Positions 1 through 64,000 of a DNA stretch of 64,000 bases are shown piece by piece. This DNA comes from Hyphomonas sp. (lineage in GTDB: Bacteria > Pseudomonadota > Alphaproteobacteria > Caulobacterales > Hyphomonadaceae). Every line of letters begins with the position of its first letter. The first letter of the stretch is position 1. The stretch lies in NCBI GenBank assembly GCA_002700305.1, contig PACZ01000024.1, positions 372,001-436,000 on the forward strand, written 5' to 3'. The notes under the pieces are model-generated. The model did not search any database, was not told the origin of the DNA, and worked only from the letters and a program-made list of their open reading frames with translations. The position numbers were made by a program, and so were the translations under genes.

Positions 1-1347
1 GAAGTCGATGCCGAAATCCGTGGTGTCATCATCAATGCGGCTGAACGAGAAGCGGTTGGCAGCCGGGCTACTCGAGAGTGCGAGATTGCCTTCATTGTCA
101 ATGCGGTAAATGTTGGACAGCTGGTAAGGCGCGTCGCGAAGCGCTTCTGAGTAGGAACCGCGCCACTCGACCTTCAGATCGTGGAGGCCGGGGAAGAAAT
201 GCTCGCCCTGCGCCTGGGTCGACCAGAGCTGCTGCTCAATCCATTGAAGCGAGTCGTTGCGCTCCCGGTTGCCTTCATTGTTGAAGCCGTCGAGTCCCGT
301 CGACACAATCTGTGCCTGCTTCTCGCTGGATCGTGTAATCAGCCCCGTAAACTGGATCTCGTGATTGTCGTAAAGATCGAAACCAAGGGTGGCCAGAGCG
401 TTCACGCCAACCGTGTTCTTCGTCGAATTGCGCGTGAAGAGCTGGTTCGGCTCAAGCCGATCGGTCGCGGAGTTCACTGCGCCGAAGCTCCGGATGCCCT
501 GCTTCGTCTGCCAGTCATTCGAGTAGCCGCCGGCAGCCGTGAGGCCGATGGAAATGTCGTTGTTGACGTCAATGCGCGTACCGCCCGAAAGGTCAAAACC
601 GAGGTTCGGCGCCACTTCGCCCTGCTGGATAACCAGAAGCGACGAATTATCCGTCAGCTGACGGCCAAATTCGCGGCTGTCGTCGGTGATGGCAATATTC
701 GGAAGATCGCGCGCGCCATCGTCAAAACCGAGCCAGTCTGTTTCGCTGCCGTCATACTGCAGGCCATTCCGCCACGTGGTCTGGGTGTCGAACTTGGCAC
801 TGGCACCGATGTTCAGAAAAGATTCGTCCGGAACGGCCTTCGTGCGAAGGTCTACGGTGCCGCCACCGAATTCACCCGGCAGGTCCGGCGAATAGGTCTT
901 CTGCACCAGGACGCTTTTCAGCGTGGATGTCGGGAAAAGGTTGAGAGGCACAACGCGGCGCAGCGGCGCCGGGCTCGGCAGCGGCGAACCGTTGAGCAGT
1001 GCCGTGGAATAGCGCTCGTTGAGACCGCGGACATAGATGAATTCGTTCTCAGCGGTTGCGATACCAGCGACACGCGCAAGCGCAGCAGCCGCATCGCCGT
1101 CACCCTGAAGGCTGAAGTCACCCTCATCGATGAGTGCAGCAACTTCCGACGTGTTGCGCTTTTCGTCCGGGATAAACTGGCCCCGCACAATCACGGTTTG
1201 CTGGCGGGCTTCCGCTTCAGCAGCGGGTTGCTGTTCAACCGCGGAAGAAGGCTCTTCGACCGTCGCATCCTGAGCCAGGGCCGGCGAAACCCACGCCAGG
1301 CAGACGCTCGTCAGCAGAACGGAGCGGACAGACATGAAACGTTTCAT
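1..1347 (-). CDS. TonB-dependent outer-membrane receptor, N-terminal part (cut by window edge)
   Basis: Reading the minus strand from the ATG gives an uninterrupted frame that runs off the left edge, so about 449 residues are visible and the C-terminal barrel is missing. The protein opens with a signal peptide (cleavage near SPALAQ), a short linker, then a plug domain with the motifs YVRGLNERY, PLNLFPTSTLKSV and PGEFGGGTVDL, followed by the first barrel strands. This is the family plan for an active importer powered by TonB-ExbBD. The ATG is preceded by AGGA at good spacing. It lies 110 bp downstream of a large lipoprotein gene on the same strand, so the two are probably one transcription unit and may form a receptor/surface-lipoprotein pair. 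The substrate cannot be told from the sequence. Confidence 0.9.
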   Translation of the reverse strand, partial: MKRFMSVRSVLLTSVCLAWVSPALAQDATVEEPSSAVEQQPAAEAEARQQTVIVRGQFIPDEKRNTSEVAALIDEGDFSLQGDGDAAAALARVAGIATAENEFIYVRGLNERYSTALLNGSPLPSPAPLRRVVPLNLFPTSTLKSVLVQKTYSPDLPGEFGGGTVDLRTKAVPDESFLNIGASAKFDTQTTWRNGLQYDGSETDWLGFDDGARDLPNIAITDDSREFGRQLTDNSSLLVIQQGEVAPNLGFDLSGGTRIDVNNDISIGLTAAGGYSNDWQTKQGIRSFGAVNSATDRLEPNQLFTRNSTKNTVGVNALATLGFDLYDNHEIQFTGLITRSSEKQAQIVSTGLDGFNNEGNRERNDSLQWIEQQLWSTQAQGEHFFPGLHDLKVEWRGSYSEALRDAPYQLSNIYRIDNEGNLALSSSPAANRFSFSRIDDDTTDFGIDF

Positions 1348-1410
1348 CTTTATTTTCCTGATTGCGAGGCCGGAGCAGTCGCAGAAATGAGAGCTGATAA
1401 TGCAATTGAG

Positions 1411-1438
1411 GTGGAGCAGCCGTTACGCGCTGCTCCAC
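1411..1438 (-). terminator. Perfect intercistronic hairpin between lipoprotein and TonB receptor genes
   Basis: A perfect 10-bp stem GTGGAGCAGC / GCTGCTCCAC with an 8-nt loop lies between the two minus-strand genes. No clear T-run follows, so it could be an attenuator or an mRNA-stabilising element rather than a full terminator. Confidence 0.5.
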
Positions 1439-1457
1439 CCAACTGCCTGCGCCGATA

Positions 1458-4337
1458 CTAGTTGGCGCTGGTCAGGTTACCTGCCTGGTCGATCGACCAG
1501 CCGAGGTACCAGGTGTCATCGGCATCTTCGACAGCGCCGATGTAGGTTGTGGGCTCGAGTTCGCCGATGCCGGTCACGTCGAACACCGGAACAGCGTTCT
1601 CATTGTCACCCGGAACCACACCGGGGCGCCCGGCGCGGAAGGTGAAGCCGCTCATCGTCGCCGACTGGTTCGTGACGAGGTTGTTGGCTGCCGGGTTCGA
1701 GAACACGTCCGGCTCACCTCCGGCGTCGCTGGCGAACGGTGCACCGTTGTCGGCCAGGAACATGGACTGAAGGTTCAGCGTTCCGGCGTTAGCATTGGCA
1801 ATCGTCGTATCCGTGTCGACATCCAGACCGAATTGAGGCCAGCCAAGCACGATCAGATTGGCAATCGTACCATTCATACCGCGGCGCAGCTTGACACCGA
1901 TTTGTGAAGTAGCGTCACCACCGGCAATAATCGTGAGGTTCGAAACACGCGGTGTCGAGATCGGTGTCGCCAGTTCATCGTTCTCCAGGTTATCGCCTTC
2001 GATACCGTTGGAGTTATCGGTGATATTGCCAGTCGCAGAACCAACGCCGCTGTAGGCAATGCCGTACTGAAGCGAGCCGACCCAGCCATCGGTCCAGTCG
2101 AACTGGTCATCACCGCAGCCGATGGCCAGCATGTGCTTCGCGCTGACCGTGCCGCCGAACCACTCAAAACAGTCGTCCTGGTTGTTGTAGACCTGGACAT
2201 AGTCGACTTCCGTGCCCGAACCGACGCCCTGGAACGCAATACCGTTCAGTTCGTCTTCGGTCGTCAGCTGAACGCCGGCATATTCAACGCGGGTGTAGAA
2301 GATCTGACCGGAGTCGTCGTCTGCTGTGCCACCGCCGAAGAAGCCCGAGGAACCCTCGCCCGGTTTTTCACAATCAACCGTTCCGCCGGTACCCGATCCG
2401 CCGCAAGCGTTGATCGGTGCACGGCCGTTGATGATCACGCCGCCCCAGATACCCTTGGTATCCTGATCGAACGTGCCAGTGCCGGCAACTTTGTCTTTCG
2501 CGGTGAACACGACCGGTTTTGTAGCCGTACCGTTCGAGAGCAGTTTGGAACCGCGGGCAATCACGAGGTAATCGTCGTTGCCTTCACCGACCACAGTCAC
2601 GCCCGGATCGATGGTCAGGTTGGCGGCGACAGAGTTCGTACGCGGCGCAGCCGGATCAGGACCGAGGTCCACACCGACGAAGACCGAACCGATCAGTTCG
2701 TAGATCAGGGCATCACCATTGGTCAGGCGAACGTTGGATGCGACAGTCCCAGTTATCTGGCAAAGCTTTTTGCCGTCGAGGGTGCCGTTCTCCGTGGTGC
2801 CTGCCGGGCAGTTGACGTCCACTTCCGGGAACAGCGTGCCGGGCTGGGCGAAGCTTGCCCAGTTGTCGGAAACGGTTTCCGTCGGCGAGAACGCGCCGAT
2901 ATAGTTGGTGGTCGTGAAGAAGGTATCGCCGGAAAGCGCGGTCGATACCGGAACATTCAGTTCCTGCTGGCCGGGGAAGAAGCCATCAACCAGCGTATTG
3001 TTGGCGGTGCGGATATTCGCGGACGCCGGGAACGAGATCGGCGTGTCGCCGTCGCTGTTCTCGAAGTTCACGGTGTTGTCCAGCAGCCAGCTCTCGAGCG
3101 TCAGGTCCCCGCTATCGAGGTTGAGGAAGGTCTGGTCGGTGTCGATATCCAGGCCTGTCGGGAAGCCTGTCACGATGAAGTTGACCAGCGTGCCTTTGGT
3201 CCCGCGGCGCAGCAGAGCACCGTAAAGATTGCCTTCGCTGCCAACCATCGTGACGTTCGAGATGCTCGGATCAGAGAACGGCGTTGCGTCGAAAGCGTTG
3301 TTTAGGTTGTCAGCCTCGATGCCGTTCGGATCACCCGAAGTCGGGATGTTGGAATTGACGACTGCGAACTGCAGCTTGCCGGACCAGCCATCGGTCCAGT
3401 CGATGCTGTCGTCGCCGGCGCCTGTGGCAACCAGGTACTTCACATTCACCGTACCGCCGAACCACTCAACCGCGTCATCGAGGTTGTTGTGAACCTGGAT
3501 GTGATCGACAACAGTGCCGGAGCCGACGCCCTGGAAAGCGATGCCATTCAGTTCGTCTTCCGTGGTGAGCTGCGCACCCGCATACTCGACCGAAACATAC
3601 TGAAGCGTACCGGAGTTATCGTCTGGCTGGTCGCCGCCGAAGAAGCCGGACGAACCTTCGCCGGACTTCTGGCAGTCTGCCGAACCGCCCGTCAGGCCGC
3701 TACAGGCGTTGATCGGTGCGAAGCCGTTGATGACCAGGCCGCCCCACTGGGCGTTGGTCGTCACTTCGGTGATGGACGAACCGGTTTCTTCGTCGTTCAT
3801 CTTTGCCCGGGACGTGAAGCGGATCGGGTTCGCTGCCGTGCCGACAGCTTCAATTTTCGAACCGCGTGTCACGACGAGATAGTCGTCGGTCGCGGTTGAA
3901 GTACCGGAAGCGGAAGCACCGAAGAAGCGGACACCTTCGCCAATCGTCAGAGTGACCGGCGTGCCGGCGTCGTCACGGTTGTCTTCACCAACAAAAACCG
4001 GGCCGCGCAGCGCAATCGTCGTATTTGCAGGGATGGTCACGTCGGTGGTGAGGACAGTCGACGTGCCGGTACCACCGAGCACACAGACGTTCACATCAGA
4101 GAAGCCATCAGCCGCAATTGCGTCAAAAGTCGCTTCGGAGGTGCCATCCGGGCAGCCTGCCGTCGGCACAAGCTCGATCGTCGCGGCAGCTGGCGGCGGG
4201 GGCGGCGGAGGCGGCGGAGGGCTGATTGGAGTCGAAGGCGCGCCGGGTGACGAAATGGTCGTGTCCGAGCATGCAGCCAGCGTCATCACGGCGAGGCTCG
4301 CCATCGTCGCCAGCTTCAGTGTTTTACGGATTTTCAT
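1458..4337 (-). CDS. Large internally duplicated beta-helix-like lipoprotein
   Basis: This 959-residue protein has a lipoprotein signal ending LAAC (Cys23), a run of about ten prolines near residues 40-49 that would act as a stalk, and then two homologous halves. Each half carries the same series of motifs: DDYLV.(T/A)RGSK, WGG(L/V)(V/I)ING.APINAC, GEGSSGFFGG, VEYAG.QLTTEDELNG, FEWFGGTV or VEWFGGTV, D(W)TDGW, and LRRG. The repeating short hydrophobic strands, many Asn/Asp/Gly residues and paired cysteines suggest a right-handed beta-helix exposed on the cell surface or in the periplasm. No catalytic residues are evident. The next gene downstream is a TonB receptor, so a substrate-capture role comparable to SusD-type lipoproteins is a reasonable inference but is unproven. 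Confidence 0.85.
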   Translation of the reverse strand: MKIRKTLKLATMASLAVMTLAACSDTTISSPGAPSTPISPPPPPPPPPPAAATIELVPTAGCPDGTSEATFDAIAADGFSDVNVCVLGGTGTSTVLTTDVTIPANTTIALRGPVFVGEDNRDDAGTPVTLTIGEGVRFFGASASGTSTATDDYLVVTRGSKIEAVGTAANPIRFTSRAKMNDEETGSSITEVTTNAQWGGLVINGFAPINACSGLTGGSADCQKSGEGSSGFFGGDQPDDNSGTLQYVSVEYAGAQLTTEDELNGIAFQGVGSGTVVDHIQVHNNLDDAVEWFGGTVNVKYLVATGAGDDSIDWTDGWSGKLQFAVVNSNIPTSGDPNGIEADNLNNAFDATPFSDPSISNVTMVGSEGNLYGALLRRGTKGTLVNFIVTGFPTGLDIDTDQTFLNLDSGDLTLESWLLDNTVNFENSDGDTPISFPASANIRTANNTLVDGFFPGQQELNVPVSTALSGDTFFTTTNYIGAFSPTETVSDNWASFAQPGTLFPEVDVNCPAGTTENGTLDGKKLCQITGTVASNVRLTNGDALIYELIGSVFVGVDLGPDPAAPRTNSVAANLTIDPGVTVVGEGNDDYLVIARGSKLLSNGTATKPVVFTAKDKVAGTGTFDQDTKGIWGGVIINGRAPINACGGSGTGGTVDCEKPGEGSSGFFGGGTADDDSGQIFYTRVEYAGVQLTTEDELNGIAFQGVGSGTEVDYVQVYNNQDDCFEWFGGTVSAKHMLAIGCGDDQFDWTDGWVGSLQYGIAYSGVGSATGNITDNSNGIEGDNLENDELATPISTPRVSNLTIIAGGDATSQIGVKLRRGMNGTIANLIVLGWPQFGLDVDTDTTIANANAGTLNLQSMFLADNGAPFASDAGGEPDVFSNPAANNLVTNQSATMSGFTFRAGRPGVVPGDNENAVPVFDVTGIGELEPTTYIGAVEDADDTWYLGWSIDQAGNLTSAN

Positions 4338-4623
4338 TAAACTTCCCTCTATGACCCCCTGCGGGCCGCTATGTCTCAGTTGTCAGGCATGCGCGAGTTC
4401 CCGGAATCCCCGCGGGAATCTTCTGCCGCCGAGGTGGCTTATGGCAGCGTTGATTTACGGTTACGAAACGGTTTGATTAACCTTTTGTGACGGCCTCGAA
4501 TTTATCGAGAGGTTCTTCGGAAGCGTCTAAATTGATTGCAGATTGCGACCTGCAACAGTTGCTATAGCCCGACGATACAAGGCTTACCGGACTTCCCGGT
4601 TCAATATTTCTGGCTCGGTAAAG
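4338..4623. other. Intergenic region upstream of the duplicated lipoprotein
   Basis: No gene is seen. It must hold the promoter of the lipoprotein-receptor pair. One operator-like inverted repeat, CTCGA-N5-TCGAG, sits at 4495-4509. I found no convincing Pho box or sigma-70 promoter. Confidence 0.4.
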
Positions 4624-5496
4624 TTACTGAGCCGGCAAGCTGGCCAGCACCTGATCCATCGGGATTTCCATCAGCACACCGTCGCGGGAAAAGAACAAAG
4701 TCTGATCATCTCCCGACAGACCGGCACCGAATTCGTTCGCTTCCGAATTCAGAGGCGGCCCGGGATTCACAGGATCGCTCCAGGTTCCATCCGCGTTGCG
4801 CGTGCTGGTCCAGATGTCTGCACCGCCCTCTTTCGGCGTCCGGTGCGAGTAGAAGAAGATCCGCTGGCCGTCCGCTGTGATCACGGAATGATCATCGGTA
4901 CGCATGTCATTGAGATAGCTGAGGAAGGCCGTGATCTTCCATGCGCCGGTCTCATCCTGATGCGCCTCGCCGAGGCCGTAACCGAATCCATCCATTTCGA
5001 AACGGCTCGAGACAAAGATCATGGTGCCATCGGCGGCGACAGACGCGATCGTCTCATCTGCATTGGTATTGATCTCACCCTCAATAGGGCTTGGTTCCCC
5101 CCAGGCTGATCCGTCCCACTCTACGCGCCAGATATTCAGGTCCCGCCCGCCCAGCGGCGGCGGCAGGACGGCGTCCGACGCGAAATACAGAGCGCCGTCG
5201 GCGCGACTGAAGCTCGCCCCCTTGAGCCGCTTGCGGCCTGGCAGGTCCATCCGCGCGGGCTCCGACCAGGTCTTGCCGGTCTTGTGCATCTCGTAGAGCC
5301 ATGCCTCGCCGTCATCTTCCTGCGTGTAGATGCGGATGGTTCCATCCGGGCTCTCGGTCATGGAATAAGCATTGTTTCCGTGGCCCGGCGCTTCAGCGCC
5401 CGGGAAGATTGCCACAGGGCCGGAAGGCGCAGGTTTTGAACAGGACGCCAACACGCACAATGCGGCCACCGCTATGGGAAAAAGTCTGATAGTCAT
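4624..5496 (-). CDS. PD40/beta-propeller lipoprotein
   Basis: The mature part is a TolB/PD40-like propeller: it contains repeated blade signatures such as SMTESPDGTIRIYTQ, GTMIFVSSRF, ADGQRIFFYSHR, GGADIWTST and GDDQTLFFSRDG, each typical of WD40-like PD40 repeats. I chose the ATG that gives MTIRLFPIAVAAL with lipobox VLASC (290 residues) because GAGG lies 6 nt upstream; the frame is open further upstream but that extension reads through the neighbouring regulator gene. The start codon nearly touches the stop of the upstream Xre-type gene, so the two are likely translationally coupled. The role is unknown; such proteins are usually periplasmic binding scaffolds or hydrolase-associated propellers. 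Confidence 0.75.
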   Translation of the reverse strand: MTIRLFPIAVAALCVLASCSKPAPSGPVAIFPGAEAPGHGNNAYSMTESPDGTIRIYTQEDDGEAWLYEMHKTGKTWSEPARMDLPGRKRLKGASFSRADGALYFASDAVLPPPLGGRDLNIWRVEWDGSAWGEPSPIEGEINTNADETIASVAADGTMIFVSSRFEMDGFGYGLGEAHQDETGAWKITAFLSYLNDMRTDDHSVITADGQRIFFYSHRTPKEGGADIWTSTRNADGTWSDPVNPGPPLNSEANEFGAGLSGDDQTLFFSRDGVLMEIPMDQVLASLPAQ

Positions 5497-5504
5497 TGTC
5501 ATCC

Positions 5505-5855
5505 TCAGGTGAGAAGGCCAACCGGCACATCGAGGGCTTCGGCAAGCCGCTTGGCGGTCTTCAGCCCGAAAGGCATGCCGCGCTCCATGGCGGAGATATG
5601 GTTTGCGCGGATTCCGCACAGCGAACTCAGTTCCTTCTGAGTCATCAACCGGTACTGGCGAAGGGCCCGGACAGGGTTTTCGCCCTGCTCGATCTGCTTG
5701 AGTACATCTTCCGGAATGTCAGGCTGCGCACTCTGAACAGCCGCAGCCTGCCTGGCCTCGACCTCGCTCAGCCGGCGTTCCAGATCCTGTACTGTTTTCT
5801 CAAGATCCAGGATCTTGAGTTCCAGAGAATAAACAAAGTGATCGTCGCTCGGCAT
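5505..5855 (-). CDS. Xre-family helix-turn-helix regulator with N-terminal coiled coil
   Basis: The protein has 116 residues. Residues about 8-40 form a heptad-like helix (LKILDLEKTVQDLERRLSEV) that would dimerise. A Cro/C1-type helix-turn-helix follows at about 62-114, with the recognition region TQKELSSLCGIRANHISAME. The architecture resembles small antitoxin-like Xre regulators, but no toxin gene is adjacent; the only partner is the PD40 lipoprotein directly downstream. It may regulate that operon. The regulator call is firm from the HTH; its target is inferred. Confidence 0.8.
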   Translation of the reverse strand: MPSDDHFVYSLELKILDLEKTVQDLERRLSEVEARQAAAVQSAQPDIPEDVLKQIEQGENPVRALRQYRLMTQKELSSLCGIRANHISAMERGMPFGLKTAKRLAEALDVPVGLLT

Positions 5856-6066
5856 AGGGGTTTTCCAACTTCAGGCAGGCACCCTTAGAAGGCCATGCCG
5901 AATGTTTGATGTCAGAAATATAAAGCTTCTTTGACGGTTTCCCGGCACCCGGAATCCGCCCACCCGGAAAACAGCTCGCCGCCTGTCGGGGCCGCCGCGA
6001 CAACTGAAACTCCGGCAATTACAAATGCGTAAGCCCATTGACCGGCACTGATACGCACCTTAAATG

Positions 6067-6080
6067 ACTGACCAGTCAGT
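6067..6080. promoter_or_regulatory. TetR operator
   Basis: The inverted repeat ACTGAC-CA-GTCAGT lies 17 nt before the ATG of the TetR gene, which is the usual place for an autoregulatory TetR-family operator. It would control the whole four-gene efflux operon. Confidence 0.75.
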
Positions 6081-6097
6081 TAGTATTCGAGTGAACC

Positions 6098-6724
6098 ATG
6101 CTCCGGGCCAGAAGTGATGCAGCAAAGGACGAACGCCGGCAGGCGCTCCTCGCGGCTGCGCTCGACGAGGTCTTTGAAAAGGGCTTCGCAGCCACACGTA
6201 TGCACGATGTCGCCAGGCGCGCCGGTCTGTCCAAGGGGACGCTCTACCTCTACTTCGACTCGAAGGAGGCGCTGTTTCAGGGACTGGTCGAGTCCCTCGC
6301 CTATCCGAACCTTGAAATCATTGAACGGATCACGGAACAGGCAGAAACCTTGAGAGAGGCGCTGCATGGAATTCGTGAATTCGCTCCAATGCTGATCCGA
6401 CAGACAGACCTGCCCCGGCTGCTGAAGGTGCTGGTCGGCGACAGCCAGCTCTTCCCGGACCTGGTGCGCGCCTACCGCGAAGATCTGGTCGAACGGGTCC
6501 TGTCCATGATTGCCGCCCTGCTCCGCCGGGCAGACGCCCGCGGCGAGGCCAATGTTCCGGACCCTGAACTGACAGCCCGCCTGATCATAGCGCCGATCAT
6601 CTTCAGCGCGCTCTGGCAGGGTGTCTTCAATCAGAAATACGAAGCGGACGTCGACCTCGACAAGCTTTTTGAAATCCACGAGCAGATGATGCTCAAAGCC
6701 CTGGAAATCGGATGCGTATCATGA
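6098..6724 (+). CDS. TetR-family repressor of the efflux operon
   Basis: This 208-residue protein has a TetR N-terminal DNA-binding domain at about residues 10-60, with the recognition helix region RRAGLSKGTLYLYF followed by DSKEALF. The rest is an all-helical ligand-binding domain. It is the first gene of an operon whose next three genes are a membrane-fusion protein, an ABC ATPase and an ABC permease, each overlapping its neighbour. A palindromic operator sits just upstream. By family behaviour it would bind the transported compound and release the operator. The ligand is unknown. Confidence 0.9.
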   Translation: MLRARSDAAKDERRQALLAAALDEVFEKGFAATRMHDVARRAGLSKGTLYLYFDSKEALFQGLVESLAYPNLEIIERITEQAETLREALHGIREFAPMLIRQTDLPRLLKVLVGDSQLFPDLVRAYREDLVERVLSMIAALLRRADARGEANVPDPELTARLIIAPIIFSALWQGVFNQKYEADVDLDKLFEIHEQMMLKALEIGCVS

Positions 6725-7674
6725 CCCCGTTCTTCAAGCCCGCAACGCTGGCGGCCGGCTTTCTTCTGCTCAGCATCTCAGGCTGCAGCCAGCAGGACGA
6801 ACCGGTTCATCTCGGCTATGTCGAAGCGGACTGGACCTATGTCTCCGCGCCTGCCGCCGGCCGGATCATCGACCAGACGGTCAGCGAAGGCAGCCGCGTC
6901 GCACCAGGCGACTTTCTGTTTCAGCTCGACAGCACTGCCGAAGAAGCCGCCGTCTCCGAAGCTGGCGCAAGGCTGAACCAGGCAAAAGCACAGGCTGACG
7001 ACCTCAGCACCGGCGCCCGCCCGCCAGAGATCAAACGGCTTGAGGCCCAGCTGTCGGCAGCGCGGGCCCGGCTGGAGAAAGCGACCAGCGAACGCGACCG
7101 GATTCTGCCCCTGGTCGATCAGGGCTTTGCCCCGAAATCCCAGCGCGACACGGTCGAAGCGGAATTCGACGCGGCCACAGCCGCCGTCCACGCCGCTGAA
7201 CAGGACCTGAAAGTCGCAGCCCTGCCGGCTCGTGACGCCTCCCGCATGGCGGCAGACGCCGCCGCAAAATCAGCCGAAGCCGCAAAATCCGCCGCCGAAT
7301 ACCGCCTCAATGAACGGCGCACGATTGCCCCGGTTGGCGGCAGGGTGGAAGAAGTCTTCTTCCGCAAGGGAGAATTTGTAACGCCCGGCGCGCCGATTCT
7401 GGCCATCCTGCCGGACGATGGCCTCAAAGTACGCTTCTATGTTCCGGAGACGGACCTTTCCGGATTGAGTGTCGGACAATCTGTCTCCGTAGCGGCAGAC
7501 GGGCTTGCCAGCCCGGTCAAGGCGAACATCTCGTTCATCGCCCATGAGGCCGAATTCGCCCCGCCGGTTATCTATGCCCGTCATTCCCGTGAAAAACTTG
7601 TCTTCATGGTCGAGGCAAAAGTGCCGGTCGGCGCAGGCCTTCACCCGGGGCTGCCGGTGGAGGTCAACTGGTAA
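6712..7674 (+). CDS. HlyD/EmrA-type membrane-fusion lipoprotein of an ABC exporter
   Basis: The protein has about 320 residues: a lipoprotein-like signal (LSISGC), a first half-lipoyl segment (YVSAPAAGRIIDQTVSEGSRV), an alanine- and glutamate-rich coiled-coil hairpin at about 75-205, and a second half-lipoyl segment (RTIAPVGGRVEEVFFRKGEFV) leading to a beta-barrel. This is the periplasmic adaptor layout of YbhG/HlyD proteins. The gene overlaps the end of the TetR gene and its stop shares a base with the ATG of the ATPase gene, so the three are coupled. A second in-frame ATG at 6721 gives an ATGA overlap and is an equally possible start. The adaptor would link the ABC pump to an outer-membrane channel; none is encoded here. 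Confidence 0.88.
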   Translation: MRIMTPFFKPATLAAGFLLLSISGCSQQDEPVHLGYVEADWTYVSAPAAGRIIDQTVSEGSRVAPGDFLFQLDSTAEEAAVSEAGARLNQAKAQADDLSTGARPPEIKRLEAQLSAARARLEKATSERDRILPLVDQGFAPKSQRDTVEAEFDAATAAVHAAEQDLKVAALPARDASRMAADAAAKSAEAAKSAAEYRLNERRTIAPVGGRVEEVFFRKGEFVTPGAPILAILPDDGLKVRFYVPETDLSGLSVGQSVSVAADGLASPVKANISFIAHEAEFAPPVIYARHSREKLVFMVEAKVPVGAGLHPGLPVEVNW

Positions 7675-8606
7675 TGCCGGCCGACTACGCCATCGACGTT
7701 CACGGTCTGGTCAAGCGCTTCGGCAAAAAGACCGCCGTTGCGGGTGTCGATATCCAGATGCCACGCGGCGAAGTCTGGGGCTTCCTTGGCCCCAACGGCT
7801 CTGGCAAGACGACCACGATCCGGATGATCTGCGGCCTGCTGACGGCGACCGAAGGCACCGGCCAGTGCCTCGGCTACGACATCCGGAAGGATGCCGCACA
7901 GATCCGTGAACTGACCGGGTATATGACCCAGAAATTCTCCTTCTGGACCGATATGACGATCCGGGAAAACCTTGAGTTTGTGGCCCGTCTCTACCGCCTG
8001 CCTCATACAAGGCAAACGGTGGACGAGACGCTGGAAACACTTGGCCTCTCCCACCGCCAGCACCAGCTGTCCGGCGCGCTTTCTGGCGGCTGGAAGCAGC
8101 GCCTCGCGCTTGCCGCCGTCACCATGCACAACCCGAAACTCCTGCTGCTGGACGAACCGACGGCAGGCGTCGACCCACAGGCCCGGCGTGACTTCTGGGA
8201 CGAGATCCACCACCTCTCCCTGAAGGGCATGACGGTGCTGGTCTCCACACACTACATGGACGAAGCCGAACGCTGTGACCGCATCGTTTACCTCGCCCAT
8301 GGCGAAAAGATTGTCGAAGGCCGCGTGCCGGACGTGATCGACCGCTCGGGCCTGCTGACCTTCCGGGGTGAAGGCGACGGCGTCCGGCGCCTGGCCGACG
8401 ACATCAAGCACGAACCGGGCGTCGAACATGTCGCCTATTTCGGCTCTGCCCTTCATGTCAGCGGCCGGGACCGCGCCGCCATTCAGGCCGCCATCGACAA
8501 GCATCCGGCCGATGATGTCAGCTGGAGCGAAGTGCGCACGAGCCTGGAAGACGCTTTCATCGCCCTCAGCGCGGAAGCCGGTGAAGACAAACGGGTGCAT
8601 GCATGA
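7674..8606 (+). CDS. ABC-2 exporter ATP-binding subunit
   Basis: This 310-residue ATPase has Walker A GPNGSGKTT (residues 39-47), a Q-loop, the signature ALSGGWKQR (from about 136), Walker B LLLLDEPT (156-163) and a switch histidine in LVSTHYMDEAERC. It resembles YbhF/DrrA-type subunits but holds one nucleotide-binding domain only, whereas E. coli YbhF has two fused. It sits between the adaptor and the permease with start/stop overlaps on both sides. It would power export of a drug-like or lipid substrate across the inner membrane. Confidence 0.93.
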   Translation: MPADYAIDVHGLVKRFGKKTAVAGVDIQMPRGEVWGFLGPNGSGKTTTIRMICGLLTATEGTGQCLGYDIRKDAAQIRELTGYMTQKFSFWTDMTIRENLEFVARLYRLPHTRQTVDETLETLGLSHRQHQLSGALSGGWKQRLALAAVTMHNPKLLLLDEPTAGVDPQARRDFWDEIHHLSLKGMTVLVSTHYMDEAERCDRIVYLAHGEKIVEGRVPDVIDRSGLLTFRGEGDGVRRLADDIKHEPGVEHVAYFGSALHVSGRDRAAIQAAIDKHPADDVSWSEVRTSLEDAFIALSAEAGEDKRVHA

Positions 8607-9742
8607 CGGGCCTCTTCCGATCTCTCGGCCGCATCTGGGCGGTTTTCATGAAGGAAACAGTCCAGATCCGGCGCGACCGCCTGACTTTTGCCGTCATGTT
8701 CGGCATTCCGATCATGCAGCTGATCCTTTTCGGCTATGCGATCAACATGAATCCAAAACACCTGCCCGCAGCGCTTCTGGTGGAGGAGCAGACGCCGATC
8801 GTCCGCACCATGATCCAGTCGCTGAAAACATCGGACTATTATGACTTCGTCATACAGACGGACGACCCGCGCGAAACGGGCGATCTGCTGGCCCGCGGCG
8901 AGGTCGCTTTCGTTGTCTCAATTCCGGCTGGCTTTACCCGCAAGCTGGTTCGGGGAGAACGTCCGCAGCTGCTGATCGAAGCCGATGCCACCGATCCCGC
9001 TGCCGCGTCAGGCGCCGTTGCGTTCGCACAGACGATCCTGACGGATGCGCTCCGCCATGACCTCAAAGGGCCAATCGCCAGTCTTGCCGGCGGACCGCCA
9101 CCTTTCGATCTTGTGGTGCACCAGAAATACAATCCCGAAGCCAAAACCAGCTACAACATCGTGCCCGGCCTGCTGGGCGTGATCCTCACCATGACGCTGG
9201 TGATGATCACCGCCATCGCAATGACGCGGGAGTCCGAACAAGGCACGATCGAGAATCTGCTCGCCATGCCGGTGAAGCCGATCGAGGTCATGCTAGGCAA
9301 GATCATGCCTTATGTCGTGGTCGGGGCCGGGCAAACCCTTTTGATCCTGCTCGCGGCACGGATCCTGTTTGATGTGCCTTTCATCGGGAACCCATGGATC
9401 CTGTTCCTCGGCGTTTCCGTGTTCGTTCTGGCAAACCTTGCGCTTGGTTTCACCTTCTCGACCATCGCGCGCACGCAGATGCAGGCCATGCAGCTGACCT
9501 TCTTCTTCTTCCTGCCGTCGATCCTGCTCTCCGGTTTCATGTTCCCGTTCCGCGGCATGCCGGAATGGGCCCAGATCATCGGAGAAGGCCTGCCGCTGAC
9601 GCATTTCCTGCGCATCGTGCGCGGCGTGATGCTGAAAGATACCAGCCTGGTGCAGCTTCAGAACCCGATCATCGCCTTGTGCATCTTCACCGCTGTGGCG
9701 GTCTCTATCGCCATGTTGCGCTATCGGCGAACGCTCGACTAG
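8603..9742 (+). CDS. ABC-2 family exporter permease
   Basis: The 379-residue protein has one N-terminal membrane helix (LTFAVMFGIPIMQLILFGYA), a large extracytoplasmic domain at about 50-175, and five or so C-terminal helices including PGLLGVILTMTLVMITAIAM and the conserved ABC-2 stretch LPSILLSGFMFPFRGMP. This is the YbhS/YbhR layout. It starts with an ATGA overlap on the ATPase gene and ends the operon. A single permease gene implies a homodimer. It ends 6 bp from the convergent epmB gene. Confidence 0.92.
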   Translation: MTGLFRSLGRIWAVFMKETVQIRRDRLTFAVMFGIPIMQLILFGYAINMNPKHLPAALLVEEQTPIVRTMIQSLKTSDYYDFVIQTDDPRETGDLLARGEVAFVVSIPAGFTRKLVRGERPQLLIEADATDPAAASGAVAFAQTILTDALRHDLKGPIASLAGGPPPFDLVVHQKYNPEAKTSYNIVPGLLGVILTMTLVMITAIAMTRESEQGTIENLLAMPVKPIEVMLGKIMPYVVVGAGQTLLILLAARILFDVPFIGNPWILFLGVSVFVLANLALGFTFSTIARTQMQAMQLTFFFFLPSILLSGFMFPFRGMPEWAQIIGEGLPLTHFLRIVRGVMLKDTSLVQLQNPIIALCIFTAVAVSIAMLRYRRTLD

Positions 9743-9748
9743 ACGCAC

Positions 9749-10786
9749 TTATCCCTTGTACGGATGGTTCCTGCCGTCCCGGCCTCGCAGCGCCCGGCCT
9801 TCTGGCGTGTCCACGACATCTGATCGTGCGGCATTCGCCTTGGACACACCGCCCGGTATGTCGATCACATAGTGCGGCAGGGCGAGCCCGGACACGCGGT
9901 CTCTCAAGGCAGAGTATAACGCCTGCCCCTCCTCCACGCTGACGCGGAAATGCCCGGTGCCGGGCGCCATATCCGGATGGTGGAGGTAATACGGACGGAT
10001 CCGCGCCGCGACGAGCGCCTGCATTAATTCCGCCAGCGTCTCCACATCATCATTCACGCCGCGCAACAGCACGGACTGGGACACGAGCGGAAAGCCCGCA
10101 TCCGCAAGACGCGCGGCCGCCGCTTTCGTTTCCGGTGCCAGTTCTTTCACATGATTGATGTGGATCGATACATAGACGGCCTTGCCGTCCGCTTTCAGCG
10201 CTTCGGCGAATTCCGGCGTGATCCGGTCCGGGTCCGCGACCGGCATCCGCGTGTGCCAGCGGATCACCTCGACATAGGGAATATCGGCGATGGCCTCAGT
10301 CAGCGCCCTTGCCCGCGCCGGGGACAGCATGAACGGGTCCCCGCCCGTCAGGATCACTTCCCGCACGCCGGGTTGGGCACGGATATAATCGAGCGCGGCC
10401 TCCAACTCGGCAGGAGACAATGTCTCACCGACCCCCGGCCCCACCATTTCCCGCCGGAAGCAGAACCGGCAATAGACGGGACAAACGGCGACCGGCTTCA
10501 GCAGCACCCGGTCCGGATAACGATGAACAATGCCGGGCACGGGCGTGTGCGCCTCATCTCCGATGGGATCGTTCAGCTCCTCCGGTTTCCGGACCATCTC
10601 TGCAGGCTGTGGCACGAACATGCGGGCAATCGGGTCGTCAGGGTCCGCCCGGTCGATCCGGCCGGTCAGAAAAGGCGTGATCGCAATGGCGTAATGGTCT
10701 GCGACCGGCGCCAGCGCCTCGGCTTCGCCAGCTGTGACCAGCCCAGCGGTCTGAAGTGCCTGAGGGGTGGTAAGCGGCCGGCTCAT
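9749..10786 (-). CDS. epmB: EF-P (R)-beta-lysine synthase (lysine 2,3-aminomutase family)
   Basis: This radical-SAM enzyme isomerises lysine to (R)-beta-lysine, the donor for elongation factor P modification. The cluster motif is CPVYCRFCFR (C-x3-C-x2-C), followed by EVILTGGDPFMLSP and other KamA-family motifs (RWHTRMPVADPDRIT, YVSIHINH, QSVLLRGVND, PYYLHHPDMAPGTGHF). I chose the ATG giving MSRPLTTPQAL (345 residues), which overlaps the epmA stop in an ATGA; the longer reading needs a GTG. It lies directly behind epmA and divergent from efp, so the pathway assignment is strong. Confidence 0.93.
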   Translation of the reverse strand: MSRPLTTPQALQTAGLVTAGEAEALAPVADHYAIAITPFLTGRIDRADPDDPIARMFVPQPAEMVRKPEELNDPIGDEAHTPVPGIVHRYPDRVLLKPVAVCPVYCRFCFRREMVGPGVGETLSPAELEAALDYIRAQPGVREVILTGGDPFMLSPARARALTEAIADIPYVEVIRWHTRMPVADPDRITPEFAEALKADGKAVYVSIHINHVKELAPETKAAAARLADAGFPLVSQSVLLRGVNDDVETLAELMQALVAARIRPYYLHHPDMAPGTGHFRVSVEEGQALYSALRDRVSGLALPHYVIDIPGGVSKANAARSDVVDTPEGRALRGRDGRNHPYKG

Positions 10787-11808
10787 GTTTCCACCGGTGT
10801 CCACTGGACATCCCGGATCGAGCGCGCCCCGGAGGCGAGCATCACCAGCCGGTCGAACCCAAGCGCCACGCCGCTCGCATCCGGCATGTGGCCGAGCGCT
10901 TCGAGGAAATCCTCGTCGATCGGGTAGCGCTCGCCATAGATCTCCTGCTTGAGGGCCATGTCCGCCTCAAAACGCGCCCGCTGCTCGCCCGCATCGGTCA
11001 GTTCATGGAACCCGTTCGCCAATTCCACGCCGCAGGCATACAGTTCAAACCGCTCAGCAAACCGCGGATCGTCCGGACAGGCCCGGGCCAGCGCCGCCTC
11101 GCAGACCGGGTATCGGTGGAGCACCGTCAGGCGGTCGTCTCCCAGGGCGGGCTCAATTAGGGTCACCAGCACGGCGGAGAAAATATCCGACCAGGAGGCA
11201 TCGTCCGGCACGCCCACTCCGGCCCGGCGGGCAGCGTCCAGAAATCCGTCCCGGTCATCCAGTAGTCCGTTTAAGTCCGTTTTAGCATGCCTGTGGAACG
11301 CCTCAGTCAGCGTCAGATACTCAGGAGTCACGCCCGGATCGCAGGTCCGCCCCTTCCAGCGGAGCGCTGTTTCGCCCATGGCATTCAGGGCGGCGCGGCA
11401 AAGATCCACCGCATCCTGCATCACCGCGGCGAGGTCCGCACCAGTGCGGTACCACTCCACCATGGTGAACTCGGGCGAATGCAGCAGGCCCTGCTCGCGG
11501 TTCCGAAAGACCCTTGAAAAGTCGACAATTTTCTCTTCACCGGCGGCGAGCAGCTTCTTGCACGAGAACTCCGGCGATGTGTGCAGGTAAAGCGGGCTGA
11601 CCTGCCCGTCATCCGTCCTGAATTCCGTCTCAAAAGCATGGAGATGGGTTTCGTTCCCAGGCGAGACCTGAAGCGCCGCACATTCGACCTCCAGAAAGCC
11701 TTCCCGGACGAACCAGTCCGACAGCGCCCGGCGCACCTGCCCCCGCTTCAACAGAAACGGGCGCCGGTCCCTGTGCCGCGCCGGATGCCACCATTTGCCG
11801 TCAGTCAT
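10783..11808 (-). CDS. epmA: EF-P--(R)-beta-lysine ligase
   Basis: The 341-residue protein is a class II lysyl-tRNA-synthetase-like catalytic core with no anticodon-binding domain, as expected for EpmA/PoxA/GenX. Motif 2 is visible at RVFRNREQG followed by HSPEFTMVEWYR, and motif 3 near GVALGFDRLVML. It attaches beta-lysine to EF-P. The gene is coupled to epmB by an ATGA overlap and transcribed away from efp across a 149-bp shared promoter region. No epmC hydroxylase gene is seen in this window. Confidence 0.94.
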   Translation of the reverse strand: MTDGKWWHPARHRDRRPFLLKRGQVRRALSDWFVREGFLEVECAALQVSPGNETHLHAFETEFRTDDGQVSPLYLHTSPEFSCKKLLAAGEEKIVDFSRVFRNREQGLLHSPEFTMVEWYRTGADLAAVMQDAVDLCRAALNAMGETALRWKGRTCDPGVTPEYLTLTEAFHRHAKTDLNGLLDDRDGFLDAARRAGVGVPDDASWSDIFSAVLVTLIEPALGDDRLTVLHRYPVCEAALARACPDDPRFAERFELYACGVELANGFHELTDAGEQRARFEADMALKQEIYGERYPIDEDFLEALGHMPDASGVALGFDRLVMLASGARSIRDVQWTPVET

Positions 11809-11957
11809 CTGCCCTGCCCAATGTCCGCAAGCGTGGAAATATGTGAACCGGTGCTTGGCGAAACACGCAAGTGCCGGTATTGCGAACCCCGATCAGGCGC
11901 TCCGGAGCGGAGCGCTCTATAGCACCGGAGCCAGTCCGGGCAATTCGGGAACACATC

Positions 11958-12530
11958 ATGGCCGTCGAAATCGCAGCAAACATCCGCCGGGGCAATATCA
12001 TCGAGTACACCGACGGTCAGCTCTATTCCGTCCTCAAGGCTGAATCCTTCCGTCCCGGCAAGGGCACGCCGACCACCACGATTGAAATGCGCCGCATCTC
12101 GGATGGCATCAAGATCGTCAACACCTACAAGACGACCGACAAGCTGGAAAAGGCCTTCGTCGAAGACATCGGCTACACCTACCTTTACCAGGACGGTGAC
12201 AATTACGTCTTCATGCACCCGGAAACGTTCGAACAGGTCCACGTGGCCGGCACGATGCTGGGCGACAATGCCGCTTTCCTTCAGGAAAACATGGAAGTGA
12301 ACCTGCAGATCTTCAATGACGTTCCCGTCTCAGCCACGCTGCCAGCACGCATCACCGCGACGATTTCCGAAACCGAACCGGTCGTGAAAGGCCAGACGGC
12401 CTCCAGTAGCTACAAGCCGGCCATCCTCGACAATGGCGTCCGTGTGATGGTTCCGCCGCACATCGATGTCGGCACGCGCATCATCGTGAACACCGAAGAC
12501 AACACCTATCTGGAACGCGCGAAAGACTAA
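11958..12530 (+). CDS. efp: Elongation factor P
   Basis: EF-P (190 residues) relieves ribosome stalling at proline runs. The start [17 protein letters not shown] matches the family; an upstream in-frame extension lacks family similarity. The modified lysine is in the loop SFRPGKGTP (Lys35 counting the initiator Met, equivalent to E. coli Lys34). Domains II and III follow, ending with the VDVGTRI-type motif, here [20 protein letters not shown]. Its modification enzymes are encoded divergently next door, consistent with beta-lysylated EF-P. The long proline run in the 959-residue lipoprotein nearby is an example of a possible client. Confidence 0.97.
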
Positions 12531-12560
12531 GGCGCTTCAGCATTTCATACAGATCAAGCA

Positions 12561-12587
12561 AGTGCCGGCCCCTGTGCCGGCACTTTT
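12561..12587 (+). terminator. Rho-independent terminator of efp
   Basis: The stem AGTGCCGGC / GCCGGCACT encloses a 6-nt loop and is followed by TTTT, 30 bp after the efp stop. Confidence 0.85.
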
Positions 12588-12622
12588 CGTTTGTGCGCCG
12601 GTTTCCGCCCGCGTGAGCTGAA

Positions 12623-12657
12623 TTGACTCATGCGAAAGAAAAGAACAAAATAAGAAC
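12623..12657 (+). promoter_or_regulatory. SOS promoter and LexA box of the imuA-imuB-dnaE2 operon
   Basis: GAAC-AAAATAA-GAAC at 12643-12657 is an exact alphaproteobacterial LexA box (GAAC-N7-GAAC, equivalent to GTTC-N7-GTTC). A sigma-70-like pair, TTGACT at 12623-12628 and CAAAAT at 12646-12651 with a 17-nt spacer, overlaps it, so LexA would block polymerase. The predicted transcription start falls at the imuA ATG itself. Confidence 0.85.
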
Positions 12658-12659
12658 AA

Positions 12660-13400
12660 ATGGACCTTGCAACCCTCAGATCCAAAGGGCTCATCCGCCC
12701 CGTTACGGCTGCCCCGACACAGCCGGCTGCCTTCCCCTTCGGGCTGGGTAGCGATGGCGTGCATGAGGTGGCGGAAGCGGCTTACGGCCACTGGGCAGCG
12801 GTCACAGGCTTTACGCTCGCAACAGTGCAGCCCACTCGCAAGGGTGCCTGTCTGTGGATCTGCCAGACAAGCCTGTCCCGGGATACCGGGCATATCCCCG
12901 CCACCTCCCTGCAGCAGATGACAGGCGGACGGGAGCCGCGGCTCTGCATCACTGCCCGCAAGTCCGCTGAGGCCCTCTGGAGCGCCGAGGAAGGCATCAT
13001 GTCCGGCGCCATCCGTCATGTCGTGGTCGAGCTTGAAGAAGCAGACTTCACCGCGACGCGCCGCCTGGCGCTGGCATCTGAAAAGCATGGCGTGCCGGTC
13101 ACCCTCCTGTTGCCGCACACCTGCAGCGGCGCAACGGCGGCCAGCACCCGCTGGCGGGTCGGCACACAGCTTTCGGCGATGAACCGTCACGATCCCCGCG
13201 CGCCGGGCCAGCCGCGCTACCGCGCCGTGCTGGAACGCTGCCGCACCGCGCCCGCAGCCGTGGGGCAGGCTTTTGATCTTGAGTGGAACAATGAGACGCT
13301 ATCTCTCCATATGGTTTCCGGAATGGCCGCTGGACCGGCTGCGCCGCGCCCGGCGCCGTCCTTCGTCACAAGGCACGGACATCAGCGCAAAGCCGGCTGA
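12660..13400 (+). CDS. imuA: SOS mutasome component ImuA
   Basis: The 246-residue protein is RecA-like in its middle part and matches alphaproteobacterial ImuA by position and motifs (FPFGLGSDGVHEVAEA near the N-terminus, AVLERCRTAP and FDLEWNNETLSLHM near the C-terminus). ImuA helps recruit the mutagenic translesion complex after DNA damage. The ATG follows a LexA box by 2 nt and has no Shine-Dalgarno sequence, suggesting a leaderless transcript. The 3' end overlaps the start of imuB by about 110 nt, a long overlap that implies tight co-translation. Confidence 0.88.
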   Translation: MDLATLRSKGLIRPVTAAPTQPAAFPFGLGSDGVHEVAEAAYGHWAAVTGFTLATVQPTRKGACLWICQTSLSRDTGHIPATSLQQMTGGREPRLCITARKSAEALWSAEEGIMSGAIRHVVVELEEADFTATRRLALASEKHGVPVTLLLPHTCSGATAASTRWRVGTQLSAMNRHDPRAPGQPRYRAVLERCRTAPAAVGQAFDLEWNNETLSLHMVSGMAAGPAAPRPAPSFVTRHGHQRKAG

Positions 13401-14904
13401 GCCGCAGCCCTTTGTTCTCCATGAGAAATCCACCCACGGGCTGACCGTCACGGCGGCGAATGCCCCGGCCCTTGCGGTCGGCATCCATCCCGGGCTCAGC
13501 CTCAAGGATGCCCGCGGCGCGCTGCCGGGCCTCATGACCGAACAGATCGACCGGGAGAGCGATGCAACAGCCCTGCTGGCCCTTGCCGACTGGATGGTGC
13601 GCTTCTCTCCGCTTGTATCGACAGATGGAAACGACGGGCTGTTGCTGGAAACGACCGGCTGCGACCACCTCTTCGGCGGGGAGGCTGGCATGGCGGCGGC
13701 CCTGTCGGCGCGGGTCTCGCAGGCAGGTTATGGCCACCGCCTCGCCTTTGCGGGGACGCCCGGCGCAGCCTGGGCGCTGGCGCGGACCGTGGCGGAGGAA
13801 GGGGCGCCGGTGATCCTGCCGCCGGGGGCGGAGCGGACGGGGCTGGCGGCGCTGCCGGTACGGGCGCTGAGGCTGTCCGGCCCCGTGCTGACCCTCCTGC
13901 GCCGGTTCGGCCTGACGCGGATCGGACAGCTCTACACCATTGATCGCAAAGCACTTTCCCGGCGCTTCCAGTCCCGCGAAGCGGTGGAGGCGGTGATGCT
14001 GCGGCTGGATCAGGCGCTGGGCGTGCGGGCCGAGCCGTTCGCGCCGCTGCGCCCGCCGCCGGACTATGCTGCCCGTCTGCCCTGCCCGGAGCCGTTGAGC
14101 GACAGCGCCGGCATCAGCGAAGGCCTCAGCCGCCTCACCGAGGAGCTGTGCGCAAAGCTGTCGGCGCATGGCCTTGGCGCACAAGGCTTTGTTTTTCATG
14201 CATTTCGTTCGGATGGCGAGACGCGCAGCCTGACCGTCAACATGGCCCGGCCCGTGCGCAAACCGGCCCATATCCTGCGCCTTTTCCGGGAACGGCTGGA
14301 CCGGATCGACCCCGGTTTTGGCATTGATCTGTTGCTGCTTGAGGCCCTGCGAACGGCCCCCATGGAGGCCGGAAGCCAGCCATTATCCGCTGATCTTGCC
14401 ATGACCATAACGGACTTGGGGCTGCTTTCCGCGCTCTCCGACCGGATCCAGGCACGACTGGGCGAGGGCCGGGTCATGATCATCCAGCCGGAGGCCCGCC
14501 ATCCCCCGGACATGGCCGAGCGGCACGTGCCCTTCACCGGCCAGCTGCCCGAGGATACCGCGCCGCCACCCGACACGCTACCGGGCCTGCGCCCCCTCCG
14601 CATGCTGGACCGGCCCGAGCCGATCGATGCCGTGGCCGAGGTGCCGGACGGGCCGCCGTTGCGCTTCGTCTGGCGCCGGGTGGTGCGCCGCGTGGTGAAG
14701 GCCGATGGCCCGGAACGGATCGCGCCGGAATGGTGGACCTATCTGCCCCCGGCTGACGGCGGGTCCCCGGCCCTACCCCGCGCGCGGGACTATTACCGTG
14801 TCGAGGATGAGCACGGCCACCGCTACTGGATCTTCCGCGAGGGGCTGTATGACGATGGCCGCGGTAGCCATCCCGACTGGTTCCTGCAGGGGCTGCTGGC
14901 ATGA
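13291..14904 (+). CDS. imuB: Y-family polymerase-like protein ImuB
   Basis: The 537-residue protein begins MRRYLSIWFPEWPLDRL, the typical ImuB start. It has a Y-family polymerase fold, but the catalytic S-x-D-E segment is replaced (DGNDGLLLETTGCDHLFGG), as expected for this non-catalytic subunit. The C-terminal part has the long ImuB tail with a W-rich segment (RFVWRRVVRRVVKADGPERI, EWWTYL) and DYYRVEDEHGHRYWIFREGLYDD, the conserved region thought to contact the clamp and partners. I chose ATG 13291 over an upstream TTG because it matches the family. It is joined to dnaE2 by an ATGA overlap. Confidence 0.92.
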   Translation: MRRYLSIWFPEWPLDRLRRARRRPSSQGTDISAKPAEPQPFVLHEKSTHGLTVTAANAPALAVGIHPGLSLKDARGALPGLMTEQIDRESDATALLALADWMVRFSPLVSTDGNDGLLLETTGCDHLFGGEAGMAAALSARVSQAGYGHRLAFAGTPGAAWALARTVAEEGAPVILPPGAERTGLAALPVRALRLSGPVLTLLRRFGLTRIGQLYTIDRKALSRRFQSREAVEAVMLRLDQALGVRAEPFAPLRPPPDYAARLPCPEPLSDSAGISEGLSRLTEELCAKLSAHGLGAQGFVFHAFRSDGETRSLTVNMARPVRKPAHILRLFRERLDRIDPGFGIDLLLLEALRTAPMEAGSQPLSADLAMTITDLGLLSALSDRIQARLGEGRVMIIQPEARHPPDMAERHVPFTGQLPEDTAPPPDTLPGLRPLRMLDRPEPIDAVAEVPDGPPLRFVWRRVVRRVVKADGPERIAPEWWTYLPPADGGSPALPRARDYYRVEDEHGHRYWIFREGLYDDGRGSHPDWFLQGLLA

Positions 14905-17900
14905 CCGGTTTCGCCGAACTCGCCGTGACGACGAACTTCTCCTTCCTGCGGGGCGCGAGCCACGGGGCCGAACTGGTGCAGCGGGCGGCCGAGCTGGGCC
15001 TCTCCGCGATCGGCGTCGCAGACCGCAACACGCTGGCCGGGGTCGTGCGGGCGCATACCGCCGCAAAGGAAGCCGGTCTGAAGCTGCTGGTCGGGGCGCG
15101 GCTGGTGCCGCTGGAAGGGCCGGAGATCCTCGCCTACCCGATGGACCGGGCTGCCTATGGCCGCCTGTCCCGCCTTCTGTCGGACGGCAAGATGAAGCCG
15201 GATGTGCCGAAGGGCGAGTGCCATTTGACGCTAGAGAGCATCCTCGCCGCCAGCGAGGGCCAGGTGCTGATCGTCATGCCGCCAGCCGTTCCGCCCGCCG
15301 GGTTCGCAGACACGCTGCGCGGGATCGCGGCCGCCGCGCCGGGCCGCACCTGGCTCGCGGCGCGCTACACCTATTCCGGCCGCAACCGGGAGCGCATTGC
15401 CCGGCTGGAGGAAATCGCCGCCAGCGCGGGCATCCCGCTGGTGGCGACCAATGACGCGCTCTACCACACGCCGGAGCGCCGCCCCCTGCAGGATGTGCTG
15501 ACCTGCATCCGCGAGCACTGCACCCTTGAGACGGCGGGCTACCGGCTGGAAGCCAATGCCGAACGCCACCTGAAAAGCCCGGCTGAAATGGCGCGCCTGT
15601 TCCAGGGCTTCGAAGAAGCGGTGGCGCAGACAGAGGCCATCGCCGCGCGCTGCCAGTTCAGCCTGGATGAACTGGCCTATGAATATCCGGACGAGCCCGT
15701 CCCCTCTGGCGCGACACCGCAGAGCCACCTGACGAAGCTGACATGGAAAGGCGCGGAAAACCGCTATCCGGACGGTATTCCGGAACAGGTCTCCCGGCAG
15801 CTGAAAGAAGAACTCGCCCTGATTGAGGAGCTGTCCTACGCACCCTACTTCCTGACCGTGCACGACATTGTCGCATGGGCACGCAGCAAGGGCATCCTCT
15901 GCCAGGGGCGCGGCTCTGCGGCGAACTCCGCCGTCTGTTACTGCCTCGGCATTACCAGCGTTGACCCGACCCTGACCAAGCTGTTGTTCGCCCGCTTCCT
16001 GTCACGCGAGCGGCGGGAGCCGCCGGACATCGATGTCGATTTCGAACACGAACGCCGCGAGGAGGTCATCCAGTATGTCTACGGACGGTATGGCCGCCAC
16101 CGCGCCGCCCTGACGGCGACGGTGATCTCCTACCGTTCCCGCTCCGCCGTGCGGGAAGTCTGCAAGGCGCTGGGCCTCAGCGAGGACATTTCCAGCGCAC
16201 TGGCCAATGGCGTCTGGGGCAGCTGGAACGATGCCATGCCGGACAAGCGCATTGTCGAGGCGGGGCTGGACCCGCGCAGCCCGCTGATCCGCCGCGCCAT
16301 CCTGCTGACCCGGCAGCTGATCGGGTTCCCGCGCCACCTGTCCCAGCATGTCGGCGGCTTCGTGCTGACGCAGGGCCCCCTTACCGAAACCGTGCCCATC
16401 GGCAATGCGGCGATGGACAAGCGCACCTTCATCGAATGGGACAAGGACGACATCAACGCGCTCGGCATCATGAAAGTGGATGTGCTGGCGCTGGGCATGC
16501 TGACCTGTATCCGCAAGGCGTTCGACATGCTGGAGAGCCACAAGGGCATCCACCACACGCTGGCCAGCATCCCACCGGACGACCAGCCGACCTATGACAT
16601 GCTATGCCGGGCCGACAGTGTCGGCGTGTTCCAGGTGGAAAGCCGCGCGCAGATGGCGATGCTGCCGCGCCTTCGCCCGCGCGTCTTCTATGATCTCGTG
16701 ATCGAGGTCGCCATCGTCCGCCCCGGCCCGATCCAGGGCAACATGGTGCACCCCTATCTGCGCCGCCGGAACGGCACAGAGCCTGTGCGCTTTCCCAGCC
16801 CCGCCCCGGAACATGGCCCGCCGGACGAACTGGAACAGATCCTGGCGCGCACCAAGGGCGTGCCCCTGTTTCAGGAACAGGCGATGCAGATCGCCATCGA
16901 TGCCGCGAAGTTCACACCGGACGAAGCCAACGGCCTGCGCCGCGCCATGGCGACGTTCCGCCATCTCGGCACGATACATAATTATGAGGAGATGCTGGTC
17001 TCCCGCCTGATCGACCGGGGCTATGACCCAGTCTTTGCGCGGTCCTGCTATGAGCAGATCAAGGGCTTTGGCGAATATGGTTTCCCGGAAAGCCATGCGG
17101 CCTCCTTCGCCCTGCTCGTTTACGTGTCGTCCTGGCTGAAATGTCACCACCCGGACATTTTCTGCGCCGCCATCCTGAACAGCCAGCCCATGGGGTTCTA
17201 CGCCCCTGCCCAGCTGGCGCGGGATGCACAGGAGCATGGCGTTGAAATCCGCCCGGTGGATGTGAACCATTCCGACTGGGACAATACACTGGAACCGGTC
17301 GAAGGGGACGCCGGCCTGTTCGCTGTGCGCCTCGGCTTCCGGCAGGTCGACGGGCTGAAGCAGGCCGACATGGAGCAGCTGATGGTGCATCGGGCGGGCG
17401 GCTATGACAGCCCGGACGCGTTGACCCGCCGGGCGCGGCTGACCCGCGCCGTGCTGGAACGGCTGGCGGCGGCGGATGCGTTCCGCTCCATGGGTCTGTC
17501 ACGGCGCGATGCCCTGTGGAAAATCCGCGGCGAGGCGCCGGGACACGCCCTGCCGCTGTTCGCAGCCGCCGACCTTGCCGAACAGGGCACGGAGGCAGAT
17601 GTGGAACTCCCTCAAGTTCCGCCTTCGGAACATGTGCTGCAGGACTACCAGACGCATCGCATGTCGCTGAAAGGCCACCCGATGCACTTCCTGCGAAACG
17701 CCCACACGCGGCGGGGCATCGTCTCCACCGCCGAGGCCACCGGGCGGCGCAGCGGCCAGCGGGTGGAAACGTCCGGCCTGGTCCTGGTGCGCCAGCGGCC
17801 GGGCTCCGCCAGCGGCGTCGTCTTCGTTACGCTGGAGGATGAGACCGGGATCGCGAACCTGGTCGTCTGGCCGCGCGTGCTGGAACGGTTCCGCCCGGTC

Positions 17901-18170
17901 GTGATGCGGGCACGGATCCTTCATGTGATCGGCCGGGTCCAGTCAGCCGAGAACGTCACGCATATCGTGGCGGAGCAGCTGATCGACTGCACGGACGACC
18001 TGTCCCTGTTGTCGGAAGATGTGCTGCGCGATCCGCTGAACGGTGTACTGGCCCGGCCGGACGAGGTTCGCCGGCCTGTTGTACCGCGCAAGGGCCCCGC
18101 CGGACGCCTTTCCGGGGGACTTCATCCGCGCAATGTCCGGGTCATTCCGCCAAGCCGCAACTTTCACTGA
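14901..18170 (+). CDS. dnaE2: Error-prone DNA polymerase DnaE2 (ImuC)
   Basis: This C-family polymerase alpha-like subunit has 1089 residues, the size expected for DnaE2 rather than replicative DnaE1. An N-terminal PHP domain (FAELAVTTNFSFLRGASHG, IGVADRNTLAGVVR) is followed by the polymerase core with the acidic motifs PPDIDVDFEHERREEVIQY and GFGEYGFPESHAASFALLVY, then an OB-fold near the C-terminus (GLVLVRQRPGSASGVVFVTL). It performs mutagenic lesion bypass with ImuA and ImuB. It is the last gene of the LexA-controlled operon, coupled to imuB by ATGA. Confidence 0.96.
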   Translation: MTGFAELAVTTNFSFLRGASHGAELVQRAAELGLSAIGVADRNTLAGVVRAHTAAKEAGLKLLVGARLVPLEGPEILAYPMDRAAYGRLSRLLSDGKMKPDVPKGECHLTLESILAASEGQVLIVMPPAVPPAGFADTLRGIAAAAPGRTWLAARYTYSGRNRERIARLEEIAASAGIPLVATNDALYHTPERRPLQDVLTCIREHCTLETAGYRLEANAERHLKSPAEMARLFQGFEEAVAQTEAIAARCQFSLDELAYEYPDEPVPSGATPQSHLTKLTWKGAENRYPDGIPEQVSRQLKEELALIEELSYAPYFLTVHDIVAWARSKGILCQGRGSAANSAVCYCLGITSVDPTLTKLLFARFLSRERREPPDIDVDFEHERREEVIQYVYGRYGRHRAALTATVISYRSRSAVREVCKALGLSEDISSALANGVWGSWNDAMPDKRIVEAGLDPRSPLIRRAILLTRQLIGFPRHLSQHVGGFVLTQGPLTETVPIGNAAMDKRTFIEWDKDDINALGIMKVDVLALGMLTCIRKAFDMLESHKGIHHTLASIPPDDQPTYDMLCRADSVGVFQVESRAQMAMLPRLRPRVFYDLVIEVAIVRPGPIQGNMVHPYLRRRNGTEPVRFPSPAPEHGPPDELEQILARTKGVPLFQEQAMQIAIDAAKFTPDEANGLRRAMATFRHLGTIHNYEEMLVSRLIDRGYDPVFARSCYEQIKGFGEYGFPESHAASFALLVYVSSWLKCHHPDIFCAAILNSQPMGFYAPAQLARDAQEHGVEIRPVDVNHSDWDNTLEPVEGDAGLFAVRLGFRQVDGLKQADMEQLMVHRAGGYDSPDALTRRARLTRAVLERLAAADAFRSMGLSRRDALWKIRGEAPGHALPLFAAADLAEQGTEADVELPQVPPSEHVLQDYQTHRMSLKGHPMHFLRNAHTRRGIVSTAEATGRRSGQRVETSGLVLVRQRPGSASGVVFVTLEDETGIANLVVWPRVLERFRPVVMRARILHVIGRVQSAENVTHIVAEQLIDCTDDLSLLSEDVLRDPLNGVLARPDEVRRPVVPRKGPAGRLSGGLHPRNVRVIPPSRNFH

Positions 18171-18363
18171 AGGCCGGCCGCTTTCTGCTCACTCCATTGG
18201 CAGGTATGTGTGCCCGCGTATGCCGGAAATGCGGCAAGACACACCGTAACCGGCTGCCCCGGCAATTCAGGGGGGAACGCAGAGCGAAAGACGCTGGCTG
18301 ATAACAATTGACGCGGTGCGTGCCAATTTATTAAGCTTCCCGGACATAACAGGAGGCACGTCC

Positions 18364-18819
18364 ATGGAAGTCCGGAATGAAGTATTCCCATCTGACCCGG
18401 CCCGCATGCAACAGATGCTCGAGAAAGGCCCTGACGGCCCGATCTTCATGGTCAACCTTCTGAAATTCAAGGATAAAGCGGAATATGACGATGGCCGTAA
18501 GACAGATCTCTCCGGACGCGACGCCTACATGATCTACGGCCGGGCGGTGGCGGACATCCTGCCGAAGTTCGGCGGCCGGGCTGTGTTTGCCGCGGACGTA
18601 ACCTTCCTCGCCCTGGGAGACGTCGAGGAGTTGTGGGACGAGGTCGCCATCGCCATGTATCCAAGCCGGGCCGACATGGTGCGCATGTCCCTGTCGGAAG
18701 AATGGCGCGAAGCGGCTGTCCACCGCTCAGCCGGCCTCAAGGGACAACTCAACATCGAGACCGTCCTGCCCGCCGCGCAACAGGACTCTCCATGGGTGAA
18801 AAGCCTGCTGGGGGATTAG
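18364..18819 (+). CDS. DUF1330-like dimeric alpha/beta-barrel protein
   Basis: The 151-residue product begins MEVRNEVFPSDPARM and contains PIFMVNLLKFKDKA and DAYMIYGRAVADILPKFGG, the core pattern of the DUF1330/EthD-like ferredoxin-fold proteins. The start is set by a strong AGGAGG 7 nt upstream. No catalytic role is established for this family. It stands alone between dnaE2 and a TetR gene, so context gives no function. Confidence 0.75.
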   Translation: MEVRNEVFPSDPARMQQMLEKGPDGPIFMVNLLKFKDKAEYDDGRKTDLSGRDAYMIYGRAVADILPKFGGRAVFAADVTFLALGDVEELWDEVAIAMYPSRADMVRMSLSEEWREAAVHRSAGLKGQLNIETVLPAAQQDSPWVKSLLGD

Positions 18820-18960
18820 AAAAACTGATTCTCGCAGATCCCGCAGCAGCAGGAACCTTTCCTCAAGGCCGATCCTGTTTATGCTTGGCTAGTATATGTG
18901 GAAATGTTGGACAGAATTCGGTTTGCCTGAAGGGCCCGATAGACTTTGCAGGGATTAGAC

Positions 18961-19566
18961 ATGGCAACGGATCAGGCCACGCAGGACCAGACACACGTTT
19001 CAGATGGCCGCCGGCTGAGATCTGAGCGCAACAAGCAGAAGATCGTGAGCGCGATGATGGAGCTTGTGCGCGAGGGCGACTACGACCCGAGCGTGGCCAG
19101 CATTGCCGAACGCGCCGGCGTGGGGCTGCGGACAGTCTTCCGCCATTTCGACGATGTCGATACGCTCTACCGGGAAATGTCCGGCCAGATCGAGGCCCGC
19201 ATTCTTCCGGAAATCGCCAAGCCGCTGACGACCGAAGACTGGCAAGGCCGCGTGAAAGAGATGATGGAGCGCCGCATCCGCGTCTTCGAAGACGTCATGC
19301 CTGTTCGTATCTGTGCGCTTGCCAGACGGTACCGCTCAGAACTCCTGATGGCGAACCACAAACGGTTCGTCGCGCATGAGACCGCAGCCCTTGCCCTGGC
19401 GCTGCCTCCTGAAGTGCTGGAAAATGAGCCCCTGAAACTGGCGTTCGACGTCGCGCTGAGTTTCGACACATGGCGGCGCATGCGGCAGGATCAGGGCTTT
19501 TCCAGAGCCAAAGCCACATCCGTTCTGGATACCATGCTGGACGCGCTGATCGCCGCCGCGGAATGA
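18961..19566 (+). CDS. TetR-family regulator upstream of the FGE gene
   Basis: This 201-residue regulator has a TetR HTH at about residues 20-70 (ASIAERAGVGLRTVFRHFDD) and a short helical C-terminal domain. The ATG has AGGG upstream; an earlier in-frame TTG is less likely. The stop overlaps the start of the formylglycine-generating-enzyme gene (ATGA), so both are one operon. It is a candidate regulator for the sulfatase genes transcribed from the opposite strand; a palindrome lies ahead of the farther sulfatase gene. Confidence 0.85.
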   Translation: MATDQATQDQTHVSDGRRLRSERNKQKIVSAMMELVREGDYDPSVASIAERAGVGLRTVFRHFDDVDTLYREMSGQIEARILPEIAKPLTTEDWQGRVKEMMERRIRVFEDVMPVRICALARRYRSELLMANHKRFVAHETAALALALPPEVLENEPLKLAFDVALSFDTWRRMRQDQGFSRAKATSVLDTMLDALIAAAE

Positions 19567-20465
19567 AAAGGCGCGGCGTTCCCGCCTTGGCCATACTTCT
19601 CCTGGCGGCCTGTGGCGCGCCTTCGGACCCGGGCGCCAAATCGACCTCCTGCGGCCTGCCGATCGATCAACTGGATGAATTCATCACGGTTCCGTCCGGA
19701 TCTTTTCTGAAAGGCCGGGACCCGATTTACCGCGAAGAAGTTCCGACAGAAAAACTGCACGTCGACGGCTTCGATATTCTGTCACATGAGGTCACAAACG
19801 CCGAGTTCGCGCGATTTGTCAAAGAAACAGGCTATGTGACAGATGCTGAACGCAGCGCAGCATCGGGCGGGGAAGCTGCCGGTTCGGCCGTCTTCCTGAA
19901 CGCGGAAGGCTCAATGTCTCAGGCGCCCTGGCAACTTGTGTCCGGCGCCACATGGAAATCTCCCGAAGGTCCGGGCACAAATATTGACGGACGTGCCCTG
20001 CATCCGGTCGTGCATATTTCCCTCGCCGATGCCCGCGCCTATGCCGACTGGGCAGGTGGACGGCTGCCGACCGAGGTCGAGTGGGAATATGCAGCGTCTC
20101 TGGGATTGCCTGACCTCGGCCGCTCGAATTCCGGAGCCTACAACAGTGACGGCACGCCCATCGCAAATACCTGGCAGGGCATTTTCCCGTTTTCCAATAC
20201 CGCAGGTGACGGCTTCACGGGCACCTCGCCGGTCGGCTGCTTCGGCAAGGACAGGATAGGCGCCTATGACATGATCGGGAATGTCTGGGAATGGACAGAC
20301 ACCCCTTATGGCCCGGGCACCCACACGATCAAAGGCGGATCCTATCTTTGTGCTGACAATTTCTGCCGGCGTTTCCGTCCGGCGGCCCGGCAGCCCGAAG
20401 AAATAGATTTCTCATCGAACCATATCGGCTTCCGGATCGTACGGGATACCTCTGCCGCTGAATGA
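19563..20465 (+). CDS. Formylglycine-generating enzyme (SUMF1 family) with lipoprotein signal
   Basis: FGEs convert a cysteine in sulfatases to the catalytic formylglycine. The 300-residue protein has the SUMF1 fold signatures: SHEVTNAEFARFVKETGYVT, GRLPTEVEWEYAA, DMIGNVWEWTDTPYG and GGSYLCADNFC. Cys263 and Cys268 keep the C-x4-C spacing of the copper-binding catalytic pair in aerobic FGEs, so this is probably a true FGE and not a cysteine-less SUMF1-like protein. The start with the ATGA overlap gives MKRRGVPALAILLLAACG, a lipobox-bearing signal, so the enzyme would be membrane-anchored on the outer side of the inner membrane or in the outer membrane. Two Cys-type sulfatase genes lie next to it; it ends 1 bp from the first of them. 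Confidence 0.85.
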   Translation: MKRRGVPALAILLLAACGAPSDPGAKSTSCGLPIDQLDEFITVPSGSFLKGRDPIYREEVPTEKLHVDGFDILSHEVTNAEFARFVKETGYVTDAERSAASGGEAAGSAVFLNAEGSMSQAPWQLVSGATWKSPEGPGTNIDGRALHPVVHISLADARAYADWAGGRLPTEVEWEYAASLGLPDLGRSNSGAYNSDGTPIANTWQGIFPFSNTAGDGFTGTSPVGCFGKDRIGAYDMIGNVWEWTDTPYGPGTHTIKGGSYLCADNFCRRFRPAARQPEEIDFSSNHIGFRIVRDTSAAE

Positions 20466-20466
20466 G

Positions 20467-22128
20467 TCAGTTCGGCCAATAGACATATTCATCGCCGGTC
20501 TCGAACCTATCAGCAGCAGTCTTGTCGATCATGATCGGACTCTCAACCGTGTATGGGTATAGAGGCGGCCTGGCGTTTGCCCAGTGTGCATCGATCAATG
20601 CCTGGAGCTCCGCGACCTTATCAGGTTCACTTTCAGCAAGATTGGTTTGCTCCGTCGGATCGTCCTTCAGGTTGAACAACCAGACCTTTTCCTGACGTCC
20701 ATTTACCTGCAGTTTCCAATCACCTGCCCTCACGACACGGTAGTATCCACTGGACCAGAAGATCGCATTGTCCGGACGGGAAACCTCTCCCTGCCCCATG
20801 GCTGCTGGCAACAGGGTTTCACCATCGATCACCACGCCTTCAGGCAGTGCCTCTCCCGCAATCGATGCGAGCGTTGGCATCAGGTCGACATGCGCAACCG
20901 GCGTGTCGATTTGCGAACCGGCTGGGATCTTACCTGGCCATGACACAAACATCGGCACACGGATCCCGCCTTCGAACAGGGTGATCTTCCACCCCCGATA
21001 CGGCGCGTTGACTTCCGGCAATCCGATATAGCCAGCGCCGCCATTGTCCGACGTGAACACAATAACGGTATTGTCGGAAAGCCCCTCTTCTTCCAGCTTG
21101 TCCATGATCCGGCCGACGCTGCGGTCCAGCGCACGCACCATGGCAGCGTAGACCCGCAGGCGTTCGGGCTGAATATCACCGACGGCTTCATAGTCTTCCC
21201 GCGTCGCCTGAAGCGGAGTGTGCACGCCCCAATGCGCCAGGTAGAGAAAGAATGGCCGATCCCGGTTTGCTTCGATCACCTTGCCCGCTTCATCGGTCCA
21301 ATAGTCCGTGAGGTATCCGCCCGGCTCGAACCAGTCGCCATTGTTGTAGGAAGCGGCATACTGCATCCGCGCCCACAGGAATTTGTCGATCGGGTCGAAA
21401 TCCAGCTTGGCATTGACGACATCCGGATCGTCCTCCGGCAGGTACAGACCACTCGCCATGAGCAGGCTTTCATCAAACCCCTGAGCGGTTGGCCGGGAGT
21501 CTTCGCCGCGCCCCAGATGCCACTTGCCGATGTGGACCGTGTGGTAGCCCGCTTCTTTCAGGAGTTCGGCGACCGTGACTTCCTCGCCCGGCAGTCCCTG
21601 CGCCTCAAAGGGAACACCGCCTTCATCCGCTTGCCGGTTCCATTCGATGGGTGGCAGGCCGGTATCCATGTCATTCCCGACCATTGATATGACACGGCCC
21701 ATGCCGTCTGGGGTCGGCGTGAATTCAAATCCCGTCCGGGTCGGATAGCGGCCGGTCATCAGCATGGCGCGAGATGGTGCGCAGGTACCTGTTCCGGAGT
21801 AAGCCTGCCGGAAGATGGCGCCTCTTGCTGCCAGCCTGTCTATGTTCGGCGTTGGCACGCGTCCACCGGCCACACCGCCGCCGAAAGTCGAAATGTCATT
21901 GATGCCAAGATCATCCGCGACAATGAAAATGATATTGGGCGGCCTTTCGGCATCCGCCGACTGCGGTGATGCAGGCCCTTGTTGCCAGACCACCGCCTGG
22001 TACGGCGCAACATCCCTCTGGCCGGAATGCGACGCGATGAACAGAATGATCGCTGTCTTGTTGAACCATGCCAGCGCGCCGAAGACTATCAGCAGGCTGG
22101 CGCCGCCGATCAGGATTCTTTTCAACAT
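20467..22128 (-). CDS. Type I (Cys-type) sulfatase, membrane-anchored
   Basis: The protein (553 residues) starts with a hydrophobic N-terminal anchor (ILIGGASLLIVFGALAWF) and has the alkaline-phosphatase-superfamily metal motif NIIFIVADDLGIND. The sulfatase signature CAPSRAMLMTGRYPTRTG carries the cysteine (about Cys116) that FGE converts to formylglycine, followed by GYHTVHIGKWHLG and FTSDNGGAGY. It would hydrolyse sulfate esters in the periplasm. I chose the ATG at MLKRIL over an upstream GTG. It lies downstream of a GST gene by 18 bp. The substrate (steroid, sugar or polysaccharide sulfate) is not determinable. Confidence 0.92.
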   Translation of the reverse strand: MLKRILIGGASLLIVFGALAWFNKTAIILFIASHSGQRDVAPYQAVVWQQGPASPQSADAERPPNIIFIVADDLGINDISTFGGGVAGGRVPTPNIDRLAARGAIFRQAYSGTGTCAPSRAMLMTGRYPTRTGFEFTPTPDGMGRVISMVGNDMDTGLPPIEWNRQADEGGVPFEAQGLPGEEVTVAELLKEAGYHTVHIGKWHLGRGEDSRPTAQGFDESLLMASGLYLPEDDPDVVNAKLDFDPIDKFLWARMQYAASYNNGDWFEPGGYLTDYWTDEAGKVIEANRDRPFFLYLAHWGVHTPLQATREDYEAVGDIQPERLRVYAAMVRALDRSVGRIMDKLEEEGLSDNTVIVFTSDNGGAGYIGLPEVNAPYRGWKITLFEGGIRVPMFVSWPGKIPAGSQIDTPVAHVDLMPTLASIAGEALPEGVVIDGETLLPAAMGQGEVSRPDNAIFWSSGYYRVVRAGDWKLQVNGRQEKVWLFNLKDDPTEQTNLAESEPDKVAELQALIDAHWANARPPLYPYTVESPIMIDKTAADRFETGDEYVYWPN

Positions 22129-22146
22129 ATCCGTTCCCACCCTGAT

Positions 22147-23184
22147 CTACGTAACAAGCTCTTCACAGCCCGTGCCGGAGAAGATTTCCTTGAGATCATT
22201 TTTCGCGCTGTCCGGGACAGCCTCGGCCGTTTGCAACAAATGCTGCAGGCATTTGGCCTGGTAGGGAAATGTTGGCTGCTGCCAGATCTGGCCATCTATA
22301 TTTGTGCGGAAATCCGACTCCCCTGCAGCGACCGCTGCGGCATTCGCCTTGAGAAACGGCAGGTACACCCGCCCAATTTCCGACAGGAGGGGCTTCAGGC
22401 GCTCTGCGGCCTGTTCCGGTGTGAACCAGTCACCCTCAGCCGGCTCAACACCTGACAGGTCTTCCATACGGTCCAGCCAGGCACGCACCCTCGCGGACCG
22501 GGCGCGGGTCAGTGTCGCCGATGTCGGCTCAATGATCGCCAGCTGGGTCAGCTGCCCGTAAATCGCGAAATCGGCGGACGATGGACGAGCTCCCAGCACA
22601 TAACCGGCATGCTGGATCAATGCGTCCAGAAGATCGATGAAGCGGAGATAACTCGCCTCAATCGTGGAGGCTGTGACATCGTTCGACCCGACGACATACA
22701 GCCGTTCTGTTTGCCGTTTACTGAACATGTCCGCCATCTTCTGGGCATCCGCTGCCTCAAGCGTTGGCACAGACCAGTAAACAAGAAGCGGCCCGGCATT
22801 GTCGCGATCGGCTTCAAAATACCAGCGGTAATGAAACATCGCCTTGGTCAGCCACTCATCGGCATAGTCTTCGATCAGCTCATTCAGGAAGGCTAGGACA
22901 GGATTCTCCGGGATGACACCGCGTCCTGAATAATCCCGCTCCAGCCTGCGCGTGATCGGCGTGGAGTCGACCACGGCCTCTACCCCGCCGTCGGAGTTTG
23001 GGAAGTAGAATGTTGGCAGAAGTTTCACCTTGGGCTGCGGCAGATCTGGCGGCGGATTTTGATGCCCACCCCAAATCACAGCGTAAGGAATATGACGGTA
23101 GCGCAGTAACGCCACCATCTTGCGGGTATAGGGTGAGCCGGGCGCTCCCATCAGCACCAGACGGTCATTGCCTGCGGTTACCAT
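22147..23184 (-). CDS. Glutathione S-transferase family protein
   Basis: The product (345 residues) begins MVTAGNDRLVLMGAPGSPYT, a thioredoxin-fold GST N-terminal domain with the SPYTRK active-site-like loop, followed by LLPTFYF and an all-helical domain with GARPSSADFAIYGQL, the N-capping-box region of GST C-terminal domains. The start is set by GGAGG 4 nt upstream; the frame is open farther but without support. About 110 C-terminal residues extend beyond a standard GST. It lies between the two sulfatase genes, so a role in degrading the same sulfated compound is plausible but inferred. Confidence 0.82.
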   Translation of the reverse strand: MVTAGNDRLVLMGAPGSPYTRKMVALLRYRHIPYAVIWGGHQNPPPDLPQPKVKLLPTFYFPNSDGGVEAVVDSTPITRRLERDYSGRGVIPENPVLAFLNELIEDYADEWLTKAMFHYRWYFEADRDNAGPLLVYWSVPTLEAADAQKMADMFSKRQTERLYVVGSNDVTASTIEASYLRFIDLLDALIQHAGYVLGARPSSADFAIYGQLTQLAIIEPTSATLTRARSARVRAWLDRMEDLSGVEPAEGDWFTPEQAAERLKPLLSEIGRVYLPFLKANAAAVAAGESDFRTNIDGQIWQQPTFPYQAKCLQHLLQTAEAVPDSAKNDLKEIFSGTGCEELVT

Positions 23185-23271
23185 TTTTCCTCCCTGCCCG
23201 TTCTCCGGGCTTAGTATTATTATTGACACTCTTTTTGCCAATTCTCTCACGGTCAAGAGCCGGAGCCCGGG

Positions 23272-25074
23272 TCACCTCCGGAAAAGCCGCAGCACCAGAC
23301 GCCCAACCAGCCAGACAACCGCCACGACACCGATGAGCAACACCACCAGCTGCATCCAGTAAGCCTTGAGCTGGCGCGCCATCGTGTTGCGGGTGATTTC
23401 TTTCAGCGAATTGTATCCTTCCGGAACCTCAAGAACCCCAACGCGCGCGCTGTAGGCCTGATATTCGTTCAGCATGTCGGCAAACACATCCGGCTGCTCC
23501 AGTCGCAGGTCCGTGGTCTCTCCCGGGTCCGCTTCGATATCATAAAGGCGCCACTGCCCGTCTCCATGAGGCTTCTGGTTGCGAGTGATTTTCCAGCGGC
23601 CTTTCAGGACAGCTGAATTGCCGGAGACTTCCATGCCGATGACATCGCCTGGCTGATAAACCGCCGCCTGGGTTCCGGACAGTAGCGGCTCAAGACTTCG
23701 CCCGGTCATCCTCTCACCCGTGTCGTCTATCCCGGCATATTTCAGGAGTGTCGGGGCAATATCGGTGACCACTGTCCGCGCATCAAACGTCTGACCCTCA
23801 GGGACGCCGGGCCCGGTCATGATCAGGGGCACACGCAGTCCGCCTTCCGACCCGAGAAACTTGAACATGTTGTTCGGAGACGCCGCCGCGATCGCCCACT
23901 CAGGACCGATAAAGCCCCAACTGCCTTGCTCGCCAATACCCTCCCTGCCGATATGGTAGCCATGCAGCTTCATCCAGATTGACAGGCGAATATCGGTATC
24001 GCCGCGCGATGGCTCCGGCCCGTTGTCAGAGGTGACGACAAAAATGGTATTATCGTATCTTCCCGTTTCCTCGAGATGTTCCACGAACCGGCCAATCTCG
24101 ATGTCCATGGCTTCCATCATGGCTGCATTCACCTGCATGCGCGCGGCATAAAGATCCTGATCTTCAGGGGAAAGATCATCCCAGGCACGCATCTCATCCG
24201 GCATGGGCGCCAAAGGAGCGCTATCCGGAATGAGTCCGATTTCCTTCGCCTTTTGCCATCGCGCCTCTCTCAACGCGTTCCAGCCCGCGTCGTAGACACC
24301 GTCATACCCGGTCGTCAGTTCGGGCGGCGCCTGCACGGGAATATGGATTGCCTGGAAGGGAAGATACGCAAAGAAGGGCGCGTCCTGATTGCCTTCGTCC
24401 AGGTATTCGATCATGTGATCGACAATCATCGTCGAAGAATAGAAGGAATCCGGCAACTCGGCGGGCTGCCCGTCTTCGTACCAGGGCGCCTTTTGGTAAT
24501 AGGGCATGTAGGGCTTGTCTGACCAGTTGTCGGCGCCTGAAGCATCCAATGCCAGCGACCTGTCGAAGCCATGGGCGTTCGGCAGGTCTCCCGCACCGCT
24601 ACCGAGATGCCACTTGCCTGACATCAAGGTACGATAACCGGCAGCCTTCAGCCGGTCTGCCAGTGTCAGAACTCCCGGCTCCAGATGCATGGTATAGCCC
24701 GGCTGGCCGACATGTTCCTTGGGCAGGACTTCAGGAATGGTGGCGATGCCTGTCATATGATTGTCCATGCCAGTCAGGAGCATGGCACGGGACGGTGAGC
24801 AAAGCGGCGAAGAGTAATGACGGCGGAATATTGCGCCGCGTGCGGCGAGGGCATCGATGTTGGGGGTCCGCGCCTCCCCGCCATACGCCCCAAAATCCAT
24901 CAGCGCGGCATCATCGACGAGGATCAGGACGAAATTCGGCCGCGAGTCCTCAGCTTGAGGGGTTTCAGCTGCAGCCACTGCCGCAAGCCCGAAGCTTGCC
25001 GCCAGCAAGGCAATCCCCCCACCCAGCCGCATTCGCATTTTATGGACAAAACCGTCCCACGCCCATTTCGACAT
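23272..25074 (-). CDS. Arylsulfatase-type Cys sulfatase with C-terminal membrane anchor
   Basis: The 600-residue protein has a signal peptide (GIALLAASFGLAAVAAAE), the metal motif NFVLILVDDAALMDFG, the formylglycine signature CSPSRAMLLTGMDNHMTG with Cys92, GYRTLMSGKWHLG, and VVTSDNGPEPS. Its length and order match AtsA-like arylsulfatases. The last 35 residues form an extra hydrophobic helix (MQLVVLLIGVVAVVWLVG) with an Arg-rich tail, which would fix the enzyme to the inner membrane. GAGGT precedes the ATG. It depends on an FGE, supplied by the nearby lipoprotein. Confidence 0.92.
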   Translation of the reverse strand: MSKWAWDGFVHKMRMRLGGGIALLAASFGLAAVAAAETPQAEDSRPNFVLILVDDAALMDFGAYGGEARTPNIDALAARGAIFRRHYSSPLCSPSRAMLLTGMDNHMTGIATIPEVLPKEHVGQPGYTMHLEPGVLTLADRLKAAGYRTLMSGKWHLGSGAGDLPNAHGFDRSLALDASGADNWSDKPYMPYYQKAPWYEDGQPAELPDSFYSSTMIVDHMIEYLDEGNQDAPFFAYLPFQAIHIPVQAPPELTTGYDGVYDAGWNALREARWQKAKEIGLIPDSAPLAPMPDEMRAWDDLSPEDQDLYAARMQVNAAMMEAMDIEIGRFVEHLEETGRYDNTIFVVTSDNGPEPSRGDTDIRLSIWMKLHGYHIGREGIGEQGSWGFIGPEWAIAAASPNNMFKFLGSEGGLRVPLIMTGPGVPEGQTFDARTVVTDIAPTLLKYAGIDDTGERMTGRSLEPLLSGTQAAVYQPGDVIGMEVSGNSAVLKGRWKITRNQKPHGDGQWRLYDIEADPGETTDLRLEQPDVFADMLNEYQAYSARVGVLEVPEGYNSLKEITRNTMARQLKAYWMQLVVLLIGVVAVVWLVGRLVLRLFRR

Positions 25075-25097
25075 GACTACCTCAATCCCGGATGTAT

Positions 25098-25114
25098 TGA
25101 CACTTGAAATGTCA
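25098..25114. promoter_or_regulatory. Operator-like palindrome upstream of the arylsulfatase gene
   Basis: TGACA-CTTGAAA-TGTCA forms a near-palindrome 23 bp ahead of the arylsulfatase start. It is the size of a TetR-family operator and could be bound by the regulator at 18961-19566. No exact second copy was found. Confidence 0.35.
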
Positions 25115-25226
25115 CCTTATTCCGGTTTTGTCAAAGAGGCATCTGCCGACGATCCTGATCGTCAGGCACAGGCGCACGCACTCTTGCCAGAGCGCAGACC
25201 ATAAAGATGTTTGCAGGAATCTGAAC

Positions 25227-26018
25227 CTAAACCCGGACGCCAGAATGGGGCCGCCCGAGGCTCACGCCAGGTTCTGGCTGTTTCGGCCCATGCCGGTGAT
25301 AACGTGCGCCTTTGACGAACAATTTCAGCGCTTCCCAGTGGATCCCGGCAATCACGCCGATCGTCATCATCGGAAAACGTGCCAACACGCCCAGCGTCGT
25401 TCGGTTTGTTACCGGCCGTGCCTCCCCTACCAAGGAGGCGCGCATACGCTCGGTGCCATCCGCCCGATAGGAAATCGCCAGCTTGAGAGTCTCTGCAGGG
25501 GGCTGGAGGACAAATTTGTAGTGCCCGCGTTTGTCAAAAAACGGGGAGACATAGAACGCCTTGTCGCAATCATGCTGGCAAACGCCCTGTTCTTCATCAG
25601 CCGCACACAGATAAAAGTGGCGTTCCCCGAACGTATTCCCAACCTCATACAGCACGTGATGAAGTTCGCCTGTGTGGTTGCGAATGAAGTAGACAGAAAT
25701 GGGATTGAACACATAACCGAACATGCGCGGCAGCGTCAGCAGCTCGACCTTGTCTGCTGGCTCCTGAACACCCTGCCCTTTGACAAATGCCCGAACCCAT
25801 CCAGCCAGATCACGCGACTGGCCGTCGCCATGGTCCAGCGGGTTGACGCTCATAAGCCCGCCTTTTCCAATCTTCAGAAACCGGGTGAGCCCGCGCGCCT
25901 CATCCAACCGGTCAAGGTCGAGCAACACATAGGCAATCCGGTAGCGTAAAAAGTGAGACACATCACCGAAGCGACGATGGCTCACCTTGCCGACGTAATA
26001 TTGCGCCGGTGCACTCAT
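25227..26018 (-). CDS. DUF1365 protein
   Basis: This 263-residue protein has DUF1365 features: YVGKVSHRRFGDVSHFLRYR at the N-terminus, LLTLPRMFGYVFNPISVYF, and KAFYVSPFFD. The family is of unknown biochemical role but commonly sits beside an FAD-dependent oxidoreductase and a cyclopropane-fatty-acid-synthase-like gene in RpoE/ChrR (singlet-oxygen) regulons. Here it overlaps the oxidoreductase gene by 4 nt and the sigma factor is divergent next to it. The usual Cfa-like methyltransferase is absent from this window. Confidence 0.87.
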   Translation of the reverse strand: MSAPAQYYVGKVSHRRFGDVSHFLRYRIAYVLLDLDRLDEARGLTRFLKIGKGGLMSVNPLDHGDGQSRDLAGWVRAFVKGQGVQEPADKVELLTLPRMFGYVFNPISVYFIRNHTGELHHVLYEVGNTFGERHFYLCAADEEQGVCQHDCDKAFYVSPFFDKRGHYKFVLQPPAETLKLAISYRADGTERMRASLVGEARPVTNRTTLGVLARFPMMTIGVIAGIHWEALKLFVKGARYHRHGPKQPEPGVSLGRPHSGVRV

Positions 26019-27385
26019 GCGGAAACCTTTCCGGCCTCCGGCCGCGCCAGACGCTCCTTCGAATAATCAAACGCCCAAGGACGCTTCCAGTCGCTCAGCA
26101 ATTCGGCAACAGCAAGGCCGGACTGTATTCCATCCTCGTGGAACCCATAGCCCTGCCATGCCCCACAGAACCAGGTGTTCCGGTGGCCTTGGATCGACCA
26201 GATCTCCCGCTGAGCCTGCATGGCGCGTCCATCAAAGACCGGATGATTGTAGACAAACTCCTGTTCCACCTTGTCCGGCGTGGGCTCCTGTTCGGGATTG
26301 AGGGTTACAAAGTAATTTGTCGTGGTCTCAAGTCTCTGAAGTGCATTCATCCAGTAAGTCACGGAAAGCTGCAGCGAGTCAGCCTGTCTGGCCCGGTAAT
26401 TCCAGGCGGCCCAGGCTGCCTTGCGGATTGGCATCAGGGTTTCGTCACGGTGAAGGATGACACGGTTCGGCTGAGTGCGGAAACCGGAGAGAATCCGGGT
26501 TTCCGGTTCAGCCGCATCAGCAAGCAGAGCCAGCGCTTCTGGTGCATGGCAGGCGAAGACGACCTCATCAAAATCCTCGAATGTGCCGTCGGAAAAACGA
26601 AGGCGAACGCCTTGCGCCGTCCGGTGCACGGATTCGATTCCGGCATTGCAGCGGATCCGGTCAGAAAACCCCTGCGTCATGGGGGCGAGGTAAGACGCGC
26701 TTCCACCATCGACGGACTGCCACGGAAATTGAGGGCGAACTCTGACCAGCCCATGGTTCACGAAGAACCGTGCAAGACTGGCCGCCGGGAAATCCATGAT
26801 CATGGAGACCGGGCAAGACCAGATCGCGGCAGCCATTGGCAGGAGGTGGTAGTCGACAAATGCCCGACCATATTTCTCTTCGGCAATATAGTCGCCAATA
26901 GACCGGCCGCGCTGGCACTGCGCCAGATCATGAGAGGCAGCATGGAACCGCAGAATGTCCTTCAGCATCAGAAAGAAGCGCGGACTCGCCATGTTCCGCC
27001 GCCAGGCGAACAGGCCATCCATACCATGACTGGCGTATTCCATGCGCTCGTCCGGCATCGAGACGGAAAAGTTCATGCGGGTCGGGTTTGACGCCACACC
27101 AAGGCGGTCAAACAACGCCGTCAGATTTGGATAGTTCGGCTCATTGAAGACGATAAAGCCGGTATCCACCGGGACAGGCCCCTCGGGCGCTTCGACTGTT
27201 ACTGTCGCGGTATGCCCGCCAATCCGCCCGGCCTTCTCGAAAACGGTGATGTCGCAGGTATTCTGCAACGCCCAGGCGGCCGACAGGCCCGAAATTCCCG
27301 TACCTATAATGGCCACCCGCGAGCGGCGCCCTTCAGAAACGGCTCCTGAGCGACGGTTAATCGGCGCGGCGACATCAAATGGCAT
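26015..27385 (-). CDS. FAD-dependent oxidoreductase of the DUF1365/singlet-oxygen cluster
   Basis: The 456-residue flavoprotein has an N-terminal dinucleotide fold (VAIIGTGISGLSAAWAL) and the amine-oxidase-like motif EKAGRIGGHTATV, then GLFAWRRN, the substrate-domain segment and a C-terminal FAD motif near NTWFCGAWQGYGFHEDG. It belongs to the NAD(P)-binding/FAD oxidoreductases found with DUF1365 in lipid-modifying clusters (by family context, not by direct biochemistry). It is the first gene of the minus-strand operon facing the ECF sigma gene. Confidence 0.88.
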   Translation of the reverse strand: MPFDVAAPINRRSGAVSEGRRSRVAIIGTGISGLSAAWALQNTCDITVFEKAGRIGGHTATVTVEAPEGPVPVDTGFIVFNEPNYPNLTALFDRLGVASNPTRMNFSVSMPDERMEYASHGMDGLFAWRRNMASPRFFLMLKDILRFHAASHDLAQCQRGRSIGDYIAEEKYGRAFVDYHLLPMAAAIWSCPVSMIMDFPAASLARFFVNHGLVRVRPQFPWQSVDGGSASYLAPMTQGFSDRIRCNAGIESVHRTAQGVRLRFSDGTFEDFDEVVFACHAPEALALLADAAEPETRILSGFRTQPNRVILHRDETLMPIRKAAWAAWNYRARQADSLQLSVTYWMNALQRLETTTNYFVTLNPEQEPTPDKVEQEFVYNHPVFDGRAMQAQREIWSIQGHRNTWFCGAWQGYGFHEDGIQSGLAVAELLSDWKRPWAFDYSKERLARPEAGKVSA

Positions 27386-27412
27386 GGGCGTTCTCCGAAC
27401 TGTTCAATGACA

Positions 27413-27438
27413 TACGCAGCAGCCCGTCTGCCGGATTG
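27413..27438 (-). promoter_or_regulatory. ECF-type promoter of the oxidoreductase-DUF1365 operon
   Basis: On the minus strand CAATCC (27438-27433), a 16-nt spacer and CGTA (27416-27413) resemble the TGATCC/CGTA pattern of RpoE-ChrR-type promoters. It lies 27 nt before the oxidoreductase ATG. The -35 match is 4 of 6. Confidence 0.5.
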
Positions 27439-27440
27439 AA

Positions 27441-27466
27441 TGATCCAGTCCGGCGATATTTGCGTA
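27441..27466 (+). promoter_or_regulatory. ECF-type promoter of the sigma/anti-sigma operon
   Basis: TGATCC (27441-27446), a 16-nt spacer and CGTA (27463-27466) match the known element pair of this ECF group and lie 21 nt ahead of the chosen sigma-factor ATG. This implies autoactivation. Confidence 0.65.
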
Positions 27467-27487
27467 AAAGGTCCAAAGGAGGCGATA

Positions 27488-28135
27488 ATGCAGTCCGTGA
27501 CGTCCGCACAGACAGGAGCCATTGGTGGCAACAAATCGAAAAGCCCGGCTAAAGTGAGCGCCCTGCCCGGCCGCTCCTCGCTGGATGGCGAACTGATGTC
27601 ACGGGTTGTGACATCAGCTGACCGCGACGCGTTCAACGCGCTTGCGGTGCACTATGCGCCTCGTCTGAAGGCCTGGTTGATGCATCGCGGCGAAGGCGAC
27701 TCGACGAGTGAAGATATTGTCCAGGATGTCCTCACCGCTGTCTGGCAAAAAGCAGAGAGTTTCGACAGCACCAAAGCCAGCTTTTCCACCTGGGTCTATC
27801 GCATGACCCGCAACCGTTGGATCGATCACAAGCGCAAACATGACCGGCTGCAGCCAACAGCGCCAAGCGACATGATCAACCTCGTCGATGAACCAGACGA
27901 CTCCCTTCACGCTGGTCTGGAAGAGGCAGAAGCCGCTCAAGCCGTCAGAGATGCACTTGCGACACTCCCACCCGAACAGAAACAGATGCTCTATCTCGCC
28001 TTCTTCGAAGGCCTGTCGCACAGCGCAATCGCTGAACGGACCGGGATCGCTATCGGCACCGTGAAAAGCCGGATTCGCGCCCCGTTGAAGAAACTCAGAA
28101 CCACACTTGAAGCCCATCGAAAGGATGTCCCATGA
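27488..28135 (+). CDS. rpoE: ECF sigma factor, RpoE/ChrR (singlet-oxygen) group
   Basis: The 215-residue protein has sigma region 2 (DAFNALAVHYAPRLKAWLM, SEDIVQDVLTAVWQKAESFD, FSTWVYRMTRNRWIDHKR) and region 4 (LPPEQKQMLYLAFFEGLSHS followed by the HTH of AERTGIAIGTVKSRI). I chose the ATG with AGGAGG 5 nt upstream; the longer reading would start inside the -35 element. It overlaps the ChrR-like gene by ATGA. In relatives such factors turn on photo-oxidative stress genes, and the divergent DUF1365 operon is a typical target. Confidence 0.92.
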   Translation: MQSVTSAQTGAIGGNKSKSPAKVSALPGRSSLDGELMSRVVTSADRDAFNALAVHYAPRLKAWLMHRGEGDSTSEDIVQDVLTAVWQKAESFDSTKASFSTWVYRMTRNRWIDHKRKHDRLQPTAPSDMINLVDEPDDSLHAGLEEAEAAQAVRDALATLPPEQKQMLYLAFFEGLSHSAIAERTGIAIGTVKSRIRAPLKKLRTTLEAHRKDVP

Positions 28136-28806
28136 GTACGGCACATTCCCTGCCGATCACAGTTGGCGACGACTGGCTGGCCATGCAATCGGCGGGGTCC
28201 CTCTCGCCTTTCAAGCAATTGCTGCTGACCTGTCAGGCGGACATGGAGCCACGTCTGCGCCCCATCTTCGCCTCGGACGATCATGTTGCCGGCGCTCTGC
28301 TTGAGAGCGCGAAACCCGCAGCGCTGTCAGACGATTTCCTGGCTCGCCTCGACGCCCGCCTGACCGAAGGTGAACAGGCGCAGGCACAGGTATCCGAAGC
28401 GGCGGAAACCTCCATCGCGCCGGACTGGATGCCCGCCCCATTGGCGGACTATATGCGCCGCAATGGCCGCAGGCTCAGATGGCGTAATGCCGGTGTCGGC
28501 GTGCAGCAGGCGCGTCTCGGCCGCAGCCGGCGCGGTGAACGGCTTTATTTGCTCCGCGCAAAGCCAGGGCTTCCCGTTCCGCGTCACTCCCATAGCGGAC
28601 AGGAATGGACGCTGGTTCTCTCCGGCGGCTACAAGTCCGGTACACAGCAATATGTTGCCGGCGACCTGCACCAGGAAGACGAGTCCTGCATGCATGACCT
28701 GCGGATCGATGATGACGGTCCCTGCATCTCGCTGGTCGTGGATGAAGGCAAGCTCAGGTTCGCCAATCCCCTGCTTCGCCTGTTCCAGCCCGTTGTCGGA
28801 ATTTAA
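28132..28806 (+). CDS. chrR: ChrR-family anti-sigma factor with cupin domain
   Basis: The 224-residue protein has a short N-terminal anti-sigma region and a C-terminal cupin. The cupin keeps metal ligands in RHSHSGQEWTLVL (H-x-H-x3-E) and a later His (LHQEDESCMHDL), as in ChrR. The N-terminal zinc site is odd: family proteins have H-x3-C-x2-C, while here the segment is LLLTCQAD, leaving Cys34 but no matching His and an Asp in place of the second Cys. The gene is translationally coupled to its sigma factor. Singlet oxygen is the known trigger in Rhodobacter; whether that holds here depends on the altered zinc site. Confidence 0.85.
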   Translation: MSTAHSLPITVGDDWLAMQSAGSLSPFKQLLLTCQADMEPRLRPIFASDDHVAGALLESAKPAALSDDFLARLDARLTEGEQAQAQVSEAAETSIAPDWMPAPLADYMRRNGRRLRWRNAGVGVQQARLGRSRRGERLYLLRAKPGLPVPRHSHSGQEWTLVLSGGYKSGTQQYVAGDLHQEDESCMHDLRIDDDGPCISLVVDEGKLRFANPLLRLFQPVVGI

Positions 28807-28837
28807 CCGGTCGGCGCTTACCGACCAGAAGGTTCCG

Positions 28838-29992
28838 TCAGGAAACGCTCAGGTTCGCTGACCAGACACGCATGAAATTGCCACCAAGAAAAGCTGCCAG
28901 CTCCTGCTCGCTCATGCCTTTGCGGCGCAACAGGGCGACGAGATCTGGCAGCCGGCGGTAATCATCGAAAACCGGCTTGTAGTTGGCATCCATATCCGTG
29001 CCGAGACAGACATGCTCTATCCCGACCATGTCGATCAGCTGGAAAATCCTGTCCGCGAAACCGGCAAGATCACTCACTTCGATACCCGCCGGCCAGGCGC
29101 CAATGATCCCGCCAGCGTCCGCCGCCGCCCTGGCCAGCTCCAGTGATATGAACCGCGGATGATAAGAATGCGCCGAACTGATGTGCGTATGCGTAAACAT
29201 GACCGGCCGGGTACTGAGCTCCAGCGCCCTGAACGCACCGGCTTCCGCCATGTGGGACAAGTCGATGACCATGCCTAGGCGGTTCATCTCGCGCACGATC
29301 GCATCCCCGTCCGGTGTCAGGCTGCCATGAACCGGCGAATTGGTCATGGCATCGGCCAGATCGTTTGTCCGATAGTGAACAAGGGTCACAGACCGCACGC
29401 CATCCTCATGGGCTTCCCGTACCCGCTCCACAGACCCTTCGAGGAAGTCGCCGCCTTCCACCGTCCAGATCGCGCCCGGCCGCTGCGCCGGGCGTAGGTC
29501 TGACAGCTGATCCGGGGCAAGTATTTCGGTCACCAAACCATCTTTGGCCAGGCGCTTTAGATTCCCGATCTGTACCTTGTAGCTTTCCCAGGCTTCGCCC
29601 TCATTGAAGGGCCGCTGCGCTTCGAGGCCTTTCCCTTTTGCCAGATTGAGCACATTGAAATCAGACACCGCCGCAAAGCAGGCAGCTGCAAGGTGCCCAC
29701 GCCGCATGTCACTGATCGTGCGCCGCTCAAAGCCGGACTGCGCCTTGTAGACCTTCAAGAGCGGCGCGAGCCCCGACGCATCGCGGGCAAAGGTTCGGCC
29801 GGGATGGGCATGACTGTCGATGGCTGGGTACTTGTCCAGCAAGGCAATCGCCGCGGCGCGCTCTTCGTCCGAGACTTCGAAGCCCAGAGGCGCCGCCGCT
29901 GGCCGCTTGCGCAGCCAGTAGGCTCCATAGGCCACTCCTGCTCCGGCGACGAGGCCACCGCCGATCAAGGCGCGTCGTGTCAGTTTTCCCAT
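28838..29992 (-). CDS. Exported membrane dipeptidase (peptidase family M19)
   Basis: The 384-residue enzyme begins MGKLTRRALIGGGLVAGAG, a twin-arginine signal or anchor. Renal-dipeptidase features follow: AIDSHAHPGR (metal-binding, His-x-His instead of the more common His-x-Asp), WTVEGGDFLE with the bridging Glu, VIDLSHMAEAG, VMFTHTHISSAHSYHPR and CLGTDMDANYKP. It would cleave dipeptides in the periplasm. It ends a minus-strand operon after an isochorismatase-like and a TetR gene, and faces a TonB receptor and an M14-like peptidase, consistent with peptide use. Confidence 0.9.
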   Translation of the reverse strand: MGKLTRRALIGGGLVAGAGVAYGAYWLRKRPAAAPLGFEVSDEERAAAIALLDKYPAIDSHAHPGRTFARDASGLAPLLKVYKAQSGFERRTISDMRRGHLAAACFAAVSDFNVLNLAKGKGLEAQRPFNEGEAWESYKVQIGNLKRLAKDGLVTEILAPDQLSDLRPAQRPGAIWTVEGGDFLEGSVERVREAHEDGVRSVTLVHYRTNDLADAMTNSPVHGSLTPDGDAIVREMNRLGMVIDLSHMAEAGAFRALELSTRPVMFTHTHISSAHSYHPRFISLELARAAADAGGIIGAWPAGIEVSDLAGFADRIFQLIDMVGIEHVCLGTDMDANYKPVFDDYRRLPDLVALLRRKGMSEQELAAFLGGNFMRVWSANLSVS

Positions 29993-30019
29993 TCTACTGT
30001 CCCTCCCTAGGGCTACGCT

Positions 30020-30754
30020 TCACGCCGTTGCGCTCAACGACGCGAACTCCTTGATCGCCTCATCTGCTGTGAGGGCGAACCCATAGGACGCGAGCTTTCC
30101 GATTGTCGCATGATAAGATTCCATCAGGTAGGTCGTGGTCGCATCACTCACCACCCGCGTGACGTATCCATAATCGAGGGCGACACGGATCGTGGTCTCC
30201 ACGCATTCGTCTGTCAGGAAGCCCACCACGATCAGGTGTTCGATTCCCATATTCCGCAGCGTGGAATCGAGACCGGTGCCGGTGAAGGCGCCGCTGGCGG
30301 TTTTGGTGATGACGATTTCGCCATTTATCGGTTTGGTCGGTTCGAGGAATTGTGCACCCGCACTTCCCGGCGGAAAATTCCAGCCGAGACGGCTGTGCAG
30401 CTGGCCGGTGTCGCGCCCGGTGTCTGACATGGACTGAATTTTCACGTGGATCGGCGGGATCCCCGCAGCCCTTGCTGCGTCCAGCACACGCGCAGCCTGG
30501 ACTACTGCAGCATTAAACCGGACTTCGTAGTCACTGAGCGCGGCCCGGACAGCGTCTTCCGGCAACCCGGCCTCAACAGCATTTTTCAAATGATAGGAAG
30601 GCTCCGCCAGATGCTGGATGTCGATCAGTAGAAGCGCGGTGTTGTCCTGCGCCATCTTCGGCGGCGCCTTGGGTGCCTTGGAGGACGCGCTCAGGATCTC
30701 GGTCAAGCCGACCTCGCGGCTGGCAGTTTCCACAGGCTGACTGGCTGTCATCAT
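30020..30754 (-). CDS. Isochorismatase-family cysteine hydrolase
   Basis: The 244-residue cytoplasmic protein has the family core: ALLLIDIQHL (catalytic Asp), a Lys in VITKTASGAFTGTGLD, and the Cys nucleophile in VGFLTDECVETTIRVALDYG. Members hydrolyse amides or vinyl ethers; the substrate here is unknown. It lies 21 bp downstream of a TetR gene and ahead of the dipeptidase gene. An acidic or neutral soluble enzyme with no signal peptide, unlike the second isochorismatase-like protein in this window. Confidence 0.85.
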   Translation of the reverse strand: MMTASQPVETASREVGLTEILSASSKAPKAPPKMAQDNTALLLIDIQHLAEPSYHLKNAVEAGLPEDAVRAALSDYEVRFNAAVVQAARVLDAARAAGIPPIHVKIQSMSDTGRDTGQLHSRLGWNFPPGSAGAQFLEPTKPINGEIVITKTASGAFTGTGLDSTLRNMGIEHLIVVGFLTDECVETTIRVALDYGYVTRVVSDATTTYLMESYHATIGKLASYGFALTADEAIKEFASLSATA

Positions 30755-30775
30755 ACTTTCCTTTTCAATGGGGTT

Positions 30776-31510
30776 TTAGCGCTCGGCCTTGAACGGATCC
30801 TGGCTGGCCTCGCGCACGTGACGCTTACCCTTCGCGCTCAACAGGCCGCCAAGGTTCACCTCGAAAACCCGTGCAACGAGTTCTTCATCATCGAGTGCCT
30901 CTGGCGCTATATATTGCAGCTGTTCGGCCGAATAGATGTGCGCAAGGCCCAAAGCCGTCGTCTGCAAAGAGGTCTTCACCACCGCCATGTCCACTTCAAG
31001 AAACAGGCCCGCTTCCATGCATTCGCGCGTCAGCGCGGTTGTGAGATCCAGCGCCTTCTTGCGCAGCGACTGATACTCCGGCGAGGCAAGCATTTCCTCC
31101 GTCTCCAAACTCTTCATGAGACGGAAATAGCCGGGATGGGTCCGGCCGAATAGGACGTAGGCGTGCCCGATCGCGATAAGACGGGCGAGTGGCGACGGCT
31201 TTGACAAGCTGATCGCCCTATTACGGTAGTCTTCCTGAATGGCGTAGCCGGCGATGGCTGTTTCAACCAGCAGGCTCTGCTTGCTTTCGAAGTGACGGTA
31301 AATCGCAGGCGTCGAAGTGCCGACCAGTTTGGCGACATCCTTCAACTGGAAATCAAGTGAAGACTTCTGAGCGATCAACTTGGCGACGGATTCGATGATC
31401 GCATTGCGAAGATCGCCGTGGTGGTAACCGGCTTTCTTCACAATGCCACGTTTCGCGGCGGCTCTGACATTTGCCATGTCTTTTATGTCACTCGATGATT
31501 CAAAAGCCAT
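30776..31510 (-). CDS. TetR-family regulator (WHG-type) of the receptor/peptidase divergon
   Basis: This 244-residue regulator has a TetR HTH in LKDVAKLVGTSTPAIYRHFE and a C-terminal region resembling the WHG domain (GHAYVLFGRTHPGYFRLMKS). Two starts are possible, MAFESS or the later MANVRAAAKRG. It is divergent from the TonB receptor gene, with a palindromic element in the shared region, and heads the isochorismatase-dipeptidase operon. It probably controls both directions. Confidence 0.87.
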   Translation of the reverse strand: MAFESSSDIKDMANVRAAAKRGIVKKAGYHHGDLRNAIIESVAKLIAQKSSLDFQLKDVAKLVGTSTPAIYRHFESKQSLLVETAIAGYAIQEDYRNRAISLSKPSPLARLIAIGHAYVLFGRTHPGYFRLMKSLETEEMLASPEYQSLRKKALDLTTALTRECMEAGLFLEVDMAVVKTSLQTTALGLAHIYSAEQLQYIAPEALDDEELVARVFEVNLGGLLSAKGKRHVREASQDPFKAER

Positions 31511-31529
31511 TCTGCACCAGAACGGTGCG

Positions 31530-31557
31530 TTGACACAGCAATGTTAACTTAATTAAC
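31530..31557. promoter_or_regulatory. Promoter and operator-like repeat between TetR and TonB receptor genes
   Basis: TTGACA (31530-31535) is a good plus-strand -35 element. The inverted repeat GTTAA-CTTAA-TTAAC (31543-31557) occupies the spacer and -10 position, where a bound TetR dimer would repress. Confidence 0.45.
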
Positions 31558-31654
31558 TTGGCGGTCAACATCTGGGTAAGTTGCGCCTTTGCATGACGTT
31601 TCCTCCCGCTGGGGCACTTCCGGATTTCAGATAGTCAAATAAGGGAAGAAAAGA

Positions 31655-34048
31655 ATGACGTCTAAACTCCTCATGGGGGCGAGCTGCCTCATCCTGTCCG
31701 CTGCCGCCCCGTGGGCAACCGCGGTGGCACAGACCGAATCGACCGATACGCCTGTTGCCGCCCAGGGCACCAATGGAGACGAAGAAGCGAAAGTCTACGA
31801 AAGCATTGTCGTGACCGCCACGCGGCGCGCCGAGAAGCTGTCTGAAGTTCCGATTGCCATGTCCGTCTTCGGCGACGACGCCATCGACCAGACCAGCGTG
31901 CGCGAGCTTTCCGAAATCTCGGAATACATCCCCAACGTCTCGATCTCCGGCCATAACGACTTCCGCTCCGTCATCACCATTCGCGGCGTCGGCTCGGCCT
32001 CCCGCAATATCGGTTTCGACAGCCGCGTCGGCGTCTATGTCGACGGCGTCTATATGGGCCAGTCCCCGGCCGTGAACCAAGAACTGCTGGACCTTGAGCG
32101 CGTCGAAGTGCTGCGCGGACCGCAGGGCATGCTGTTTGGCAAGAACACCGTCGCCGGCGCTATCAGCCTCGTCACCAAGAAGCCGTCCGACGAATTCTAC
32201 GGCAAGGCAAGCGTCAATGTCGGCAACTACAACCTGCGCGAACTGCAAGGCATGGTGAATTTGCCAATCGCGAAGAACGTTGCCGCCAAGCTCTCGATCT
32301 CCAAGACGGACCGCGATGGATACATCGACAATATCACAACCGGCAATGACCTCGACACCAAAGACGTGCTGGCTTATCGCGCCCAGCTGCGCATCACGCC
32401 GACGGACAAGCTCGAGATCAACCTCGCCTATGACGGTCTGAAGACCGACAACAAGATTCTCGTTGGCGAGCCCCTCACCGACACGCTCGGCATTCAGAAG
32501 GTCACGATCGCTCCGGAACCGCGCAAAGTCGCATTTGATTTTGACCCCACCGAAGACCGCGATGTCTCCGGTGCCATGATGGACCTGACCTACAAGTTCG
32601 ACAACGGCTTCACCGCCAAGTCGATCACCGGCTACCGCGATACGGAAGCGAACTACAAGAACGCGACCGACTATGCGCCGGTTTCGATGCTCTACGTCGA
32701 ATATGGCGACAAGTTCGAACAGTTGAGCCAGGAATTCCAGCTTATCTCGCCGGACGACAACGCGTTCACCTACATGGCCGGCCTCTACTATTACAATCAG
32801 AGTGCTGACACGAACCGGGATGTGTTCCTTGGTGACGACTTTCTGACAGCCTTTATCCAGCCGGTTGTGGCCCCAAGCGTTGCGCCGCTGTTGAACCTGG
32901 ATCCCAACAACCTGACCGAAGCGCAATTGGCCTTCATCTCGTCGCTCGCGGGCTTTGGCCCGGTCGGATCGAAGGTCATCAACGCCGGCACGGTCGATAC
33001 CGAAAGCTTCGCAGCCTATTTCAACGGCAGCTATGATTTTGCCGACCGCTGGACCCTCGGCTTCGGCCTGCGTTACAGCGTTGAGGACAAGGATGTGAAC
33101 TGGCTGCTCGATGGCCGCAATTCCGGCGTCTTCAGAATTGGCTCGACCAATGTTGCACCGGGCGATTCGACCACGGCCCCCACGCCGCTGGTCAATGACC
33201 GGCGCGACAGCTTCCTGTCGCCGGCCGTCAGCCTCAGCTATGCCGTCACAGACCAGAGCAATCTTTATGTGAAGTATTCCTCCGGCTACAAGAGCGGCGG
33301 CTTCAACCTCGACTTCATCAATGAAGACGAACTGGCTGCCAATTCCGGTCTGGAGTTTGGCAAGGAAACTGTCGATGCCTATGAAATCGGTCTGAAGAAC
33401 GAGTTCATGAACGGCCGGTTCACGCTGAACCTTGCCGGTTTCTACTCGGGCTATGACGACTATCAGGTGAACCAGTTCGTCGATCTTGGCGGCGGTCGCA
33501 CATCGATCCGCATCACCAATGCCGCGAAAGTCATCACCCAGGGCATCGAAGCGGAGTTCAACCTTCAGGCTACTGATAACTTCTCCCTGCAAGGATCTGC
33601 CGGTTATCTCGATGCCACCTTCGATTCCTTCCCTGGCGGCGGCACGGCCGGCGGCGACGTCTCCGGCAATCAGCTGCCCGGCGCCTCGAAATGGTCGGCC
33701 TCCCTTGGCGGTCTCTATACCCGCGATCTCCCATCGCTCGGCGCGACGTTCCTCACGCGTCTCGACATGACCTACAAGGATGGGTTCTACACCACGGTGG
33801 ACAACCAGAAGACCACGACGCTGCCCAGCACACAGGTCGTGCCTTACGGCTATATCGACTCCGTGACGCTGCTGAACGGCCGTGTCGGCCTGCAAAGCGA
33901 CAATGGACGGTATGAAGTCTATCTCTGGGGCCGGAACCTTACGGACGAGGATTATCTGATTGATGATTTCCGCGACTTCCTGGGCACCATCGTCAACCAC
34001 CCGAACATCGGGCGGACTTACGGCGCTGAACTGGTTGTGAACTTCTGA
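31655..34048 (+). CDS. TonB-dependent receptor
   Basis: The 797-residue receptor has a signal peptide (PWATAVAQ), a TonB box region (SIVVTATRR), the plug domain (VPIAMSVFGDDAI, VITIRGVGSAS, GVYVDGVYMGQ, VLRGPQGMLFGKNTVAGAIS) and a 22-strand-type barrel ending in an aromatic Phe (GRTYGAELVVNF). This subfamily is abundant in marine Alphaproteobacteria. A peptidase gene follows within 4 bp, so peptides are a plausible substrate. A long open frame on the opposite strand is only a codon-bias shadow. Confidence 0.95.
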   Translation: MTSKLLMGASCLILSAAAPWATAVAQTESTDTPVAAQGTNGDEEAKVYESIVVTATRRAEKLSEVPIAMSVFGDDAIDQTSVRELSEISEYIPNVSISGHNDFRSVITIRGVGSASRNIGFDSRVGVYVDGVYMGQSPAVNQELLDLERVEVLRGPQGMLFGKNTVAGAISLVTKKPSDEFYGKASVNVGNYNLRELQGMVNLPIAKNVAAKLSISKTDRDGYIDNITTGNDLDTKDVLAYRAQLRITPTDKLEINLAYDGLKTDNKILVGEPLTDTLGIQKVTIAPEPRKVAFDFDPTEDRDVSGAMMDLTYKFDNGFTAKSITGYRDTEANYKNATDYAPVSMLYVEYGDKFEQLSQEFQLISPDDNAFTYMAGLYYYNQSADTNRDVFLGDDFLTAFIQPVVAPSVAPLLNLDPNNLTEAQLAFISSLAGFGPVGSKVINAGTVDTESFAAYFNGSYDFADRWTLGFGLRYSVEDKDVNWLLDGRNSGVFRIGSTNVAPGDSTTAPTPLVNDRRDSFLSPAVSLSYAVTDQSNLYVKYSSGYKSGGFNLDFINEDELAANSGLEFGKETVDAYEIGLKNEFMNGRFTLNLAGFYSGYDDYQVNQFVDLGGGRTSIRITNAAKVITQGIEAEFNLQATDNFSLQGSAGYLDATFDSFPGGGTAGGDVSGNQLPGASKWSASLGGLYTRDLPSLGATFLTRLDMTYKDGFYTTVDNQKTTTLPSTQVVPYGYIDSVTLLNGRVGLQSDNGRYEVYLWGRNLTDEDYLIDDFRDFLGTIVNHPNIGRTYGAELVVNF

Positions 34049-34051
34049 TCG

Positions 34052-35212
34052 ATGACTGATCCTTCTCTGCCGGGAAATGCATCGTATCCCTCCATCGGGG
34101 ATGCGGTGCTTTCCCGGCGGTTTTCTGCTTCCTATTCGGAAGGCCGCCAGAAGTTTCTCACGTCATGCCGGAACAATGGCTTTGCGTTGAGTAGCCACCA
34201 CCACCCTTCCCTGAAAGGGCCTTCCGGGGAAGACCTGGCAATAGACGCGGCCTGGCTCGGGCCAGAGAATGCCTCTCGCGTCGTCATTTTCAGCTGCGGA
34301 ACGCACGGACTGGAAGCCGCACCGGGTGCTGCGACCATGCTCCATTGGCTGGAGACAGGCGGACCAAGCCGTCTTCCAGGTGATATGGCCGTGCTTCTGA
34401 TTCATGCGATCAATCCCTTTGGATGGGCGTGGGCGCACCGGATCAATGAGAATGGCATTGACCTGAACCGGAACTTTGCTGATCGGGGCAATGCGCTGCC
34501 ATCAAATACAGCGTACAAGGATATTCACCACCTCCTTATGGACACCTCAATGGATGAGGATGGCCTCAGCCGATTTGTGCAAGGGTTCCACAAACTGGCT
34601 GCGCAAAAAGGGATGAACACCGCCCTGACTGGCATAACCTCCGGGCAATATGACTTTCCGGACGGACTGAGCTTTGGCGGCGACGCGCTCAGCTGGTCTG
34701 GCGAGGTCCTCTTTCAGATCGCCCGTGACCACCTCAGACAGGCGGAAAAGATCGCCCATATCGACTGGCATACCGGCATCGGCGAATACGGACGAGCGCA
34801 CTTCATCCTTGATGAACCAAAAGCCTCGGAAAGCTATTCGGTCCTGTCCAGCTGGTGGCCGGATCACACCATCCACTGCGACGACGTCGTTGAGGGTGTG
34901 TCGATCTTTTACAATGGCCTCTTCCTTGAGGGGCTCCGGAAGGACATCCGTTCGTTTAGCCCGGCACAGGTCGTGAATGTGACGATCGAATGGGGCACCT
35001 ATGATGTCGAAAAGATGGTGCAGGCATTGGTCATGGATAACTGGCTGATGCATCGCGCCAACGGCTCGAGCCCGGCTCAGGTCGATGCCGTCCGGAGTGA
35101 CCTGATCGAACGCTTCTATCCGCGCGACCCAGCCTGGCGCAGCAGCGTGCTGAAGACCTCCGAAACTATCTATGCCCAGGCAATTGCCGGTCTGGACAAT
35201 TGGAGCGATTGA
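34052..35212 (+). CDS. DUF2817 M14-like zinc carboxypeptidase
   Basis: This 386-residue protein has the carboxypeptidase-like metal motif CGTHGLEAAPG (H-x2-E), a substrate Arg/Asn region INENGIDLNRNF, and a third zinc-ligand region HIDWHTGIGEYG. These are the DUF2817 landmarks. No signal peptide is visible, so it probably acts in the cytoplasm. It starts 4 bp after the TonB receptor gene and is its operon partner, suggesting trimming of imported peptides or a peptide-like substrate. Confidence 0.87.
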   Translation: MTDPSLPGNASYPSIGDAVLSRRFSASYSEGRQKFLTSCRNNGFALSSHHHPSLKGPSGEDLAIDAAWLGPENASRVVIFSCGTHGLEAAPGAATMLHWLETGGPSRLPGDMAVLLIHAINPFGWAWAHRINENGIDLNRNFADRGNALPSNTAYKDIHHLLMDTSMDEDGLSRFVQGFHKLAAQKGMNTALTGITSGQYDFPDGLSFGGDALSWSGEVLFQIARDHLRQAEKIAHIDWHTGIGEYGRAHFILDEPKASESYSVLSSWWPDHTIHCDDVVEGVSIFYNGLFLEGLRKDIRSFSPAQVVNVTIEWGTYDVEKMVQALVMDNWLMHRANGSSPAQVDAVRSDLIERFYPRDPAWRSSVLKTSETIYAQAIAGLDNWSD

Positions 35213-35235
35213 ACGGCCCTGCGCAATGCAGACAA

Positions 35236-35280
35236 GAAAAAAGGGCGAAGCGATCCAAACCGCTTCGCCCTCTTCATTTT
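35236..35280. terminator. Bidirectional terminator
   Basis: The perfect stem GGGCGAAGCG / CGCTTCGCCC with an 8-nt loop has TCTTCATTTT on the plus side and an A-run (GAAAAAAGG) on the other, so it can end both the plus-strand peptidase and the minus-strand aminotransferase transcripts. Confidence 0.88.
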
Positions 35281-35340
35281 CCAGACTCTCTTCAATTGCA
35301 GAACAGGGCCGGAAGCCCCCGGCAACGGGGGCGCAAACTA

Positions 35341-36510
35341 CTACGCGCCGACGATGCCCGGAAGCGCCTTGCAGAAACGTTCGACATCTTCGATCTTGCC
35401 GGTGGAGACGCGGGTCCAGTCGACATAGTCCATATATTGTCCGCGAACAGAGATCTTCTGCTCAGCGAAGGCTTTCTGGACATCATTGGCTGCTTTGCCA
35501 GACTTGAAGAAAACGAAGTTGGTTTGCGACGGCAGGTATTCCAGACCGAGCGTATCCAGGGTCGCCTTGATCATGTCACGGGCTTCGCGGACTTTCGCTT
35601 TCGAATAAGCGAGGAATTGCTCGTCATTGTAGCAGCCGATGGCAGCCGCATAGGACGTGCACGGCGACCAGGACATTGCCGTCGCCTGAATCTTCTGCGC
35701 CACTTCCGGCGAAGAGATCGTGTAGCCCATGCGGATACCGGCCATGCCGTAGATCTTCGAGAAGGTCCGCGACACGATTACGTTGTGGCCTTCCTTGATC
35801 AGCGGGATGCAGGTATTCGCATCCGGATCGTCAGCCAGTTCCATATAGGCTTCGTCGACCAGGACAGTGGTCTTCGCAGCCATCCGCTTTACGGCGGCTT
35901 TCATGTCTGCTTCTGGCGCAACGAGGCCGGTCGGGTTGTTCGGGTTGCAGAGCTGGACAAGGCCTGTGCTCTCACTGACCTTGGCTTCAATGGCTTCAAG
36001 ATCAGTGCTCATGTCGGCTTTCAGCGGCACCCGGTCGATGGTCGCCATGCCGAGACGAGCGGCATACAGCGCTGTCGTGTCCCAGAACAGGCGCGGCGCA
36101 ACAATCGGACCGTTGGGGCCATAGATCATCGCGATGGCGGACAGCGCTTCGCCCGAACCGGTGGTCAGCGCGATCTGCTCCGGCGCCACGCCATGGCGAT
36201 CCGCAATCATCTGGGCCAGCTGCTTCACTGCATCCTGCGACGCATAGTACGCGCCTTTGGAGCCCGCATATTCGATCATTTTCAGGGCAGACGGCGCCGG
36301 GCCGTAGGGGTTCTCGTTCCGCGACAGGAGCGCAACGCCTTCCGGCGGTCCGAGAAGGTAGGGGTTCTCCACAGCAACTTTCTCAGGCGGGAAAGCTGCC
36401 TCAGTTGTTTCGGCGATCGCAGAGGCGCCCGATGCGCAAGCGGTTGCACCCGCCACACCGAGACCGGTCGCACCAGCCAGAAGAAAACGTCTGGAAATAT
36501 CGTAAGCCAT
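35341..36510 (-). CDS. Tat-exported PLP aminotransferase (class I/II, histidinol-phosphate-aminotransferase-like)
   Basis: The 389-residue protein carries a twin-arginine signal (DISRRFLLAGATGLGVAG, then AxA-type sites) in front of a complete fold type I aminotransferase. Visible landmarks are SRNENPYGP, CNPNNPTG (about 188-195), VDEAYMEL with the PLP-ring Asp219/Tyr222 pair, SRTFSKIYGMAGIRMGY with the Schiff-base Lys252, and the substrate-carboxylate Arg region near the C-terminus. An exported aminotransferase is unusual because PLP enzymes normally work in the cytoplasm; Tat export would allow the folded holoenzyme across. It sits among exported peptidases and amine oxidases. A Cys at residue 25 is a weak lipobox candidate. 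Confidence 0.88.
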   Translation of the reverse strand: MAYDISRRFLLAGATGLGVAGATACASGASAIAETTEAAFPPEKVAVENPYLLGPPEGVALLSRNENPYGPAPSALKMIEYAGSKGAYYASQDAVKQLAQMIADRHGVAPEQIALTTGSGEALSAIAMIYGPNGPIVAPRLFWDTTALYAARLGMATIDRVPLKADMSTDLEAIEAKVSESTGLVQLCNPNNPTGLVAPEADMKAAVKRMAAKTTVLVDEAYMELADDPDANTCIPLIKEGHNVIVSRTFSKIYGMAGIRMGYTISSPEVAQKIQATAMSWSPCTSYAAAIGCYNDEQFLAYSKAKVREARDMIKATLDTLGLEYLPSQTNFVFFKSGKAANDVQKAFAEQKISVRGQYMDYVDWTRVSTGKIEDVERFCKALPGIVGA

Positions 36511-37000
36511 ATTCTGAATTACCTGTAGCCTTTGGGTTGAAAAGAAACTGAATCCTTGAGGTTCGCTTGATTGCGATTGGGAGCATCATCCTGTCCGGCC
36601 ATTGTACAGGACCATTCCGGATGTTGCGACGAAAGGGGTAGTAATTGCCGGTATGGCGATTGCGGCGTTGAATTGGTGGGCAGCTTTGGCGCCTATCAGG
36701 GCAGTGAAGAATGAAATTGCCGCACTTGCCGCTGCGGTAAGTGAATAGGCGTCGAGCAAAATCCCTAGCAGTAGATTCGCACGCTCCGGATGTGAAGTCA
36801 CGAATATCAAGGCGCAGCCGAGCGGAAAAGACGCGAATATACCCGAAAAGGTTGCAGTCACGGTGCCGGGACACGGTTCGCGCGCATCGGGCGATTACCG
36901 CTGTTTATTGCCAGACATTCTGATCTGCGCTTCCTGATTGAGGCTTGTCAAAACGCCCCTTCCCGAAAATGCAAGAAGGGGTAGCGATCCCCCTCCCCGC
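36511..37000. other. Intergenic region with a possible decayed membrane-protein gene
   Basis: No confident gene. This stretch holds the promoter of the aminotransferase gene and the hydrophobic 91-codon frame listed separately. It looks less GC-rich than its neighbours by eye. Confidence 0.4.
36586..36861 (-). pseudogene. Possible small or remnant inner-membrane protein
   Basis: A 91-codon frame from a GTG gives two or three hydrophobic segments (IFASFPLGCALIFV, SLTAAASAAISFFTALIGA, AIAIPAITTPFVA). I see no ribosome binding site and no upstream in-frame ATG before a stop, so it may be a gene remnant. I do not recognise a family with confidence. Confidence 0.25.
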
Positions 37001-37035
37001 GAAAATGCCGCCCGCCCCGATCAGGGGGCGGGCGG
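37001..37035 (-). terminator. Terminator of the 875-residue TonB receptor gene
   Basis: The stem CCGCCCGCCCC / GGGGCGGGCGG (11 bp, 6-nt loop) lies 14 bp past the receptor stop and is followed by a short T-run (CATTTTC) on the minus strand. Confidence 0.85.
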
Positions 37036-37048
37036 ATTTCATGCCAGC

Positions 37049-39676
37049 TTAGAAGTTGGCGAGCAGTTTGACGTAGTAGTAGCCACCCTGCCAGTCGATG
37101 ATGTCGCCGGAGCGATAGATACGGCCACAGCAGCTGTCACCAAGTTCCGCTTCATCCGGATACTGGTCGAAAGCGTTGCGGGCACCGATCGAGATCTTCA
37201 CGGCTTCAGAAGCCTGGAAGGACCCTTCGAGGTCAACCTGAACCTTGGCACCATAGTCCTGATAAACCAGCGGCGCATTCGAGCCGTCGGAGTTTGTGGA
37301 CTCACCATAGTAGTTGGCACGTGCCAGGAAGCTGTAAGGTCCGACTTCGTGCGTCACGGAGAAGACGCCGCGCCATTTCGGATCGTAGTTGACGAAGTCG
37401 TACTGGTCTTCGTCGTTGAACAGTGAACCGACATCGCTGTCGAACTCAGTCTTGTTGTAGTTCACAGATCCCGTGAACTTCGTTGAAGACCCGTTCGCCC
37501 AATCCTTGGAGTAGGTACCAACAATATCCACACCCTTGGTGCTCGTGTCGAAAGCGTTGGTGAAGTAGAACACGCCACCAATCGATTCCGCGCCGACAAC
37601 CCCGGCACCAACGAGAGCGAGATAGTTGTCATATGCAGTGCCCGCGCCCGGATCCGTCGAAACATCCTGCGTCGAAATTGCATTCACACGATCTTCCAGG
37701 TCGATCTGGTAGAAGTCGACCGTCAGCGAGAAGGCATCATAAGACGAAGTGAATCCCAACGTGTAGTTGGTGGACTTCTCGGGTTTGAGCGGCTCAGCGC
37801 CAAGCGCGCCGGCAATCGGACCGCCTGCCGGGAACAGCCCCGTTGCTACAGGGAAACCATTGGGCAGACGGGTCGACACGTTGGTCGTACCCTGCTGGCC
37901 CGGTGTCGGAGCCCGGAAACCCGTACCGACAGAACCGCGCATCGCAAAGTTCGGCGTGAACTCATAACGCCCAGCCAGCTTCCAGACCAGTTCGGAGTCG
38001 AAGTCCGAATAGTCTTCGAAGCGCAGGGCACCTTGCAGGAACAAGGCATCCGTTACGTCAGCACTCAGATCACCGTAAATGGCATAGGAGTCACGCGTGT
38101 ATTCGCCCGAGAATTCCGGAGAGTAGCCCGGGAAGCCATTCGAACCGACGCCAAGTGCGGTATAGACCGGATCATCCGGGTTGGAGCAATCGAGCGACGA
38201 GCCACTTGAGATCACCGCCGCACCCGCGGCCGTTGGCGCCCCCGAAGCACAGAAGCCCCAAGGATCCGGAAGGGAGTATGGACCATCCTGATACGATGCT
38301 GCGTCACCACCAACCAATTCATACGACTCGTCGAGATAGCTGGCGCCGAAGGCAAACAGCAGCGGGCTCGAAAGACCGACTTCAAACTCCTTGGAGAAGT
38401 CCGACTGCAGCTGCATTTCTTCGTTGATCAGATCGCCAGGGTGAAAGCTTGTCGGAGAGGCATCGCCCAGCGACGGGTTGACAGTATTCTTCAGCGTATA
38501 CTTGATCTCGTTGTGACCGAGACGTCCGCTGAAGTCATATGTGATGCCGTTGTCCCATTCACCTCGGGCACCGACGACACCGGAGTAGTCGATCACGTTG
38601 CCGAAGAAGCGCGGGGTAAAGCCGCCCGGGAACAGGAAGAGCGAAGACCAGAGCGATCCATCTTCAAGACGGATGTTCTCAATCGTGCCATTGCCTGGAT
38701 AACGGTAGAAGAAACCGCCGTCCGCTTCGGAGTTCGAATAATTGCCGAAGCCATAGAGCTCAACATCGCCAATTGTGTAACCGGCGTTCACGAAAGACCG
38801 GAAGGCTTTGGAGTTCGGTTGCCCCCACGGCTGAACGACACCAGAACCAGAATAGTCAGCGCTATCGAGACCGGCGATGAAGGAGTCCAGATCGAAACCA
38901 GCGATCGACGTATCGCCCGGATTGAAATCAGGGCTGTCCACGTCCACACAGACCCAGCTCTGACAGTACTGTTCACCGCGAAGCGTCGCATCAGCCTTCG
39001 AGTATTCGGCAGAGACGTTGATGAAACCATTCTCACCGAGACCAAGACCGAAGTTACCTGCAAGTGTTGTATTGAAGCCGTCACCCTCATAGTACTGACC
39101 GAAGTCGGCACTGATCGCACCACCTTCCGGGGAGTCCTTCAGGATGAAGTTGATGACGCCGGCAATTGCGTCGGAGCCGTACTGAGCCGCAGCGCCATCG
39201 CGCAGGACTTCAACGCTTTTCAGCGCAATTGCAGGAATTGTTGCAATATCCGGCCCCTGCGTACCGGACCCGCCGATCTGCACCAGAGCGGCGCGGTGAC
39301 GGCGCTTGGAATTGACCAGGACCAGCGTCTTGTCAGTGGGCATGCCCCGCAGCGTTGCCGGACGGATGAATGTACCGCCATCAGAGATCGGCTGGCGAGA
39401 CAATGAATAAGACGGAACCAGCGTCTTGATGATGTCGTTGGCATCGGTAAACGGGACGTCGGAGATTTCGTCTGAACTCAGAACGTCTACTGGAACAGGC
39501 GAATCCATAACGGAACGGGCCTTGCCCCGCATACCGGTGATGATAACTTTTTCCTGTACGGAAGTTTCATCGGCTGCCGGTTCATCGTCTGGTTCTGCGT
39601 AAGCCACTCCCCCAGTGACCACCATTCCCACGACCGCTGATGACACGGCACATTTCAAGAAAGAACTAAATCGCAC
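37049..39676 (-). CDS. TonB-dependent receptor
   Basis: The receptor has 875 residues from a GTG start (VRFSSFLKCAVSSAVVG) that gives a proper signal peptide ending VAYAEP and has GGGA upstream; the longer frame has no signal. The plug shows VIITGMRGKAR (TonB box region), RPATLRGMPTDKTLVLVN, and VEVLRDGAAAQYGSDAIAGV. Barrel strands continue to a terminal Phe (YYVKLLANF). The long plug motif with LRDGAAAQYGSDAIAG is typical of a large receptor subfamily in marine Proteobacteria. It stands as a single gene with its own terminator; the ligand is unknown. Confidence 0.94.
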   Translation of the reverse strand: MRFSSFLKCAVSSAVVGMVVTGGVAYAEPDDEPAADETSVQEKVIITGMRGKARSVMDSPVPVDVLSSDEISDVPFTDANDIIKTLVPSYSLSRQPISDGGTFIRPATLRGMPTDKTLVLVNSKRRHRAALVQIGGSGTQGPDIATIPAIALKSVEVLRDGAAAQYGSDAIAGVINFILKDSPEGGAISADFGQYYEGDGFNTTLAGNFGLGLGENGFINVSAEYSKADATLRGEQYCQSWVCVDVDSPDFNPGDTSIAGFDLDSFIAGLDSADYSGSGVVQPWGQPNSKAFRSFVNAGYTIGDVELYGFGNYSNSEADGGFFYRYPGNGTIENIRLEDGSLWSSLFLFPGGFTPRFFGNVIDYSGVVGARGEWDNGITYDFSGRLGHNEIKYTLKNTVNPSLGDASPTSFHPGDLINEEMQLQSDFSKEFEVGLSSPLLFAFGASYLDESYELVGGDAASYQDGPYSLPDPWGFCASGAPTAAGAAVISSGSSLDCSNPDDPVYTALGVGSNGFPGYSPEFSGEYTRDSYAIYGDLSADVTDALFLQGALRFEDYSDFDSELVWKLAGRYEFTPNFAMRGSVGTGFRAPTPGQQGTTNVSTRLPNGFPVATGLFPAGGPIAGALGAEPLKPEKSTNYTLGFTSSYDAFSLTVDFYQIDLEDRVNAISTQDVSTDPGAGTAYDNYLALVGAGVVGAESIGGVFYFTNAFDTSTKGVDIVGTYSKDWANGSSTKFTGSVNYNKTEFDSDVGSLFNDEDQYDFVNYDPKWRGVFSVTHEVGPYSFLARANYYGESTNSDGSNAPLVYQDYGAKVQVDLEGSFQASEAVKISIGARNAFDQYPDEAELGDSCCGRIYRSGDIIDWQGGYYYVKLLANF

Positions 39677-40039
39677 TTTGTATTCCCTTTCCGCAGCGAA
39701 ACCGTCACTCTCTTCACGGCTCCGTCTGCCCCCTGTTGTCGAGCACACACCAGCTTCCCCCGTTGAGCCGAACGCCCAAGGCACTGATATCCTGAGGTGT
39801 AAGTCGGGCCCGCCATTGAGCCATACCCGTCAGAGGGCTGTTAAAATGCCGTCGTTGGCACTCCGCTCCAGCTGACTTGTGTTCAGGCTGTTCCGGGTGT
39901 CAGGGATTGCCAATTCGAAAGGCGCTGCGACTGGCGTTGAATCTTTAACCCGTCATGCTTTTGTGCACTGCACACCAGACAACGCCCAAAGTCTCAGCAC
40001 ATGGGCGGAGTACAGTAATCTTCCAAAATTTGTAAGGTT
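39677..40039. other. Intergenic region upstream of the TonB receptor
   Basis: No gene, repeat or RNA was recognised. It should hold the promoter of the receptor and the 3' end of the ANTAR gene transcript. Confidence 0.4.
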
Positions 40040-40693
40040 TCATGGAAAAAGCGCGAAGATTGCCAGAATGTTTTCTGCCACTTCCCGCATCGTTTTGCCC
40101 TGAGTCATCGCCAGGCGGCGCATGGAATCGTAGACTTCCTGCTCAGGTAGGCCGCTCTTGGTCATCAGCAGGCCTTTGGCACGTTCAATTGTCTTACGTG
40201 CGGCCAGGCTTTCCTGGGATTTTCGTAGTTCGTCGCGCAATTCAGAGGTCAGCACATGACGCTCTTCAGCCACCTCAAGAATGACCGGGATGCGCTCAGG
40301 CTCCAGGCCATCGACGATGAACGAACTGACGCCAAGCTTCAGTGCCCGGCTCATTTCTTCCCGTGAACTCCGGTCAACGAAGACAAGAATCGGAATGGAC
40401 CGGAAGCGCCGCATCGCCAGAAGCTCTGACAACAAATCAAGGTCTGCTTCCACAGACGCGAGAATAATGGCGCTGGCGCCAACCAATTTTAGACGCCCGG
40501 TCTCCCAGTCCGCTTGCCCGGTGACCTCAACCTGCAAAGGCTTGTCGCTGAGCCCGCCCGCGATCAGGCTGGCTCTGGCTTCATCGCTGGCCAGCACCAG
40601 TATCTGGCTGTCCCAGACGCTGGATTCAGCTGATTGGGCAAATTGCTGGCCTTCTTCCAGCAACACAGCTCCGCGAGAGGTATCTGACGCCAT
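40040..40693 (-). CDS. ANTAR-domain RNA-binding regulator (NasT/AmiR-like)
   Basis: The 217-residue protein has a receiver-like N-terminal domain at about 20-135 (SAIILASVEADLDLLSELLA, IPILVFVDRSSREE, ALKLGVSSFIVDG), a coiled-coil linker, and a C-terminal ANTAR domain (IERAKGLLMTKSGLPEQEVY, DSMRRLAMTQGKTMREVAENIL). ANTAR proteins bind paired RNA hairpins and prevent premature termination; AmiR and NasT control amide and nitrate use. I chose ATG 40693 over an upstream TTG. No sensor-kinase gene is adjacent. It is divergent from an amino-acid-oxidase-like gene, so nitrogen or amino-acid catabolism may be the target. Confidence 0.88.
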   Translation of the reverse strand: MASDTSRGAVLLEEGQQFAQSAESSVWDSQILVLASDEARASLIAGGLSDKPLQVEVTGQADWETGRLKLVGASAIILASVEADLDLLSELLAMRRFRSIPILVFVDRSSREEMSRALKLGVSSFIVDGLEPERIPVILEVAEERHVLTSELRDELRKSQESLAARKTIERAKGLLMTKSGLPEQEVYDSMRRLAMTQGKTMREVAENILAIFALFP

Positions 40694-41043
40694 GATGATC
40701 CAGGCTCTGGTCGAAACGTTCAAACCGATAATTTCATTGGAATCTTGAGGACAGTCCCGCCAACACCAAACAGGCTAACGCAATTTGCCCCCTCAGTTTG
40801 TCTGCAACTGGTCATTCCTGTTTCGCGTTTGACCAAATACCCGGCACAATAGCGGCGCACTTAAAGCCACTGCGTTGGCGAGTTTCGCCCCCGCTCCGGG
40901 AGCAATTGCGCGTGAAACGATGTCAACCGCTTCAGGGACAAGCAATTCGGGGACGAAGCCGCCTCTCTTCCGCTGCCCGCCTTGACCGCTACCTGGACCG
41001 ACTCAATGGTTGCCTCAGGGACCGCATTTGCATTGAGGGAATT
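40694..41043. other. Intergenic region between ANTAR and DAO-like genes
   Basis: This 350-bp stretch holds both divergent promoters and a leader ahead of the oxidase gene. I see short hairpins (for example GGCGA-gtt-TCGCC), but not a clear paired ANTAR hexaloop target. Confidence 0.35.
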
Positions 41044-42189
41044 ATGAAACGTAGAGACTTTCTGGCGTCTGGCACCGGCCTTGGCCTGGCTGCCCTTGCT
41101 GGCTGCGCAACAAATACTGCCGGTATTGCGACGGCCCCGGTAACGGGTGATGCGCTGGTACAGTCCATCGGGGCTCCGATGCGCCCCATCAAATCATCGA
41201 TGAGCCGGGTGACCCGCACAATTGTCGGCCTGCGTCCGTTCCGAAAGCCTGGACCACGCCTGGAAGCCGTCACGGTCGGGTCCAAACATGTCGTGCACAA
41301 TTATGGGCATGGCGGCGGGGGCGTCTCTCTTTCCTGGGGCGTGGCCGAACTGGCGGCCAATCTGACGAAAGAGGCACACAGCAACCGGGTTGCCGTGCTC
41401 GGGTCGGGCGCGGTCGGCTTGTCCACAGCCATCCTGCTGCAGCGCGCCGGAGTGGACGTAACGATCTACGCGAAGGACTTCCCGCCATACACAACCTCAA
41501 ATGTGGCAGGTGCGATGTGGCACCCGGTGACCCTGTTCGAAAGCGATCAGGTGTCACAGGAAACCCTTGCCATGCTCGATCTCGCCTCTCGGATCGCGTT
41601 CAACCGGTTCATCCGGTTCGCAAACGATCCGAAGTACGGCGTTTACTGGATCCGCCAATACTCGCTCAGTGAAAGGCCCATGAGCACCCTCCGGCCCTAT
41701 GTCGGTGGGGACGCGCTTTATCCGGGACTGGTCCGCAACCGGCCCGGTGGCCCGTTCGGCTTTCCTTATTACGATGCCTATTACACGCTGATGATCGACC
41801 CGGACATTTATCTGCGCGCGCTGGTGAATGATTTTCTGGCCGCTGGCGGACGTATGAAAGAAATGGCGTTCGAGACCGAAGGGGATCTCGAAAAGCTGAC
41901 GGAGACAAGCATCGTCAATTGTATGGGGCTCGGCGCGGGGAAGGTCTTTGGGGACGAAAGCATCATTCCTGCACGTGGACAGCTGAGCTTCCTGCTGCCT
42001 CAGAACGACATTGACTATGGCTATGCCGGATCAGTGGATGACTATGGCCTGCTTTATTCCTTCCCCCGGAAGACCGGAATTCTCCTCGGCGGATCTGTTG
42101 ACAAAGGCGACTGGAGCCTCGAGCCGCGCGCCGATGAAATCCGGCGTATGGTGGATGGCCATGCTTATCTCGCCTCCAAACTGACCTAG
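41044..42189 (+). CDS. Tat-exported D-amino-acid-oxidase-like flavoprotein with circularly permuted domain order
   Basis: The 381-residue protein begins MKRRDFLASGTGLGLAALAG with a lipobox-like Cys21, so it is a Tat-exported lipoprotein. Residues about 53-105 contain GLRPFR (62-67) and HNYGHGGGG (85-92), elements found at the C-terminus of normal D-amino-acid oxidases. Only after these comes the FAD-binding fold VAVLGSGAVGLSTA (GxGxxG at 120-125), which normally starts the protein, then the substrate domain, and the chain ends at GGSVDKGDW...DGHAYLASKLT, where a normal DAO would continue into GLRP. The order is thus circularly permuted. GAGGG precedes the ATG. Probable reaction: FAD-dependent oxidation of a D-amino acid or amine; substrate unproven. 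Confidence 0.85.
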   Translation: MKRRDFLASGTGLGLAALAGCATNTAGIATAPVTGDALVQSIGAPMRPIKSSMSRVTRTIVGLRPFRKPGPRLEAVTVGSKHVVHNYGHGGGGVSLSWGVAELAANLTKEAHSNRVAVLGSGAVGLSTAILLQRAGVDVTIYAKDFPPYTTSNVAGAMWHPVTLFESDQVSQETLAMLDLASRIAFNRFIRFANDPKYGVYWIRQYSLSERPMSTLRPYVGGDALYPGLVRNRPGGPFGFPYYDAYYTLMIDPDIYLRALVNDFLAAGGRMKEMAFETEGDLEKLTETSIVNCMGLGAGKVFGDESIIPARGQLSFLLPQNDIDYGYAGSVDDYGLLYSFPRKTGILLGGSVDKGDWSLEPRADEIRRMVDGHAYLASKLT

Positions 42190-42216
42190 CCCGAAGAGAA
42201 ACTTTTCCAGACACGC

Positions 42217-42255
42217 AAGGTCGGACCTTCCCTCGAAGGTCCGGCCTTTCTTTTG
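42217..42255 (+). terminator. Rho-independent terminator of the DAO-like gene
   Basis: An AAGGTCGGACCTT / AAGGTCCGGCCTT stem with a short loop is followed by TCTTTTG, 27 bp after the stop. Confidence 0.88.
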
Positions 42256-42278
42256 TGCCTCAAGCGGCGCACTCGGGC

Positions 42279-42301
42279 GTTTTGACGTGACCGGTCAAAA
42301 C
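42279..42301. promoter_or_regulatory. Nested palindrome upstream of the isochorismatase-like gene
   Basis: GTTTTGAC-N7-GTCAAAAC is an 8-bp inverted repeat that also contains the perfect 10-bp palindrome TGACCGGTCA. It lies about 145 bp before the gene and is a candidate regulator site. Confidence 0.4.
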
Positions 42302-42447
42302 TGTGGCGTCCGCCGTCAATACCCTCGGCGCCCCTCCGCATATCCAGAACTCAGCTCAAGTCTGAAGGGCAAGGACGCACCGGAACGGTGGCTGCCCCCC
42401 CTCACGAACGACGGCGGAAAACTCAAACGACTCTTGTGGAGGTCACC

Positions 42448-43257
42448 ATGTTTACTTCGCGTATTTCCCTGAAACTCCTTCTGGCGTCGGCCGGCCTTGC
42501 CAGCCTGCTGAGTGCCCAGCCGTCCGCCGATGCCGAAACGGCTCGCGCCGCGACGGCGAAAATGCCACCGGTGAATGATGGCCTGCCGATGCCGGGCTTC
42601 ACCATCGATCCGGCCACGACCGCAATCGTCATCACAGACCCGCAGAACGACTTCCTCTCGCCGGATGGCGTTACCTGGGGCGTGGTCGGCCAGAGTATCA
42701 CCGAGAACGGCACCGTGGAAAATCTGGAAGCCCTGTTCAAAGTCGCCGGCGAAACCGGCATGCCGGTCTTCGTGTCACCGCACTTCTATTTCGAACATGA
42801 CCACAAATGGGAATTCGAAGGCACGCTCGAAACACTGATGCACAGCATCGGCATGTTCGACCGCCCGCACGCGCTCACCCTGGAAGGCTTCGAAGGCTCC
42901 GGCGCTGACTGGCTGGATCGCTACAAGCCTTACATCAACAACGGCAAGACGGTCGTCACCAGCCCGCACAAAGTCTACGGCCCGGAAACAAACGACCTCG
43001 TTCTCCAGCTGCGCAAGGCCGGCATTTCCAAGGTGATCCTGGGCGGGATGTCGTCGAACCTCTGCACGGAGTCCCACATGCGCGAGCTGATCGAGCAGGG
43101 CTTTGAAGTGATGGTGGTCACCGATGCGACGGCTGGTGCCATCACGCCGCTCTACAATGGCTACGACGCCTCTCTCACCAATTTCCGGATGATCGCCAGC
43201 GCGGTCAACAACACCGAAAACACGGTGAAGGCGATCAAGGCCGCCTACCGGAAATAG
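42448..43257 (+). CDS. Exported isochorismatase-family hydrolase
   Basis: The 269-residue protein has a signal peptide (SLKLLLASAGLASLLSAQPS) and then the isochorismatase fold: IVITDPQNDFLS with the catalytic Asp, a Lys in TVVTSPHKVYG, and the Cys nucleophile in ILGGMSSNLCTESHMREL. GGAGGT precedes the chosen ATG. Such proteins hydrolyse amides; export suggests action on a periplasmic substrate. It lies between the DAO-like gene and a YHS-domain gene and ends at a strong terminator. Confidence 0.87.
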   Translation: MFTSRISLKLLLASAGLASLLSAQPSADAETARAATAKMPPVNDGLPMPGFTIDPATTAIVITDPQNDFLSPDGVTWGVVGQSITENGTVENLEALFKVAGETGMPVFVSPHFYFEHDHKWEFEGTLETLMHSIGMFDRPHALTLEGFEGSGADWLDRYKPYINNGKTVVTSPHKVYGPETNDLVLQLRKAGISKVILGGMSSNLCTESHMRELIEQGFEVMVVTDATAGAITPLYNGYDASLTNFRMIASAVNNTENTVKAIKAAYRK

Positions 43258-43300
43258 GCTCCTCCCCATCCACGTCTCACCCCGCGTGGATGACCTGCAG

Positions 43301-43347
43301 CCCGGCTGGCGGCTTTTCCCTCTCTCTCCACCGCCAGCCGGGCCTTT
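43301..43347 (+). terminator. Terminator of the exported isochorismatase gene
   Basis: The 12-bp stem CCCGGCTGGCGG / CCGCCAGCCGGG with an 18-nt pyrimidine-rich loop is followed by CCTTTC, 43 bp after the stop. Confidence 0.8.
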
Positions 43348-43391
43348 CACCCCCTCGCATCCCATCCATTCGAAAACTCAGGGAGTACGAC

Positions 43392-43592
43392 ATGCCCGAG
43401 CAAGAACTTCTTCCTCCCCTGGAGCCCTCGCCCGGCCAGTTACGTGTCGCCTGTTCCCTGATCTTCCTAGTCCGTCTGGAGCTCGCTGTCCGAGAAGTTC
43501 CAGACACCCAACTCCTGCCGGTTTCCTCACCTGACCGGCAGGAGCCCTCCCCCAAGAGCCTTTGGCTCCAACCTCCCGAAAAGGAAAATGAA
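43392..43592 (+). other. Structured leader upstream of the YHS-domain gene
   Basis: The leader starts with GGGAG and an in-frame ATG (MPEQELLPPLEPSPGQ) that would read through into the YHS gene. It contains two strong hairpins: GTCTGGA/TCCAGAC with an inner CTCG/CGAG (43474-43505), and CTCCTGCCGGT/ACCGGCAGGAG (43512-43544). It may be a regulatory leader or an attenuator. No known riboswitch was recognised. Confidence 0.4.
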
Positions 43593-44078
43593 ATGTCCCG
43601 TACACTCACACTCTCCGCCATGGTCGTGGCTGCCGCCTTTGCGACTGCCCTGCCCGCCGCTGCCGAAGACGAGTACAATGTCTCGACCGGCATTACGACG
43701 GCCGGCGCCCCACTGGGCCTCCACGGCGTCGATGCCGTTGCTCTGACAACGCTGAACGCTGTCGCCGAAGGCAACGCACAGTACACGGTTGTTGATGACG
43801 GTGTCGCTTACTATTTCGCATCGGAAGAGTCGGCGAAAAAGTTCAAGGCTAACCCGGCCATGTACGCCCCCCAGTATGGCGGCTTCTGCGCCTATGCCGT
43901 CGCCCTCGGGAAGAAATTCGATGGCGACCCGCAATATGCGGACATTGTCGATGGCAAACTCTACCTGTTCGTCAACGCCGAGATCTTCGAAAAGTACAAG
44001 AAGGACTCCAAGCGCATTCTCGCAAAAGCAGAGCGCACCTGGCCGCGCATCGAGCACAAGGCTGTGGGCGACCTTTAA
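43593..44078 (+). CDS. Exported YHS-domain protein
   Basis: This 161-residue protein starts MSRTLTLSAMVVAAAFATAL with cleavage near PAAAED; AGGA lies just upstream. The mature part is a YHS-like domain: HGVDAVALTT, YYFASEESAKKFKANPAMYAPQYGGFCAYA and LFVNAEIFEKYKKD. YHS domains are thought to bind metals or support redox enzymes; the exact role is unknown. It lies in a periplasmic redox gene neighbourhood. Confidence 0.87.
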   Translation: MSRTLTLSAMVVAAAFATALPAAAEDEYNVSTGITTAGAPLGLHGVDAVALTTLNAVAEGNAQYTVVDDGVAYYFASEESAKKFKANPAMYAPQYGGFCAYAVALGKKFDGDPQYADIVDGKLYLFVNAEIFEKYKKDSKRILAKAERTWPRIEHKAVGDL

Positions 44079-44150
44079 ACCGTAGACGCGGGCGGCTGAA
44101 GATATTCAGCCGCCCTGCTTTCCTGAACCCGAAAATACGAGACGATCGAT

Positions 44151-44612
44151 ATGAGACCGCCCACACCACCTTTCACGCATGAGACTGCAGTCGAAAAAGT
44201 ACGCCTGGCTGAAGATGGCTGGAACAGCCGCAATGCAGAAAAAGTGTCACTCGCCTACAGCGAAGACAGTGTCTGGCGGAACCGCGACCTGTTCATCACC
44301 GGCCGCGCCGAAATCGTCCGCTTCCTGACTGAAAAGTGGGAAAAGGAACAGGAATATCGGCTGGTCAAGGAATTGTTCGCCTTCACCGGCAACCGCATCG
44401 CTGTACGCTACGCCTATGAATTCCACGATGCGAACGGGCAATGGTATCGTGCCTATGGCAACGAAAACTGGGAATTCGACGCGCAAGGCCTGATGAAAAG
44501 ACGCTATGCCAGCATCAACGACTTGACGATTACAGAAGCCCAGCGCCTTTTTCACTGGCCCCAAGGCCGGCGCCCGGACGATCATCCTGCGCTCAGCGAA
44601 CTAGGACTGTAA
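44151..44612 (+). CDS. DUF1348/NTF2-like protein
   Basis: The 153-residue product matches the DUF1348 branch of the NTF2-like (SnoaL) fold: [55 protein letters not shown] and YGNENWEFD. No signal peptide. These small alpha+beta barrels bind hydrophobic ligands or act as isomerase-like enzymes; the reaction is unknown here. It ends 6 bp from the convergent ahpF. Confidence 0.88.
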
Positions 44613-44618
44613 GCAGGA

Positions 44619-46202
44619 TCAGGCGTCTTCCAGAACCGGCGCCTCAGCTGGTGCCAGACGGATCAGGTAATCGAATGCGGAGAGGGCCGCCTTGGCCCCT
44701 TCGCCCATCGAAATGACAATCTGCTTGTAGGGGGTCGTCGTGGCATCACCCGCCGCAAAGACGCCGGGAACAGATGTCTGGGCGCGCATATCGGTCACGA
44801 TCTCTCCACGCTCGCTCAGTTCTACACTACCGCGCAACCATTCCGTGTTGGGCACAAGACCGATTTGAACGAAGATGCCCTCCAGGGCAACTTCGTGTGA
44901 CTCGTCGGTGTTCCGGTTCTTGTAGATCAGGCCGTTCACCTTTGCCCCGTCACCAAGCACTTCGGTCGTCATCGCAGAGGTGATGATGGTGACATTCGGC
45001 AAGCTGCGCAGCTTGCTCTGCAACACAGCATCGGCGCGCAGTTGGGTGTCAAACTCGATCAGCGTGACATGCGCAACGAGACCGGCGAGGTCGATCGCAG
45101 CCTCGACTCCGGAATTACCGCCGCCGATGACCGCAACGCGCTTGCCTTTGAACAGCGGGCCATCACAGTGCGGGCAATAGGCGACGCCCTTGTTGCGGTA
45201 CTCTTCTTCCCCGGGCACGCCCATCTGGCGCCAGCGGGCACCAGGCGCAAGGATCAGGCTGCGGGTCTTGAGGCTCGCACCATTCTCCAGGACGATTTCA
45301 TGCAGGCCGCCTTCTTCTTTGGCCGGCACGAACTTCGCAGCAATCTGGAGGTTCATCACATCGATGTCGTATTCCTTGATGTGGGTTTCCATGGCTGAGG
45401 CAAGCTTGGGCCCTTCCGTATACGGCACAGAGATAAGGTTCTCGATGCCCATCGTATCCAGCACCTGCCCGCCCAGACGTTCTGCGGCGATGCCCGTGCG
45501 GATACCCTTGCGGGCCGCATAGATTGCGCCAGCTGCGCCAGCGGGTCCGCCGCCGACGACCAGAACATCAAACGGCTCTTTCTGCGAAATCTTTTGCGCC
45601 ATTTTTTCCTGCGCGCCCGTATCGAGCTTCGCAAGGATCTGCTCGACCTCCATCCGGCCGGAGCCGAAGACTTCGCCGTTCAGATAAACGGTCGGCACAG
45701 CCATGACCTGGCGCGCATCGACCTCATCCTTGAACAGGGCCCCATCAATCGCGGTGTGACGAATATTCGGGTTCAGGACGGCCATCATGTTCAGTGCCTG
45801 AACCACATCCGGGCAGTTCTGGCAGGACAGGGAGAAATAGGTTTCGAATTCGAACGTCCCTTCGAGCGATTTGATCTGCTCGATCACTTCCGGCGCCACC
45901 TTAGGCGGGTGGCCGCCAACCTGCAGAAGCGCCAGGACGAGCGAGGTAAATTCATGGCCGAGGGGAAGGCCGGCGAAACGCAGGCTGATGTCCGCTTCCG
46001 GCGTCGTGATGGCGAAGGACGGCGCGCGCGCATCGTCCTTGCGCGTCCAGCCGACCTTGTCGGACAGATCTGAAATTTCCTGCAGGAGTTCTTCGAGATC
46101 CCGGCTGCCCTTGCTGTCATCCAGGGCGGCCACGAGTTCCACCGGTCGCCGGATGTTTTCCATATAGGCTTTGAGCTGGGTCTTCAGATTTGCATCCAAC
46201 AT
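44619..46202 (-). CDS. ahpF: Alkyl hydroperoxide reductase subunit F
   Basis: AhpF (527 residues) uses NADH to reduce AhpC. It has the N-terminal double thioredoxin-fold domain with CQNC (Cys127/Cys130), then a thioredoxin-reductase-like part with [17 protein letters not shown], the second CxxC in [26 protein letters not shown] and VFAAGDATT. It follows ahpC on the same strand. It lies among exported flavin oxidases that can make hydrogen peroxide, so peroxide removal is a sensible link. Confidence 0.97.
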
Positions 46203-46270
46203 GCGTCATCTCCTGCAAAGAGAGCGGCCGCGCTGACGGGCAGCGCGATATCCTGCGGGGAAAGGGAAAG

Positions 46271-46301
46271 CCGGCCGGCTGTGACGTGCACAGCCAGCCG
46301 G
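46271..46301 (-). terminator. Hairpin between ahpC and ahpF
   Basis: A stem GGCTGTG / CACAGCC (loop ACGTG), extended outward by CCGGC / GCCGG with one mismatch, fills the ahpC-ahpF gap. It may partly terminate and make ahpC more abundant than ahpF. No T-run is seen. Confidence 0.5.
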
Positions 46302-46320
46302 AGAACGGAAAGCGGTCAGC

Positions 46321-46884
46321 TTAGATCTTGCCGACGAGTTCCAGCGACGGGGCGAGGGTTTCAGACCCTTCTTCCCATTTCGCCGGGCAAACCTGGCCCG
46401 GGTTCTCGCGGACATATTGTGCGGCTTTGACCTTGCGGACGAGTTCAGCCGCGTTACGGCCAACGCCTTCACAGGTCACTTCGATCACCTGGATCACACC
46501 GTCCGGGTCAACCACGAAGGTACCGCGGTCAGCGAGGCCCATGTCTTCGCGCATATTGTCGAAGTTGCGGGTGATGGCGCCGGTCGGGTCGCCGAGCATG
46601 TAGTATTCGATCTTGCCGATGGCCGGCGAGGTTTCGTGCCAGGCCTTGTGGCTGAAGTGGGTGTCGGTCGAAACAGCAAAGACTTCCACGCCCATGTTCT
46701 TCAGCGTCGCGTATTCGGACTGAAGGTCTTCAAGTTCGGTCGGGCAGACGAAGGTGAAGTCAGCCGGGTAGAAGAAGAAGATCGCCCATTTGCCTTTCAC
46801 GTCGGCATCGCTCACCGACTCGAATTTGCCTTGCTTGAAGGCTTCGGCTTTGAAGGGCTTAATTTCGGTATTGATAAGGGACAT
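46321..46884 (-). CDS. ahpC: Alkyl hydroperoxide reductase subunit C (peroxiredoxin)
   Basis: This 187-residue typical two-Cys peroxiredoxin reduces hydrogen peroxide and organic peroxides. The start [20 protein letters not shown] matches the family exactly. The peroxidatic Cys is in [13 protein letters not shown] and the resolving Cys in [12 protein letters not shown]. The frame is open upstream but has no family match there. It is transcribed ahead of ahpF. Confidence 0.97.
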
Positions 46885-47398
46885 TGTAGCTCCGTCTGTT
46901 GTTGCTTGCCGGGACAAATCCATAACCGTCCCATATGGCTTGCCAATAATATGTGGTGGGACATATCGCGCGCTTGTATCTGAATTATTGCGCGTCGCGT
47001 CCCGCGACTGACGTTTCCTTCGCCCTGTTCCTGTTTCTATAATCATTCTAAATTTGGAAACAAGGGTGGCTTCGCCTATGTCTGCAGCCAATCCACAAGC
47101 TGCTGCATTTTCTGGATAAATTTGGTCCCGCAGCCTCTCTGATACGCACTATGAGAGTCGGTTTTCGTCGGCGGCAGGGCTGATCACGCCTCCGGCCCCA
47201 CCCAAGAATCAGAATGCCGCCTCGACCCGGCTTCCGGGCTAAATCCCTTCCCCCGCGAACAGCTGAAACGACGACTCCGCATCTTCAGTCGAAGCTGACC
47301 GAATTTTGGTCCGATCTTCGGAATGCTCCGATTCGCCCCAGTTTTTTCTTTACGTTCGCCCCCAACCACCTACCACGGAAGGAAACGTGGAGGGTAAT
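46885..47398. other. Intergenic region between ahpC and the amine oxidase gene
   Basis: No gene is seen in about 510 bp. It holds the divergent promoters. GTCCCA...TGGGAC around 46927-46962 forms an inverted repeat near ahpC that could be a regulator site; it does not match the OxyR consensus. Confidence 0.35.
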
Positions 47399-48973
47399 AT
47401 GGAGGGAGCGACCCGCCGATCTGCATTGGCGCTCATCGGCGCAACGGCTGGCAGCGCGGCATTATATGCCGCGATGAAGTCCATTCGGCACGTCCAGCCA
47501 TCATCTTATAAAGGCCCCATCAAGCTCGATGGAGATCCGAAGGGCGCGAAAGTCCTTATTCTTGGCGCCGGTCTCGCGGGCATGGTCGCGGCACTGGAAC
47601 TCCGGTCAGCTGGTTATGACGTCGAGGTTCTGGAATACCGCGAAAAGGCCGGCGGCCGCTGCTGGTCGCTGAGGGGGGGCGACACCTATACAGAAATGGG
47701 CGGCGCCACCCAGAAGGTCACTTTCGACGGAGACAATTACATTAATCCCGGCCCCTGGCGGATTCCGTACGACCACCATGGCGTGCTGGATTACTGCCAG
47801 CGCCTGGGTGTCCAGCTGGAACCCTTCATCCAGCAGAACCATAACGCCTATCTCCACAACAGCAGGGCATTCGGCGGCAAGCCACAACGCTTCAAGCACA
47901 TCGCCACAGACTATCGCGGCCAGACATCGGAATTGCTGGCCAAGGCCGTCAACCAAAACCGCCTCGATGATGTGCTCACGTCGGAAGACCGGGAAGCGCT
48001 GATTGAGTCTCTCCGGGCAACGGGGGCGCTTGATGACACCAATGCCTACAGGTCCGGCGAGCTGACCAGCCGGTTTCGCGGCTTTGGCAGACCACCGGGC
48101 GCGGGCATCGATGGAGCGCCCTCTGCTTCCGATCCGATCAGCTTGTCCGAAATCCTGCAATCAGGCATGTGGGAGTGGCTGGCCGACGCCGACCTCCTGG
48201 ATCACCAGATGCCCATGTTCCAGCCGGTCGGCGGCATGGACATGATCGCGCAGGCATTTGCCCGGGAAGTTGGCGACCTGATCCGCTTCAACTCCAAAGT
48301 CGTTTCATTGCAGCAAGACGATGTTGGCGTGAAGGTCGCCTACGAAGACACCCGAACCGGCGGCACGCTGACAACTCAAGCGGACTGGTGTGTGTGTACC
48401 GTACCATTCTCGATCCTTGGCCAGATGGATCACAATCTGTCACCGGAACTGACCGCGGCAGTGAACAATGTCTACTATCGCGGGTCCGCCAAATGGGGGC
48501 TCGAATTCAAACGCCGCTTCTGGGAGCAGGATGAACATATCTATGGCGGGATCAGCTATACCGATCTTCCCATTGAAATGATTTCCTACCCATCGACGGG
48601 CTTCTTCACAAAGGGTCCGGCCGTTCTTCTGGGGGGGTACACCTGGGATGACGCACAGGCATTTGAATTCAATGCCATGCAGCCTGAAGACCGGATCAAA
48701 TGGGCGCTGGAATTCGGCTCCCACATTCACCCGCAATATCTCGAAGAGTATAAGACCGGTGTCAGCGTCGTCTGGCATAAGGTGCCATGGGTGCTGGGCT
48801 GCTTCGGGATATGGAGGGACAAGGAAACCCATTACGCGAATGCGGTGGAGATCGACAATCGCGTCGTCTGCGCGGGAGAACATGTCTCCTATCTCGGAGC
48901 CTGGATGGAAGGCGCGATCGAATCTTCCCTCGACGCGATAGGCCGGCTGCATGACAAGGTGATCAACGGATGA
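47399..48973 (+). CDS. Tat-exported flavin amine oxidase
   Basis: The 524-residue protein starts MEGATRRSALALIGATAGSA, a twin-arginine signal, with GGAGGG upstream. The FAD fold follows at LILGAGLAGMVAALEL (GxGxxG at 56-61), then the amine-oxidase motif EYREKAGGRCWSLRGG, a typical substrate domain and a C-terminal FAD segment VVCAGEHVSYLGAWMEGAIES. This is the flavin monoamine/L-amino-acid oxidase family. It overlaps the cytochrome c gene by ATGA, and a RidA lipoprotein gene follows. The pairing suggests oxidation of an amine or amino acid in the periplasm with electrons passed to cytochrome c rather than only to oxygen. Confidence 0.9.
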   Translation: MEGATRRSALALIGATAGSAALYAAMKSIRHVQPSSYKGPIKLDGDPKGAKVLILGAGLAGMVAALELRSAGYDVEVLEYREKAGGRCWSLRGGDTYTEMGGATQKVTFDGDNYINPGPWRIPYDHHGVLDYCQRLGVQLEPFIQQNHNAYLHNSRAFGGKPQRFKHIATDYRGQTSELLAKAVNQNRLDDVLTSEDREALIESLRATGALDDTNAYRSGELTSRFRGFGRPPGAGIDGAPSASDPISLSEILQSGMWEWLADADLLDHQMPMFQPVGGMDMIAQAFAREVGDLIRFNSKVVSLQQDDVGVKVAYEDTRTGGTLTTQADWCVCTVPFSILGQMDHNLSPELTAAVNNVYYRGSAKWGLEFKRRFWEQDEHIYGGISYTDLPIEMISYPSTGFFTKGPAVLLGGYTWDDAQAFEFNAMQPEDRIKWALEFGSHIHPQYLEEYKTGVSVVWHKVPWVLGCFGIWRDKETHYANAVEIDNRVVCAGEHVSYLGAWMEGAIESSLDAIGRLHDKVING

Positions 48974-49422
48974 AACACCTGAACCGATCCCCCCGTATCT
49001 TTGTGTCCGCTTTTGCTTTTGTCGCCACAGCGCTCACCGTGCACGCCGATGACGGTATCCCTGAAGTCACAAGCTTCGAACCGACCCAACTCGAAAGGAA
49101 GATATTCGATGGCCCCGGCGTCACCGTGACGCGCGGTGAGGACATCTATTCGACTCTCTGCGCAGGCTGCCATATGCCAAAGGGTGAAGGCGCTGTCGGC
49201 GGGGGCATGTACCCGGCGCTCGCTGGAAATGAGAAGCTTGAATACCCCGATTATGCTGTCTTTATCGTCCTGAACGGGTACAAAGCCATGCCATCCTTTG
49301 CTCATACGCTTTCCGATGAGCAGGTGGCCGCCGTTGTAAATTACCTGCAGTCCGGCCTCGGCGGGAACTCATACGAACCGGCCGCTAGAGTCGAACAGGC
49401 TAAGCTGAGCCGGCCACAATAA
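48970..49422 (+). CDS. Small c-type cytochrome
   Basis: The 150-residue protein has a signal peptide (FVSAFAFVATALTVHA) and a class I heme site CAGCH (Cys64, Cys67, His68). The likely axial Met is in YKAMPSFAHTLSDEQ, followed by the C-terminal helix AAVVNYLQSG. It is a monoheme periplasmic cytochrome. Its start overlaps the amine oxidase stop (ATGA), so the two are co-made and it is the probable electron acceptor. Confidence 0.93.
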   Translation: MKHLNRSPRIFVSAFAFVATALTVHADDGIPEVTSFEPTQLERKIFDGPGVTVTRGEDIYSTLCAGCHMPKGEGAVGGGMYPALAGNEKLEYPDYAVFIVLNGYKAMPSFAHTLSDEQVAAVVNYLQSGLGGNSYEPAARVEQAKLSRPQ

Positions 49423-49442
49423 TCTGAATACGGAGTGATATC

Positions 49443-49937
49443 ATGCGTCTGACCACCCCCCTTCTTTCCGCTACTGCAATTGCACTCGCCGCCTGCGGTG
49501 CAGCGGACAGCGAAGTGATCCGCCACAAGATCCCCGGATCGGATTTCCCCATTCTTCAGGCCGTCGAAGTCCCTGCGGATGCAACGCTGGTTTATCTCAG
49601 CGGCGCAGGACCTTCCGTTTCCGACGAGACGGCTGAGCCGCGAACCCCGGCGGCCTATGGCGACATTACCACCCAGACGGAATCCACGCTTGCGGCCATC
49701 GAGTCCCGCCTGGAAAGCATCGGGCTCACCATGAGCGATGTGATCAAGATGCAGGTCTACATTGTGGCGGCCCCCGGTGAAGACTCGCTCGATTTCGGCG
49801 GCTTTATGGAAGGTTATGTCAAATTCTTCGGCACGGAAGAACAACCCAACCTCCCGACACGCTCTGTGTTCGAGGTTGCCGGGCTCGCCAATCCCGGCTG
49901 GCTGATCGAAATCGAAGTCGTGGCTGTCCGGGACTAG
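49443..49937 (+). CDS. RidA-family lipoprotein (imine deaminase-like)
   Basis: The 164-residue product has a lipoprotein signal (SATAIALAACG) and a full RidA/YjgF domain. The catalytic Arg region NLPTRSVFEV and the Glu strand IEIEVVAV are intact, as in active imine/enamine hydrolases. RidA proteins normally work in the cytoplasm; here it would sit on the membrane outside. It follows the amine oxidase and cytochrome c genes, so it would hydrolyse the reactive imines those enzymes release. Confidence 0.9.
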   Translation: MRLTTPLLSATAIALAACGAADSEVIRHKIPGSDFPILQAVEVPADATLVYLSGAGPSVSDETAEPRTPAAYGDITTQTESTLAAIESRLESIGLTMSDVIKMQVYIVAAPGEDSLDFGGFMEGYVKFFGTEEQPNLPTRSVFEVAGLANPGWLIEIEVVAVRD

Positions 49938-50059
49938 CTTCCACGTGCCGGCGTTTCACTGCTCCGGAACGCCTTCATGGATGCTACTTGCCCCTACGCA
50001 AGTCATTTCCTTGGCCGGGAAGGCATGTATGATCCCCGAAAACACCATTGGGGAGAGCC

Positions 50060-51766
50060 ATGCACTACGCAGAACTTCTGAAGGCCCGCCAGGAACTCAC
50101 CGGCCCGGGCGGTGAGTTTGAGATTGTCGAAGCTGAAGTCCTCGGCAACACGCTTCGCGTCTATAAGAATGCTCCTCCCAGCGTTCGGGAAGTCTGGCAG
50201 TCTACCAAGCAATTCGCAGACCGGACTTATCTGGTCTACAAAGATGAGCGGCTCACTTATGCCGAAGCCCATGATCACGTAAACGCCGTTGCTGCCTGGC
50301 TGTTTGACCAGGGTGTCCAGCCGGGCGACCGGGTTGCGATCGCCATGCGGAACTATCCGGAGTGGATGCTCATCTACTGGGCTTGTGTCTCGGTTGGCGT
50401 CACGGTTGTCGGCATGAATGCGTGGTGGACGGCCGAGGAGATGGCCTACGCCTTGAAAGATTCCGAACCCAAAGTGCTGTTTCTCGACGCCGAACGGTTT
50501 GAGCGGGTCAAAGACGGTCCGGACCTGACGGGTTCTATGAAGCTTGTTGGCATCAGAATGCCAGACCTGCCTGAGAATGTGACGCCGTGGAGCGAAGTTA
50601 TCGCTCATGGCGGAGACATGCCCGATGTTACGGTAGACCCGGACTCGGATGCCTGCATCTTCTATACATCTGGCACAACGGGATTCCCGAAAGGCGCACA
50701 ACTCACTCAACGCGGTTGCGTCGCCAATCTCATGAACATGCTGTATGCTGGAGCGTCCACGGCACTGGCGATACAGCGCGCAACGGGTGTCGAGCCGCCA
50801 GCAGATCCGCCGCCACCTGTGGGTCTGCTGACCACGCCACTGTTTCACGTCACCGCAAACAATTGTGGAGCCTATGCCACGACTGCACTCGGCGGCACGA
50901 TCATTCTCATGTACCGCTGGGACGCTGGCGAAGCGCTGAAGATTATCGAGCGCGAAAAGGTTACGAGCCTCGGCGGCGTGCCGGTCATGGGGAGGGAACT
51001 GATCAATCACCCGGACTTCGCCAAGACCGATACGTCCAGCCTCGTCCAGCTTTCGGGCGGCGGAGCGCAGGTGCCGCCCGATCTGGTCCACAAAATCGAA
51101 TCGAGCATTGCAACCGCTCGCCCGGCCACAGGGTATGGCATGACCGAGACATGCGGGATCATCACGTCCGTATCTGCAGACTTTTTCGTCGACAAACCGG
51201 ACAGCGCCGGTCCGGCCATGCCCAACTTCGAAGTCAAATGCGTCGACGAACTGGGCGATACTGTGCCGCCCGGAGAGTTGGGTGAACTCTGGGTGAAAGG
51301 CTCCTCTGTCATCAAGGGCTATATCAATCGCCCGGAAGCGACAGCTGAATCCATCACGGATGGCTGGCTGCACACCGGTGATATTGCCCGCATCGACAAG
51401 GACGGCTTCATCTTCATCGTCGACCGCAAGAAAGACATGGTCCTGCGCGGCGGTGAGAACGTTTATTGCGCTGAAGTGGAATCCGTTGCCTACACCCATC
51501 CAGCGGTCGCTGAATGCAGTGTGTTCGGCGTGCCAGACGACCGGCTGGGGGAAGAGGTCGGCATCGCAATCGTCCTGAAGCCTGGCGAAAAGCTGACCGC
51601 TGATGAATTCCGCGCCCATTGCGCCGGCATCATGGCGAAGCACAAGGTGCCTCGGTATGTCTGGTTTATCGCCGACGCCCTGCCCCGGAATGCCAGTGGC
51701 AAGTTCGTGAAAAGGGACCTTCGTGACCGCCTCAGCGCCGAACTGCAAAACGCAGGTCAGTCATAG
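50060..51766 (+). CDS. AMP-forming acyl-CoA synthetase
   Basis: The 568-residue enzyme has the adenylation P-loop FYTSGTTGFPKGAQL, YGMTETCGIITS, GWLHTGDIARID and the catalytic Lys in RNASGKFVKRDL. It activates a carboxylic acid with ATP and CoA. I chose ATG 50060 with GGGAGAG upstream, since the longer frame starts at a TTG. Substrate chain length cannot be told. It follows the oxidase/RidA genes and might activate the keto- or carboxylic acids made from amines, but it has its own start region after a 122-bp gap. Confidence 0.93.
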   Translation: MHYAELLKARQELTGPGGEFEIVEAEVLGNTLRVYKNAPPSVREVWQSTKQFADRTYLVYKDERLTYAEAHDHVNAVAAWLFDQGVQPGDRVAIAMRNYPEWMLIYWACVSVGVTVVGMNAWWTAEEMAYALKDSEPKVLFLDAERFERVKDGPDLTGSMKLVGIRMPDLPENVTPWSEVIAHGGDMPDVTVDPDSDACIFYTSGTTGFPKGAQLTQRGCVANLMNMLYAGASTALAIQRATGVEPPADPPPPVGLLTTPLFHVTANNCGAYATTALGGTIILMYRWDAGEALKIIEREKVTSLGGVPVMGRELINHPDFAKTDTSSLVQLSGGGAQVPPDLVHKIESSIATARPATGYGMTETCGIITSVSADFFVDKPDSAGPAMPNFEVKCVDELGDTVPPGELGELWVKGSSVIKGYINRPEATAESITDGWLHTGDIARIDKDGFIFIVDRKKDMVLRGGENVYCAEVESVAYTHPAVAECSVFGVPDDRLGEEVGIAIVLKPGEKLTADEFRAHCAGIMAKHKVPRYVWFIADALPRNASGKFVKRDLRDRLSAELQNAGQS

Positions 51767-51775
51767 GCTTTCCTG

Positions 51776-52795
51776 TCAGATAAGCTTGCGGCGAAGCCTC
51801 GCCGCAAGCGCATCCAGCGCAAGTACCGACAGAAAGATGATCAGCAGGATCGTCGCGACATGGTCATATTGGAACATGTCGTAGCGGCCTTTGAGTTCCT
51901 GCCCGATCCCGCCAGCCCCCACGAGCCCAATGACTGTGCCCATGCGAATGTTGCGGTCCAGTATGTAAAAGGTCAGCGCCGTGTAGCTTGGCAAGACCTG
52001 CGGCAGCACCGCCAGACGCAGGACGGCAAGGTCGCCCGCGCCCGTCGCACGGATGGCATCCTGAGGAACCTTGTCCGCCGCTTCAATGTCTTCTGCGAAG
52101 AATTTGGCGAGAAATCCCACACTATGTAGTGCGAGCGCCAGAATGCCCGCGATTGGGCCGAAACCGAATGCCAGAACCAGGAACAGTGCGCTAATCAGTT
52201 CAGGCACCGCACGCAGGAATGAAATAAAACTGCGGGCAAGCCTATAAAGAACAGGGTGCGGCGTAAAATTCCTCGCCGCCACCCATGCCAGCGGCAAACT
52301 GAGCAGCACGGCAAACAGACTGGCCCATACGGCCATCTCAATCGTTTCCAGCATCTTACCCAGCGTGAAAGTCAGATAGCCTACAGGCTCTACAAGATAC
52401 GTCTTTTCGACAGTCTGCGTCGTCATCTGCATGGTTTCAGCATCAAGCGCAGATTCTTCGACGGTTTCTGTTTCCAGGCGCGAAAACAAGGGCAGATGAT
52501 CCGGGTCGAAATGATCAATCAGCGAGACAGGCGTCCGCTCGGCAATGGCAAGGGGGTACATCTGCTTTGCGACACTTCCGATCCCACGCCCCACCTGAGA
52601 GCTTTCCTTCAGGCCAACACTCGCCTGCAGGAATTCGCCCAATTGACCGGAGAGCCGGTGCAGCTCCATCCGATGCGCTGAAACCGAAATGAGAGCAAAT
52701 GCCACCACAACAGCCAGGACCGTCTTCCAGTCAAAAGCCGGTTTGACACGCCAGAGTTCCGCCCCGGTCTGCCGGCTCTCCGTCACCTCCGACAT
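51776..52795 (-). CDS. phnE: Phosphonate-type ABC transporter permease
   Basis: The 339-residue permease has one N-terminal helix (TVLAVVVAFALISVSA), an extracytoplasmic stretch of about 110 residues, then the PhnE core with EMAVWASLFAVLLSLPLAWV, the coupling loop AADKVPQDAIRATGAGDLAVL and the final helices. It is longer than E. coli PhnE (about 260), mainly because of the acidic insertion near residues 80-150. The ATG follows the phnC stop by 1 nt with AGGGTGG upstream. It completes a phnD-phnC-phnE operon. Confidence 0.93.
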   Translation of the reverse strand: MSEVTESRQTGAELWRVKPAFDWKTVLAVVVAFALISVSAHRMELHRLSGQLGEFLQASVGLKESSQVGRGIGSVAKQMYPLAIAERTPVSLIDHFDPDHLPLFSRLETETVEESALDAETMQMTTQTVEKTYLVEPVGYLTFTLGKMLETIEMAVWASLFAVLLSLPLAWVAARNFTPHPVLYRLARSFISFLRAVPELISALFLVLAFGFGPIAGILALALHSVGFLAKFFAEDIEAADKVPQDAIRATGAGDLAVLRLAVLPQVLPSYTALTFYILDRNIRMGTVIGLVGAGGIGQELKGRYDMFQYDHVATILLIIFLSVLALDALAARLRRKLI

Positions 52796-52796
52796 A

Positions 52797-53597
52797 TCAG
52801 GCCACCCTGGAAGGAGAGAACAGGTCACGCCCCGTTCCGAATATCCGGGAGAGCGCTTCCTGAGACAGCTGTCCGGGCGGTCCGTCGAAAACGATCCGTC
52901 CTTCCCGCAAACCGATGATGCGATCAGCGAAGATGCGCGAGAGGTTGATCTGGTGCAGCGAGCACAGGACGGCAGCTCCCTGCTCTTTGGCCATCTGGCG
53001 GAGCAAACTCATTACATCCTCAGCTGTTTGAGGGTCGAGGCTGGCAACGGGTTCATCTGCGAGAATGAGCTTCGGGTCCTTGATCAAAGCCCGGGCAATA
53101 CCCACGCGCTGCTTCTGCCCGCCCGACAAGCCATTCACCAGTCGGTTCACATGACCGGCTTCAAGCCCGACGCGTGACAAGAGCAAGCAAGCATCGCGCT
53201 GCACGCGCTCCGGATAGGCCTGAAGCATCAAGCGCCAAACGGGTAAATCCGGCGCCCTTCCAGACATCACATTCCTGGCCGCAGTCAGACGTCCGGACAA
53301 TCCGAAATCCTGATGCACCATCCCGATCTTCTGCCGGATACGCCGGAGGCTCCTGGGAGTGCTCTCCACGCCGCAAACACGGACCGACCCGGCATCGAGT
53401 TTGTTCAGGCCGATCACTGAGCGCAGGAGCGTCGTCTTTCCGGATCCTGAAGCGCCGAGCAGCACACAAAAACTGCCCGGCTCAATTTTAAACGAGACAT
53501 TGTCCAAAACCGTCGGACCATTCGGAAACGCTTTGCAGGCGCCTGACACGCTCAAGACGGCCTCTGGGCGCGCCGCAGGAGAGTCGAAGGGCTGCAT
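52797..53597 (-). CDS. phnC: Phosphonate-type ABC transporter ATP-binding protein
   Basis: The 266-residue ATPase has Walker A LLGASGSGKTTLLRS, the signature LSGGQKQRVGIARAL, Walker B LILADEPVASLD and the switch His in CSLHQINL. The PhnC-specific motif region GMVHQDFGLSGRLTAARNVM is present. It lies between phnD and phnE with 15-bp and 1-bp gaps. It powers uptake of a phosphonate or phosphate ester delivered by PhnD. Confidence 0.95.
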   Translation of the reverse strand: MQPFDSPAARPEAVLSVSGACKAFPNGPTVLDNVSFKIEPGSFCVLLGASGSGKTTLLRSVIGLNKLDAGSVRVCGVESTPRSLRRIRQKIGMVHQDFGLSGRLTAARNVMSGRAPDLPVWRLMLQAYPERVQRDACLLLSRVGLEAGHVNRLVNGLSGGQKQRVGIARALIKDPKLILADEPVASLDPQTAEDVMSLLRQMAKEQGAAVLCSLHQINLSRIFADRIIGLREGRIVFDGPPGQLSQEALSRIFGTGRDLFSPSRVA

Positions 53598-53612
53598 CTA
53601 CCGGTTCAACGC

Positions 53613-54533
53613 TCAGGACCCAGACTTCTGCAGGATGGCAGCCTGATAGTCCGTATCGATAAAGCCGATTGCACTCGCCATGGCTTCAAACAGAGCGTCT
53701 GTTACGTCTACATTGTAGCGGTCCACTTGTTTCCCGCCGTAGCCACGAATGGATTCCGGACGAATTCCGGGTGTTTCATGTACCTTGCCAAAAGAGGCCC
53801 GGAGGGATGCTTTCACCTGCGGTGCCAGCTCAGGATGCATGGCAATCGGCGGGTTTGGAATCGGGTCCGACTTCATCAACAGTCGAAAGTCAGACGCCTT
53901 CAACCCACCCTGATTGACCGCCCTCTCAAAGGAGACAAAAGAAGCGCCTGCCGCATCGACGAGACCGTTCTGCAGGGCAAGCAGACTGTTGGCATGGCTG
54001 CCCGTGATGCGAATGGCCGAAAGGTCTCTCAACGGGTCAACCCCTGCCTTTGATAGCATGGACAAGGGGTAGGAAAAACTGCTCGCTGAATGCTGAGACC
54101 CAAGCGCTATGGACTTTCCATGCAAATCCCTCGGTTCATCAACGCCTGACGCCGATGAAACGAATATGCCTGCATAATAGGTGGAGCTGCCGTCACGCTC
54201 TTCAATGGCGAGCAGGTCCGCACAACCGCGCTTGTGCGCCTCGACATACGAGACCGGCCCCAGCCAAGCAATCTCCGCCTGACCGGCACACATGCCCTCA
54301 ATCACAGCGGCATAACTCTGTCCCGTCCGGACATCAAAGTGAATGCCACTGGTCCGGGTTATGGCGTTGAACAGCGGAAGAAAATCTGCCCGGGTGCCGT
54401 CCTCGGTCCCCCCATCTGCCGGGATCAGCAGCACACGGAGCGGGCTTGCGGCCGTTCCGGTGCGCTCGGCCTTCGCCGGAAGACCACTGAAACAAAGGCC
54501 AGCAAGAACAACCATGAGCATCACAAGGCGCAT
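53613..54533 (-). CDS. phnD: Phosphonate-type ABC transporter substrate-binding protein
   Basis: The 306-residue protein starts MRLVMLMVVLAGLCFSGLPA with cleavage near AKAE and GGAGG upstream. The PhnD-like fold is shown by LRVLLIPADGG, SYAAVIEGMCAGQAEIAWLG, LHGKSIALGSQHSASSFSYP and ALQNGLVDAAGASF. It binds the ligand in the periplasm. It heads the operon and is divergent from the rpiR-type gene, with the shared operator in between. No C-P lyase genes are in the window, so the ligand may be a phosphate ester rather than a phosphonate. Confidence 0.92.
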   Translation of the reverse strand: MRLVMLMVVLAGLCFSGLPAKAERTGTAASPLRVLLIPADGGTEDGTRADFLPLFNAITRTSGIHFDVRTGQSYAAVIEGMCAGQAEIAWLGPVSYVEAHKRGCADLLAIEERDGSSTYYAGIFVSSASGVDEPRDLHGKSIALGSQHSASSFSYPLSMLSKAGVDPLRDLSAIRITGSHANSLLALQNGLVDAAGASFVSFERAVNQGGLKASDFRLLMKSDPIPNPPIAMHPELAPQVKASLRASFGKVHETPGIRPESIRGYGGKQVDRYNVDVTDALFEAMASAIGFIDTDYQAAILQKSGS

Positions 54534-54651
54534 GCCGATACCTCCAATTGAACAGGGCCAACGCACATTGTGCGCCGCACCAAACCTCAGGAAACGCGAT
54601 AACAGCCGCTTGTGACACTGGTGTAACGAACAGCGAGACTTCTTGACGTTT

Positions 54652-54668
54652 ATTGAAGAAAATTCAAT
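54652..54668. promoter_or_regulatory. RpiR operator candidate, copy 1 (phnD/rpiR)
   Basis: ATTGAAGAAAATTCAAT is a near-perfect inverted repeat (ATTGAA-N5-TTCAAT) in the divergent region, right behind a -35-like TTGACG (54643-54648). The same 17-bp pattern recurs ahead of the HAD/TonB receptor genes. Confidence 0.7.
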
Positions 54669-54698
54669 TAGTGAGGCACTATATGGCTGGAGTGGCAA

Positions 54699-55601
54699 AT
54701 GTCTGAGAGCAAACCAAGGCGCAAGAGCACAACCAAAAAGCGCGGCGACGTTCCGATCGTTGACAACGTCATGACGCGCATTCGCGTTCGGCACTCCTCT
54801 CTCGGCCCCAGCACCCGCTCCATCGCAGATTTCATTCTGGAGAACCCACGGCAGGTTGTCGGCATGTCGGTAACGGAACTCGCCGAAGCGACAGGCGCCA
54901 GCGACGGCAGTGTCATCAACCTCTGCCGGCAGCTGGATCTGTCAGGGTTCCAGCAGCTGAAACTCAGTCTCGCGCAAGAAGTCGTGCAACCCGTTCAGTT
55001 CATTCATGAAGATTTGCGTCCTTCAGACACAACCCCGACCGTATGCCGGAAAACATTCCATGCCGGAATCCAAGCGTTGCGCGACACGCTCTCAATCCTT
55101 GACGCTGACGCTGTCGATGAGGCCGTACGTATTATTCGCGCAGCAGAGCGCGTTGAAATCTATGGCATCGGCTCATCCGCACCAATTGCGGAAGACGCGC
55201 AATACCGGATGCTCCGCATCGGGATAGACGCCAAAGTCGTTGTGGACAGCCATATTCAGGCTATTAGCGCCTCACGAACCGGGCCTAAGGTAGCTGTGCT
55301 CACCATTTCTCACTCCGGCGCAACACACGAAACCCTCGCGGCAACCCGCCTTGCAAAGGAAGCCGGCGCGAAGACTATCATTGTTACCAACTTCTCCAGC
55401 TCACCACTTCAGGCCTATGCCGACGTGAAGCTCTTCACGATGGCGCGCGAAACCAAATTCCGTACCGAAGCGATGACCAGCCGGATCGCCCAACTCTGCG
55501 TGCTCGACGCTTTGATCGCCGCGCTCGCCCTCGCCGATTATGATCGGGCCACCGATACACTACGGAAAACATTTGATGTTTTGTCTCTAAAGCGCTTTTA
55601 A
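54699..55601 (+). CDS. RpiR/MurR-family regulator with SIS domain
   Basis: The 300-residue regulator has an N-terminal HTH_6 domain (GPSTRSIADFILENPRQVVG, TELAEATGASDGSVINLCRQ) and a C-terminal SIS phosphosugar-binding domain (VEIYGIGSSAPIAEDAQYRM, VAVLTISHSGATHETLAA). Such proteins sense phosphosugars or related phosphates. It is divergent from phnDCE and convergent with the HAD phosphatase gene (4-bp stop overlap). A 17-bp repeat found ahead of both flanking units is its likely binding site. Confidence 0.92.
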   Translation: MSESKPRRKSTTKKRGDVPIVDNVMTRIRVRHSSLGPSTRSIADFILENPRQVVGMSVTELAEATGASDGSVINLCRQLDLSGFQQLKLSLAQEVVQPVQFIHEDLRPSDTTPTVCRKTFHAGIQALRDTLSILDADAVDEAVRIIRAAERVEIYGIGSSAPIAEDAQYRMLRIGIDAKVVVDSHIQAISASRTGPKVAVLTISHSGATHETLAATRLAKEAGAKTIIVTNFSSSPLQAYADVKLFTMARETKFRTEAMTSRIAQLCVLDALIAALALADYDRATDTLRKTFDVLSLKRF

Positions 55602-56374
55602 GTGCCGACCTCCTGAAGCACAGCCTCCATCACGGCTGGCTCAGTGGCCCGCACAAGCAGTGACTTCATGCCAAGCGCTTCAGCACCCGCCAGGTCAGTC
55701 GCCGGATTGTCCCCCATCATTACAACCCCTTCCGGCTCAAGGTTCAATGCACGGCAGGCCTTCAAGTAGAGGCCCGGCTTCGGTTTGCCGACGATTTCCA
55801 TTTCCACTGCATCCAGGTTGACGCAGGAACCGAGTGCAGACAGAAGCGCTCCAGTCTCAGGAATAATCCTGCCTTCGGCTCCCGGATGCGTCAGGTCGGG
55901 ATTAGCGACGATCAGGCACGCACCCTTCCTGAGAGCATTCGCGGCGCGCTCCAGACGGCTATAGCTAAACCGCGTGTCGCGCAAAAGAACGACGACATCG
56001 GCCTCATCCCGGTTGAGGCGAATGCCAATGTTCCGGGCAACCGCCCGCATACGGGGATGCGCAAGAACCATGACATCGACCTGACCCGCCTTTGCTGCCC
56101 GGTCTATAGCTTCGACACCCGCCAGAACAACCTGCTCCCGCGGCATGTCAATTCCTGCTGCAGACAGGATACCCAGGAAATCATCTACAGTGTTTGACGA
56201 ATTGTTCGACACGATCGCCGTACGCACGTGGTGTGTACGGAGAAAGGCTGCTGCGGCATCCGTGAGAACATTGTCGATAGCGCAACAACCATCCCAGTCC
56301 AGCAGGAAGCCCCGGGCCGATTGCGTCACACACGCGATCTCGGCCGACGAGGCGGGTAAAAAGCCGTGCGCCAT
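55598..56374 (-). CDS. HAD-IIA phosphatase (NagD-like)
   Basis: This 258-residue phosphatase has HAD motif I in FLLDWDGCCAIDN (Asp-x-Asp), motif II in AIVSNNSSNTVDDF, the class IIA cap, the motif III Lys in EIVGKPKPGLYLKACRALN and motif IV VVMMGDNPATDLAGAEALG. NagD-like enzymes act on nucleotide, glycolate or glycerol phosphates. I chose the ATG with GGAG 8 nt upstream over a GTG. It is divergent from a TonB receptor, with the shared RpiR operator between them. It could release phosphate from a phosphate ester imported by the phn-type transporter. Confidence 0.88.
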   Translation of the reverse strand: MAHGFLPASSAEIACVTQSARGFLLDWDGCCAIDNVLTDAAAAFLRTHHVRTAIVSNNSSNTVDDFLGILSAAGIDMPREQVVLAGVEAIDRAAKAGQVDVMVLAHPRMRAVARNIGIRLNRDEADVVVLLRDTRFSYSRLERAANALRKGACLIVANPDLTHPGAEGRIIPETGALLSALGSCVNLDAVEMEIVGKPKPGLYLKACRALNLEPEGVVMMGDNPATDLAGAEALGMKSLLVRATEPAVMEAVLQEVGT

Positions 56375-56402
56375 GCATCTCACTCCAAAGTCAATTCCAT
56401 TG

Positions 56403-56419
56403 TTTGAATTTTCCTCAAT
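56403..56419. promoter_or_regulatory. RpiR operator candidate, copy 2 (HAD/TonB receptor)
   Basis: TTTGAATTTTCCTCAAT is the reverse complement of a 17-bp site matching copy 1 at 15 of 17 positions (ATTGARGAAAATTCAAW). It lies in the divergent promoter region 29 bp from the HAD start. Confidence 0.7.
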
Positions 56420-56586
56420 TATAAATCGGCTTATAAGTAAATACTATTCATATCAATTTTATTCAAAGTTCACAGAAATGTTGCGATGGCTGACTAGATC
56501 GGCGGCGTGGCAAGAGCGGCTACTGGCCGCCCGCGCCCGGCTCGCCGATGTCCGGCGGGTGATGGGGTTATATGGAGGCATCAGCC

Positions 56587-59256
56587 ATGAAACAGAAATT
56601 GAAAAGCAGCGTAAAATTCTGCTTGAGCGCACTGATGGCGGCAACCGTTGTCCAGTCTGCGCTTGCTGAACCGGAGCCGGAAGGGGGCGATACGCGCCGG
56701 CTCGAAACAATCCGCGTCGAAGGCCAAGCCGTCGATGCTCTGACATCTGACATTGCTGTCGACTTCGCCGAGTTTGGCACACAGGTCCAGCTGATTAGCT
56801 CGGAAGAGATTGAGACAGGCGGCTTCACAAACTTCGGCGAACTCGCATCGGGCCTGATCCGTGGTGCGAATATTGGTTATTCTCCGGACGAAGGCGAGTT
56901 CACCATCCGCATTGACGGCGGCACCGACCGTGACACCCTTCTCCTCGTGGATGGCGTTCCGTATTTCGACCGCTCGTCTCCGCTGGAAGACCTCTGGCCT
57001 GCAACCGCCATCGACCCGCGCATGATCGAAAGCGTGGAAGTCTACCGGGGTGGCAACAGCCTTTATTTCGGATCGAACGGTGGCCTCGGCGTCGTCAGCG
57101 TCCGCACCAAGGAGCCGGATGGCACGACCAAGGGGCAGTTCGGTGTCTATACCGGCGCATTCAAGACCCGCGAAATTTACGGCAACATGTCCTTCCCGCT
57201 CGACAAGGACGGCAAGCACTCCATTCTCGTCTTTGGCCGCTCCTACGAAACGGATGCACATGAGCTGTTCGACAAGGAAGCCTATGGGGACAACGTTCTG
57301 GCCCTCGGTGGTCGTCACGAGTTTCCTTACAGCTACAACAGTCTTGGCCTGAAATACCTCTGGCAGATCGGGCCGGACACTGAATTCCGTGCCGGCGCAA
57401 CCTACTCGACCATCGACTTCCGGGATTCCTTCCCGCAAAGCACGGTGTTCCAGCCGAACTTCACGGAATTCCCCATCTACAATGCCGCCTTCAAGCATCG
57501 CTTCAATGACAAGCTGAAGATCGACGTTGAAGCCCACTACCAGGATCCACAGCTGAAGAACAACGAGATCGACGCCCGCATCTGTCAGATCCCGCGGCTT
57601 GGCGACCTGCCCGCAGACATTCAGGCACTTGCAGCCGATCAGGGTATCACCGGCTTTTCCACAGCGGCTTCGTATGAGGCCTTCGCGGCGTCCGTACCGG
57701 GGCTCCCGGCCGGCTGTGTCACCAACCCTTATGGCAGTGCCGGCAGCGCTGGCGACGACAACTGGAATGGCGGCAGCAGCTTCTACATCAACCAGGATCC
57801 GGACAGCCCGTTCTATGGCCAGCCTTACGGCACGCTGGACAATCCGTTCCCGATCGGCGCACCGATGGGTTACGTCGTCCAGTCCACTGCATCTTTCGGC
57901 GATGGCGGTCTGACAAAAGGCTTCGGCACGACCGACCAGCGCGAGTCCGGATATGTCGACTACGGCCTCAATGCCCGGGCGACGTATACACTGAACGACT
58001 ATGTCGAAATCGTCGCCGGTGTTCAGAACACCAGCTACAAGGACAATTCCGATGACTCCTTCGGTGTGCGCGATGTCAAACTGACCAGCACAGGCGTGTA
58101 TGGCGACCTTCGCCTGTCCCTACCCGTCCTTGAAGGCTTCAGCGGATCCTTTGCCGCTCGTCAGGACTTCAATGATAATTTCGACGATCAATCTGTCTGG
58201 AAAGTCGGCTTGCGTCAGAATTTTGGTCACGGCCTCTATGCCCGTGGATCAGGCGGCACCTCCTATAGCCTTCCAAAGATCGATGAAATCGGCGCTTTCG
58301 GCGCCGGTGCGAACATCAATCCTGGCCTGCAGCCACAGGAAGTCGATGCGTTCAACGTGGGTGCCGGTATCGATGGGGACATCTTCGGCGGCACATACAA
58401 CGTCGAGCTTGGCTACTTCGAGACAGACATCAAGAACCTGTTCTCAAGCCGCGCGGTTGGAGCTGTCTGCCTTGAATACGCCAACGACCTTGCCAATCCG
58501 CTGTTCGACAACCTCACCAATGATACAGCCGCGATTGAGCAGAACCGCCGCAACATCATTGCACCGGATGACTTCTGCCGGACAGCCGCAAGCGGCCTTT
58601 CCGACCCCGGCGAGTCGGTCGCGGTGAATGCCCTGGCAAACCAGGACATCAAGGGTTTCACCATCGACTTGGCTTTCGATTTCGACAAATGGCAGGCCGA
58701 CTTCAGCTATACTGACATGGAATCGCTGGAGCCAAACCCCGTGTACGGAACCCTCGCCCGGCTGGACGGCACAGCGACTGACCTTGACTTCATCATCCCC
58801 GGCCACGCGGGTCACTCGGAGTTCCGTCAGTCCTCAGAACGTCCTGAGTGGACGCTGTCTGGTCTGGTGACCTACACGCCAAACGAGAACTGGGTGTTCT
58901 CGCTGAACCCGCGCTGGCAAGGCCCGGAATGGGCCTATGCCGGCACCAGCCTCGCCCGTCTCGTAGATGAGAATGGGGATCGTGTTGTGGAAGACATGAA
59001 CTTCGGTGACTATTTCGTCCTCAACGGTTCGGTCCAGTACTTCCTGGGTGAAGAAAAGCGCCACCGTTTCCTGATCCGTGGCGTGAACCTTCTGGGTGAA
59101 GATTACTTCGAGCGCGCCTCCGGCGGCTCGACCTATACCCGCGACAGGGCGGTTGTTCGTGGCGAGATCGGCCCGAATGACAGCGCCTATTACCGGCAGT
59201 ACGGCTGGAACGGTAAGCCTCGGTCCTTCTGGATCCAATACGAGTACTCGTTCTAA
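56587..59256 (+). CDS. TonB-dependent receptor of the phn/RpiR locus
   Basis: The receptor (889 residues) starts MKQKLKSSVKFCLSALMAAT with cleavage after ALAEP; GGAGG lies 7 nt before this ATG, so I prefer it to an ATG five codons upstream. The plug shows ETIRVEGQAVDAL, FTIRIDGGTDRDTLLLVDGV and SVEVYRGGNSLYFGSNGGLG. The barrel ends WIQYEYSF with the terminal Phe. An operator shared with rpiR and phnD suggests it carries the same phosphorus-containing compound across the outer membrane. Confidence 0.93.
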   Translation: MKQKLKSSVKFCLSALMAATVVQSALAEPEPEGGDTRRLETIRVEGQAVDALTSDIAVDFAEFGTQVQLISSEEIETGGFTNFGELASGLIRGANIGYSPDEGEFTIRIDGGTDRDTLLLVDGVPYFDRSSPLEDLWPATAIDPRMIESVEVYRGGNSLYFGSNGGLGVVSVRTKEPDGTTKGQFGVYTGAFKTREIYGNMSFPLDKDGKHSILVFGRSYETDAHELFDKEAYGDNVLALGGRHEFPYSYNSLGLKYLWQIGPDTEFRAGATYSTIDFRDSFPQSTVFQPNFTEFPIYNAAFKHRFNDKLKIDVEAHYQDPQLKNNEIDARICQIPRLGDLPADIQALAADQGITGFSTAASYEAFAASVPGLPAGCVTNPYGSAGSAGDDNWNGGSSFYINQDPDSPFYGQPYGTLDNPFPIGAPMGYVVQSTASFGDGGLTKGFGTTDQRESGYVDYGLNARATYTLNDYVEIVAGVQNTSYKDNSDDSFGVRDVKLTSTGVYGDLRLSLPVLEGFSGSFAARQDFNDNFDDQSVWKVGLRQNFGHGLYARGSGGTSYSLPKIDEIGAFGAGANINPGLQPQEVDAFNVGAGIDGDIFGGTYNVELGYFETDIKNLFSSRAVGAVCLEYANDLANPLFDNLTNDTAAIEQNRRNIIAPDDFCRTAASGLSDPGESVAVNALANQDIKGFTIDLAFDFDKWQADFSYTDMESLEPNPVYGTLARLDGTATDLDFIIPGHAGHSEFRQSSERPEWTLSGLVTYTPNENWVFSLNPRWQGPEWAYAGTSLARLVDENGDRVVEDMNFGDYFVLNGSVQYFLGEEKRHRFLIRGVNLLGEDYFERASGGSTYTRDRAVVRGEIGPNDSAYYRQYGWNGKPRSFWIQYEYSF

Positions 59257-59268
59257 CCGCACTCAAGG

Positions 59269-59308
59269 CCCGGCCAGTCTTTCCCCACTGGCCGGGTCTC
59301 CCTTTTTT
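59269..59308 (+). terminator. Terminator of the TonB receptor gene
   Basis: The 10-bp stem CCCGGCCAGT / ACTGGCCGGG with an 8-nt loop is followed by TCTCCCTTTTTT. Confidence 0.92.
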
Positions 59309-59796
59309 CCCGATCCCGGGATTTGCGCCAAACATGTTTGATCCCTGCCCCGTGGCAATCCTCAGCCCCCTCCGATTGGCACCTGTCATCCGGGGGCTTT
59401 TTTTGGGCTTCTGTCTCACATGAACGAGGTCCGCCAGGGCAATGCGGCGTGTCCTGCCCGGACGAAATCAGTTGGGGCTCAGAACCGTTCGCCGCTCCAA
59501 GTGCTCCTCAACCTGCACACCATTCGATTATCCTGCGGCTAAGGCATTGCGTCTACGATTATTGACGCCTCACTCTTGGATTCCATCCAGAGCTCTTTGC
59601 ATTTTTTCATATTTGAAAATCTTCCCCATCCCTAGATATCCAAATTCGCCTTTGCGCCGTCTCTTTAGTCCAGCCACGCTGACCCGCCCGGTAGACTTGC
59701 CGGAATGCGGCGCTTAAGTGTCGGGAATAGACGGAAAATCAATGAATCTGTGGCGCCCAATGACCATTAAGGTGCGACAGGTTTCGAGGGGAAGAC
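59309..59796. other. Intergenic region between the TonB receptor and a TetR gene
   Basis: No gene is seen. It contains a second terminator-like hairpin (listed separately) that no open reading frame explains, so a short RNA ending there is possible, and then the promoter region of the TetR gene. Confidence 0.4.
59364..59404 (+). terminator. Second, orphan terminator
   Basis: AGCCCCC / GGGGGCT with a 21-nt loop is followed by a run of Ts, about 60 bp past the receptor terminator. It may be a backup or the end of a small RNA. Confidence 0.65.
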
Positions 59797-60498
59797 ATGA
59801 CCGCATCCAGGCAAAAGCCGGCGACCTCCAAACAGTCTCAGACGGAGGGGCGCTCCGCGGCACTGGATGGCGTTGAACTGGAAACCAAGGTTTCCCCTTC
59901 TCAGAACCGGGCGCGGAATACGTTTGAAACCATCCTCTCCATTGCAGGAACGCTTCTTTCAGAGGTGGGCTTTGAACGCCTATCGACCAATATAATCTGC
60001 AAACGGGCTGGCCTGACGCCTCCTGCTCTCTACCGGTATTTTCCGAACAAATACGCCATCCTGCATGAACTAGGACGCCGGCTCATGGAGGCTCAGGACC
60101 AGGCAGTCTTCGCCTGGATCCGCGGAGGCGGCCTGAACACTCACACCTTCGAAGAAACCGTTGAAAGCACCCTTCGCCTGCAAAAAGAGGTGAACGAAAT
60201 TACCAAGGCATTTCCCGGCGGCGCATGGGTTGTTCGCGTTATGCGCGTCATCCCCGCGCTGAAGGAGGTCCGCCTGGAGTCACGTGAGCTGGTCGCCGAA
60301 GAAGTGCTCGACGCGCTCCGCAATACCTTGCCTGGAATTGCGGAAGAACGGCTCGTAACAGCGACCAGACTGACAATCGAACTCATGTTCTCCGCGACCG
60401 AGATGGCAATTGAGGACCCCGAACAGGAAGACAACATCACGCGGGAAGTTTGCTTTATTGTCGCGAGCTACCACGACCGATTGAGGAAGGGGCTCTGA
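59797..60498 (+). CDS. TetR-family regulator
   Basis: The 233-residue regulator has a basic unstructured N-terminus and a TetR HTH at about 45-95 (STNIICKRAGLTPPALYRYF, then PNKYAILHELGRRL). The C-terminal domain is all-helical. It is convergent with putP and separated from it by 30 bp including a GGGGCTC/GAGCCCC hairpin. No divergent target gene is adjacent, so its target is unknown. Confidence 0.88.
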   Translation: MTASRQKPATSKQSQTEGRSAALDGVELETKVSPSQNRARNTFETILSIAGTLLSEVGFERLSTNIICKRAGLTPPALYRYFPNKYAILHELGRRLMEAQDQAVFAWIRGGGLNTHTFEETVESTLRLQKEVNEITKAFPGGAWVVRVMRVIPALKEVRLESRELVAEEVLDALRNTLPGIAEERLVTATRLTIELMFSATEMAIEDPEQEDNITREVCFIVASYHDRLRKGL

Positions 60499-60515
60499 GG
60501 TATTCCCTGAGCCCC
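60489..60515. terminator. Hairpin between convergent tetR and putP genes
   Basis: The stem GGGGCTC / GAGCCCC with a 13-nt loop begins inside the tetR 3' end. No T-run is seen on either side, so termination is only probable. Confidence 0.4.
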
Positions 60516-60528
60516 TAATCACTCAACC

Positions 60529-62025
60529 TCAGTCGGCGTCCATGGCTTTTTCCATTTCGCCGAAGCGATGGGCGACATGGGGCAACACATCCCGGCCGAC
60601 GACGCTGACGACGATGGCCGCGATTCCGCTGAACACGAAACCCGGCACGATCTCGTAGAGAATATCGGACAGCGACTTCCCGTTAATCTCGATCGGTGCG
60701 TAGAGCCAGAAAAGCACTGTAACCGCCCCCACAATCATCCCGGCCAGTGCACCATCGCGGGTAAGGCCCCGCCAATACAGGCTTAGCAGGATAATCGGAC
60801 CAAAGGCTGCGCCAAATCCGGCCCAGGCATTTCCGACAAGCGACAGAATGTTGCTTGACCGGTCAAACGCCAATCCGATCGCGATCAGTGAAACCACAAG
60901 CACCGAAATCCGGCCTACAGCGACCAACTCGCCTTGGCTCGCTTCCTTGCGAAGGAACGTCTTGTAGAAATCCTCCGTCAGCGAGCTGGAAGACACCAGC
61001 AATTGCGATGAAATCGTACTCATGATTGCCGCAAGAATGGCCGCCAGCAGGAACCCTGCCACAAGCGGATGGAACAGGATCTGGGAGAGGATGATGAAAA
61101 TCGTCTCCGGGTCGTCGACCGGCGTGCCATGCGCATAGGTGTAGGCATAGCCTGCGATCCCCGTCAGCACTGCGCCAATCACCGTCACGATCATCCAGCT
61201 CATCCCGATATAGCGGGCCGTGGCAATATCCTTGAGGGACCGGATCGCCATGAACCGGACAATGATGTGCGGCTGGCCAAAATAGCCGAGCCCCCAGGCA
61301 AGCAATGAGATGACCCCCATCACGGTCATGCCCTTCGGCCACATGCCAAAATAGCCAGGATCCAACGAAGCCACCGCCGGAGCCCAGTCGCCTTCATTCC
61401 GCAGGACAATGAATGACACGACCGGCACGAGGATCAGGGCAACGAACATGATGCACCCCTGCACAAAGTCCGTCAGGCTGACCGCAAGGAAGCCGCCAAA
61501 CAGCGTGTAGGCCACAACAACCCCCGCGGTCAGGAACAGTCCAAGCTGGTAATCAAGCCCAAACGATGCCTCGAAAAGCTTGCCACCTGCAACAACACCT
61601 GCAGAGGTGTACAGCGTGAAGAAAATAACAATCACGACCGAGGACAATACGCGCAGCATGCGTGACTTGTCGTGGAAACGTTTCTCGAAAAAGTCGGGAA
61701 TGGTGATCGCGTCGTCAGCCAGCTCTGTGTAGACCCTAAGGCGCGGCGCGACGAACAGATAGTTGAGGTAGGCACCGATCACGAGCCCCACCGCAATCCA
61801 GGCGGCGCTAAAGCCAGACACGAACACGGCTCCCGGCAGCCCCATCAGCATCCAACCGCTCATATCTGATGCACCGGCGGAAAGCGCACCGACCGCAGGA
61901 TGCAACTGACGCCCACCCAGCATGTATTCGGAAACATCACTTGTGGACTTCCGGTATGCATAAAGGCCGATGGCCAGCATCAGGACAAAATATACAGCGA
62001 GAGAAATCAGAGCTTCGTGGTTCAT
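60529..62025 (-). CDS. putP: Sodium/proline symporter
   Basis: PutP (498 residues, SSS family) has about 13 membrane helices. Family markers are SEYMLGGRQLHPAVGALSAG followed by ASDMSGWMLMGLPG, FFEKRFHDKSRMLRVLSS, GYFGQPHIIVRFMAIRSL and the Na+-site region ISSQLLVSSSSLTEDFYK. It imports proline with sodium, which fits a marine organism. The proline-biosynthesis genes proC and proB are nearby, so the locus deals with proline supply. Confidence 0.94.
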   Translation of the reverse strand: MNHEALISLAVYFVLMLAIGLYAYRKSTSDVSEYMLGGRQLHPAVGALSAGASDMSGWMLMGLPGAVFVSGFSAAWIAVGLVIGAYLNYLFVAPRLRVYTELADDAITIPDFFEKRFHDKSRMLRVLSSVVIVIFFTLYTSAGVVAGGKLFEASFGLDYQLGLFLTAGVVVAYTLFGGFLAVSLTDFVQGCIMFVALILVPVVSFIVLRNEGDWAPAVASLDPGYFGMWPKGMTVMGVISLLAWGLGYFGQPHIIVRFMAIRSLKDIATARYIGMSWMIVTVIGAVLTGIAGYAYTYAHGTPVDDPETIFIILSQILFHPLVAGFLLAAILAAIMSTISSQLLVSSSSLTEDFYKTFLRKEASQGELVAVGRISVLVVSLIAIGLAFDRSSNILSLVGNAWAGFGAAFGPIILLSLYWRGLTRDGALAGMIVGAVTVLFWLYAPIEINGKSLSDILYEIVPGFVFSGIAAIVVSVVGRDVLPHVAHRFGEMEKAMDAD

Positions 62026-62182
62026 AGGCTCACTTTTTCCGTGTTCGTATTTCGTTTACGCCGGTGGCACCGGCAGATTTGACGCAATGACGCTGGCACT
62101 CCTGGAAGAGTTCGCATCACCGGAAGCTGAGGCCTTCCAATTCTATCTTCATCTTCAGCCCCCGCCGCATGATGATTTTGAC

Positions 62183-62962
62183 CTACCGCAACTCCACAGT
62201 GCGCTTGTACGCAGCTTGTGTCGTTGCAAGCATTAATCTGGAAAGCTCGCCATTGCCATTCAGTTGTTTCAAGCCAGCCTCGGTGGCCCCTGCCTTACTC
62301 GTGACAGCGTTTCGAAGGTCGGCCAGGTCTTTGCCGGACTGGCTGGCCATCTCTATCGTACCCGCAATCGTGTCCAGAACGAGCTTCCGGGATTCGCTGT
62401 CATCGAAACCCAGTTCCTTTGCAGCTTCCATGAAGGCGCGGGCGATCTCGAAGACGAATCCGGGCCCGCTACCCGCAATGGCGGTGAACCTGTCGAGGCC
62501 GTCTTCAGTCTCCACTTCAACGACAGAACCTGTAGCGCGCATCATCGTACGCGCTGTTTCTTTTACATTGTCCGATGTCTTGTCATTGAAGAGCAGACCA
62601 CTCACGCCCTTGCCGACGCTTGCAGGCATATTCGGCATCACGCGGACCACGGAACGCGACCCCACGATCGACTCCAGACGCTGGCAGGAAACACCTGCTG
62701 CGATGGAAAGCGCCGGCGCATCCGGCGTTACAAACTTCAGATAGTCCGGGATAACGTCAGCGATCATTTGTGGTTTCACTGCGATGATCAGGAGGTCAAA
62801 CGGCTCGCCCTGAATATCATCCGCTGACTTGAACATTTTCACACGCGAGTCCGGAAAGGTCGCCATTGGGTCGACCGCCGAGAACGACATGCCAGGCACA
62901 TCGACCCACCGGGACAGCAGCGAAGCGCCCATATTTCCACAACCGATCATTAAAGCGTGCAT
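62183..62962 (-). CDS. proC: Pyrroline-5-carboxylate reductase
   Basis: ProC (259 residues) makes proline from pyrroline-5-carboxylate with NAD(P)H. It begins MHALMIGCGNMGASLL with the GxGxxG nucleotide site, has AVKPQMIADVIPDY, VRVMPNMPASVGKGVSGLLF, and the C-terminal signature DLRNAVTSKAGATEAGLKQL. AGGAGG sets the start. It is divergent from proB across a 246-bp region and downstream of it lies putP on the same strand. Confidence 0.96.
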   Translation of the reverse strand: MHALMIGCGNMGASLLSRWVDVPGMSFSAVDPMATFPDSRVKMFKSADDIQGEPFDLLIIAVKPQMIADVIPDYLKFVTPDAPALSIAAGVSCQRLESIVGSRSVVRVMPNMPASVGKGVSGLLFNDKTSDNVKETARTMMRATGSVVEVETEDGLDRFTAIAGSGPGFVFEIARAFMEAAKELGFDDSESRKLVLDTIAGTIEMASQSGKDLADLRNAVTSKAGATEAGLKQLNGNGELSRLMLATTQAAYKRTVELR

Positions 62963-63208
62963 AAGTCCTCCTGGAATCAATGCCACGCACATAAGCTGAT
63001 CTTACTTTGAATTCAAATTTTCTGCTGTGGTTTCTCTCTGCAGCAACGGCGTATCACGCCCTGACATAGCCAATAGTTTGTTAATTTTGTAGGTTTTGGG
63101 AAGATTACTGCATCCACAGCGCAACAGACTGTTACTTTGTGCTCTAATCGTGTTGCGATCTTCAGCAACGCAGCCTAGGTGCTAGCCCGTGGAACAAGGG
63201 AGCCCTGC

Positions 63209-64000
63209 GTGCCAAAATCGAAGCGTATTGTCATCAAGATCGGATCCAGCCTGCTGGCGAACGAAGAACTGCTCACACCGCGCTGGGCCTTCATTCAGCA
63301 ACTGCTGAGCGACGTGAAGACGCTCCGGGATCAGGGATATGAAGTTCTGATCTGCTCATCGGGGGCTGTCGCATTGGGACTCAGCACAATTGGCGAGTCT
63401 CCTGAAACCGCCGGCCTCAGAGACAAGCAGGCTGCAGCCGCGTGCGGAATGCCCATCCTGCTGAATGCCTACAAGCAGGTCGCGCACGAATACAGTTTCG
63501 ACATTGCTCAGGTGCTTGTCACCCTGAAGGACCTGGAAGACCGCCGCCGGTTTCTGAACACGAAGAATACAGTACACAGACTGATCCGAGCCGGCATTAC
63601 GCCGATTGTGAACGAGAACGACTCCATCACGACGGAAGAAATCCGGGTCGGCGACAATGACCGCCTTGCGGCGAAGGTCGCCCAAATGGTTCAGGCAGAA
63701 ACGCTGATCATCCTGACCAGTGTTGACGGCCTCTACGATCGAAACCCAGATGAGCCGGGCGCGCAGTTGGTCGAAATTGTCAACGATGTGAACGAGTTTC
63801 TGGAAGTGACGAAAAGCGTCAGCAGTCTGGGCACCGGCGGGATGCTCACCAAAATGCAGGCTGCCAATATGGCGCAGAACTCGGGCTGCACAACATTGAT
63901 CGGCAATGGCGAGGCGGAAAACCCAGTCACTTCCCTTCTCGATGGTTCGCGCAAGCACACGCGGTGTGTCGCGCATGACAAGCCGGCAACAGACTGGACG
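63209..64000 (+). CDS. proB: Glutamate 5-kinase, N-terminal part (cut by window edge)
   Basis: The GTG start (preceded by GGGAG) gives 264 visible codons of the amino-acid-kinase domain: KRIVIKIGSSLLANEEL, CSSGAVALGLSTIG, TPIVNENDSITTEEI, VGDNDRLAAKVAQMV, LTSVDGLYDRNPDEPGA and GTGGMLTKMQAANMAQNSGC. It catalyses the first step of proline synthesis. The C-terminal end, with the PUA domain if present, is outside the window. Confidence 0.96.
   Translation, partial: MPKSKRIVIKIGSSLLANEELLTPRWAFIQQLLSDVKTLRDQGYEVLICSSGAVALGLSTIGESPETAGLRDKQAAAACGMPILLNAYKQVAHEYSFDIAQVLVTLKDLEDRRRFLNTKNTVHRLIRAGITPIVNENDSITTEEIRVGDNDRLAAKVAQMVQAETLIILTSVDGLYDRNPDEPGAQLVEIVNDVNEFLEVTKSVSSLGTGGMLTKMQAANMAQNSGCTTLIGNGEAENPVTSLLDGSRKHTRCVAHDKPATDWT

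Follow-up and report, generated by a model that had tools for sequence, protein, structure and literature searches.

A circularly permuted relative of D-amino-acid oxidases with a putative Tat-lipoprotein signal in Hyphomonas

The locus and the order of its modules

The DNA analyzed here (the window) is a stretch of 64,000 nucleotides from the marine bacterium Hyphomonas sp., in which an open reading frame on the forward strand at 41044-42189 encodes a protein of 381 amino acids, with an ATG at 41044 and a stop codon that ends at 42189. A Shine-Dalgarno-like GAGGGA can be read at 41035-41040 (+), three bases 5' of the ATG; the frame is open further upstream to a TTG at 40798, and in the alignment 11 relatives share the twin-arginine start of the 381-residue protein. 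A divergent gene for an ANTAR-domain regulator (40040-40723, minus strand) is its upstream neighbor, with a TonB-dependent receptor gene behind it (37049-39784, minus strand). Genes for isochorismatase-family, YHS, and DUF1348 proteins, followed by AhpF/AhpC-like genes (the last so named from their Pfam domains), lie 3' of it.

The protein starts with a predicted Tat signal (RRDFL) and lipobox (LAGC) at residues 1-21 (41044-41106, +), both recognized by eye. This is followed by a tether at residues 22-52 (41107-41199, +), which is variable in the alignment and poorly predicted in its first part (pLDDT <50 at residues 1-37). Residues 53-109 (41200-41370, +) correspond, by PDB and profile matches and by the predicted strands and helix, to the segment that normally terminates D-amino-acid and D-aspartate oxidases (DAAO/DASPO; GLRPFR...HNYGHGGGG...SLSWG), and contain in order the GLRPFR strand (62-67), a beta-hairpin, the HNYGHGGGG turn (85-93, with HNYGHGG at 85-91), and the final helix. 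In the predicted model, a new junction at residues 110-114 (41371-41385, +) leads from the old last helix into the old first strand; its flanks in the trimmed model are a helix at 46-65 and a strand at 71-75 (44 is to be added for full-protein numbering). The FAD-binding and substrate body, delimited by Pfam, PDB matches, and the model, occupies residues 115-379 (41386-42180, +), with the GxGxxG motif, here GSGAVG, at 120-125. Thus, the usual module order of the family, with the FAD fold first and GLRP/YGHGG last, is reversed. The preliminary description, which had placed the GLRPFR/HNYGHGG segment at about residues 53-105, ahead of GxGxxG, is borne out with slightly wider limits, as is its statement that the chain ends where a normal oxidase enters GLRP: the body stops in the helix that precedes GLRP in normal members of the family.

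Several comparisons bear on this arrangement. A phmmer search of the 381-residue protein against PDB returned two stretches per chain for all 17 DAAO/DASPO sequences, and the order of the stretches was swapped in the best three chains (6rkf, 7ct4, and 8hy5), those for which alignments were printed. In 6rkf, query residues 113-370 align with chain residues 12-264 and query residues 58-115 with 281-342; in 7ct4, query residues 55-112 align with 319-376. A profile of 15 permuted relatives likewise gave two stretches in 16 of 17 DAAO/DASPO rows, with none of the best 60 of its 64 PDB chains having a best stretch over 55-370, and no single-stretch match in permuted order was present in the best 60 rows of either the phmmer or the profile search. 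Further, the mature chain was rotated by four-residue steps, and a model of 19 bacterial proteins with normal order served to score every rotation. The best single stretch rose from 143.1 bits (model positions 5-269) in the native order to 201.1 bits (model positions 11-325 of 328), with a peak for a chain starting at residue 113 and a drop to both sides; the whole-sequence score was nearly flat (195.0 versus 201.4) because it sums both stretches. Since the 381-residue protein and its relatives were themselves the queries that recovered the 19 proteins of the model, the PDB comparison constitutes the independent check.

A C-module model built from normal-order proteins only scored 59.5 bits in residues 1-112; of 1000 shuffles, 754 yielded a score, with a maximum of 6.3 bits. 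With this normal-order model, residues 301-381 contained no second C-module (-2.2 bits), and none was found 3' of the gene in six frames of window 42000-43400 (best -0.6 bits); among frames of at least 40 aa in the whole window, this gene gave the sole match at E 0.1. The search of the protein end and the downstream frames thereby rules out a second GLRP/YGHGG copy at the C terminus, the finding that the preliminary description had named as fatal to its claim. The Pfam DAO model matches best at 115-370, with 115.2 bits against a gathering score of 27.9, and the DAO signature VVHNYGHGGGGVSLSWGVA at 83-101 fits, by eye, the PROSITE pattern; the arginine of GxRP is present.

AlphaFold2 modeled the mature chain (residues 45-381; 14 sequences) with a mean pLDDT of 92.0 and a pTM of 0.90, versus 66 and 0.70 when the signal peptide was included (12 sequences). 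The model starts with three strands and a helix (56-67, 72-78, 81-87, and 90-109), which pass through a short turn into the Rossmann strand at 115-119. DAAO/DASPO chains head the Foldseek matches; that to 6rkf_B (TM 0.67, 2.8 A) covers 275 alignment columns, gaps included, for 337 residues, a sequential alignment whose shortfall roughly equals the moved module in length. Residues 53-109 may occupy the place of the DAAO C-terminal module in three dimensions. In BFVD, eight matches were obtained at E 0.001, the best with a TM of about 0.5 and none annotated as a DAAO. Taking the swapped PDB stretches, the rotation peak, the confident fold in native order, and the recurrence of the order in relatives together, circular permutation, as first claimed for this protein, is the supported reading that fits the module order, and we regard the protein with high confidence as a natural circular permutant of the DAAO/DASPO family with the anatomy described above.

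Distribution and origin of the permuted order

A genome scan recovered 11 loci in other genomes, all permuted and of similar length (377-387 aa). Ten of them, 71-94% identical in the best segment, come from Hyphomonadaceae, Parahaliea maris, and a Rhodobacterales MAG, and the eleventh, at 36% identity, from Olivibacter sitiensis (Bacteroidota); at E 0.001, nothing else in the genome of the window itself matched the protein. The notion that an assembly error, a frameshift, a gene-fusion artifact, or a coincidence of motifs in an otherwise normal oxidase produced this order, for which we found no support, is contradicted by its recurrence at similar length in these 11 contigs and many more and by the absence of a C-module from any frame 3' of the gene, and has practically nothing to recommend it; assembly artifact in particular is ruled out by the order in relatives. 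Among 85 open reading frames with both modules, 66 (54 of them distinct) are permuted and the other 19 are in normal order, with one locus (L003) assigned to the permuted set by its best domain despite a weak extra match. The permuted order is seen in Hyphomonadaceae, other Alphaproteobacteria, rhizobia, Parahaliea, Bacteroidota, and Nonomuraea.

Plasmid records with matches number 61, of which 47 belong to Burkholderia or Vibrio. Fourteen plasmid records were examined. Five of them hold permuted genes (Rhizobium, Bradyrhizobium, Niveispirillum, Kozakia, and Nonomuraea, the last in a record of 11.9 Mb), eight hold normal-order genes (one each in B. glumae, Vibrio, Nocardia, and M. lentiflavum and four in Streptomyces and Streptantibioticus), and one holds a gene with a broken frame. 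The last is a Mesorhizobium copy (L018, 3735-4798) that is interrupted by a frame change and annotated as two FAD-dependent oxidoreductases. Of the five permuted genes on plasmids, three carry an annotation, in each case "FAD-dependent oxidoreductase."

Permuted-order models were also run against samples of genomes, where few first-look candidates were scored per genome in the larger samples, so that absence there is unproven. They matched 20 of 398 Pseudomonadota genomes (20/20 permuted), 15 of 289 genomes of the window's own class (14 permuted and 1 normal), and 54 of 101 of its own family (30 with loci that are permuted, 2 more permuted, and 22 unclassified), the own-group tallies including the genome of the window. 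In the phylum of Olivibacter, 25 of 247 genomes matched (3 permuted, 17 normal, and 5 unclassified, with Olivibacter itself included). A normal-order model, run as a control at E 1e-15, found matches in 13 of 299 Pseudomonadota genomes, all 13 of them on the same permuted genes; normal-order genes do occur in Pseudomonadota, on the plasmids of Burkholderia and Vibrio.

No match to the protein was found in the phages collection, and three scans of the viral_contigs collection yielded only L107 (the same gene as L132) and L133/L134. L107 (1420-2454, identical to L106 6385-7419) is a permuted copy with a shortened C terminus that comes immediately after a gene for a terminase large subunit. Genes for a portal protein and a head maturation protease are found further along, and the cluster, from a genome of the genus Hyphomonas, resembles a gene-transfer agent or a prophage. 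We also observed a very divergent permuted pair, comprising L082 (1105-2496, minus strand) and L148 (a 425-aa frame), with the motifs CxRPMRxGAPN and HGGSGWTLGPGSA; the start of L148 is Sec-like and not Tat-like.

For phylogenetic analysis, 59 sequences (36 permuted and 23 normal), which remained of 130 after thinning at 80% identity, were aligned with the permuted ones rotated to normal order. The careful tree of 58 sequences, from which the long-branched L082 was left out, requires one change of order, a result recovered in 96% of 200 bootstrap trees and equaled by none of 500 shuffles. One change is also sufficient in the quick tree of all 59 sequences, including L082, and in a body-only tree (SH-aLRT 86). 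The permuted sequences form two separate clades, of 30 (support 99/96) and 5 sequences (100/100). That the permutation arose more than once, separately in these two branches, gains something from the branch uniting all permuted sequences having a support of only 94/83, which falls below the tree kit's star, versus the higher values for each clade alone; against it, one change is enough in all three trees, and the sequences seen have the C-module first, running straight into the FAD fold. Hence, we regard separate origins as improbable. An origin by duplication and trimming predicts intermediates with a duplicated module, and none was present among the 130 frames with both modules at E 1e-3. 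Normal module order is found across the wider DAO superfamily and is for this reason taken to be ancestral. The presence of the permuted order in several bacterial groups then suggests one old rearrangement that founded all permuted relatives and built a whole branch of the enzyme family; a single ancient permutation would have been passed down to branches with and without an export signal.

Export, active site, and genomic context

The proposal that a Tat/lipoprotein signal precedes the moved module agrees with the alignment, in which R3, R4, and C21 are invariant in 12/12 rows and no row has an aspartate after the cysteine. As judged by eye, the Tat-lipoprotein features of twin arginines, a hydrophobic stretch, and a lipobox cysteine are all present. 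We therefore consider C21 the likely lipid-bearing residue and the protein to be probably Tat exported and lipid anchored. Across 37 loci (among which L106 and L107 are the same gene), a twin-arginine start was seen by eye in 32 and, together with a lipobox cysteine, in 29. L017, L098, and L102 have a Tat-like start without the cysteine, L013, L015, L016, and L101 have no signal, and in L100 the frame begins inside the C-module. In the large permuted clade, 29 of 30 sequences have the twin-arginine start, the exception being L037 (the same gene as L100); in the small clade, 1 of 5 has a Tat-like start (L039, the same gene as L102), which argues against calling this clade cytosolic. Because some permuted relatives carry no signal, export is not required for the permutation and, like anchoring, is ruled out as its sufficient cause.

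Alignment to PDB chains identifies R64 (41233-41235, +), G91 (41314-41316, +), and Y338 (42055-42057, +) with what we take to be, in the numbering of mammalian DAAO, Arg283, Gly313, and Tyr228, the first presumably being the arginine that binds the substrate carboxylate. R64 and G91 are kept in all 59 sequences, permuted and normal. The tyrosine is present in 12/12 sequences of the window clade, in 5/5 of each of two other permuted groups, and in 20/23 normal-order sequences, the other three having phenylalanine. Only 2 of 13 members of one exported subclade retain it, and in L082 the position falls in a gap. In 11 of these 13 (L014, L017, L029-L032, L034-L037, and L105), a cysteine replaces the glycine before LRP/TRP, and the subclade also mostly loses the GG of the following strand. 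As the tyrosine is mostly missing there, other substrates are possible, and these sequences point to a probably changed substrate in the subclade. Two further positions, V331 and V352, align in 6rkf with what we take to be the aspartate-binding arginines of human DASPO (Arg216 and Arg237); valine at both does not fit D-aspartate specificity. With the other site residues kept, a neutral D-amino acid would be the likeliest type of substrate.

The retention of the substrate arginine, the glycine, and the window-clade tyrosine suggests that the protein is a D-amino-acid oxidase or dehydrogenase of the periplasm. The sequence places the new termini in the loop that separates the pre-GLRP helix from the GLRP strand, with the junction at about residues 110-114 joining the old ends. 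In the mechanism that we propose from the motifs and the way in which Tat works, FAD would be loaded in the cytoplasm, and the folded protein would then be exported via Tat and tethered by Cys21. By analogy to DAAO chemistry, Arg64 and Tyr338 would bind a D-amino acid by its carboxylate in the periplasm, and hydride would be transferred from C-alpha to FAD. Hydrolysis of the imino acid would give the keto acid and ammonia, and oxygen, or a respiratory acceptor in some relatives, would reoxidize FADH2. The D-amino-acid step of this scheme is one that we favor by a modest degree.

The main competing possibility accepts the permutation and holds that the protein is an exported oxidoreductase with a respiratory acceptor, acting on another amine, a hydroxy acid, or a peptide-derived compound. 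The rarity of the Tyr228 equivalent in the exported subclade is in its favor, as is the Kozakia homolog, with a cytochrome c gene directly behind it and X-Pro/prolyl peptidase families around, and also the FAD_binding_4/BBE and ThDP enzymes that adjoin some signal-less relatives. It has to contend with the retention of the Arg283, Tyr228, and Gly313 equivalents in the window clade and with the finding of CxxCH nearby on the same strand in only 2 of 37 loci, of which only that of Kozakia is plainly a cytochrome. We accord it a real but lesser chance than the D-amino-acid reading. A broader conjecture, which we would call rather unlikely, is that a single ancient permutation gave rise to a distinct and largely unnoticed branch of the DAAO family, which supplies many Pseudomonadota with their main DAAO-type enzyme, and that the exported members of this branch, in which the substrate-arginine strand adjoins a lipid tether, pass their electrons to periplasmic or respiratory acceptors and not to oxygen.

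The genomic context varies among the loci and thus conveys little about the substrate. The ANTAR and TonB-dependent receptor genes are found together in 4 of 39 loci (the related loci L001, L002, L003, and L010), the AhpF/AhpC-like genes in the same four, and the isochorismatase/YHS/DUF1348 set in 3 of 39; no operon partner conserved across the exported clade was detected in the 39 loci. ANTAR regulators are often tied to nitrogen sources, and a neighborhood with an uptake receptor, such a regulator, and enzymes that remove peroxide would match an oxidase acting on external amines, a weak indication. On the Kozakia plasmid (L017, 3887-5113), the permuted gene is followed by a cytochrome c gene, with prolyl/X-Pro peptidase-family genes and a TonB receptor around it, which points to a respiratory dehydrogenase at that locus that acts on amines of proline type or derived from peptides. 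Signal-less permuted genes at L013 (4929-5990), L015 (4926-5978), and L016 (near 3866-5029) stand beside a gene for a ThDP-dependent enzyme. These ThDP enzymes, which adjoin the relatives from Rhizobium, Bradyrhizobium, and Nonomuraea, are 43-60% identical to each other, and an FAD_binding_4/BBE enzyme also adjoins the two rhizobial genes; L101, L102, L133, and L134 showed no ThDP gene of this kind. It is possible that the signal-less permuted gene and the ThDP enzyme, with the BBE-type FAD enzyme in rhizobia, belong to an undescribed pathway.

Relation to known flavoenzymes

In natural circular permutants elsewhere, two segments are exchanged and the ends rejoined while the active-site residues are kept. 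DAAO is a textbook flavoenzyme, and a natural permutant that keeps its substrate-binding residues is a ready object with which the dependence of folding, FAD loading, and Tat export on chain order can be tested; the design of enzymes and biosensors can likewise profit from permuted scaffolds whose termini are new. In the PMC literature, we found no description of a permuted DAAO-type flavoenzyme, most subscription papers being outside its scope. In the parts of one survey available to us (PMC9844085), just over 10 bacterial DAAO genes are said to have been known before, all from one phylum (given as "Acinetobacteria," presumably Actinobacteria), genes from six bacterial strains and one archaeon are added, and the word "permut" does not appear. 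The permuted order may help explain why few bacterial DAAOs are recognized; in Pseudomonadota, the classified matches are permuted in 20/20 genomes, in 13/13 with the normal-order model, and in 14/15 genomes of the class.

Glycine oxidase (ThiO) and D-amino acid dehydrogenase (DadA), which we take to belong to the same DAO superfamily, resemble the 381-residue protein only through weak matches at the FAD motif. ThiO (TIGR02352) scores 48.2 of 250.8 bits and DadA (PRK00711) 20.5 of 383 bits, both far below the respective cutoffs; TIGR02352 matches 13 of 15 relatives (alignment A3) at E 1e-5, and none of the best 25 of 101 NCBIfam models (E up to 10) comes near its cutoff. With the normal-order bacterial DAAOs of Burkholderia glumae, Nocardia, Streptomyces, Vibrio, Mycobacterium, and Bacteroidota, the protein shares the R283 and G313 equivalents (23/23), but these have the FAD fold first and occupy a separate side of the tree. 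The closest likeness is to the solved DAAO/DASPO structures (6rkf, 8hy5, 7ct4, and 2du8; PF01266, DAO), with which it has in common the GxGxxG motif, the NC-GLG region, the RGQ strand, the GLRP arginine, HNYGHGG, and the final WG helix, at an identity of 21-26% to the 33 chains heading the Foldseek list. Unlike these, it has the last module first, its termini before GLRP, and a Tat/lipobox signal. The permuted DAAO-like form is old and widespread within a known enzyme family.
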